A DNA stretch of 35,877 nt from positions 1 to 35,877 of the forward strand of contig JAPLIB010000039.1 of NCBI GenBank assembly GCA_026389335.1, written 5' to 3'. Shown in pieces: positions 1-35,877 of the stretch. Positions within the stretch are counted from its first letter, which is position 1. The number at the start of each line of letters is the position of its first letter. The notes beneath the pieces were generated by a model. That model did no database searches and had not been told where the DNA came from. It saw only the letters and a program-made list of their open reading frames with translations. Both the position numbers and the translations under genes were made by a program. The DNA comes from Cyanobacteriota bacterium. Lineage in GTDB: Bacteria > Cyanobacteriota > Cyanobacteriia > PCC-6307 > Cyanobiaceae.

Positions 1-79
1 GCGGATGGCTGGTCGGGATCCGCTCCTCGATCGAGACGTAGGAGAACAAAGAGCTACTGCGCTCCTGTTGGCCTCGCAT
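1..79 (-). mobile_element. 5' end of an IS transposase gene, cut by the window edge
   Basis: Read on the minus strand from an ATG at 79, the first 26 codons give a protein beginning MRGQQERSSSLFSYVSIEER and continuing IPTSHP before the window ends. The stretch LFSYVs.eeRiP.sHPLR is the recognisable N-terminus of IS1182/IS5-like DDE transposases, which cut and paste or copy their own element. The catalytic part lies outside the window. The outer end of the element should lie between the ATG and about 145, where the minus strand reads GAGTTCGCTGAAAAACCC, a plausible terminal inverted repeat. That boundary is a guess because the other end is not visible. The gene may be intact or a fragment. Confidence 0.7.
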
Positions 80-427
80 CAACGAATGGGCAGCTGCCCA
101 ATTCTGGCAGAGGGGGCCGGGTTTTTCAGCGAACTCCTAGCAGCAAAAACCGAGGATGCCGGCTGGCAACAAGGCCAGAACCCTGTTGTGGGAGTGGTTT
201 TTGGAATAGCCTCGGAGGCTTCTGTCGTCTTATACGGGTCCATCTATCACCGTTCACCACGATACAAAAGCCTGATCCCGAACCCGCAGGCCAGTTACCA
301 GACATGAGATAGCAAAATCAAGCTATATTCGCTTCAGGATTATAGAAAATTGGTAGAATGTGGCGACAGTGGCATCTTCGTGCCACGCCCTGCTGCATTT
401 GTTGGTTGAAAGTGTCGAGCCGTGTAC
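80..427. other. Non-coding stretch beside the IS end
   Basis: No convincing gene is seen. A plus-strand open frame at 5-307 crosses the transposase start antisense and resembles no protein I know. A perfect palindrome GGGCAGCTGCCC is at about 88-99. The right half (about 340-427) continues the shifted reading frame of the dead toxin gene beyond the conserved PIN fold and is probably decayed DNA. Confidence 0.5.
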
Positions 428-793
428 TTAGAACGTATATAGCCATGACTGAAATGATCGCCAAAGCAAAACCTCAGGCTTTGGCCTGCCGATCTTTCGA
501 ACAAACGGATCGCGATGCTCTCCATCGGTCTCCAGCTCTGCCACCGCCAGCAGCTGGCTGTTGCGAATCGGCAGCCAGCGGAAGCCCTGCAGCGGCACCT
601 GGCGCTCCAGCTCCGGCAGGTCCACCCGCAAGCGGCCGAGCGACACCTTGATCGCCATCGCCCATAGCGAAGCCTGGCTCACGAACACCTCAGCCTCCGG
701 TGCCTGCACGCGCGCCACCACAGGTTCAGGCAGCCGCGGATCGCCACTCAGCCACCAGAGCAGCAGATGGGTGTCGAGCAGGAGTCTCGTCAC
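428..793 (-). pseudogene. VapC-like PIN-domain toxin, decayed
   Basis: The GTG start at 793 overlaps the antitoxin stop (GTGA). The product begins MTRLLLDTHLLLWWLSGD, a classic PIN-domain RNase start with the first metal-binding Asp at residue 7. Two lesions are visible. The segment SLWAMAIKVSLGRL has Ala45 where the family normally has the second catalytic Glu (SLWEIAIK). After HRDPF the frame loses the family sequence; shifting by one base near 487 restores a PIN-like end (IAGQSLRFCFGDHFSHGY, normally RLLIAQA..LTLVT.D..F..Y). The 121-residue frame therefore ends in unrelated sequence. Intact VapC toxins of this kind cleave RNA and are silenced by the upstream antitoxin; this copy should be inactive. 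Confidence 0.8.
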
Positions 794-1020
794 CGCAGGG
801 CCTCGAACAGATCAGCCAGCGGTGCATCGAAGTCATCACTGAGCTGAATTCGGCCGCGCATCGCACCGGGCTCTGCCACCGGCTGGGCGAGAGCCTTCCA
901 GCCCACCAGCCGCGCAATCGGTACGCCGGCCCGGGCGATCACCACCTCCTCTCCCTGCTCCACCCCATGCAGAAGCTAGGAGAGCTGGGTCTTGGCCTGG
1001 TGGATGTTCACGGTCGCCAT
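790..1020 (-). pseudogene. Phd/YefM-type antitoxin with an in-frame amber codon
   Basis: From the ATG at 1020 the frame reads MATVNIHQAKTQLS, then TAG at 976-978, then continues without a break: LLHGVEQGEEVVIARAG and on through VPIARLVGW to LSDDFDAPLADLFEALR, with its own TGA at 790-792. That is a full-length Phd/YefM antitoxin (about 76 codons) apart from the stop at codon 15, where relatives usually have Gln or Arg (AKTQLSQLL or SRLL). CAG to TAG would be a single change. The antitoxin normally binds its own promoter and neutralises the toxin encoded immediately downstream. The upstream stretch 1031-1060 is AT-rich and could hold the old promoter. The loss fits the decay of the toxin. Confidence 0.8.
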
Positions 1021-1233
1021 CGCCGGCCGCTTTGAAATAAATCTTAGTTTAGTTCTGCCGGAATGGATGCCGGCCGCAACGTCCGCTGCCGGAGCTGGAA
1101 CAGGAGCTTGCCGGGACCCGAGGGCAGCGATCGCCCGATCGAGAGAAATGCCTGACCGAGCCCAGCACGCCTTGGCCAGGAAACCAGCTTGCTGGCTCGC
1201 CATTAAAGTGATCTTCGATTCGCTCTCGGTGCG

Positions 1234-1533
1234 ATGAAGACCACCCTGGACCTCCCTGACCACTTGGTCCGCCAGGCCAAGCAGCGGGCTCTGCAGCAGG
1301 GATGCAGCCTCAAGCAGCTGGTCGCGGAGTTCATTCGTCTGGGACTCCATGGTGGCCCCACGCCCAGTGCGTCCATCAGCAGCGCGGTGGTCAGCCTGGA
1401 CCCGAAGGGATTGCCCGTCTTCCGGTCCCAGGACCAGGGCCCCCTGCCCGCGATCGATCTGGCAGCGGCACTGGAGCTGGAGCAGCAGTGCCTGATGCAG
1501 GAGGACCGCCGCCGTGCCGGCCTGTCTGCTTGA
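1234..1533 (+). CDS. vapB: VapB-type ribbon-helix-helix antitoxin
   Basis: The 99-residue product begins MKTTLDLPDHLVRQAKQRAL followed by SLKQLVAEFIRLGL, the pattern of short ribbon-helix-helix antitoxins: a beta strand (KTTLDLP) that contacts operator DNA, then two helices. The C-terminal half (about 40-99) is the less conserved part that wraps the toxin. It is followed by a PIN toxin whose start lies 20 bases before this gene's stop, so the two are translationally coupled. The pair probably represses its own promoter in the 213-base space shared with the dead antitoxin, which points the other way. No strong Shine-Dalgarno precedes the ATG. Confidence 0.75.
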   Translation: MKTTLDLPDHLVRQAKQRALQQGCSLKQLVAEFIRLGLHGGPTPSASISSAVVSLDPKGLPVFRSQDQGPLPAIDLAAALELEQQCLMQEDRRRAGLSA

Positions 1534-2026
1534 TGTGAATGTCTGGCTGGCTGCAGCATTCCCAGCCCATCCGGCCCACCACAACGCCCAGGCGGTGCTG
1601 CTAGGGGCAACGCCTGCCGCACCTGCCCTGTTCTGCCGCGCCACGCAGCAGAGCTTCCTGCGGCTGGTCTCCACGCCGGCGATCTTCAGCGCCTATCGCT
1701 CGGATCCGATCACCAATCGCGACGCCCTGCATGCGCTGGCTGCCTTTGCGGCTCTGCCCCAGGTCGACCAGATCGATGAGCCCAGCGGTCTGGAGCCCCT
1801 CTGGTGGCGCCTGGCAGGTCTGGCGGAGCCCGCGCCGAAGCGCTGGATGGATGCCTATCTGGCCGCCTTCGCCATCAGCGGCTCCCTGCGCCTGATCAGC
1901 CTCGACCGCGATTTTCAGCAGTTCATCGAGGCAGGGCTGGATCTGGTCCTGCTGCAGGCGGATGCCGGCGCGGGGTCAGGCGCGATCGCTCCGGCCTCCC
2001 GCCCGGCGAGGCGGCTGCCAGGCTGA
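1514..2026 (+). CDS. vapC: VapC-type PIN-domain ribonuclease toxin
   Basis: The GTG start gives MPACLLDVNVWLAAAFPAHPAHH. The acidic PIN residues are present: Asp in LLDVNVW near residue 7, Asp in KRWMDAYLAAFA near 113, and Asp residues in SLDRDFQQF near 130. The 170-residue length, with a tail of about 30 residues after the PIN fold, is within the range of this VapC branch. Toxins of this family are Mg-dependent RNases that cut tRNA or rRNA when freed from antitoxin. The gene overlaps vapB by 20 bases and ends 31 bases before queE. Unlike the neighbouring minus-strand pair, no lesion is visible, so the module is likely functional. Confidence 0.8.
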   Translation: MPACLLDVNVWLAAAFPAHPAHHNAQAVLLGATPAAPALFCRATQQSFLRLVSTPAIFSAYRSDPITNRDALHALAAFAALPQVDQIDEPSGLEPLWWRLAGLAEPAPKRWMDAYLAAFAISGSLRLISLDRDFQQFIEAGLDLVLLQADAGAGSGAIAPASRPARRLPG

Positions 2027-2057
2027 GGCGGCCGTCCGCCGCTCCGCCCGTTTGTCC

Positions 2058-2852
2058 GTGATCGCCTCGGTGCCGCCGTTCCTGCCCGTCGTCGAGACCT
2101 TCCACTCGCTCCAGGGCGAGGGCCTCCATGCCGGCCGCAGCGCCTTCTTCATCCGCCTGGCGGGTTGCACGGTGGGCTGCAGTTGGTGCGACACCAAGCA
2201 CTCCTGGCCGGCGGCCGTACACCCGCACCGCACCCTCCAAGAGCTGACCGCTGAAGCTCGCCAGGCCGCCGCCGCCGGGGCCGCCTTCGTGGTGATCACC
2301 GGAGGTGAGCCGCTCCATCACGATCTCGATGGCCTCTGCACCGCACTGCGGCAGGCCAGCCGCAGCGAGGCTGAAGGCGGGAACGGGGCAGACGGTGGGC
2401 TGCCGGCAGGGCAGGCACAGCAGACGGGCCTTCCCCTGCCCTTGCCCCTGCATCTGGAGACCAGCGGCGTGGATCCGCTCAGCGGCCAGTTCGACTGGAT
2501 CACCCTTTCGCCCAAGCGCCACCGCCCCCCCACCGAACAGATGCTGGCGGCCTGCCACGAGCTCAAGGTGGTGGTGGAGGGGGAGGCGGATCTGGCCTTT
2601 GCCGAGGCGATGGCCCGGCGGGCGCTCGCGCTGCGGCACCAGGCCGAAAGCCGCCTGGGCGCCAGCGCCACTGTCACGGCGGCCGTGGCTGACCTGGACA
2701 CCGATCGCCGCCGGCTGCCGGGGCCTCCGGCCCTGCTGCTGCAGCCTGGCTGGGACAGCCCCCAGGGCCAGGAGCTGGCGATCGCCTTTGTGCGCAGCCA
2801 CCCCGCCTGGCGCCTCAGCCTGCAGGGGCACAAGTGGCTGGGGGTGCGCTGA
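2058..2852 (+). CDS. queE: 7-carboxy-7-deazaguanine synthase (radical SAM)
   Basis: QueE turns 6-carboxytetrahydropterin into 7-carboxy-7-deazaguanine in the pathway to preQ0 and queuosine. The early motif VVETFHSLQGEG, the cysteine cluster C37-x3-C41-x2-C44 (GCTVGCSWCDTKHSW) that holds the 4Fe-4S cluster, and VVITGGEPL for SAM binding are all present. The C-terminal LSLQGHKWLGVR is also typical. I chose the GTG at 2058 (264 residues) because it starts just before the conserved VVETFHSLQGEG; the frame stays open upstream into vapC but that part is not protein-like. An insert of about 25 residues (near 105-130, rich in Gly, Ala, Gln) looks lineage specific. queC lies 3.1 kb downstream. Confidence 0.9.
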   Translation: MIASVPPFLPVVETFHSLQGEGLHAGRSAFFIRLAGCTVGCSWCDTKHSWPAAVHPHRTLQELTAEARQAAAAGAAFVVITGGEPLHHDLDGLCTALRQASRSEAEGGNGADGGLPAGQAQQTGLPLPLPLHLETSGVDPLSGQFDWITLSPKRHRPPTEQMLAACHELKVVVEGEADLAFAEAMARRALALRHQAESRLGASATVTAAVADLDTDRRRLPGPPALLLQPGWDSPQGQELAIAFVRSHPAWRLSLQGHKWLGVR

Positions 2853-2969
2853 GCTCCGCCTGTGAGCCGGCCGCCAGTGCTGCGGCAGGTTTGGGAGCAA
2901 CGCCGGATCGAGCTGGAATGCTTCTGAGAAGATTGGATCCCTCCCTGCCGGGCTGCGTCCTGAACCTTG

Positions 2970-4220
2970 ATGAACTCCGGTCCACTCAGCGATGTCGTCT
3001 CCAATCAATATGAACGCTGGCTCTATCCCGAACCAATCGTCGATCTGCCGGGCTGGTTACAGCACAACTGGCAGTGGTTCGATCCCAGCCATGCTCAGCG
3101 GCTGTTCTGGCCGAACCGGGAGCCCAGACCAGAGCTGGATATCCTGATCGCGGGCTGCGGCACCAATCAGGCTGCGGTGTTCGCCTACACGAACCCCCAG
3201 GCCCACGTCGTCGCCATCGACGTCAGTCAGCCGTCGCTGGAGCATCAACAACAGCTCAAGGATCGCTACGGGCTGCAGAACCTGGAGCTGCATCGACTGC
3301 CGATCGAAGCGGTCCCTAGCCTCAACCGCGACTTCGATCTGATCGTCTCCACCGGCGTCCTGCACCACCTGGCGGAACCAGAAACAGGCCTGAAGGCCCT
3401 GGCGGCCTGTCTGCGGCCCGAGGGTGTGGTGGCGCTGATGCTGTACGCCAAATACGGCCGCATCGGCGTCGAGATGTTGCAAGGCGTGTTCCGGGAGCTG
3501 GGGCTGCGCCAGAACGACGCCTCCATCCTGATGGTGCGGGAGGCGCTGGCCTCCCTGCCCCAGGAACACCCCGTGATGCCTTACATCGCCACGGCCCCCG
3601 ATCTGAAATTTGATGCCGGACTGGTGGACACCTTCCTGCACGGCCGTGATCGCAGCTATAGCATCAACGACTGTCTGGATCTGGTCGATGCGGCGGGACT
3701 GGCGTTTCAGGATCTCTTGTTCAAGGCCCCCTACAACCCACCTGCGTTCTCAAGCCTTGCGTTCCATGCCTCGCTTGCGGCCCTGCCGCAGCGCCAGCGT
3801 TGGTCGCTGATGGAGAGAATCAACCATCGCAATGGTTGCCATTTCTTCACAGCCTGCCGCGCCGATCGGCCCGCAGCCAGCTACAGAATCGACTTCGCCG
3901 CAGCGGCGGCCAGCGACTACGTGCCCTCGTTGCGCTATCGCTGCAGCCTCGCTGGCAACCAGCTCTGCCGGCCCAACTGGAGCACCAGTCTCGACCCCGT
4001 CCAGCTGGCCCTGCTGCAACAGGTGGACGGCAAGCGCACGATCCGGGAGATTGTGGCGGAGGCCCTGGCCAGTGGCGTGCTGCCGCAGCGCAGTCGAGCC
4101 GAGCTGGAGCAGCTCGGCAAGGACCTGGTCCAGACCTTCTGGCTACTCGATGTGGTGGCGATCGGACTGGAGCGCACGGCGGATGCCGCCCTGGAAGCCC
4201 CTCAGTCCGTCCTGCGGTAG
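2970..4220 (+). CDS. Class I SAM-dependent methyltransferase with C-terminal PqqD-like segment
   Basis: This 416-residue protein carries a Rossmann methyltransferase domain: motif I ILIAGCGTNQAA near 58-69, the acidic loop VVAIDVSQPSLEHQQ near 80-95, and STGVLHHLAEP near 126-136, where a second acidic residue and HHL follow the usual pattern. The middle part (about 170-290) resembles the substrate-side extension of larger methyltransferases. The C-terminal 80 residues (LDPVQLALLQQVDGKRTIREIVAEAL...) resemble a PqqD-like winged-helix segment, found in carrier or peptide-binding proteins. The substrate is unknown. The ATG at 2970 was chosen; a TTG directly before it is possible. The stop overlaps the end of the decayed methyltransferase gene on the other strand by 19 bases. 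Confidence 0.8.
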   Translation: MNSGPLSDVVSNQYERWLYPEPIVDLPGWLQHNWQWFDPSHAQRLFWPNREPRPELDILIAGCGTNQAAVFAYTNPQAHVVAIDVSQPSLEHQQQLKDRYGLQNLELHRLPIEAVPSLNRDFDLIVSTGVLHHLAEPETGLKALAACLRPEGVVALMLYAKYGRIGVEMLQGVFRELGLRQNDASILMVREALASLPQEHPVMPYIATAPDLKFDAGLVDTFLHGRDRSYSINDCLDLVDAAGLAFQDLLFKAPYNPPAFSSLAFHASLAALPQRQRWSLMERINHRNGCHFFTACRADRPAASYRIDFAAAAASDYVPSLRYRCSLAGNQLCRPNWSTSLDPVQLALLQQVDGKRTIREIVAEALASGVLPQRSRAELEQLGKDLVQTFWLLDVVAIGLERTADAALEAPQSVLR

Positions 4221-5170
4221 ACGAGCCAACGGAACTCGATCGGCGCCATCCCCGCCTCCACGTCGAACACATCCTGTCCGCGAATCCAAGCCTCGTACCA
4301 GCTGGTGGGCGGCCAGGCGCCCGTGGGCAGGTGGGTCTTCTCGTAGTCGTGGACGGAGTCGTCCGATTCGAGCTGCAGCGGTAATCCCGCCGCTGCCTCG
4401 GCGAGCTCTGGGCGGGTGAAGATTGCCGTGTAGCACTGCTGGCCGAGATCGCGGGCGGCGGTATCGGGGCTGTAGCCAGCGCGGGCCAGGAAGACATTCA
4501 GCAGCAGACGTTGGGGGCCACTTCCGAAAGCAGGATCAGCCGGTAGTCGCGCCTGAGATCGTCGCTGGTGGTGAAGACATCGCGCTGTATCACCCGCACG
4601 GCGAGCGCCTCGCGCCCGGCCTGCTGGCGGATCGTCTCGGCGAATTGCGACGACAGTTGGACCGCGTCGAGCGGATGTCCGCGCCGGGCCAGGGGCAGGG
4701 TGTTGCGCCCGGTACCGGCACCGATGTCGAGAATCGGAAAGCTGGCAGGATCGTTGGCCGCCGTGGCCAAAGCCCAGACCCGGGCATCGGGCTCGGAGCC
4801 GAACAGCGGCGGCTCACGGTTGGCCAGCCAGTTGTCGTAGGAGGCCTCCAGGTTCGACCACTGCGCCTTGCCGTGGTAGTTCACCATCAGGCCCATCGGC
4901 GAGTCGTAGGTGATCACGATCTCGGAGCGCAGAGCGCCTGGCATGGAGTGGGCGACGGTGGGGCCTTCCCCTGGCTCGGCGCGCCGCCCGACAGATGGAA
5001 GGCGCCACGGCCACTCCAGGACAGTCGCCAGGGTCGATGCAGGCCGATTGTTCCGGCAATCTCTGGTCGATTCCATAGAGATTGGCGATCAACACTCCGC
5101 CATCGTGAAGATCGCCAACAGGTCAGTAAAAGCAATCGGCGGACCAGCTGGGACAGCAAGGGCAGCACAG
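4202..5170 (-). pseudogene. Decayed SAM-dependent methyltransferase
   Basis: Three pieces in different frames make one methyltransferase. The middle piece (frame 4498-5076) contains VAHSMPGALRSEIVITYDSP, HGKAQWSNLEASYDNWLANRE and motif I FPILDIGAGTGRNTLPLARRG, and stops after LLSEVAPNVCC. One base over, the frame resumes as RLLLNVFLARAGYSPD and runs to the end at 4202 (IEFRWLVYRRTD). Relatives normally have about 20 residues, including a Pro-Gly-Gly turn, between LSEV and LLLNVF, so a small deletion accompanies the shift. Upstream, GGVLIANLYGIDQRLPEQSA lies in a third frame, suggesting another indel near 5060-5100. No single frame can encode the enzyme. It is not an obvious copy of the intact methyltransferase beside it. 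Confidence 0.8.
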
Positions 5171-5173
5171 CCT

Positions 5174-5217
5174 CCGGATGATCCCTGGATCAGCGCAGCG
5201 AGTCAGGGATCATCCGG
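5174..5217. terminator. Perfect 14-bp inverted repeat after the ecotin gene
   Basis: CCGGATGATCCCTG at 5174-5187 pairs exactly with CAGGGATCATCCGG at 5204-5217 around a 16-base loop. It starts 15 bases beyond the ecotin stop and sits before the decayed methyltransferase, both on the minus strand. It lacks a T-run, so it may be a transcript-end stabiliser rather than a classic intrinsic terminator. Confidence 0.6.
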
Positions 5218-5231
5218 ACAGAGTCAGGCAT

Positions 5232-5813
5232 TCACAGCACGTTGGCGGGCAGTTGCACGCGCTCAGCTTTCCAGAGACGCCAGCGCACATCGAGATCTTT
5301 CGGCGCGTAGATCACGATCGGCAGACTGGCGTTGTAAGGCAGCACGAAGGGCTTGGCTCCCATCGGCACGAACGCCTTGCGCTTGACACTGTCCGGCGGG
5401 CAGGCCATGCGGGTGGAGACCACCGGCCCCACATCCTTGACCCGATAGATCTTGTAGCCCAGGCCCGGCAGGGTCTCGCTGCGTACCTTGCCGCCGAAGC
5501 GCTGGGTGTTGCAATCCACCTCCAGCTCCCGGCCGACGATCAGCTCCACCCGCCAGTCACTGGGGCTGGGGGACAGCCTGGGATCGGCGGTGGGCTGCAG
5601 CACGCCGGGCAGCTGGATCACCCAGCGGCGCTCGCCGGCCGCAGGGGCTGGATAAGGCCTCAGATCCAGCCGCGGTATGGCCCGAGCCGCCTCGCCGGAA
5701 CCGAGTCCGAGCAGCAGCGGCACCAGCGCGGTGGCCACCACGGTGGTCCTGCCCAGGCGGCTGGAATGGGGACTGCGGGGGCTGGCGACGGAACGGCCGG
5801 AGACGGGGTGCAT
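5232..5813 (-). CDS. eco: Ecotin-family serine protease inhibitor, predicted Arg at P1
   Basis: Ecotin is a periplasmic homodimeric inhibitor of chymotrypsin-fold serine proteases. The 193-residue product has an N-terminal export signal (hydrophobic run about 24-37) and then the ecotin domain: WVIQLP, DWRVELIVGRELEVDCN, KVRSETLPGLGYKIYRV, VVSTRMACPP, LPYNASLPIVIYAP and the C-terminal RLWKAE used in dimerisation. Cys101 and Cys138 are 37 apart, exactly as Cys50 and Cys87 of E. coli ecotin that form the reactive-loop disulfide. By the same count the P1 residue, Met84 in E. coli, is Arg135 here, which predicts a preference for trypsin-like targets. The signal region is long (first 45 residues), so a later start cannot be excluded. 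Ecotin is mainly known from proteobacteria. Confidence 0.9.
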   Translation of the reverse strand: MHPVSGRSVASPRSPHSSRLGRTTVVATALVPLLLGLGSGEAARAIPRLDLRPYPAPAAGERRWVIQLPGVLQPTADPRLSPSPSDWRVELIVGRELEVDCNTQRFGGKVRSETLPGLGYKIYRVKDVGPVVSTRMACPPDSVKRKAFVPMGAKPFVLPYNASLPIVIYAPKDLDVRWRLWKAERVQLPANVL

Positions 5814-5971
5814 GGCGAACAGACAGGGGTTGACAGGGCGGACTGGGGATACGGCTGGGGCTGCGAGCTGATGGCGCGGGGCAGTGAAGCAGGGTGACGG
5901 AGCGCAGCCGGCGCCCGCTGCATCTTGGCCAGAGCCGTCGCCGGCGTCGACCGGCCTTCCAGAATGGATCG

Positions 5972-6691
5972 ATGACCTCTCCAGCTCCCACTCCAGCCCC
6001 CACGGCGATCGCCCTCCTTTCCGGAGGCCTGGATTCGGCCAGTGCCGCCGCCCTGGCCCTGGAGGCCGGCTATCGGGTCATCGGCCTGTCGCTGGATTAC
6101 GGCCAGCGGCATCGCCGCGAACTGGAAGCCGCCCGGGCTGTGGCCATGGCCCTGGGGCTGGTGGAGCACCTCGTGCTGGAGGTCAATCTGGCTGCCTGGG
6201 GCGGCTCGGCGCTCACCGATGCGACCATCGCCGTACCCACCGGCGGTGTGCAGGCGGGGGTGATCCCCAGCACCTATGTGCCGGCACGCAACACGGTGTT
6301 CATCGCCCTGGCCCTGAGCCTGGCCGAGGCCCGCGGCGCCGAACGGATTGTGCTGGGGGTGAATGCGATCGACTACTCCGGCTATCCCGACTGCCGGTCC
6401 GATTACCTGGAGGCGTTTCAGAGCCTGGCCGACCTCGCCAGCAAGGCCGGACGGGAAGGTCACGGCCCCAGGCTGTGGGCGCCGCTGGTGAACGCCACCA
6501 AAACCGAGATCGTGCTGGAGGCTCTGCGGCTGGGGGTGCCGGTGGCCACCACCTGGAGTTGCTATGCGGGAGGCGAACGGCCCTGCGGGCTCTGCGACAG
6601 CTGCCGCATCCGCGACGCTGCCCTGATCGAGGCCGGCCGCCCGGATCTGGCCAGTGGCGCACCCGAGCTGAGCCGCCGCTTCTCGGCATGA
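5972..6691 (+). CDS. queC: 7-cyano-7-deazaguanine synthase
   Basis: QueC uses ATP and ammonia to convert 7-carboxy-7-deazaguanine, the product of QueE, into preQ0. The 239-residue product has the PP-loop [16 protein letters not shown] (Ser17-Ser23), [23 protein letters not shown] and a zinc site C197-x7-C205-x2-C208-x2-C211. All are diagnostic. The PP-loop has Ser-Ala-Ser where many homologues have Ser-x-Thr, a mild change. I took the ATG at 5972 because the earlier part of the open frame is not protein-like. The stop overlaps the pabB ATG (ATGA), so queC, pabB and pabC probably form one transcript. Confidence 0.93.
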
Positions 6692-7995
6692 ACGGCCGCC
6701 AGCGCCTCGAGCTGCCGTGGTGCGAACCCTGGCCTCTGGTCCAGGCCCTGGCCGCTGCCCTGGGCACCGATGGCCTGGTGTTTCTCGATGGCGACGGCAG
6801 CAGCCTGGGGCGGCGTTCCGTGCTGGGAGTGAACCCACAGGAGGTGATCTGCTGCCGCGGACTGCCCGGCAGCCCCGGATCCGAGGATCCTTTTCTGGCC
6901 CTGGAACGAATGGCGGCCCAGGGCGGCCCCTGGCTGGGTTGGCTGGGCTACGAGGCGGGGGCCTGGGTGGAACCCGGCACGCATTGGCAGGCTTCGGACA
7001 TGGCCAGCCTCTGGGCCGCTCGCCACGATCCGCTGCTGCACTTCGATCACCAGCAGCGGCGCTGCTGGCTGGAAGGGGAGGAGCCAGCCCGCCTCGAGGC
7101 GATGCGTCGCCTGCTGCTCGAGCTGCCATCGGCCACCGCCGACACCATCCCTCTGGAGCCGATCGGCCTGGAGACCTGGCACTGGCACACCCCGGCCGAG
7201 CAGTTCGCCCGCCAGGTGAGCCAGTTGCAGCGGCGCATCGCTACGGGCGATCTGTTTCAGGCCAATCTCACCGCCTGCTGCGAAACCCGGCTGGAGCGGC
7301 CGCCGGATCTGCTCGGCCTGCATGGGCGCCTGCGCCGCCACTGCCCAGCCCCCTTCGGCGGCCTGGCGGTGGCGGGCGACGAAGCCCTGATTTCGGCTTC
7401 ACCGGAGCGCTTCCTGCAGCTCAGCGCCGACGGCAGCATCGAGACCCGGCCGATCAAGGGCACCCGCCCCCGCAGCGCCGATCCCCAGGCCGATGCGGAC
7501 TCGGCCGCCGCCCTGGTCTGCGATCCCAAGGACCGGGCCGAGAACGTGATGATCGTCGATCTGATGCGCAACGATCTGGGGCGGGTCTGCGTTGCCGGAT
7601 CGATCGACGTGCCCCAGCTGTTGGGCCTGGAGAGCTATGCCCAGGTGCATCACCTCACCTCGGTGGTCACGGGCCAGCTGCAGCCGGGGCGTCAGCTGGT
7701 GGATCTGCTGCGGGCCTGCTGGCCGGGGGGTTCGATCACCGGGGCGCCGAAAGTGCGGGCCTGCCGGCGGCTCAATCAATTGGAGCCGGTGGCCCGGGGG
7801 CCTTACTGCGGCTCCCTGTTCCACCTGGGTGCCGATGGCAGCTTCGACAGCAGCATCCTGATTCGCACCCTGATGGTGAAAGGGCAACGGCTGCGACTGC
7901 ATGCCGGCTGCGGCATTGTTGCCGACTCCGATCCCCAGGGAGAGGCGGTGGAAATGGGCTGGAAAATCCGGCCCCTGCTGGAGGCCTTGGCCTGA
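6688..7995 (+). CDS. pabB: Aminodeoxychorismate synthase component I
   Basis: This chorismate-binding enzyme makes 4-amino-4-deoxychorismate, the precursor of p-aminobenzoate and folate, with ammonia from a PabA glutaminase not in this window. The 435-residue product shows QANLT, the signature PIKGTRPR (the Lys is typical of aminodeoxychorismate synthase rather than anthranilate synthase), [30 protein letters not shown] and [12 protein letters not shown]. The ATG at 6688 overlaps the queC stop; the same frame is open far upstream to 5884, but that part is the shadow of queC. pabC follows after 10 bases. An anthranilate synthase assignment is less likely because of the PIKGT motif and the pabC neighbour. 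Confidence 0.9.
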
Positions 7996-8005
7996 GGTCG
8001 CCGCC

Positions 8006-8884
8006 ATGTCCCAGCTTGAACCCATCGCCTGGATCGCCAACGCCGGTGCCAACTTCACCCGTGATGTCGGCGTTGTGCCCCCCCCGCCCCGCGGCCACTG
8101 GGGCCATCCTGAGCAGTTGGCGCTGCCCCTGGCCGATCGCGGCTTGCAGCTGGCTGATGGCCTGTTTGAAACCCTGCTGGTGGAGGAGGGCGAACCATGG
8201 CTGCTGGCATCGCACCTAGGGCGCTGGCAGAGCTCAGCGGCCCTGCTCGGCATGGCACCTCCCCCCGGAGCCCAGTTTCTGCGGCCAGCGATCGCCGAGG
8301 CGGTGCGGCGCAGCGGCATTCGCCAGGGTGCTCTGCGGCTGAACTGGAGTCGGGGGAGCGGCGGCCGCGGCCTCGATCTACCCACCGCCCCGGAACCGCA
8401 GCCGGTTCATCGCTTCTGGCTGCAGCTCAGTGGCTGCGAACCCGCCTTCGGCGCGATCACGACGATCATCAGTCGCCAGGAGCGCCGCAATGCCGACAGC
8501 CTGTTGAGCCGTTGCAAGAGCTTCGCCTACGGAGGCCCGATTCAGGCGCGGCGTGAAGCCCGGGTCGCCGGTGCAGACGAGGCCCTGCTGCTCAGTACCA
8601 CCGGCGAGCTCTGCTGCGGTAGCGCCGCCAACCTGGTGGTGCGGCGCTCAGGTGCGTGGTGGACGCCGCCGGCCAGCAGTGGCTGCCTGCCCGGGGTGAT
8701 GCGGCAGCAGGCCCTGGCGAGCGGCCTGGTGCGGGAGGCCAGCCTCAGTCGCGCCGATCTGCTCAGCAGCGATGGCGCCCTGCTGATCAACAGCCTGGGT
8801 TGTCGCGCCCTGCGGTGCTGTGAGGGGCAGCCGCTGCCGCCGGTACCAGCGGCGGCAGCGATCTGGCGGAGTCTGCTGCGTTAG
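8006..8884 (+). CDS. pabC: Aminodeoxychorismate lyase (class IV PLP enzyme)
   Basis: PabC splits 4-amino-4-deoxychorismate into p-aminobenzoate and pyruvate. The 292-residue product has the class IV aminotransferase layout: PLADRGLQLADGLFETLLV near 41-59, the PLP lysine Lys171 in SRCKSFAYGG, and ELCCGSAANLVVRRSGAWWTPP followed by GCLPGVMRQQ near 215-250. A D-amino acid or branched-chain aminotransferase would share these motifs, but the place directly after pabB decides for pabC. The ATG at 8006 begins 10 bases after the pabB stop. The last codons and the stop lie inside a perfect hairpin. Confidence 0.88.
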   Translation: MSQLEPIAWIANAGANFTRDVGVVPPPPRGHWGHPEQLALPLADRGLQLADGLFETLLVEEGEPWLLASHLGRWQSSAALLGMAPPPGAQFLRPAIAEAVRRSGIRQGALRLNWSRGSGGRGLDLPTAPEPQPVHRFWLQLSGCEPAFGAITTIISRQERRNADSLLSRCKSFAYGGPIQARREARVAGADEALLLSTTGELCCGSAANLVVRRSGAWWTPPASSGCLPGVMRQQALASGLVREASLSRADLLSSDGALLINSLGCRALRCCEGQPLPPVPAAAAIWRSLLR

Positions 8885-8913
8885 TCCAGGGCGAAGCATG
8901 GACTAACGCAGCA
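8874..8913. terminator. 15-bp perfect hairpin shared by two convergent genes
   Basis: TGCTGCGTTAGTCCA (8874-8888) pairs exactly with TGGACTAACGCAGCA (8899-8913) around a 10-base loop. The pabC stop codon is inside the left arm. The minus-strand secreted-protein gene ends 10 bases to the right, so the hairpin can serve transcripts from both sides. There is no T-run on either strand. Confidence 0.65.
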
Positions 8914-8922
8914 ACCCTGGGC

Positions 8923-9387
8923 TCAGTAGCAACCCTGGACAGAGATGCGATAAGTGAAACCGGTGGCGGCCATGTTGTCGGTGGCTCCCACCTTGATATT
9001 CACCTGGCTGACGAGCTTGCCGGGAATGGTGGGCACCCGGACGGAGCCGCCGCTACCAGGATCGGGGGTGAAGTTCTTGTTGTACACCTGCAGGCTGGAG
9101 CCATCGCTGAACTTCATGAAGGCCTGAATCGGATAGGTGGCACTCACCGAGGAATCGGCCGTGAAGAACAGCTTGTAGCTGCTGTAGGGCTTGGTGACGA
9201 AAAAGTCTGTGTTCCAGTTGGGGCGGCCCAGGGGATTGCCGGGGCTGATTGTCTTGGTGACGATGTTGGTGGCGCCATTACCCCCCACTGGGCTGAGAAA
9301 CTCGCAGGGCTCGGCCAGGGCGGGCGCTGCACCGAGGGCGACGCAGGCGGCGATGCCGAGGGTGGAACGCAGGGGGGTGAACACCAT
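8923..9387 (-). CDS. Small secreted protein of unknown function
   Basis: A 154-residue protein with a clear Sec signal peptide: MVFTPLRSTLGIAACVALGA, cleavage expected after APALA. The mature part is about 130 residues, rich in Ser, Thr, Gly and aromatic residues (KPYSSYKLFFTADSS, IQAFMKFSDGSSLQVYNKNF), which suggests a beta-rich fold. It has one Cys near the N-terminus (EPCEF) and one at the very end (VQGCY), a likely disulfide. I recognise no family. It stands alone, convergent with pabC. A TAGGAT hexamer on the minus strand about 30 bases before the ATG could be its -10. Confidence 0.7.
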   Translation of the reverse strand: MVFTPLRSTLGIAACVALGAAPALAEPCEFLSPVGGNGATNIVTKTISPGNPLGRPNWNTDFFVTKPYSSYKLFFTADSSVSATYPIQAFMKFSDGSSLQVYNKNFTPDPGSGGSVRVPTIPGKLVSQVNIKVGATDNMAATGFTYRISVQGCY

Positions 9388-9712
9388 GGACTAGGGAATG
9401 AAAGAGGCACCCAATCCTACTCTGGCCACCCCAAGTCACCTGCCGTCCAATGTTGGCGCCATGGCAGTCGGCAGCGGGGGTTTGGCGGTTGGACCCAGGC
9501 CTTGCCGCCGCCACGGGCCTCGCTGTGATCGACAGGGGCGGGTGGGGGCGCCAACGGGGCGATCAAGCGGTAAGCGGATCGTGCTGAATCGACCGGGTTG
9601 GGGTGAGATTTCACTGGTCTTGTTCCGAGCCCCATCAGGGCGGCGCCTTGTCCATTGTTGGAATCCTGCCTGCATGGGCGCTCGGCTCGCCGCAACTATG
9701 GCGTTGGTGTCT
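9388..9712. other. Intergenic region between urtE and the secreted-protein gene
   Basis: About 325 bases with no convincing gene; open frames on both strands here have no family resemblance and one runs into urtE. The end near 9388-9425 should hold the promoter of the secreted-protein gene. The other end borders the hairpin after urtE. Confidence 0.5.
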
Positions 9713-9753
9713 GCCAACGGGGCCGGAGAGTGGCCCGCCCCCGCCCCGTTGGC
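9713..9753 (-). terminator. Hairpin after the urt operon
   Basis: GCCAACGGGGC (9713-9723) and GCCCCGTTGGC (9743-9753) form a perfect 11-bp stem with a 19-base loop, starting 18 bases past the urtE stop on the minus strand. No T-run follows, so termination strength is uncertain, but the position fits the end of the urtABCDE transcript. Confidence 0.6.
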
Positions 9754-9771
9754 CATCAGCGCATGCTGCCT

Positions 9772-10530
9772 TCAGACGCTCAGGAAGCGTTGGATCAGCT
9801 CCTGGCTCAGGTCGCTGGTGGGGCCACTGGCCACTACCCCGCCTTTCTGCATTGCGTAGTACCAGTCGGCCTGACGCACGAAGCTGGCGTGGTGTTCCAC
9901 CAGCAGCACACTGATGCCGGTCTCGCGGATGATGCGGGCGACGGCCCGCTGGATGTCGAGCACCACCGAGGGCTGGATCCCCTCCGTGGGCTCATCGAGC
10001 AGCAGTAAGCGCGGTTTGCCGAGCAGGGCCCGGGCGATGGCCAGCTGCTGCTGCTGGCCGCCGGAGAGATCGCCGCCGCGGCGGGCGAGGAATTTCTCCA
10101 GGATCGGAAACAGCTCGAACACCAGCGGATCGATGTGGCGATGGCGGCCGATGCCACCGGGCAGGGCCTCCAGGCCGAGCAGCAGGTTTTCGCGCACGGT
10201 GAGCTGGGGGATGATCTCCCGCCCCTGGGGCACGTAGCCGATACCGGTGCGGGCGCGCCGGTGCGGCGGCAGCGCCGTGACCTCTTCACCCGCCAGCAGC
10301 AATGAGCCGCTGCGTTGGCGCAACAGGCCGATGATCGTCTTCAGCAGGGTGGTTTTGCCGACACCATTGAGGCCGATCAGGCAGGCCATCTGGCCCGGCG
10401 CAATCGTGAGATCGACATTGCGCAGGATATGACTCTCACCGTAGTAGACGTTGAGATCTCGAATGGCGAGCAGATGGCCGTCTTCACCACTGGAGGGATG
10501 GGCATTCTTCAGGGACATGGTGCTGGTCAT
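9772..10530 (-). CDS. urtE: Urea ABC transporter ATPase UrtE
   Basis: One of the two ATPases that power urea import. The 252-residue product shows Walker A GLNGVGKTT near 54-62, the signature LSGGQQQQLAIARAL, Walker B LLLLDEPTEGIQPSVV and the switch LLVEHH. The branched-chain/urea type is shown by LNVYYGESHILRNVDL and EIIPQLTVRENLLLGLEAL. It is the last gene of the operon and its start overlaps the urtD stop by 4 bases. Regulation should follow the urtA promoter. LivF would look similar; the operon decides. Confidence 0.92.
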   Translation of the reverse strand: MTSTMSLKNAHPSSGEDGHLLAIRDLNVYYGESHILRNVDLTIAPGQMACLIGLNGVGKTTLLKTIIGLLRQRSGSLLLAGEEVTALPPHRRARTGIGYVPQGREIIPQLTVRENLLLGLEALPGGIGRHRHIDPLVFELFPILEKFLARRGGDLSGGQQQQLAIARALLGKPRLLLLDEPTEGIQPSVVLDIQRAVARIIRETGISVLLVEHHASFVRQADWYYAMQKGGVVASGPTSDLSQELIQRFLSV

Positions 10531-11348
10531 GTGATCTCCTGGTGGGATCCGCTATCGCTGGCGACAGCAGAGGTGGCGACAGCAGAAGTGGCTCCGGCCG
10601 AGACTTCTTCATCCTCAACCCCGAGGTAGACCTCGATCACGCGCGGGTCCCGTTGCACTACATCCATGCTGCCTTCGCAGAGCACATGGCCTTCGTGCAG
10701 CACGGTGACCGGGCAGTCCAGCTCGCGGATGAAGTCCATGTCGTGTTCAATCACCAGCACGGTGTGATCCCCCGCCAGCTGGCGCAGCAGCGCCCCGGTG
10801 CGCTCGGTCTCCTCATCGGAGAGGCCAGCCACCGGCTCATCCACCAGCAGCAGGTCAGGATCCTGAGCCAGCAGCATGGCGATCTCCAGCCACTGCTTCT
10901 GACCATGGGAGAGGCTGCCGGCCGGCCGGGAGGCGTTGGCCTCCAGGCCCACCACCGCCAGCAACTCCTGCACCCGATCGCGCTGGTCGGCGTTGAGGCG
11001 ACCCAGCAGCAGCGTGAAGGGCGAATGGCTGCCCTTCACCGCCAGCTCCAGATTGCGTCGGGGGGTGAGGTTCTGATAGACGCGGGGCGTCTGGAACTTG
11101 CGGCCGATGCCGAGCCGGGCGATGCGGTGCTCGCTGATGCCCAGCAACGACTGACCACGGAAGCACACATCGCCGCGCGTCGGCTTCACCTTGCCGGTGA
11201 TCACATCGAGAAAGGTGGTCTTGCCGGCACCATTGGGGCCGATCACGGCCCGCAGCTCGCCTGGAGCAAGGGCGAGATTGAGATCGTTGAGGGCCAGAAA
11301 GCCGTCGAAGCTCACACTGACGGCCTTGAGTTCAAGCAGGGGCTTCAT
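10527..11348 (-). CDS. urtD: Urea ABC transporter ATPase UrtD
   Basis: The second ATPase of the urea importer, 273 residues. It has Walker A GPNGAGKTTFLDVITG near 36-51, the LivG/UrtD-type insertion with IGRKFQTPRVYQNLT, a signature in the variant form LSHGQKQWLEIAMLL that is normal for this subfamily, Walker B LLLVDEPVAGLS, and VIEHDMDF. The last 25 residues (EDEEVSAGATSAVATSAVAS...) are a low-complexity tail from a short imperfect repeat and are probably not part of the fold. The start overlaps urtC by 4 bases and the end overlaps urtE by 4, indicating tight translational coupling. Confidence 0.92.
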   Translation of the reverse strand: MKPLLELKAVSVSFDGFLALNDLNLALAPGELRAVIGPNGAGKTTFLDVITGKVKPTRGDVCFRGQSLLGISEHRIARLGIGRKFQTPRVYQNLTPRRNLELAVKGSHSPFTLLLGRLNADQRDRVQELLAVVGLEANASRPAGSLSHGQKQWLEIAMLLAQDPDLLLVDEPVAGLSDEETERTGALLRQLAGDHTVLVIEHDMDFIRELDCPVTVLHEGHVLCEGSMDVVQRDPRVIEVYLGVEDEEVSAGATSAVATSAVASDSGSHQEIT

Positions 11349-12544
11349 GGCTCACCTCCGGGTTGGCTGGCACCGCTTTCGAGGGTCTGGGCGCGGGACT
11401 CGATCGCCCGTTTCTCGGCCTGGACCTCAGGATCTTGATCGAGACCCGGATAGGTGGCTGTCGCCGGCGAGGAGCCCAGCATCGCCAGAATCCGGCCGGG
11501 ACCCCCCTGGCGCCACCAGCCCACCACCCCATCGGGCAGGGCGGTGACCACCAGCAGGAACAGGCCCCCCTGAATGAACAGCCAGGTTTCGGGCAGTTGT
11601 TCGCTGATCAGGCTCTTGGCGTAATTGATCAGCACGGCTCCCAGCACGGCGCCGATCAGGGTGCCGCGACCGCCCACCGCCACCCAGATCACCATTTCAA
11701 TTGAAAAGGGCACCGCCATGAACTGGGGGCTGACGATCCCGGATTGGACGGTGTAGAGGGCGCCGCTGATGCCGGCCAGGGCACCGGCGACCGTGAACAC
11801 GACGGTTTTGAACGCCGTGGGGTTGTAGCCGGTGAAGCGCAGGCGCGGTTCGTCGTCACGAACGGCGATCAGGGCATCGCCGAAACGACCGCTGGTGAGC
11901 CAGCGGCAGAGATACCAGGCGGCGATCACCAGCAGCACCGTGATCCAGAAGAGGTTGCGTTGCATGGCATCGGAGCCCACCATCTGGCCGAAGAAGCTGG
12001 CGGTATCCGTTTTGAGGCCGTTGGTGCCGTTGATCAGTTTCTGCTGGCCATTGAAGAAGTTGAAAAACACCAGCAGGGCTGCCTGGGTGAGGATCGAGAA
12101 GTAGACCCCCTTGATGCGATTGCGGAACACCAGGTAGCCAAGCAGGCCAGCGACCAGGGCCGGAATCACCCAGATGGCCACGAGCGTGAACCAGGGTGAG
12201 TTGAAGGGCTGCCAGAACAACGGCAACGCCTTGACCCCATAAAGGCCGAAGAACTCCGGCAGCTGGCCGGGCTCAAGTGAATCCAGCTGCAGATACATGG
12301 CGATGGCATAGCCACCGAGGGCAAAGAAGATGCCCTGGCCGAGGCTGAGCAGGCCCGTGTAGCCCCAGATCAGGTCGATGCCGAGCGCGACGATGCCCAG
12401 CGACAGAAAACGCCCCAGCAGGTTGAGCCGGAACGGCGGCAGGATGAAGGGCAGGATCAGGGCCGCGGCGATGATCGCGATCCAGGGCCACCAGCGACGC
12501 AGGAAGGCGGCGGGTGTGACGGAGGTATTGGAGGTGATCGTCAT
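11345..12544 (-). CDS. urtC: Urea ABC transporter permease UrtC
   Basis: A LivM-type inner-membrane permease of 399 residues. Several hydrophobic spans are visible, beginning with WWPWIAIIAAALILPFILP near 18-36 and GIVALGIDLIWGYTGLLSLGQGIFFALGGYA, the family hallmark. AVRDDEPRLRFTGYNPTAFK and AVGGRGTLIGAVLGAV are the cytoplasmic ATPase-contact and late-helix motifs. The C-terminal 40 residues are hydrophilic and lineage specific. It pairs with UrtB to form the channel. It starts 3 bases after urtB and overlaps urtD by 4. Confidence 0.92.
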   Translation of the reverse strand: MTITSNTSVTPAAFLRRWWPWIAIIAAALILPFILPPFRLNLLGRFLSLGIVALGIDLIWGYTGLLSLGQGIFFALGGYAIAMYLQLDSLEPGQLPEFFGLYGVKALPLFWQPFNSPWFTLVAIWVIPALVAGLLGYLVFRNRIKGVYFSILTQAALLVFFNFFNGQQKLINGTNGLKTDTASFFGQMVGSDAMQRNLFWITVLLVIAAWYLCRWLTSGRFGDALIAVRDDEPRLRFTGYNPTAFKTVVFTVAGALAGISGALYTVQSGIVSPQFMAVPFSIEMVIWVAVGGRGTLIGAVLGAVLINYAKSLISEQLPETWLFIQGGLFLLVVTALPDGVVGWWRQGGPGRILAMLGSSPATATYPGLDQDPEVQAEKRAIESRAQTLESGASQPGGEP

Positions 12545-12547
12545 GAC

Positions 12548-13705
12548 TCAGGCCTCCACCATGCGGCCCTTCTGCGGGAACAACCCGGCGGGCCGGAACT
12601 GCAGGAAGACGACGATCAGGATGAACACCAGCACCTTGGCCATCGAGGTGGTGGCGAAGAACGTGATCGTTTCATTGAGGCCGGCGGGCATCTGGGGCCA
12701 GAGCAGCAGCAGCGAGCCGGAGCCGAGGATGTAGCTCAGCACGCCGATGCCCAGGGCCGCCACCACGGTGCCGAGCAGTTTGCCAACCCCACCCAGAACC
12801 ACCACCATGAAGCAATCGACGATGTAGTTGCCGCCGAGGTTCGGGCCCACCGAGCCCAGCAGGGTGACCGCAACTCCAGCCACACCGGCCAGACCGGAAC
12901 CGACCAAGAAGGTGAGGGCATCCACCTTCTCGGTGGGAATGCCGAGGCAGCTGCTCATCGGCCGGTTCTGGGTGACAGCGCGGATGCGGATCCCCCAGAC
13001 GCTCTTCTGCAGGAACCAGTGCACCGCCACCAGGGCCACGATCGTGAGCGCAATGATGAACAGTCGGGCCGTGGGCATGGTGACACCCACCACATCAATC
13101 GATCCGCGCAGCCATTCAGGTGCGGTCACATCGATGTTGCGGGCGCTGAACCAGGGCTGATCCAGGCTGCGCTCGTTGCCGAGGGCCGAGGCCAGCCCGA
13201 TGCCGATGGCGCCGGCTCCAACCCAGCTGCCCACTCCCAGCAGCGGCGACCAGCGCTGACGCCACCAGGCCGCCGGCAGCAGCCGCGGAGCCAGCATCCC
13301 CAGGGCCACGGCCACCACCAGGCCGATGAAGAAGGCACTGGAAACGGAGCGCACGAACTGCTGCAGGATCAGGCTGACGCCCCAGGTGGCCAACAGGGTT
13401 TCCAGCGGGCGGCCGTAGAGCCGCCGAATCACGGTCTTCTCCAGCAGCAGGCCGGCCAGGCCGCTGACCACAAAGGCCAGGGGAATCGAGAGCAGGATGT
13501 AGGCCGGGAACAGGCCCTCAAGGGGACCATTCTTGAGCAGGTTCTGCACCACATAGGTGGTGTAGGCCCCGAGCATCATCAACTCGCCATGGGCCATGTT
13601 GATGACCCCCATCAGACCAAAAACCACAGCCAGGCCGAGCGCTGCCAGCATCAGCACCGAGCCGATGGCCAGGCCATTGAAGAGCGTATCAAGAAGAACT
13701 GTCAT
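12548..13705 (-). CDS. urtB: Urea ABC transporter permease UrtB
   Basis: A LivH-type permease of 385 residues. The N-terminus (LFNGLAIGSVLMLAALGLAVVFGLMGVINMAHGELMML, read in pieces) is the conserved start of this family. Later motifs include LLATWGVSLILQQ, IRIRAVTQNRPMSSCLGI and GSGLAGVAGVAVTLLGSVGPNLG. An extra hydrophobic segment near 120-170 is usual in UrtB. On the minus strand GGGAG lies a few bases before the ATG. It is separated from urtA by 120 bases that hold a hairpin with a T-run, so its expression may be lower than that of urtA. Confidence 0.92.
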   Translation of the reverse strand: MTVLLDTLFNGLAIGSVLMLAALGLAVVFGLMGVINMAHGELMMLGAYTTYVVQNLLKNGPLEGLFPAYILLSIPLAFVVSGLAGLLLEKTVIRRLYGRPLETLLATWGVSLILQQFVRSVSSAFFIGLVVAVALGMLAPRLLPAAWWRQRWSPLLGVGSWVGAGAIGIGLASALGNERSLDQPWFSARNIDVTAPEWLRGSIDVVGVTMPTARLFIIALTIVALVAVHWFLQKSVWGIRIRAVTQNRPMSSCLGIPTEKVDALTFLVGSGLAGVAGVAVTLLGSVGPNLGGNYIVDCFMVVVLGGVGKLLGTVVAALGIGVLSYILGSGSLLLLWPQMPAGLNETITFFATTSMAKVLVFILIVVFLQFRPAGLFPQKGRMVEA

Positions 13706-13773
13706 GGACTCCCGTTGAATACGGGGCGGGTGAATCGATCAGAAAAATCAACAGAATTCCGGAGAGCTCAATG

Positions 13774-13804
13774 AAAAAAGGGGGAGGAACGGATCCCTCC
13801 CCCC
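13774..13804 (-). terminator. Intrinsic terminator or attenuator between urtA and urtB
   Basis: Read on the minus strand, GGGGGAGG and CCTCCCCC form an 8-bp stem with the loop GATCCGTT, followed directly by six T. It begins about 22 bases after the urtA stop and lies about 70 bases before the urtB ATG. This is a textbook intrinsic terminator inside an operon, so partial readthrough is likely. Confidence 0.75.
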
Positions 13805-13825
13805 AGAATGAATCCTCAGCAGGAC

Positions 13826-15127
13826 TCACATCTTGAACTTGCCAGCGTCAGGGCGCTTCTGGGTGTGGTCGCAGGTGTAACCCTTGGTTTCGGGCACGAA
13901 CTGGTTCCAGGCCACAGGCTTGACCATGCCCTTGTTCTCGAGGATCTTGAACATGCCGTCCTTCTGCACTTCACCGATCAGCACCAGCTTCTCGATGTGG
14001 TGGTTGGGCTGCACGGTCACCTTGCCTTCGGGGGCATCGAAGCTCACGCCGATCAGGGCCTCACGCACCTTGTTGTCGTCGACGCTGTTGGCCTTCTCGG
14101 CACCCTTGGCCCAGAGATAGACCATGTCGTAGGCGGCTTCAGCTGGGTCGTTGGTGACCCGCTTCTCGCCATACTTGGCCTTGAAGTCGGCGGTGAACTT
14201 CTTGGAGGCGGGGGTGTCCAAGCTCTGGAAGAAGTTCCAGGCGGCGTAGGTGCCCTCCAGGTACTCAGGACCAATGGCGGCGATCTCCTCTTCGGCGATC
14301 GAGAAGCTCATGATCGCGTAGCCGTTGGCGGGGGTGATGCCGGCGGCCTTCATCTGCTTGAAGAAGGCGACGTTGCTGTCGCCGTTCAAGGTGTTGACAA
14401 TCACACCGCCATTGGGCAGCGCCTGCTTGATCTTGGCGATGATCGGCGCCACTTCGGTATTGCCGAGGGGCAGGTAGTCCTCGCCCACGAGCTTGCCGCC
14501 CTGGGCCTTGAGCTGCTCCTTGATGATCGTGTTGGCGGTGCGGGGGTAGACGTAGTCCGAACCCACCAGGAAGAATTCCTTGCCCTTGTTCTTCAGCAGC
14601 CAGGAGACAGCCGGCTCAGCCTGCTGGTTGGGTGTGGCACCGGAGTAGAAGATGTTCTTGGAACACTCCTGGCCTTCGTACTGGATCGGGTAGTAGAGGA
14701 AGTGATCCTTGGCTTCGAACACCGGCAGCATCGCCTTGCGGCTGGCGGAGGTCCAGCCGCCGAATACCACGGCTACCTGGTCCTGATCGATTAATTTCTT
14801 GGCCTTCTCAGCGAAGGTGGGCCAATCGGAGGCGCCGTCCTCTTCCACCGGCACAATCTTCAGCTTTTTGCCGTCGACTTTGACGCCACCGGCTTTGTTG
14901 ATCTCGTCGATGGCCATCAGCTCGGCTTCGGCCACCGTGTTTTCGGAGATGGCCATGGTGCCGGAGCGGGAGTGAAGGATGCCGACCTTCACTTCGCCAT
15001 CGAAGTCGCCACTGCTGGATTTGTCGCCACCGCCGCCGCCGCAGGCAACAAGGCTGAGGGCGGTGGCGAGGGCGGTGGCTCCACCGATCAGGCGCAGGGA
15101 TGGGATCCGCTTCGCTGATGGCTTCAT
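13826..15127 (-). CDS. urtA: Urea-binding lipoprotein UrtA
   Basis: The periplasmic urea receptor of the ABC importer, 433 residues. A lipoprotein signal ends in LSLVACGGGG, with Cys29 as the lipidated residue. The mature part has the type I periplasmic-binding fold of the amide/urea branch: VKVGILHSRSGTMAISE near 48-64, QVAVVFGGWTSASRKAMLPV, FLYYPIQYEGQECSKNIFYSGA and FVGSDY-like FLVGSDYVYPRT. I chose the ATG at 15127 because CAGGAG lies 7 bases before it on the minus strand and the lipobox then falls at the right place; the frame is open to 15361 but that part is not protein-like. An NtcA-type promoter lies about 70-110 bases upstream. Confidence 0.93.
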   Translation of the reverse strand: MKPSAKRIPSLRLIGGATALATALSLVACGGGGGDKSSSGDFDGEVKVGILHSRSGTMAISENTVAEAELMAIDEINKAGGVKVDGKKLKIVPVEEDGASDWPTFAEKAKKLIDQDQVAVVFGGWTSASRKAMLPVFEAKDHFLYYPIQYEGQECSKNIFYSGATPNQQAEPAVSWLLKNKGKEFFLVGSDYVYPRTANTIIKEQLKAQGGKLVGEDYLPLGNTEVAPIIAKIKQALPNGGVIVNTLNGDSNVAFFKQMKAAGITPANGYAIMSFSIAEEEIAAIGPEYLEGTYAAWNFFQSLDTPASKKFTADFKAKYGEKRVTNDPAEAAYDMVYLWAKGAEKANSVDDNKVREALIGVSFDAPEGKVTVQPNHHIEKLVLIGEVQKDGMFKILENKGMVKPVAWNQFVPETKGYTCDHTQKRPDAGKFKM

Positions 15128-15195
15128 GAAGTTGCTCCTGGGGATGGGATTCCGCCTGGGTCCGACTCGGAGTGGACCCTGCGGCGGTTTCGGGG

Positions 15196-15238
15196 AAGGT
15201 AGTAACCGACCCTGCGGTGCTTTTGTAGTCGTTGTGAC
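15196..15238 (-). promoter_or_regulatory. Putative NtcA-activated promoter of urtA
   Basis: On the minus strand the sequence reads GTC-N8-TAC (15238 to 15225), then 23 bases, then TACCTT (15201 to 15196). NtcA, the global nitrogen regulator of cyanobacteria, binds GTA-N8-TAC about 22-23 bases before a TAnnnT -10 box. Only one base of the half-sites deviates. A transcript would start near 15188, giving a leader of about 60 bases. Control of urt genes by NtcA is known in other cyanobacteria; here it is inferred from the motif. Confidence 0.6.
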
Positions 15239-15302
15239 CGTTCCCAGGAATGGTTCGCAACGGCACACCTGGGCAGGGGGTGGCTGGGCCGTGGCTGGGC
15301 TG

Positions 15303-15908
15303 TCAGCGGGATGGGGGCAACTGTCGCAGAAGAAATGTCTCCACCTGCTCCAGTCCTTCACCGCTGCGCAGGTTGGTGAAGCACCAGGGCCGCCCGCCCC
15401 GCATCCGTTCTGTGTCGCTCGCCATCACCGCCAGGCTGGCGCCCACCATCGGCGCCAGATCGATCTTGTTGATCACCAGCAGATCCGAGCGGGTGATGCC
15501 AGGCCCGCCTTTGCGGGGGATTTTGTCTCCGGCGGCTACATCGATCACATAGATGCAGAGATCCACCAGCTCCGGGCTGAAGCTGGCCGCCAGGTTGTCG
15601 CCACCGCTCTCCACCAGCACCAGATCCAGATCGGGGAAGGCCTGCTCCAGCTCCGCCACCGCGGCCCGGTTGATCGAGCAGTCCTCGCGGATGGCGGTGT
15701 GGGGGCAGCCGCCTGTCTCCACGCCGCGGATGCGCTCCGGTGCCAGGGCTCCGGCACGGGTGAGGAACTCGGCGTCCTCCTGGGTGTAGATGTCGTTGGT
15801 TACCACCGCCAGCTCGAGGCGATCCCGCAGGCGCAGGCAGAGGGCCTCCACCAGGGCCGTCTTGCCGGAGCCGACCGGTCCGGCCACACCGACACGCAGG
15901 CGACTCAT
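15303..15908 (-). CDS. ureG: Urease accessory GTPase UreG
   Basis: UreG is the GTPase that delivers nickel to urease with UreD and UreF. The 201-residue product has the P-loop [16 protein letters not shown] near 8-23, [15 protein letters not shown], the metal-binding [15 protein letters not shown] (Cys-Pro-His), [17 protein letters not shown] and the base-recognition VINKID. Length and motifs are normal. It lies 93 bases after ureF on the minus strand and 175 bases before urtA. The ureEFG transcript could read into urtA, but urtA has its own promoter candidate. Confidence 0.95.
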
Positions 15909-16001
15909 CGGCAGAACGCGACTGACTGCAGGCTACGGAGCCGGCTGGCCAGCCTGGCAACGCTCGTTTTCGGCTCACGTTTCAGCCAGGCGGCCGGCCG
16001 C

Positions 16002-16661
16002 TCAACTGCGGAACAGGCGGGAATAGAGCTCGCCCTGGCCGAGCTGGGCGAGGCCGGCGCCGATGCCGCTGCTCCAGAGACTGTGGGGATCGGCGAGCGT
16101 CAGCTCCTGGGCCCGGGCGGCCAGCAGCGGCCCCAGGGCCAGCAGCAGCCGCTGGGCCTCGGTGGGACCGAGGGGCACCAGGCGCACGGCGGCGCTCAGC
16201 TGGTTGGCGATCCAGCCATGGAGATAGGCCTCCACCACCTCTCCTGGGGTGAGGTCGAGGCTGTGGCCGGCGTGGGCGAAGGCGGCAGGCCAGGCCAGGC
16301 GGGCCGCCGCCGCCGGCAGGGGCCAGCCCAGGTCGGCCAGCAGCTGCTGCAGCGACCAGCCCATCTGCCGCTGCTGGGCCCGCAGTTCCGGGGCTTCCCG
16401 CTGGGCCAGCAGCCAGCCATCGAGGTCCCGCACCGCCGCCCAGTCCCCCTGCGCCTGCAGCTGCATCAGCCTGGGCAGGGCTGCGGCTTCAACGCACAGG
16501 GCACCCCGTGCCAGTTCGGCCTCCAGCCAGGCCCGCACTGCGCCGGCCTCCCCCAGCCGACCGCTCTGCACCAGCACCTCCAGCCCTTCGGCGTAGCTGA
16601 AGGCCCCCACCGGCAGCGCTGGCGAGACCAGCTGGTAGAGCCGTAGGCGCTGCAGGCTCAC
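16002..16661 (-). CDS. ureF: Urease accessory protein UreF
   Basis: UreF bridges UreD and UreG in the nickel-insertion complex. The 219-residue, mostly helical product begins with YQLVSPALPVGAFSYAEGLE, the family hallmark, and has AWPAAFAHAGHSL, AYLHGWIANQLSAAVRLVPLGPTEAQRLL and DPHSLWSSGIGAG near the end, all conserved. The start is a GTG at 16661 that overlaps the ureE stop (GTGA), so translation is coupled. ureG follows 93 bases on. Confidence 0.93.
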   Translation of the reverse strand: MSLQRLRLYQLVSPALPVGAFSYAEGLEVLVQSGRLGEAGAVRAWLEAELARGALCVEAAALPRLMQLQAQGDWAAVRDLDGWLLAQREAPELRAQQRQMGWSLQQLLADLGWPLPAAAARLAWPAAFAHAGHSLDLTPGEVVEAYLHGWIANQLSAAVRLVPLGPTEAQRLLLALGPLLAARAQELTLADPHSLWSSGIGAGLAQLGQGELYSRLFRS

Positions 16662-17341
16662 GTCGCAGCTTGGGGTTTACCCCCCGGCGAATCGCAAGTC
16701 AGGCTGGCTTGCGACGCCTGAACCTGCCCAGGGGCGTGACTCTGGCTGTGGGAGTGGGAGTGGGAGTGGGAATGGGCGTGGCCCGCCGCCGCGTAGGCGC
16801 CACCCTCCGGCAGGAAGGGGGCCAGCTGTGCTTCGAGCCACAGGCCCCGTTGCCGCAACAGATCAGCGAGTACGGGATCGGCGAGCAGGCGCAGCTCGCC
16901 GGCCCTCACTTCAAGGGCGACATGGCGATTGCCGAGGTGATAAGCCGCCCGCAGCAGCTCCAGGGGATCGGCGGCGCGCACCAGCAGCAGCGCTTCGGCG
17001 GCGGCTTCCACCTGCACCAGCGCTGGACCGTCGTCGCCGCCGAGCCATTCGCCGGGCTGGAGCGGCTCACCGCGGGGGAGCTGTAGCACCAGGGGCTGGC
17101 CGCAGCGGCTGTGACGCAGCCCGCGCAGGCGCGTGCGTTCTTCGGCACTGAGGGCCAGGGCCCAGCGGACCTGGTCACGGTTGCCGGGGGCCGCACTGGT
17201 GTCGGGGGCGGCCAGGCCGCGCCGGCTGAGGCTGATGGGCGGGGCCTCGGTGGCGTCGGTGGCTGGGGCTGGGGTGATCAGAGCCGTTGCCGGTTCAGCC
17301 GGGGCCTCCGGTCCGAGGGCGTTGTCGTTCACCGCAGCCAT
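16658..17341 (-). CDS. ureE: Urease nickel metallochaperone UreE with His-rich tail
   Basis: UreE binds nickel and passes it to the urease maturation complex. The core from about 58 (VRWALALSAEERTRLRGLRH) through LRAAYHLGNRHVALEV and LRLLADPVLADLL to the C-terminus is clear. After GGAYAAAGHAHSHSHSHSHSQ comes a run of His-Ser pairs, a nickel-storing tail encoded by a simple DNA repeat at about 16742-16785. I chose the ATG at 17341 (227 residues); the frame is open to a further start at 17491, but that part is Arg/Pro-rich and not conserved-looking. The first 55 residues of the chosen form are also poorly structured, so the true start may be later. Divergent from ureD. Confidence 0.88.
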   Translation of the reverse strand: MAAVNDNALGPEAPAEPATALITPAPATDATEAPPISLSRRGLAAPDTSAAPGNRDQVRWALALSAEERTRLRGLRHSRCGQPLVLQLPRGEPLQPGEWLGGDDGPALVQVEAAAEALLLVRAADPLELLRAAYHLGNRHVALEVRAGELRLLADPVLADLLRQRGLWLEAQLAPFLPEGGAYAAAGHAHSHSHSHSHSQSHAPGQVQASQASLTCDSPGGKPQAAT

Positions 17342-17489
17342 CCCGGGGAGCCAGCACCAACCCAGTCTGCCCTGGCGAAGCCGCCCCAGCGACCGGGGCC
17401 GGGCCGGACGGCCAGGGCCTGGACGTTGCTGATGCAGCCGATCGAACGGCTCGCTGAGGCTGGCCATCGGGCTGGGGTGATCGGCCACC

Positions 17490-18506
17490 ATGGCCCCCTG
17501 CGATCCCGCGATGGCCCTGCCGCTGCAACCGAATCACGATCGACCCGCGCCGGTTCCCCAGCTGCCCTGGCATGGCCAGGCCCAGCTGCGCTTTGAGCGT
17601 TCAGGCAGCTCCACCCGCTTCCAGGCTCGGGCCAGTGCGCCGCTGAAGGTGCAGCGGAGCTTTGGCCGGGCCGATGGCCGCTGCGAGCTGCCGCTGCTGC
17701 ACACGGCCGGCGGCCTGGTGGGGGGCGACCGGCTCAGTGTCGGCGTTTCCCTGGCGGCCGGCAGCCGGGCGTTGATCACCACCGTGGCGGCCCAGAAGGT
17801 CTACGGCTCGATCGGCCGCTCGCGGCGCGCCCCCCAGGGGGACTGGGCGCTGCAGGAGCTGGACTTCGAGCTGGCCGCGGACGCCGATCTGGAATGGCTG
17901 CCCCAGGAGTTGGTGCTCTACGCCGATGGGCTCTATGAGCAGCGGGCCCGCGTCAACCTGGCCGCGAGCGCCAGCTGGCTGGGGGCCGAGGTGGTGCGAT
18001 TGGGACGCAGTGCCGCTGGTGAAAGCCTCGGTGCAGGCCGCTGGCGTTCGCTACTGGAGATCCGCCGCCATTCAGACGATGACGGGGCGGCGGCTGCCGC
18101 CAAGGGCGTGGCGCCAGCCACCGCTGCCCCCCAGGCCGGCTCTGAGCGGGGGAGCTGGGTGCTGGTGGACCGGCTGGAGCTGGGCCAGGAGAGCCTCCTG
18201 GGTGACCACGGCATGGGCGGCCAGCCGGTGTTCGGCTCGCTGGTGTGGGCCGCGCCGACGAGCCTGGCGGCCGAGGTGCTCAAGGACTTGCTGGACCACT
18301 GCCGCCAGGATCGCCAGGGGCTGGCAGGTGAGATGGCCTGCGGTGCCCTGGAGGCCGGCCTGGTGGCCCGCTACCGCGGACCTTCCACCACGGCGGCCCG
18401 CAGCTGGTTCACGCGGATCTGGTTCCGCATCCGGGCGGCCCGGGGTCTGGCGGCGCCGGAGCTGCCGCGGGTGTGGCCCTTCCAGGAAGATCCCCTGCGC
18501 CGCTGA
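17490..18506 (+). CDS. ureD: Urease accessory protein UreD
   Basis: UreD (UreH elsewhere) docks on apo-urease and channels nickel from UreG. The 338-residue product shows the conserved [28 protein letters not shown] (read in parts), [29 protein letters not shown] and, near the end, [15 protein letters not shown] and PRVWPF. An insert rich in Ala, Gly and Asp near 193-220 is lineage specific. The start may be the ATG at 17490 or the one at 17511. It begins the plus-strand ureDABC group, divergent from ureE over about 150 bases in which I see no clear NtcA site. Confidence 0.93.
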
Positions 18507-18557
18507 ACAGTCTGGGGTGGCTAGCACTGCCAAAGTGGTGGCACCTCCGTCCAGACC

Positions 18558-18860
18558 ATGCACCTGAGCCCCCAGGAGAAGGACAAGCTCCTGATCGTCA
18601 CCGCCGCCCTGCTGGCCGAACGCCGCCTCAACCGTGGCCTGCGGCTCAACCACCCCGAATCGGTGGCCTGGTTGAGTTTCCAGGTGCTGGAAGGCGCCAG
18701 GGATGGCAAGAGCGTGGCCGATCTGATGGAGGAAGGCTGCACCTGGCTGAACCGCGATCAGGTGATGGAGGGGGTGCCGGAGCTGATTCCGGAGGTGCAG
18801 ATCGAAGCGGTGTTTCTCGATGGCACCAAGCTCGTCACCCTGCACGAACCGATCCGCTGA
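18558..18860 (+). CDS. ureA: Urease gamma subunit
   Basis: The small structural subunit, exactly 100 residues as usual. It starts [20 protein letters not shown] and contains [65 protein letters not shown] (in parts), all highly conserved. Urease is a cytoplasmic nickel enzyme that hydrolyses urea to ammonia and carbamate. ureB follows after 23 bases. Confidence 0.97.
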
Positions 18861-18883
18861 CACCTGACCCCACGTTTTCCGCC

Positions 18884-19201
18884 ATGGCCCCGCTCATTCC
18901 CGGCGAACTGCTGCCCGAACCCGGCTACCTGGAGCTCAATGCCGGCCGGCCTGTCACCACCCTGACGGTGGCTAACACCGGCGATCGGCCGGTGCAGGTG
19001 GGCTCCCATTTCCACTTCCACGAGGCCAATGGCGCCCTGGCTTTTGATCGCCAGGCCGCCCTTGGCTTGCGGCTCGACATCCCCGCCGGCACGGCGATTC
19101 GTTTTGAGCCGGGTGACACCCGCGACGTGCAGCTGGTGCCCTACGCCGGCGAACGCCGCGTCTTTGGCTTCAACGGCCTGATCAACGGACCGCTGGACTG
19201 A
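18884..19201 (+). CDS. ureB: Urease beta subunit
   Basis: The second structural subunit, 105 residues. It starts [20 protein letters not shown] and contains [38 protein letters not shown] and [12 protein letters not shown], all typical. The frame is open upstream through ureA but the ATG at 18884 gives the standard length. ureC follows after 98 bases, which hold no further gene. Confidence 0.97.
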
Positions 19202-19299
19202 GCCCGCCGGCCCCTGCAGCCTGTCAGGAGCCGTCGAACCGCCCCCACCCAGGCGTTCCTTTCCACATACCCTCCGCAAACGCCCACCCAGCGACCGCC

Positions 19300-21009
<1,710 letters not shown>

Positions 21010-21970
21010 CCTCGTCAGGCTTTTGAGCGATGCCCTTGAACGCGCTCTGGCGGGCACTTTCCAGGCGTTCACGCATCTTCATGAGTTCATCTTGCTTGCG
21101 TTTGAACTGTCGCTTTTGCCGAGAAGTTTGACGATTCATCGTATGATTGTGGCGTCGGGCCTGCTGCCGAAGCCTTCGCCTTGCCATGGAGGCCTCGAGC
21201 CTTTTCCGCATGGCGGTTAGCCATCTGGGCCAAGACCTTTTGATGCCTCCACGATTTGGGGACAAGGACTGAAACGACTTAAGCCAAGACGTAAGCAGAC
21301 TATGATTGGTCTGGGGATTCCAGGCGAGGGAAGCAAACCCAAAGCCAGAAATCAAGCTGAGCAAAGAGATGCGTAGGATTTGCTTGAATACCGGGGTGTA
21401 TTCCTTGGAATAGGGCCCTTTCAGCTGAGTCAGAAAATTAGACTGAGTTTTGGCGACAACGCCCAAAACCTGTGCCTTGATCTGCGGCAGCGGCTGATTC
21501 AAAGCTGCGGTATCTAGCTGGGGACCCTGCACGGCCACCATGGCGCTTTGCAGCTGCTGAGGGCTTTGGGCTTCAGCAACGGCCTTGCGAATTTGATCGG
21601 CTTTGAGCTCAATTTGAATTTTTTGAAGGGCATTGACGTTCTCAATCCTTTGGCCATTTAGAAAAATCAGCAGGCCCAGCAGGGGTAGAAATAGAAAAAA
21701 GCCAAGAGTCACCCATGTGGCTAGACGGCTTAAGCGTCTCTGGGCCAATCGAAAACGAGGTTCCGAGGACAAGTTAGCTGCTAAATGAATCAAGCCAAGG
21801 CCAACCAGTGGAATGGTGACCGTGTTCACGAGATTGGCTGATAGTGCCAGGATCCAGTCGGGATCCAGCAAGCGAATGGGAATAGCTTCGGTAACAATGA
21901 TTACCAGGAAAATGGCGAACAAGACGTGGGCTAAATTTAAAAGCAAAGAAGCAAGTTTATTGGATTCCAT

Positions 21971-22375
21971 GCGAGGGGCTGAAAAAGGTTTCCGGTGCTG
22001 GACGCGTGGCGAGAATTGTTCTTGCCTGCACTGCGCCAGGCTGCTGATAGTGATTGGGTTGGATTATGGAGCTGGTCGATGCTGCAAAACTGGCACAAGT
22101 GTCACTGGTCTGGAAGCCTTGATGCAGGGAGGCGGGTGGTGTCGTGGAGGCCTGGTGCTCGGCCCTGGGTTCTGATGCGCTCGGATCTAGATTGCAGTTA
22201 CGCCGTGATGGCGGCGTTGGGAAGCTCCTGATGGCTTGTCTTTGTTAGATCGGTAGCCGTGGCAATTCGGTAGCAGTATCAATAAGGCTCCGAATCTCTT
22301 CGTCGTTATCCCCGTCTTGTGCAGGCGGGGAATTAATGACTGAACTTCAATCGATTTTGCCGATGAATTGTTGGT
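21971..22375. other. Intergenic region of about 400 bases
   Basis: No recognisable gene. A plus-strand frame at 21995-22231 (MLDAWRELFLPALRQA...) has no family resemblance and loses protein-like character in its second half. A hairpin CCCCG...CGGGG near 22311-22331 could end the minus-strand transcript from 22376-23089. The left end should hold the promoter of the HpsJ-like gene. Confidence 0.4.
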
Positions 22376-23089
22376 TCAGCTGATCCTGGAACGGATCCGC
22401 TTGCGAAGCTTGCGGGAGAAACCGAAAGCAGTTCCGGCGCCGAGGATTGGGAGAGGGCCGGGGACAGGAGGAGCCTTGCCATCTTCGTATTCATAGGTCA
22501 GATACAGCTGGCCAGAGAAAATGGTGGAGGTGCCAACCCCGACAGGTAAATCAGCAGTGGCCGCTGAGCCTGCAGTCGAGATAAAGCTATAGGTAGTAAC
22601 GTAAGAGGTGATTGTCGGAGATGCTGTGGAGAAATAGCTTCGGATTAGATTGTTGCTTGTGGATGTAGGTATTGGGGCGCCAGTAAAAGAGCCGCTTGCT
22701 TCTGACACAATATTGGTCGTCTCGGTATTGTCGGGTTGAAGTTTGATAGTGGATGAGGTGGCTGTTATTGTAGTGCCATTGCCAAAGGTAAAGGCGGGAG
22801 TGCCGCTGCCTGAGTAAAGGGCTCCGGTGGTAAAACCAGGAAGCAGGCCAACGTTGCCGGAAAAGCTTGCGTCTGTTCCTGTTCCAATCCTGACGCTGGT
22901 CAAGGTGCTAGGGGCCGCGGCGGTGAATGGATTGAAAGTAAGATTCTGATTGGTCTTGCTCGCTGTGCCCGAAGTGCTGAAGGAGACAGGCCCGACGGTT
23001 TGAGTTTGAAGAACCGCATGAGCTGGAGCACCGAACGCAGCTGCTGCCACTCCAGCAAAAAGCAATAAAAGGCGATTGTGTGCAGGCAT
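22376..23089 (-). CDS. Secreted protein with PEP-CTERM-like C-terminal sorting signal
   Basis: A 237-residue exported protein. The signal peptide is MPAHNRLLLLFAGVAAAAFG with cleavage after AHA. The mature part is Ser/Thr/Gly rich, mostly beta, with VGPVSFSTSGTASKTNQNLTFNPF, a start typical of the choice-of-anchor E class. The C-terminus has VPGPLPILGAGTAFGFSRKL followed by a basic run RKRIRSRIS, the cyanobacterial version of a PEP-CTERM signal (Pro-rich motif, hydrophobic helix, basic end). Such proteins are sorted by an exosortase, not encoded in this window, and often end up in the envelope or exopolysaccharide. The function is unknown. Confidence 0.75.
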   Translation of the reverse strand: MPAHNRLLLLFAGVAAAAFGAPAHAVLQTQTVGPVSFSTSGTASKTNQNLTFNPFTAAAPSTLTSVRIGTGTDASFSGNVGLLPGFTTGALYSGSGTPAFTFGNGTTITATSSTIKLQPDNTETTNIVSEASGSFTGAPIPTSTSNNLIRSYFSTASPTITSYVTTYSFISTAGSAATADLPVGVGTSTIFSGQLYLTYEYEDGKAPPVPGPLPILGAGTAFGFSRKLRKRIRSRIS

Positions 23090-23264
23090 GCTTTCAAAAA
23101 AATCTTGTTTTTAACTTAGCCGGTAAAGTCTTTGGCAAGCCAGGTGTGCAGCCTTTTTGCAGTTGTTCTGAAGCGACAGCGGCAATATCGGTGCTGGCAA
23201 GGTGACGATCGTGCTTGTCGGCCGGATCTTCGCTGAATCCTCCTGGTGCCACGAAAGAAGGCCT

Positions 23265-23738
23265 TCACTCGTCGGCCCAGGGTTCGTCGTTGGGATCGCG
23301 ACGCTCGGTGCGGCGCTCCATGGCAAGACTGGGCGCTGTCTTCAGGGGCACCAGGAACCGCACGCCCAGGGTGGTGAAGCTCAGGCAGTTACTGCACCAG
23401 CGCACCTCGGCCTCAAGGCGCAGCTGGCCGAGACCGGGATGGGAGCGCACATCCAGCAACAGATGCTGTCCCTTCGGGATGTTGTGGGCCCCGGACGCCA
23501 TCAGGCACATGCCGCCCTTGCTGATGTCGAGGATGTCAACCATCAGCCAGCGGCCGACGCCGTTGTGCTCAGCATCAAGCTCCCGTAGGGCAATCGGGCG
23601 ACTGGCCTGGACGGGGAAACGGTGCAGGCGGCGGTGCTCATGCCCCAGCCACTCCCTCGCCTGCTCAGCGGCGTATTCGGTGAGCAGCACATGGTCTTCA
23701 TCGGCTGAGCTGTGCTCAAAATCCTGGGGTCTGATCAT
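23265..23738 (-). CDS. PilZ-domain protein
   Basis: A 157-residue protein with a PilZ-like core: the basic motif RRLHRFPVQ near 36-44 and, further on, VDILDISKGGMCLMASG near 67-83 ([D/N]xSxxG), followed by beta strands (KGQHLLLDV, LRLEAEVRWC, TLGVRFLVPL). PilZ domains bind cyclic di-GMP through these two motifs and act on motility, polysaccharide or cellulose systems. The N-terminal 30 residues and the acidic/Arg tail are not conserved. The gene stands alone, divergent from the ATP-grasp gene. Confidence 0.7.
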   Translation of the reverse strand: MIRPQDFEHSSADEDHVLLTEYAAEQAREWLGHEHRRLHRFPVQASRPIALRELDAEHNGVGRWLMVDILDISKGGMCLMASGAHNIPKGQHLLLDVRSHPGLGQLRLEAEVRWCSNCLSFTTLGVRFLVPLKTAPSLAMERRTERRDPNDEPWADE

Positions 23739-24050
23739 GCTGCTACCCCCGCCCGCATTCCATTCTGGCTCGGGCGGACCCCAGGAAGATCCTTGTGGTC
23801 ACATCCAGCCACGCGCTACCTCGGCTTTGAAACGCTACCGACCGCTTTGGATGGTCTCGCTGGGGCAGCGCCGCTGAATCCGGCACTGACCTAGTGGCTG
23901 CAAGGGTTGGCAGTGCTTTGGCGGCCCGATTTTGCCCACCCGGTTCAGCCAGCTGACGAGCCCTGGGGCAGAGTAACGGTCATCCTGTAGCGAAAGTAAC
24001 CGGCCCTGGTCCTTGCGCCGCTGCAGGATCCCGCCAACTGCAGCGCGCGC
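23739..24050. other. Divergent promoter region, about 310 bases
   Basis: No gene is seen. The stretch separates the PilZ gene (minus) from the ATP-grasp run (plus) and should contain both promoters. Two GTAAC pentamers lie near 23974 and 23996, with GTA-N8-AAC between, which is too weak to call an NtcA site. Confidence 0.4.
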
Positions 24051-25547
24051 ATGTTCACGGAATACCGACCCAACCACGGCTACGACGAGTACTTCAGCGC
24101 CGCCGACCAACCCCGCGCCTCGCTCACGCCCCTGCTCTCCTCCCTGGGACAGATGGGGCTGGACCAGCTCAACCACAACCATGCTGCGGCCGGCATGTTG
24201 CTGCGGCGGTTGGGGGCCACCTTCCGTTTAAACGACTCAGGCAGCCAGGGTGTGGAGCGGATCCTGCCCTTTGATCCGCTGCCCCGGCTGATCGGCAGCG
24301 GCGAATGGCAGCTGCTGGAGAAGGGGTTGATCCAGCGCCTGGAGGCGATCGATCAGTTCCTGGCCGATGTCTATGGCCAGGGCCGGATCATGGCCGACGG
24401 TGTGGTGCCGCGGGAAGACGTGGAAAGCTCCCAGGGCTGGCGGCCCCAGATGCAGGGCCTGATCCCGCCTCTGGGGCGCTGGTGCCACATCTCGGGCCTG
24501 GATCTGGTGCGCGATGGCGATGGCACCTGGCGGGTGCTGGAGGACAACCTGCGCTGCCCCTCGGGGGTGGCCTATTTCCTTGAAAACCGGCGCGTGATGA
24601 AGCGCATCTTTCCCAGTCTGTTCGCCGGCCGCACCGTGCAGCCGATCGACAACTACGCCTCCCAGCTGCTCCAGACCCTGCGCGAACTCGCCCCCTGGAC
24701 GGACACCCCCAAGGTGGTGCTGCTCACTCCCGGGGTGTTCAACAGCGCCTATTTCGAGCACAGCTATCTGGCCCAGCAGATGGGCATCCAGCTGGTGGAG
24801 GGCCGCGACCTGATCTGCGAGGGCGACCGGGTGTGGATGCGCAGCACCAGTGGCCTGGAGCCGGTGGATGTGATCTACCGCCGTATTGACGATGACTTCC
24901 TCGATCCGGACGTGTTCCGCGCCGATTCACTGCTGGGGGTGAAGGGGCTGATCTCCTGCTTCAAGGCCGGTCGGGTGGCGATTGCCAATGCCCCGGGCAC
25001 CGGTGTGGCCGACGACAAACTGATTTATGCCTATGTGCCGGAGATGATCCGCTATTACCTGGGCGAGGAGCCGATCATTGAAAACGTGCCCACCTATCTG
25101 TGCTCCAAGCCCGCGGATCAGGCCTATGTGCTCGAGAACCTGCCGAAGCTGGTGGTGAAGGCCGTGGCTGAAGCCGGTGGCTACGGCATGCTGATCGGCC
25201 CCCACGCCAGTGCCGAGCAGATCGGTGAGTTTGCCGCCAAGATCAAGGCTGATCCGCGCAACTACATCGCCCAGCCCACCCTGGAGCTCTCCACTGTCCC
25301 CTCCCTGAGCGAAGGCGAGCTCTACCCCTGCCATGTCGATCTGCGGCCCTATGTGCTGCGCGGTAAGGGGGCCTGGGTGACACCCGGGGGGCTCACTCGG
25401 GTGGCCCTGCGGCGCGGCTCCCTGGTGGTGAACTCCTCCCAGGGCGGCGGCTGCAAGGACACCTGGATCGTCGATGAGAGCAGCGCCAACGGCCAGCAGC
25501 AGCAGAGCCAGAGCCAGAGCCAAAGCCAGGAGGTGGTGCCATGTTGA
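24051..25547 (+). CDS. Circularly permuted ATP-grasp protein
   Basis: A 498-residue protein of the circularly permuted ATP-grasp family (DUF404/DUF407), which are predicted ATP-dependent carboxylate-amine ligases. The N-terminus MFTEYRPNHGYDEYFSA is typical. Further motifs are ISGLDLVRDGDGTWRVLEDN followed by LRCPSG, YASQLLQTLRELAP, VVLLTPGVFNSAYFEH, DVIYRRIDDDFLDP, VAIANAPGTGVADDK, VVKAVAEAGGYGML and YIAQPTLELSTVP. The last 20 residues are a Gln-Ser repeat encoded by a CAG/AGCC microsatellite (about 25494-25530). The ATG of the alpha-E gene lies 7 bases inside this gene's end. The substrate is unknown; the family always travels with alpha-E and transglutaminase genes. Confidence 0.88.
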   Translation: MFTEYRPNHGYDEYFSAADQPRASLTPLLSSLGQMGLDQLNHNHAAAGMLLRRLGATFRLNDSGSQGVERILPFDPLPRLIGSGEWQLLEKGLIQRLEAIDQFLADVYGQGRIMADGVVPREDVESSQGWRPQMQGLIPPLGRWCHISGLDLVRDGDGTWRVLEDNLRCPSGVAYFLENRRVMKRIFPSLFAGRTVQPIDNYASQLLQTLRELAPWTDTPKVVLLTPGVFNSAYFEHSYLAQQMGIQLVEGRDLICEGDRVWMRSTSGLEPVDVIYRRIDDDFLDPDVFRADSLLGVKGLISCFKAGRVAIANAPGTGVADDKLIYAYVPEMIRYYLGEEPIIENVPTYLCSKPADQAYVLENLPKLVVKAVAEAGGYGMLIGPHASAEQIGEFAAKIKADPRNYIAQPTLELSTVPSLSEGELYPCHVDLRPYVLRGKGAWVTPGGLTRVALRRGSLVVNSSQGGGCKDTWIVDESSANGQQQQSQSQSQSQEVVPC

Positions 25548-26521
25548 GCCGCGTCGCCGACTCCCTCTACTGGATCAACCGCTATGTGGAGCGGGCCGAG
25601 AACATCTCGCGCTTCGTTGAAGTGAGTGAAGCCATGGCCCTCGACTGCCCTCCTGGCAGCGCCGAGCCCTGGCTGCCTTTAATCGATGCCAGCGGCGATC
25701 GTGAACTGTTCGACAAGCTCTACCCCTCCGGGCGGCCCGAGGATGTGATCCGCTTTCTGGTGCGCGACGCCGATAATCCCAGCAGCGTGCTCAATTGCCT
25801 GGAGTTCGCCCGCGAGAATGCTCGTCAGATCCGCGATGTGATCACCACCGAGATGTGGGAACAGATCAATGATGTCTACTGGAATCTGCAGGAGGTGAGC
25901 TTCTGGAGCCAGCCACCCCAGGAGCAGTTGCGCGAAATCCGTCGAGCCTGCCAATTGTTCTATGGCATCACCGATGCCACCCTCAGCCGCGATCTCTCCT
26001 GGCAGTTCAGCCGCCTGGGTCGCTTGCTGGAGCGGGCCGACAAGACCACCCGCATCCTCGATGTCAAATACTTCCTGCTGCTGCCCACCCACGAGGAGGT
26101 GGGTGGCGTGCTCGACGAGTTGCAGTGGATCGCCCTGCTGCGTACGGCCGGGGCCTATCAGATGTTCCGCCAGTCGCGGCATCAGGCGATCGCACCGGAG
26201 GCGGTGGCCGCCTTCCTGTTGCTGGATCCGATCTTCCCGCGCTCGGTGCGGTACTGCCTGGAGCGGATCAGCGATACCCTGCGCATCATCCGCAGCAGCG
26301 CCGTCCCCGGTCCACCCGATGATCTCGAATGTCTGGTCGGTTTGGTGCTCGCCCGCTGGAGTTTCACCCGCATCGACGAACTGATCGCCAATGGGCTGCA
26401 CGAGGCGATCGACCATCTGCAACAGGATCTCAACCGGCTCCACGATCTGATCGAAGCTCGTTATTTCATCTCCGCCAATAGCGCCACCTCCGGCACCGAA
26501 CCCGAATGCGTGCCCGCGTAA
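25541..26521 (+). CDS. Alpha-E domain protein (DUF403)
   Basis: A 326-residue all-helical protein. It starts MLSRVADSLYWINRYVERAENISRF, the unmistakable alpha-E start with WxxRYxERAE, and continues with LEFARENARQIRDVITTEMWEQINDVYW, LGRLLERADKTTRILDVKYF, LLLDPIFPRSVRYCLERI and LHDLIEARYF. Its biochemical role is not known. It is consistently coded with circularly permuted ATP-grasp and transglutaminase proteins and is thought to work with them in making or trimming a peptide-like product. The start overlaps the ATP-grasp gene by 7 bases, and the end overlaps the transglutaminase gene by 16. Confidence 0.9.
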   Translation: MLSRVADSLYWINRYVERAENISRFVEVSEAMALDCPPGSAEPWLPLIDASGDRELFDKLYPSGRPEDVIRFLVRDADNPSSVLNCLEFARENARQIRDVITTEMWEQINDVYWNLQEVSFWSQPPQEQLREIRRACQLFYGITDATLSRDLSWQFSRLGRLLERADKTTRILDVKYFLLLPTHEEVGGVLDELQWIALLRTAGAYQMFRQSRHQAIAPEAVAAFLLLDPIFPRSVRYCLERISDTLRIIRSSAVPGPPDDLECLVGLVLARWSFTRIDELIANGLHEAIDHLQQDLNRLHDLIEARYFISANSATSGTEPECVPA

Positions 26522-27405
26522 CCCATACCCTCGAGTATCGCTACAGCGCGCCGGTGCTGCTGGGTCCCCATCGTTTCTGCCTCAAGCCCCGGGGTCATGG
26601 CTTTCAGCGGCTGGTGCATTTTCAGCTCGCGATCACGCCCGAACCGGCCTGGCTCTATCCGCTGGTGGCGGCCAGCGGTGATGAAATCCTGCGGGCCCGT
26701 TTTGAAGGCAGCACCGACCACTTCAAGGTGCGCTCGGTGAGTGAGGTGGAAACCCAGCTGCCGCCGCCGCTGGCCATCTGCCTGGAGGATAACGAGCCCC
26801 AGCTCCCTTATCCGATCGGCCATCTCAACACCGATCTCAGCGGTGCGATCGCCGGCTGGCTCCCCAATGGCCAACATGATCCGGCTGCGGTGGACCTGGC
26901 CCAGGAGGCCTTGATGGGCAGCGATCAGCGGGCCCTGATGTTCCTGGACCAACTGGTGGAGATGATTCAGGACCGGGTGAAGTACACCCAGCGCCACGTG
27001 GGTCCGGCCTGGCCGGCCGGCCGCACCCTCAAGGAGCGGGTGGGCTCCTGCCGCGATCTGGCGATGTTGATGATCGAATCCTGCCGCTGCGTTGGTCTGC
27101 CGGCCCGTTTCGTCAGCGGCTATCACCTGGTGGAGCCCAAGCCCCGCCACTACGACCTGCACGCCTGGGCCGAGATCTACCTGCCCGGCGCCGGCTGGCG
27201 CGGCTTTGATCCCAGCGGCATGGGGGCGATCGACGATCGCTACATCACCCTGGCCACTTCGTCCAAACCCTTGCTCACCGCTGCCATCAATGGCAGTTTC
27301 TCCGGCGACGAGCCGGTGCAGAGCGAGATGGACTGGAGCATCGAGGCCGAAATCCTCGAAAACCGCCAGCTGGCCGCTGAAGCCATGGAGGTGCTTCAGA
27401 GCTGA
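26506..27405 (+). CDS. Transglutaminase-like cysteine peptidase family protein
   Basis: A 299-residue cytoplasmic protein. The N-terminal beta domain begins RVTHTLEYRYSAPVLLGPHR, typical for bacterial transglutaminase-like proteins. The catalytic domain has Cys182 (RVGSCRDLAMLMIESCR), His219 (YDLHAWAEIYLPG) and Asp235 (GFDPS), the complete triad. Bacterial members are predicted peptidases or amide-forming enzymes rather than protein cross-linkers. Overlap with alpha-E by 16 bases indicates co-translation. glgP starts 135 bases further on. Confidence 0.9.
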   Translation: MRARVTHTLEYRYSAPVLLGPHRFCLKPRGHGFQRLVHFQLAITPEPAWLYPLVAASGDEILRARFEGSTDHFKVRSVSEVETQLPPPLAICLEDNEPQLPYPIGHLNTDLSGAIAGWLPNGQHDPAAVDLAQEALMGSDQRALMFLDQLVEMIQDRVKYTQRHVGPAWPAGRTLKERVGSCRDLAMLMIESCRCVGLPARFVSGYHLVEPKPRHYDLHAWAEIYLPGAGWRGFDPSGMGAIDDRYITLATSSKPLLTAAINGSFSGDEPVQSEMDWSIEAEILENRQLAAEAMEVLQS

Positions 27406-27540
27406 GCTGATCTGATCCGGTGCCGCATGGCATCGGTCGGGATCCAAAGCCGGCCTTAAGGAATTGGCCCTGGTAGCGGTTGGGACAACGCAGACCACCG
27501 CGCCGGGCGATGACTGCCCCACTTCGCCCGGGCCCTTCCC

Positions 27541-29961
27541 ATGGCCGCCACCCTCACCGGCAGCGCCCCACTGCCGACCAGCTCCCTGGCCCAGTCGATG
27601 CGTCGGCACCTGTTCTCGAGCCAGGCCAAGTCGCCGTCGCTGGCCACCAGCCACGACCACTACCTCTGCCTGGCCCTGGCCGTGCGTGATCGGCTGCTGA
27701 CCAGCTGGGTGGATACGGCCGAGACCTACACGCGCCAACACGTACGCACCGCCGTTTATCTCTCGGCTGAGTATCTGCTCGGGCCCCATCTGGAGAACAA
27801 CCTGGGCAGCCTGGGACTGCGCCAGGAGGCCGAGGCGGCCTGCAGCGAGCTGGGGCTTTCGCTGGAGGAGCTGCTGGCTCAGGAGCCCGAACCGGGCCTG
27901 GGCAATGGCGGCCTGGGGCGGCTGGCGGCCTGCTTCCAGGAATCGATGGCCACCCTGGAACTGCCGGCGATTGGCTACGGCATCCGCTATGAGTTCGGCA
28001 TCTTCCGCCAGCAGATTGGGCCTGCGGGTCAGATGGAGAGCACCGATCCCTGGCTGGCCCAAGGCAATCCCTGGGAGCTGATCCGACCGGAGTGGCGTTA
28101 CCCGGTGCAGATCGGCGGTCAGACCGTGATCGGCGTCGCCCATGACACGCCGATCCTGGGCTATGGGGTGCACACCGCCAACACGCTGCGGCTCTGGTCA
28201 GCCCAGGCTCCCGACGCCTTTGACTTCGCCTCTTTCAACGCCGGCGACTACACCCGCGCCGTGCTGCAGAAGGTGCAATCCGAAACGCTCTCGAAGGTGC
28301 TCTATCCCAACGACGAGCTTGAGCAGGGCAAACGCCTGCGGCTCAGTCAGCAGATTTTCTTCGTGTCCTGCTCCCTGCAGGACATGTTCCGGATCCTCCT
28401 GGGTCAGGGTCTGCCGGTGACGGATTTTCACCGCAAGTACGCCGTTCAGCTCAACGACACCCATCCCGCCATCGCCGTGGCGGAACTGATGCGCCTGCTG
28501 ATCGATGAACATGGCGTTGACTGGGACACGGCCTGGACAATCACCACCGCCACGATCAGCTACACCAACCACACCCTGCTGCCGGAAGCCCTGGAGTGCT
28601 GGAGTCTGGGGCTGTTCCAGCAGCTGCTGCCCCGCCAGCTGGAGATCATCTACGAGATCAACTCCCGCTTCCTGCGCATGATGCGCCTCAAATATCCGGG
28701 GCGGCCGGAGTTGCTTCAAAAGCTTTCGCTGATCCAGGAGGGGCCTGAGCGCAAGGTGCGCATGGCCCACCTGGCGATTGTCGGTAGCCATCAGGTGAAT
28801 GGTGTGGCCGAGTTGCACAGCGAGCTGCTGGTGAAGAACCTCTTCCATGATTTCGCCGCGATCTGGCCGGAACGGTTCAGCAATGTCACCAATGGCGTCA
28901 CGCCGCGCCGCTGGCTTTCGGTGGCCAACTTGCCGCTCTCCGCGCTGCTCGATGAGACGATCGGCAACGGTTGGCGACGGGATCTCGACCAGCTCAGCAA
29001 GCTCGAGCCCCTGGCCGGCGACGCCAGCTTCCTGGAGCGCTGGCATGGGGTGCGGGAGCAGGCCAAGCAACGGCTGGCCAGCACGATTCACGCCCAGGCC
29101 GGGGTGCTGGTGGATCCGGCCTCCCTGTTCGATGTGCAGGTGAAACGCATCCATGAATACAAGCGTCAGCACCTGGCAGCTCTCCAAATTGTTGAGCGCT
29201 ATCTGCGCATTCGCGCCGGCGAGGATCTGCCACCACGCACGGTGATCTTCGGTGGCAAGGCGGCCCCCGGTTACGCCATGGCCAAGCTGATCATTCGTCT
29301 GATCGTCGGTATCGCCGAGATTGTCAACATCGATCCGGCCATGGACGGCCGCCTGCGGGTGGTGTTCCTGCCCAACTTCAGCGTCAAGCTGGGACAACGC
29401 ATCTACCCGGCGGTGGATCTCTCCGAGCAGATCTCCACCGCCGGCATGGAGGCCTCCGGCACCGGCAACATGAAGATGAGCCTCAATGGCGCGCTCACGA
29501 TCGGCACCCTCGATGGCGCCAACATCGAAATCCGCGACCGGGTGGGTCACGACAACTTCTTCCTGTTCGGCCATACCGCCGAGCAGCTGGCCTCGATCAA
29601 CCGCAACGGCTACCACCCGATGCCCTGGCTGGAGAATGACCCGATGACGCGGGAGGCGATTGAGCTGATCGGCTCGGGACACTTCAGTGAAGGTGATCGC
29701 GACCTGTTCCATCCGCTGCTGGCCAACCTCTGCAGCAGCGATCCGTTCCGGGTGATGGCCGACATCGGCGATTACCGCCGCGCCCAGAACGACGTGGACG
29801 CCGCCTGGCGGGATCCGCAGCGCTGGCGCACGATGTCGGTGCTGAATACGGCCCGCTGCGGCTTCTTCAGCAGCGATCGCTCGATCCGCGAGTACGCCGA
29901 GCGGATCTGGAAGGTACAGCCCGTGCCCGTGCAAGCGTGCAGTGTGGTTCCCAGTGCGTGA
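27541..29961 (+). CDS. glgP: Glycogen phosphorylase
   Basis: GlgP releases glucose 1-phosphate from glycogen ends. The 806-residue product has VYLSAEYLLGPHLENNL near 78-94, GLGNGGLGRLAACFQESMATL, AVQLNDTHPAIAVAELMRLL, NVTNGVTPRRWL, FDVQVKRIHEYKRQHL and the PLP site EASGTGNMKMSLNGALTIGT, with the PLP lysine around residue 645, then LDGANIEI. Length and motifs are normal for bacterial enzymes. It is an odd neighbour: it lies between transglutaminase and DUF2126 genes that normally form one unit, 135 bases after one and 10 before the other, all on the same strand. Confidence 0.96.
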   Translation: MAATLTGSAPLPTSSLAQSMRRHLFSSQAKSPSLATSHDHYLCLALAVRDRLLTSWVDTAETYTRQHVRTAVYLSAEYLLGPHLENNLGSLGLRQEAEAACSELGLSLEELLAQEPEPGLGNGGLGRLAACFQESMATLELPAIGYGIRYEFGIFRQQIGPAGQMESTDPWLAQGNPWELIRPEWRYPVQIGGQTVIGVAHDTPILGYGVHTANTLRLWSAQAPDAFDFASFNAGDYTRAVLQKVQSETLSKVLYPNDELEQGKRLRLSQQIFFVSCSLQDMFRILLGQGLPVTDFHRKYAVQLNDTHPAIAVAELMRLLIDEHGVDWDTAWTITTATISYTNHTLLPEALECWSLGLFQQLLPRQLEIIYEINSRFLRMMRLKYPGRPELLQKLSLIQEGPERKVRMAHLAIVGSHQVNGVAELHSELLVKNLFHDFAAIWPERFSNVTNGVTPRRWLSVANLPLSALLDETIGNGWRRDLDQLSKLEPLAGDASFLERWHGVREQAKQRLASTIHAQAGVLVDPASLFDVQVKRIHEYKRQHLAALQIVERYLRIRAGEDLPPRTVIFGGKAAPGYAMAKLIIRLIVGIAEIVNIDPAMDGRLRVVFLPNFSVKLGQRIYPAVDLSEQISTAGMEASGTGNMKMSLNGALTIGTLDGANIEIRDRVGHDNFFLFGHTAEQLASINRNGYHPMPWLENDPMTREAIELIGSGHFSEGDRDLFHPLLANLCSSDPFRVMADIGDYRRAQNDVDAAWRDPQRWRTMSVLNTARCGFFSSDRSIREYAERIWKVQPVPVQACSVVPSA

Positions 29962-29971
29962 ACCCTGGACG

Positions 29972-32056
29972 ATGACCTGGATGGAATCCGCAGCCCGGGC
30001 CGCCGAAGCTCGGCTGATCAAGGCCGGCATCCAGCTGACCCTCGGCGGTGAGCCCACCTTCGTGCCGCTCGAGCCCGAGGGGGCCGAGTGGAGCGTCACC
30101 GCCGACGGCCCCACCAAGCTGCCGATCGCCCGTCGCCTCGGCCAGGAGCTGCAGCTGAGTGCCTGGCCCGGCAGCACGATGCTGTACTGCCCTGGTAAGC
30201 GTTATGACGGCGAGGTGAATCCCCGCTGGGCCCTGCGCCTGATCACCGGGCGGCAGGGCCGCCCGCCGGTGCGCTGGCCCAGGCCCTGCCAGCCGGGGCT
30301 GAGCGGCCAGCAACTGGCGGGTGATCAAGGCGGGGCCTGGCTGGCGAAGCTCGGCCAGCGCCTGGGGATCGAGCTTGAACCGCTGCCCCTGCGCGATCCC
30401 CTCGATGGCGAGCGGCGGATCTGGGCTGTGCCGTTGAGCTCCGATCCCGATGAGGTCAGCGATCCTGAGAATGACGGCGATCCGGCGCGGCGCTTGATCC
30501 CCTGGCGGCCGGCGGCCTGGCCCCTGGAGGAGGCGTTGCGGGAGCTCAGCGGTGCCCCGGGACCGGCCGGCCTGCGTCTGCCGCTGGAGCACATGCCCGC
30601 GGCACTGCCGCGCCAGGTGCTCACCCTGGAAATCGGCGCCGACGGTTGGGAGCTGTTTCTGCCGCCCCTCACCCGCCGCCCGCTGGAAACGCTGCTGCAG
30701 GCCGTGGCCGACAGCCTCGACGACCTGGCGGCGCCGAGGCTCAGCGGTGTGCTGCCGGTGGATGCCGATGGCCACTGGCAGGTGCTGGGGCTGACGGCCG
30801 ATCCCGGCGTGCTTGAGATCAACCTGCCGATCTGCCATGGCTGGGCCGATTACCACGGCTGGATGACCCTGCTGGAGCAGGCCGGCGCTGCGCAGGGCCT
30901 GCGCAGCTGGAAGGCGGCGGCCGGCGGCCGCCAGGAGAGCACCGGCGGCGGCAACCACCTGCTCTGGGGTGGACCAGACCTGGCCCACCATCCCTTCTTC
31001 AGCCGGCCGGCCTGGCTGGTGGGAATCCTGCGCTACTGGCAGCACCACCCCGCCCTCAGCTACCTGTTCAGCGGTCCCGGTGTGGGTCCTTCCTCCCAGG
31101 CGCCGCGGCCCGATGAGGCCGCCGGCTCGATCTTTGATCTGGAGCTGGCCTACCGGGCCATCGAACAAGCCGACGACGGCCGCAGCCCCGACGACCCCCG
31201 CGGCGACCATCGAAGCCTGATCGGCGAAACCCTGCGCCATCTGCACGCCGATCGCAGCGGCAACAACCATCGCTGCGAGATCAGCTTCGACAAGTTCTGG
31301 AATCCCGGTGCCCCCGCCGGCTGCCTGGGTCTGGTGGAGTTCCGGGCCCTGGAAAGCCTGCCCCAGGTGGGCTGGAGCAGCGCCATCGCCCTGCTCTGGA
31401 GCAGCCTCGCCGCCCACCTGCTGGAGCCCGCCCACCGCCCCAGCGCCCTGCGGGACTGGGGCCCGGAGCTGCACGACCGCCTGCTGCTGCCCAGCCAGTT
31501 GTGGGCGGATCTGGAGGCGATTCTGGCCGAGCTGGCGGCTGCCGGTTTGCCGCTGGATCCCACCCCCTACCGGCAGATCTGGGAGTGGCGCTTCCCGCCT
31601 CTGCTCGAGTGGCAACAGGATGCCGATGGGGTGGTGCTGAGGCCAGCCCTGGAGCCCTGGCCCCTGATCTGCGATACGCCCGTGCAGGGCGGCTTCACCA
31701 GCCGCTTCATTGATGGCTCCCTGCGGCGCTTGGAGGTGAACGTCAGCGAGGCCTTCCGCCAGCACGGCAGCCTGCTGCTCAATGGACGCCCCCTGCCCCT
31801 GCAGGGCCCGACCCTGGCGGTGCGCTACCGGCATCTGCGGCTGTATCCCTGCCTGCATCCCGCGATCGCGCCCCAGGTGCCGCTGCAGCTGGAGATCCGT
31901 ACCGCCAACGGCTGCAGCCGCTTTCAGCTGGAGGAGCAGGACCTGGCCTTCAGGGCCGTGGAGCCCGATTCCCCAGACTGGCCCAGCTCGGTGGGACCGG
32001 CCTGGGCCGGTCGTCAGCGCCCTGGCGATGTGACCCTCGATCTGCGGCTGGAGTGA
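29972..32056 (+). CDS. DUF2126 protein, transglutaminase-associated
   Basis: A 694-residue protein. It starts with IQLTLGGEPTFVPLEPEGAEWS, the recognisable DUF2126 beginning, and has LEINLPICHGWADYHGWMTLLEQA, STGGGNHLLWGG, HPALSYLFSGPGVGPSSQAPR, CEISFDKFWNPGAPAG, LGLVEFRALES and FTSRFIDGSLRRLEVNVSEAF. DUF2126 is usually the C-terminal half of a protein of over 1000 residues with a transglutaminase N-terminal half; here the two are separate genes. Its fold is thought to be glutamine-synthetase-like, with amidoligase activity, but the substrate is unknown. The ATG at 29972 was taken; 29981 is also possible. It lies 10 bases after glgP and probably shares its transcript. Confidence 0.85.
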   Translation: MTWMESAARAAEARLIKAGIQLTLGGEPTFVPLEPEGAEWSVTADGPTKLPIARRLGQELQLSAWPGSTMLYCPGKRYDGEVNPRWALRLITGRQGRPPVRWPRPCQPGLSGQQLAGDQGGAWLAKLGQRLGIELEPLPLRDPLDGERRIWAVPLSSDPDEVSDPENDGDPARRLIPWRPAAWPLEEALRELSGAPGPAGLRLPLEHMPAALPRQVLTLEIGADGWELFLPPLTRRPLETLLQAVADSLDDLAAPRLSGVLPVDADGHWQVLGLTADPGVLEINLPICHGWADYHGWMTLLEQAGAAQGLRSWKAAAGGRQESTGGGNHLLWGGPDLAHHPFFSRPAWLVGILRYWQHHPALSYLFSGPGVGPSSQAPRPDEAAGSIFDLELAYRAIEQADDGRSPDDPRGDHRSLIGETLRHLHADRSGNNHRCEISFDKFWNPGAPAGCLGLVEFRALESLPQVGWSSAIALLWSSLAAHLLEPAHRPSALRDWGPELHDRLLLPSQLWADLEAILAELAAAGLPLDPTPYRQIWEWRFPPLLEWQQDADGVVLRPALEPWPLICDTPVQGGFTSRFIDGSLRRLEVNVSEAFRQHGSLLLNGRPLPLQGPTLAVRYRHLRLYPCLHPAIAPQVPLQLEIRTANGCSRFQLEEQDLAFRAVEPDSPDWPSSVGPAWAGRQRPGDVTLDLRLE

Positions 32057-32134
32057 GCGGCCAACTCTGAACTCGGCGCTTTGGATGGCCGCCTGGCAAA
32101 GGTACCGAGGACGGGTCGCACAGACCACGGTTGG

Positions 32135-32154
32135 CCCCGCGGTCGGGCGCGGGG
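32135..32154. terminator. GC hairpin between convergent genes
   Basis: CCCCGC (32135-32140) and GCGGGG (32149-32154) form a 6-bp GC stem with an 8-base loop, in the 141 bases between the ends of the DUF2126 and cupin genes. There is no T-run; it is a possible shared transcript end. Confidence 0.35.
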
Positions 32155-32197
32155 TTGGAGCCGCCTTGCCGATCTGCCCTTGCGGAGCCGCCAACCC

Positions 32198-32674
32198 TTA
32201 CCAGCGGACGCCGTGCAGCTTGGGCAGGGGAGCCGTGCGGAACGTGGTGGCGAACAGGCGCGGGATGCGGCGGCTGTTGTAGACACGGAACTCCCGCATC
32301 ACATCGGCACCCGGCTGCCGCACGGCCTGATTGAGCACCACCGAGCCGTCGGGATCGGAGACGGAACGGTGGAAGGTTCCTGGGGGGATGCGCAGGATGT
32401 CGCCACCGGTTTCGAGCCGGACAATGTGATACGGATAATTCCAGCCGAGATTCACCAGATAAAAGGTGCGGCCACCGTGCAGGGCCAGCAGATTGTCTTC
32501 CTGGTGGGGATGCAGATAGAACTGCCAGGCGCCGGTTTTCTCTTCATCGGGGGGGCTGATGGCGGGGCCGCTGTGGATCACCAGATCGCGGGCATTGGAC
32601 GTGGCGACGGTGATATCGAAGAAACGAACAGCCGGGGTATCGCGGAACTTTTCGTACGGCACCAGCTCAAACAT
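32198..32674 (-). CDS. Cupin-like protein
   Basis: The 158-residue form starts MFELVPYEKFRDTPAVRFFD. The core GAWQFYLHPHQEDNLLALHG, GRTFYLVNLGW and ILRIPPGTFHRSVSDPDGSVVLNQAVR has the cupin layout, with His in HPHQED and in GTFHRS that could hold a metal ion, as in small cupins acting on sugars or as sensors. The frame continues upstream to 32743 (MTRSLPSRE) and 32812, but that stretch is low-complexity, so I prefer the ATG at 32674; no strong Shine-Dalgarno decides it. The ligand is unknown. Divergent from the CsgG-family gene. Confidence 0.7.
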   Translation of the reverse strand: MFELVPYEKFRDTPAVRFFDITVATSNARDLVIHSGPAISPPDEEKTGAWQFYLHPHQEDNLLALHGGRTFYLVNLGWNYPYHIVRLETGGDILRIPPGTFHRSVSDPDGSVVLNQAVRQPGADVMREFRVYNSRRIPRLFATTFRTAPLPKLHGVRW

Positions 32675-33000
32675 CGGCGTCTGGCGGGACGCCTTGGGTC
32701 GGCTGGTCTGCAGCGGTTCGCGGCTGGGGAGGCTTCTGGTCATGGCGGCAGCTGCGGAGGGGCAGCGCTGGGCTTGGGGATGAACCAGTGAACCGAACAT
32801 CGCGCGGGGCAACCGTCGAGCTGGTTACCGAATCGCCCTGTCGGTGGTCCACTTCGTCGACTGGTGAGCGTCGGTCGCAGCTGTCCTGCCTCCCTCGATC
32901 GCCATGCCCCCAGTTCCCTGTCGGCGGTGTCCGGCCAGGGGCCTCGCCCCATGGGCGCGATTCTGATTGCTTGAATGAAGGTCCAAGATCAGGCGATCCG

Positions 33001-33858
33001 ATGCAGAAGCAGCCCATCACGCCTCGTCTCCTGGGTCTGGTGCTGGCCGGCCTGCTGGCCCCGCTGCCCACCGCCTTCGCCCAGGTCGGCGGCCAGGGTG
33101 GATACCCCCTCAGGCCCACGGTTTCCGTGCCCGATTTCAAGAACACCGTCACCCAGTCCACCTGGTGGTGGCAGGGGCCGGTGGCGACCGATCTGGCGGC
33201 GGTGCTGGCCAATGAACTGCAGGCCACCGGCAGCCTGCAGGTGGTGGAACGCAGCAACGTCGGCGCCGTACTGAGCGAGCAGGAACTGACCGAGCTGGGC
33301 ATCGTGCGCCAGGGCCCGAATGCCGCCCGCAAGGGCCAGATGACCGGCGCCCGCTTCATCGTGCTGGGCACGGTGACCTCCTACGACTCCAACGTGGAGG
33401 CGAAGAGCAGCGGCAGCAACTTCGGCCTGATGGGCTTCGGCACCAACCAGCAGCAGCTCGAAACCAAGGACTACGTGGCGATCGACATCCGCGTGGTGGA
33501 CAGCAGCACTGGTGAGGTGGTGGGCGCCCGCACGGTGGAGGGTCGGGCCAGCAACGTGGCCGAGGCGAAACAGCAGGGGGTGAGCCTGCTGCCCCTGGCG
33601 GGGGCCGCGCTGCTGTTGGCGCCGAACATGGGTCGCACCGGCCAGGTGCTCACCGGCGCCGCCGGCACCCTCAACTTCGGCAACAGCAGCTCCCAGGCCC
33701 AGCGCACGCCGGCCGCCAAGGCGATTCGGGCTGCCTTAAGCGAGGCCTCCGAGTACGTGAGCTGCGTGCTGGTGCCCCAGGGGGACTGCCTCGCCCGCTT
33801 CGCCGCCAAAGACCAGTTGCGCCGCGAGCGTAATCAGGGGGTGCTGAAGCTGGACTGA
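33001..33858 (+). CDS. CsgG/HfaB-family secreted protein
   Basis: A 285-residue exported protein with signal peptide LLGLVLAGLLAPLPTAFA and cleavage before QVGG. The body matches the CsgG pattern: VSVPDFKN, LANELQATGSLQVVERSNVGAVLSEQEL (in parts), GARFIVLGTVTSYDSN, VAIDIRVVDSSTGEVVGARTVEG. E. coli CsgG is an outer-membrane lipoprotein secretion pore for curli, but this protein has no lipobox Cys, so it is more likely a periplasmic or differently anchored relative. Two Cys near the end (SCVLVPQGDC) may pair. No curli genes are nearby. The ATG at 33001 was chosen as it gives the signal peptide. Confidence 0.8.
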   Translation: MQKQPITPRLLGLVLAGLLAPLPTAFAQVGGQGGYPLRPTVSVPDFKNTVTQSTWWWQGPVATDLAAVLANELQATGSLQVVERSNVGAVLSEQELTELGIVRQGPNAARKGQMTGARFIVLGTVTSYDSNVEAKSSGSNFGLMGFGTNQQQLETKDYVAIDIRVVDSSTGEVVGARTVEGRASNVAEAKQQGVSLLPLAGAALLLAPNMGRTGQVLTGAAGTLNFGNSSSQAQRTPAAKAIRAALSEASEYVSCVLVPQGDCLARFAAKDQLRRERNQGVLKLD

Positions 33859-33952
33859 GCTCCGCCGGCAGGTCCTGCGAACCAGGCCGGCGCCGCGCTT
33901 TCCAGAGCGGGAGATCTGAGTTGATTCATTGCTGAGACTGAAGCAGACTCCA

Positions 33953-34195
33953 ATGAAATCCGAGCTTGGTGAGCGTCGAATTCTTGTATTCGTTCAGGGG
34001 TCGAAGTGGCTCATCTTCAAGATCGAGCTTGCGGAACTCTCGGAATCAGATCTAATCCTGTTGGTATCGCAGGCCTGGGCCCGCTGCGATGCCCCCTACC
34101 CCCGGCTGGTAGTTCTGACCCAGACTGGTGTAAGGAATGCCAGCCAGTACCAGGACGTTGATCCTGGCTCGGCAGGAGGTGGTGGGCAATCCTGA
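33953..34195 (+). CDS. Small hypothetical protein
   Basis: An 80-residue open frame, MKSELGERRILVFVQGSKWL followed by IFKIELAELSESDLILLVSQ. The first 50 residues look like a real amphipathic protein segment, but the end is Gly-Ser rich and unlike a gene. No Shine-Dalgarno and no known family. It lies between the CsgG gene and the RiPP precursor cassettes and may be a remnant. Confidence 0.3.
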   Translation: MKSELGERRILVFVQGSKWLIFKIELAELSESDLILLVSQAWARCDAPYPRLVVLTQTGVRNASQYQDVDPGSAGGGGQS

Positions 34196-34333
34196 AACGG
34201 TGGTAGAGCATCCCATCAGTCCTAAAGGCAGGTGCTTCAAGCGAGGGCGGAAGCCGCATCTGCCGGAAGCAGTGGCGGCTTGAGAGTGGTGTTGGAGGGT
34301 AGGGAAAGGAGGCTGGGAGTGGCTTTGGGTGGT

Positions 34334-34370
34334 GGCTTGCATGGGTGATGGCTTGCATGGGTGACGGCTT
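34334..34370 (+). repeat. 16-bp tandem repeat
   Basis: GGCTTGCATGGGTGAT (34334-34349) is followed directly by GGCTTGCATGGGTGAC (34350-34365) and a partial third copy GGCTT. It is absent from the other two cassettes, so it arose after duplication. Confidence 0.85.
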
Positions 34371-34404
34371 ACTGGGAGCGTTTATTAGGAAGTGCTGAGG
34401 GATG

Positions 34405-34433
34405 CTGACGGGGGGGAGTAGATCGGTTATAAA
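34405..34433 (+). promoter_or_regulatory. Promoter of the intact RiPP precursor
   Basis: CTGACG at 34405 and TATAAA at 34428 are 17 bases apart, a good sigma70-type pair. A start near 34440 leaves a leader of about 20 bases. The 5' leader (TTTCTTTCACTCTTTTGAT) has no Shine-Dalgarno. Confidence 0.7.
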
Positions 34434-34459
34434 AGAGCAGTTTCTTTCACTCTTTTGAT

Positions 34460-34741
34460 ATGTCAGAAGAACAGCTCTCAGCCTTGCTTGCAAAGCTCAG
34501 GGATGATGCTGGTCTCAGGGAGAAGCTTCAGGGCATTGAAGGCCTTGATGCTCTTGTAGCAATTGCTAAGGAGGCAGGCTTTGATGATGTTAGCCAAGCA
34601 GATTGGATGAAGTACCAGGTAAGTCAGAGCCAAGAGCTCAGCGATGAGGAGCTGGAGAGTGTGGCTGGCGGGGCTGCGAGCCACAGCACATGCTATATAA
34701 TTGGAAGTGTACATGCTTACGGAATCTGTCGTAGATTTTAG
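34460..34741 (+). CDS. Nif11-leader RiPP precursor, prochlorosin type
   Basis: A 93-residue precursor. The leader starts MSEEQLSALLAKLRDDAGLR, continues with the Nif11-like helix and IAKEAGFDDVSQADW, and ends in ELSDEELESVAGG, a double-glycine site cut by a C39 peptidase transporter. The core after the Gly-Gly has 22 residues, with Ser3, Ser5, Thr6, Cys7, Ser12 and Cys19 (counted from Ala1). Ser or Thr can be dehydrated and joined to the two Cys, so this is a plausible lanthipeptide of the prochlorosin kind, made by one promiscuous LanM enzyme encoded elsewhere. No such enzyme is in the window. Other Nif11-based modifications are possible. An intrinsic terminator follows. Confidence 0.85.
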   Translation: MSEEQLSALLAKLRDDAGLREKLQGIEGLDALVAIAKEAGFDDVSQADWMKYQVSQSQELSDEELESVAGGAASHSTCYIIGSVHAYGICRRF

Positions 34742-34792
34742 AATGAGCGGATATTGACTCTATGATTAGATAATGGATCATATCTCAGTCAG

Positions 34793-34818
34793 GCCCTTGC
34801 TGCCACAGGGGCTTTTGC
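34793..34818 (+). terminator. Intrinsic terminator after precursor copy 1
   Basis: GCCCTTG (34793-34799) and CAGGGGC (34806-34812) form a 7-bp stem with one G-T pair and loop CTGCCA, followed by TTTTG. It lies about 50 bases past the stop. Confidence 0.7.
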
Positions 34819-34930
34819 TTCTTCAATCAAGTCCAAATCAACCCAAGCGGCTTCCAATACCTGGCACCCATGAAACTACAGAGGTGTAGCCCTTAGGGTG
34901 CCCTTGGAGCAGAAGGGACGTACGTGGAGT

Positions 34931-35041
34931 GGATTGGGTGGTGGTTTTTTGCTTGGAGGGTTTTATGAGGAAGTGCTGAGGGATGCTGACGGGGGGAACG
35001 AAGGTGGGGTATAAAGGGAGTAGGTATTTCACTTTCTGGAC
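34931..35041 (+). repeat. Upstream block of RiPP cassette, copy 2
   Basis: Same order of elements as copy 1 without the tandem repeat: ATTGGGTGGTGG, TTTTATGAGGAAGTGCTGAG, GGATGCTGACGGGGGG, TATAAA, and TATTTCACTTTCTGGAC before ATG. Confidence 0.8.
34986..35015 (+). promoter_or_regulatory. Promoter of precursor copy 2
   Basis: CTGACG (34986-34991) and TATAAA (35010-35015) are 18 bases apart. The boxes are as good as in copy 1, so the gene is probably still transcribed although its leader carries a stop codon. Confidence 0.65.
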
Positions 35042-35293
35042 ATGTCAGAAGAATAGCTCAAAGCATTCCTGGAAGCCGTCAAGGCAGATGCGGGTCTTCA
35101 GGAAAAACTTAATGCAGCAGCGGATGCTGATGCTGTTGTGGCGATTGCCAAGGAGGTGGGATTTATGATTTCTGCAGATGAACTTCAGCGGGCTCAGGCA
35201 GTAGGGGAGGAGCTAAGCGATGAGGAGCTTGCTGGGGTGGCTGGGGGCGCGAATTCTGCAGCGCGTTGGATTCAAGGCGGCAATGTCTGCTAA
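35042..35293 (+). pseudogene. Nif11-leader RiPP precursor copy 2 with amber codon 5
   Basis: From the ATG at 35042 the frame reads MSEE, TAG (35054-35056), then LKAFLEAVKADAGLQEKLNA and on through AVVAIAKEVGFMISADEL, EELSDEELAGVAGG, and the core ANSAARWIQGGNVC before TAA. It is a complete prochlorosin-type precursor except for TAG where relatives have CAG (MSEEQLKAF). The core has one Ser and one Cys, enough for a single large ring. Inside the gene AAGGAGG lies 8 bases before ATG 35165, so a shortened 42-residue product that keeps the end of the leader and the whole core could still be made. Confidence 0.85.
35165..35293 (+). CDS. Possible internally started RiPP precursor (short leader)
   Basis: The ATG at 35165 is in frame with the broken precursor, and AGGAGG stands 8 bases ahead of it, the best Shine-Dalgarno in this region; the normal precursor starts have none. 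The 42-residue product, MISADELQRAQAVGEELSDE followed by ELAGVAGG and the core, keeps the part of the leader nearest the cleavage site. The sequence may be accidental, because the codons for AKEVG spell the same bases in copy 1. Whether a modifying enzyme accepts the short leader is unknown. Confidence 0.3.
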   Translation: MISADELQRAQAVGEELSDEELAGVAGGANSAARWIQGGNVC

Positions 35294-35326
35294 CCCCTTT
35301 CCCTAATCCTATAATCCTATCCCAAA

Positions 35327-35351
35327 GCCCCTGCCACTTCAGGGGCTTTTT
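35327..35351 (+). terminator. Intrinsic terminator after precursor copy 2
   Basis: GCCCCTG (35327-35333) and CAGGGGC (35340-35346) form a perfect 7-bp stem with loop CCACTT, flanked by AAA before and TTTTT after. It corresponds to the terminator of copy 1, so the duplicated unit includes the 3' side; CCAATACCTGGCACC occurs downstream of both. Confidence 0.8.
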
Positions 35352-35466
35352 ATTGCTTCAATAATTCCCAAAGCACCAAAAATGCACTCCAATACCTGGC
35401 ACCATCTCCCACATCAACCGCAGATATTGAGCCGCTTTTGCTGTCAAAACAAGCCTCAAATATTTT

Positions 35467-35496
35467 CACTCACAGCAGGAGGTAGCGGTGTGAGTG
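35467..35496. repeat. Short inverted repeat between cassettes 2 and 3
   Basis: CACTCACA (35467-35474) pairs with TGTGAGTG (35489-35496) around 14 bases that contain GGAGG. It has no T-run and no known role. Confidence 0.4.
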
Positions 35497-35524
35497 TCCT
35501 CTTGGAGGGGTAGGGGAAGGACTG

Positions 35525-35636
35525 GGAGTGGTTTGGGTGGTGGCTTGCTTGGTGGGATTTATGAGGAAGACCTGAGGGATGCTGAAGGGGGAATGAAGGT
35601 GGGTTATAATCGGGAAAGGTATTTCATTTCCTGGAT
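35525..35636 (+). repeat. Upstream block of RiPP cassette, copy 3
   Basis: Third copy of the block: GGAGTGGTTTGGGTGGTGGC, TTTATGAGGAAGACCTGAGG, GATGCTGAAGGGGG, TATAAT and TATTTCATTTCCTGGAT before ATG. Confidence 0.8.
35582..35610 (+). promoter_or_regulatory. Promoter of precursor copy 3
   Basis: CTGAAG (35582-35587) and TATAAT (35605-35610) are 17 bases apart. The -10 is a perfect consensus although the gene behind it is only a stub. Confidence 0.65.
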
Positions 35637-35741
35637 ATGTCAGAAGATCAGCTCAACGCTTCACTGGATGTTGAAGGTGCAAAAACTCTTGAGGAAGATG
35701 CGGAGGATGTTGAGCTAACGGATGAGGAGTTGGAGGGCTGA
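35637..35741 (+). pseudogene. Remnant RiPP precursor: leader stub without core
   Basis: The 34-residue frame MSEDQLNASLDVEGAKTLEE continues DAEDVELTDEELEG and stops at TGA. It keeps the first seven residues and the end of a Nif11-type leader (ELTDEELEG) but lacks the central helix, the VAGG cleavage site and any core. Both promoter and start context are intact, so it arose by deletion inside a cassette copy. It could yield only a short acidic peptide. Confidence 0.75.
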
Positions 35742-35762
35742 CTGACCGACACAAGTCCAAGA

Positions 35763-35782
35763 ACCCATGCGAGAGCATGGGT
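35763..35782 (+). terminator. Hairpin after the precursor remnant
   Basis: ACCCATGC (35763-35770) and GCATGGGT (35775-35782) form a perfect 8-bp stem with a GAGA tetraloop, 21 bases past the stub's stop. The T-run is lacking. The following 95 bases to the window end show no gene. Confidence 0.5.
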
Positions 35783-35877
35783 CTCAGGTCATTGGGTGGG
35801 CAGGGAGCCATGGGAGTTTGGGGTTCTCACACCAAACCAAACCCCAGTGGTTTCCCCGACCCGTCTCCATGCTGAGC

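What the first reader, a model, noticed from the sequence alone, without database searches (positions are those of the whole stretch)
34321..35741. Three tandem RiPP cassettes in graded states of decay
Three units with the same upstream block, sigma70 promoter and MSE(E/D)QL start follow one another over 1.4 kb; terminators after units 1 and 2 also match. Unit 1 is intact, unit 2 has a nonsense codon, unit 3 is a leader stub. The leaders are of the Nif11/prochlorosin type, known to form large families of diversified precursors served by one enzyme. This shows how such families grow, as whole promoter-to-terminator cassettes, and how they die, with promoters outliving the genes.
Basis: partly seen in the sequence, partly recalled or inferred. 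Interest (0 to 1): 0.78.

Follow-up and report, generated by a model that had tools for sequence, protein, structure and literature searches.

The report
Prochlorosin-type array with short-leader peptides
A cyanobacterium carries an array of small secreted-peptide genes that share one promoter element; the supposed decayed stub is most likely a gene cut by a mobile element, and it belongs to an unusual short-leader, cysteine-free branch of the family.

Summary
The interpretation needs correcting. (1) The units carry three different leader types behind the same block; they are not one cassette at three stages of decay. (2) Unit 3 is not a rotted leader stub. A dispersed IS-like element begins at 35738 and supplies the stop codon. 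The element's other end opens contig C108, beside a 9-bp target duplication and the continuing frame (EGVAGG, a 9-residue core, a terminator). The array therefore most likely runs into C108, which holds the one LanM found, of ProcM type. (3) The genome has 14 such blocks, all 46-49 bp before a precursor start. (4) Nine array units have a short leader (35-39 residues when complete) that lacks the Nif11 domain but keeps the C39-protease helix and GG. That helix is under purifying selection (pN/pS 0.13), and no short-class core read has Cys. No other genome searched had the full short leader. Most likely this class yields C39-exported peptides without lanthionine rings. That product is inferred, not shown.

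The parts
34386..34412 (+). unit 1 upstream box (direct repeat TGCTGA-N4-TGCTGA)
   Evidence: 1 mismatch; 48 bp from the 23-base core of the box to the start codon
34428..34433 (+). unit 1 -10-like TATAAA
   Evidence: read; aligned with other units
34460..34741 (+). unit 1 precursor, 93 aa, intact; subtype A Nif11 leader (71 aa) ending ESVAGG, core AASHSTCYIIGSVHAYGICRRF (2 Cys)
   Evidence: TIGR03798 68.3 bits; PF07862 48.2 bits
34791..34814 (+). terminator-like hairpin after unit 1
34967..34993 (+). unit 2 upstream box
   Evidence: 0 mismatches; 49 bp to the start codon
35010..35015 (+). unit 2 -10-like TATAAA
   Evidence: read
35042..35293 (+). unit 2 precursor pseudogene (TAG at codon 5); subtype B Nif11 leader, core ANSAARWIQGGNVC
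35324..35349 (+). terminator-like hairpin after unit 2
35563..35589 (+). unit 3 upstream box
   Evidence: 3 mismatches; 48 bp to the start codon
35605..35610 (+). unit 3 -10-like TATAAT
   Evidence: read
35637..35737 (+). unit 3, first part of a short-leader precursor, interrupted at codon 34 by a mobile element; the rest (EGVAGG, core AWQNPQVTL, terminator) lies on G000:C108, from position 140 of the reversed contig
35729..35737 (+). 9-bp target duplication GTTGGAGGG, repeated directly after the element's other end on C108
35738..35877 (+). left end of a dispersed IS-like element (end CTGACTGACCGACACA); runs off the contig end

Best explanation
The window ends in the 5' part of a prochlorosin-type lanthipeptide locus that most likely continues, across an inserted IS-like element, into contig C108 with its ProcM-type LanM. 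Each boxed precursor unit is a small transcription unit: direct-repeat box, a -10-like TATAAA/T about 17-18 bp further on (exact in 10 of 14), start codon 46-49 bp after the box, leader, GG, hypervariable core and, in 9 of 15 array units, a shared hairpin terminator. The same box drives two classes. Long Nif11 leaders with Cys-containing cores are presumed LanM substrates. Short leaders (35-39 aa) have lost the Nif11 domain, keep the C39-peptidase recognition helix (L-12, L-7, V-4, GG) and carry Cys-free cores of 7-19 residues. The short class is most likely cleaved and exported by a C39 transporter without thioether rings. New members arise by duplication plus replacement of the core right after GG. 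Unit 2 died by a nonsense codon and unit 3 by element insertion. Shown: anatomy, box, leader classes, selection on the short leader, element end inside unit 3. Inferred: the C158-C108 join, regulator binding, export, absence of LanM modification.
For: Box: 13 genome-wide matches at 3 or fewer mismatches, 0 in the reversed control; with a 14th (C108_6708) all 14 lie 46-49 bp before a precursor start (13 printed, unit 2). In the 11 LanM-relative loci scanned (L074-L084) a 23-base form with up to 5 mismatches hits 4 times, each 45-57 bp before a Nif11 precursor (1-4 mismatches, no chance control run). LanM: one locus, TIGR03897 675.7 bits. Short class: 6 intact array members, unit 3, 2 units that lost GG, and a stray copy on C103. 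Pooled pN/pS 0.32; 0.13 over the C39 helix; 0 of 1500 neutral simulations as low. Cys in 6 of 6 long-leader array cores (3 read past a stop or frameshift) against 0 of 7 short-class cores (6 array, C103), Fisher p 0.0006. Mean identity 80-98% in the last 45 nt before GG, 20-27% after it. PMC6363468 (passages): the last 13 leader residues suffice for the C39 domain LahT150, which uses V-4, L-7 and L-12. Insertion.
Against: The absence of Cys in short cores is not by itself beyond chance: 0 of 79 residues against 3.2% expected, p 0.077. The contrast rests on Cys enrichment in the long cores and on array units only; of the 12 other Nif11 matches read, only the C3 fusion has a GG, so they could not extend it. 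Cys-free cores are known on long leaders: two SyncA cores lacking Thr and Cys in KORDI-100 (PMC10783134, passage). No expression, peptide or export data exist. Much shorter class II leaders than Nif11 are known (haloduracin beta, lacticin 481), so LanM could still bind and dehydrate Ser/Thr. Two short units lost GG, and only 1 of the 6 intact short units shows the shared hairpin, so part of the class may be decaying. The tree-free count gives only p 0.016. The two GG-less units and C103 were left out (substitution count). The C158-C108 join rests on a 9-bp duplication inside a conserved leader and is not read across.
Confidence: 0.6

Rival explanations
1. One reading: tandem copies of one LanM-precursor cassette in successive states of decay, with unit 3 a remnant leader.
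For: Shared blocks and hairpins after units 1 and 2; unit 2 nonsense codon and 3 of 4 subtype-B units broken.
Against: Unit 1 and 2 leaders are only 52% identical, while unit 1 resembles C108_5221 at 69% and unit 2 resembles C108_471 at 87%. Unit 3 belongs to a 9-member short-leader array subfamily and is cut by an element with a 9-bp duplication.
Confidence: 0.08
2. The short-leader units are non-functional by-products: an internal deletion made them, and they spread because the promoter-bearing DNA duplicates, with random cores.
For: Core lengths (7-19) and the lack of Cys are compatible with random sequence (p 0.077). 2 of 9 short array units lost GG. 5 of 6 intact ones lack the shared hairpin. 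The full short leader is seen in one genome only.
Against: Seven members keep one frame through the leader; pooled pN/pS 0.32 and 0.13 over the C39 helix, 0 of 1500 neutral simulations as low.
Confidence: 0.2
3. The short-leader peptides are still LanM substrates, dehydrated at Ser/Thr without rings.
For: Same box and, for two intact units, the same contig as the LanM. Class II leaders much shorter than Nif11 exist. PMC2887384 (passages) expects Cys-free NHLP precursors beside LanM to stay dehydrated.
Against: The leader makes the major contribution to ProcM binding (PMC11667668, passage), and the Nif11 domain is not detected (0 of 7 Pfam matches). One of the seven array cores (YNPQKGPV) has neither Ser nor Thr.
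Confidence: 0.15

Closest known systems
Prochlorosins / synechococsins (ProcA/SyncA precursors with ProcM/SyncM)
   Same: Nif11 leaders beginning MS(T)EEQL, (D/E)EELExxxGG, hypervariable cores, tandem runs, a LanM with a CCG motif. Up to 16 consecutive precursors and two cores lacking Thr and Cys are already reported (PMC10783134, sections 6 and 8 and passages).
   Different: A direct-repeat promoter box shared by the array; a short-leader, Cys-free subfamily; an element insertion in the array.
N11P (Nif11-derived precursor peptides, TIGR03798)
   Same: Units 1 and 2 pass the family cut-off.
   Different: The short-leader class scores 14.6-16.4 bits against a cut-off of 32.3 (4 of 4 members scanned) and has no Pfam Nif11 match (0 of 7).
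Short double-glycine precursors near cyanobacterial LanM and C39 clusters
   Same: A 2011 survey lists precursors of 28-164 aa, those of LanM clusters 31-151 aa with 15 in no named family (PMC3140520, passages). A double-Gly leader and a short core are thus not new as such.
   Different: Here the short leader shares its box and its first residues with the long Nif11 precursors of the same array. I did not see that survey's sequences, so overlap cannot be excluded.
Insertion sequences with DDE transposases (IS4-type, a label from recall)
   Same: Inverted ends, 9-bp target duplication, a frame with a weak DDE_Tnp_1 match.
   Different: No full copy was seen; the Pfam match (20.8 bits) is under the gathering cut-off of 23.

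Membership tests
Nif11-leader RiPP precursors (TIGR03798), units 1 and 2 | leader above the curated cut-off | tested here: met
   68.3 and 84.2 bits vs 32.3 (unit 2 with X at its stop)
Nif11-leader RiPP precursors (TIGR03798), short-leader class | leader above the curated cut-off | tested here: not met
   14.6-16.4 bits in 4 of 4 members scanned; unit 3 fragment no match; Pfam Nif11 in 0 of 7
Prochlorosin system | a ProcM-like LanM with CCG zinc ligands in the genome | tested here: met
   Searches (one locus; 675.7 bits vs 304), HLCCGLLGL in the translation; CCG as a ProcM-group mark from PMC10783134
Prochlorosin system | double-Gly leader end and a core with Cys, long-leader array units | tested here: met
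   6 of 6 (3 of them read past a stop or frameshift)
Prochlorosin system | core with Cys, short-leader units | tested here: not met
   0 of 7 cores counted; the unit 3 core has none either
Prochlorosin system | precursor is modified by the LanM | not testable with these tools
   needs co-expression and mass spectrometry
C39-processed double-glycine peptides, short-leader class | L-12, L-7, V-4 and GG before the core | tested here: met
   present in 6 of 6 intact array members; GG absent in the 2 truncated units and ADG in C103; motif from PMC6363468
C39-processed double-glycine peptides | a C39 transporter in the genome | tested here: met
   7 C39 matches, 6 over the cut-off; C78 and C71 proteins best match NHLM_micro_ABC1 at 647 and 624 bits, under its cut-off of 853
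C39-processed double-glycine peptides | peptide is cleaved at GG and exported | not testable with these tools
   needs protease assay or peptidomics
Insertion sequence in unit 3 | inverted terminal repeats and target duplication | tested here: met
   CTGACTG(A/C)CCGACACA ends, 9-bp GTTGGAGGG on both sides; the C85 copy has a 9-bp duplication with one mismatch
Insertion sequence in unit 3 | recognisable transposase | tested here: inconclusive
   PF01609 20.8 bits, cut-off 23; other frames of the element no match

The most novel reading that the evidence does not exclude
A lanthipeptide array has split into two product lines under one promoter element. A lineage-specific subfamily shed the Nif11 part of the leader and the ring-forming cysteines, kept the export signal under strong selection, and now makes a diversifying set of short exported peptides without rings. 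Current family models do not detect it at their cut-offs.
Probability: 0.38. Interest if true: 0.65.

Novelty: new variant of a known kind. Interest (0 to 1): 0.47.

Why it matters
It separates what the Nif11 domain is needed for (probably enzyme recognition) from what the last 13-15 leader residues do (protease and export), inside one natural array with a shared promoter element. That gives matched natural constructs for testing which leader part a promiscuous LanM needs. The box offers a way to find precursor genes that leader models miss, and a handle on when these peptides of unknown function are made.

Tried and rejected
Short-leader relatives elsewhere: 300 family genomes, own included (one hit outside, covering only the GG end), the 42 genus genomes held (one such hit, G017), 10 LanM-bearing genomes (3 GG-end hits; one of them, G319, shows the same contig as G017), GTDB contigs and viral contigs: none with the full short leader. 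Searches confirm by tblastn, whose low-complexity filter may mask this acidic query, so they are weak. The GC-poor stretch at 21-23 kb of the window was checked as a second array and rejected (no box there). Rfam and tRNA on C108 and C107:1-12000: none. A first script to read other Nif11 loci found only a false frame; one search replaced it. Printed work: searches. No short-leader, Cys-free prochlorosin subclass and no shared promoter box was seen in those listings or in the parts read of 8 papers. The 2017 PNAS study of lanthipeptide radiation is not held; I know it by recall only. This is not proof of novelty. One search was an invalid query.
Full report
What is in the window. Three units lie at 34386-35737, each with the block GAGGAAGTGCTGAGGGATGCTGACGGG (3 matches at 3 or fewer mismatches, none in 100 shuffles), a TATAAA/TATAAT, and a start MSE(E/D). 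Units 1 and 2 are Nif11-leader precursors by NCBIfam and Pfam (unit 2 with X at its stop); the unit 3 peptide matched nothing there. Unit 1 is intact; unit 2 has TAG at codon 5. Hairpins follow units 1 and 2 (3 in the region, 1.5 expected). The sigma70 scan finds 3 sites (1.2 expected), none in the blocks. Instead a direct repeat TGCTGA-N4-TGCTGA sits at the -35 position. A 10-bp repeat there would suit an OmpR/PhoB-type activator; that is inference from recall.

The genome. It has 19 Nif11-leader matches at E 0.01 or better, one LanM match and 7 C39 matches, 6 over the cut-off. The LanM on C108 scores 675.7 bits as TIGR03897 and shows HLCCGLLGL, the CCG mark of the ProcM group (PMC10783134, section 6). 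Of 13 named relatives of this LanM, the closest is 97% identical (Synechococcus sp. UW140 MAG), then 84% and 75% (uncultured cyanobacteria); the most distant are a Roseovarius and an acidobacterial MAG. Habitat was not tested.

The box is a precursor promoter element. A 134-base piece of unit 2's upstream region finds 14 places: 3 on C158, 5 on C108, 6 on C107. A 26-base pattern finds 13 places in the genome and none in the reversed control. With the fourteenth, all lie 46-49 bp before a precursor start (unit 2). TATAAA or TATAAT is exact in 10 of the 14 (read). The one array precursor without the box, C108_5221 just after LanM, is at background identity upstream (29-40%), against 53-73% for unit 1 and 56-96% among the rest. 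In the relatives' loci L074-L084 the box, with 1-4 mismatches of 23, hits 4 times, each 45-57 bp before a Nif11 precursor (no chance control; alignments).

Three leader types. Unit 1 (type A) resembles C108_5221 at 69%. Unit 2 (type B) resembles C108_471 at 87%. Units 1 and 2 share only 52%. Unit 3 belongs to a third, short type: MSEEQLNASLDAEGAKxLEE..DVELTDEELEGVAGG. Of 15 array starts, type A has 2 of 2 intact; type B 1 of 4 intact, the others with a stop or frameshift; the short type 6 of 9 intact, one interrupted by the element (unit 3), two lacking GG (C107_1594, C107_3525). The shared hairpin is seen in 9 of 15 units (8, unit 1), but in only 1 of the 6 intact short units. A stray short copy on C103 ends in ADG instead of AGG.

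Unit 3 is an insertion mutant. From 35738 the window matches 19 other places in the genome at 78% or more, 6 of them at 99% or more. Of 15 copies fetched (of 19), 11 stop within 2 bases of a contig end. The repeat starts at one fixed point, CTG(A/G)CTG.C.GA. Better preserved copies show the inverted right end and a transposase-like frame with a sub-threshold DDE_Tnp_1 match. The reversed contig C108 begins with the right end, then GTTGGAGGG, the nine bases that precede the left end in unit 3, then the frame EGVAGG, AWQNPQVTL, stop, and the usual hairpin. A degenerate copy on C85 shows a 9-bp duplication with one mismatch. The simplest reading is one insertion, so the window array runs into C108 with LanM about 1.6 kb beyond. 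A second short unit interrupted at the same site would look alike, so long reads are needed.

The short class. It is 30-34 residues shorter than the 69-residue unit 2 leader; the alignment gaps lie in the middle. It fails the Nif11 models: 14.6-16.4 bits vs 32.3 in 4 of 4 scanned; 0 of 7 Pfam Nif11 matches. Among 7 members (the two GG-less units and C103 left out), pooled pN/pS is 0.32: 0.50 over residues 1-20 and 0.13 over the C39 helix. None of 1500 neutral simulations was as low overall or over the helix; for residues 1-20 P was 0.044. A tree-free count gives p 0.016, and an open frame alone is not remarkable (0.16 by that count; 0.08 in the simulation). The kept part matches what a C39 domain needs: LahT150 cuts substrates with only the last 13 leader residues, uses V-4, L-7 and L-12, and still cuts ProcA2.8 lacking its first 10, 20 or 30 residues (PMC6363468, passages).

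Cores. Between the 6 intact short copies mean identity is 80-98% in the last 45 nt before GG and 20-27% after it; random is 25% (15 pairs). Three type-B copies fall from 71% to 27% at the same place, then 24-40% (3 pairs; the frameshifted one left out). C107_1594 and C107_3525 are 96% identical over 110 nt upstream and 100% over 69 nt of leader, then 16% over 45 nt. So duplication keeps promoter and leader while the core is exchanged or rewritten. Conserved leaders with variable cores are known for prochlorosins. Cys: 6 of 6 long-leader array cores vs 0 of 7 short-class cores, p 0.0006 (array alone 6 of 6 vs 0 of 6, p 0.002); by residue 9 of 91 vs 0 of 79, p 0.004. Against random codons the long cores are enriched (p 0.003), but the short cores are only marginally poor (p 0.077). 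Twelve other Nif11 matches of the genome were read; only the C3 fusion has a GG, so they add nothing to this contrast. The lack of Cys fits loss of selection for rings as well as selection against Cys.

Spread. The short-leader profile hits the own genome 10 times and no full leader in 299 other family genomes, 41 other genus genomes (overlapping sets) or 10 LanM-bearing genomes. The closest relative's lan contig is short (6.5 kb, L074), so its lack of short units is weak evidence.

Conclusion. The finding is a real prochlorosin-type array, a known kind: tandem runs of up to 16 and some Cys-free cores are already reported. The decay story is wrong for unit 3 and right for unit 2. What stands out is the short-leader, Cys-free subfamily under the same promoter box, with selection concentrated on the export signal. 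The product and its export are inferred.

Noticed in passing
window 34326-34370: A 16-bp unit (TGGGTGATGGCTTGCA) repeated 2.8 times just upstream of the unit 1 box, in the GT-rich stretch that precedes the boxes.
   Followed up: partly
L070:8936-10891 (G000:C3, minus strand): A 651-aa frame that begins with a Nif11 leader match ending AVIGG and continues as what looks by eye like a glycosyltransferase, near a C39 transporter and a HlyD-type protein.
   Followed up: no
L043:80-1450 (G000:C107 start): C107 opens with a right end of the same element type; next to it lie a tyrosine recombinase frame (PF00589) and a short frame that by eye resembles the C-terminus of UvrA.
   Followed up: no
L068, G000:C103:1145-1261 minus strand: A solitary short-leader relative ending in VADG, outside the array and not among the 14 box places.
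   Followed up: partly
window 22376-23089 and L042:342-995: Two proteins with similar C-termini (PGPLPI..F..SRKLRKRI), PEP-CTERM-like by eye; the L042 one matches the DVUA0089 family.
   Followed up: no
L042:2077-2379 minus strand: A further Nif11-like frame (100 aa, LVGG, Ala/Ser-rich end) between two broken type-B units, below the family cut-offs.
   Followed up: no
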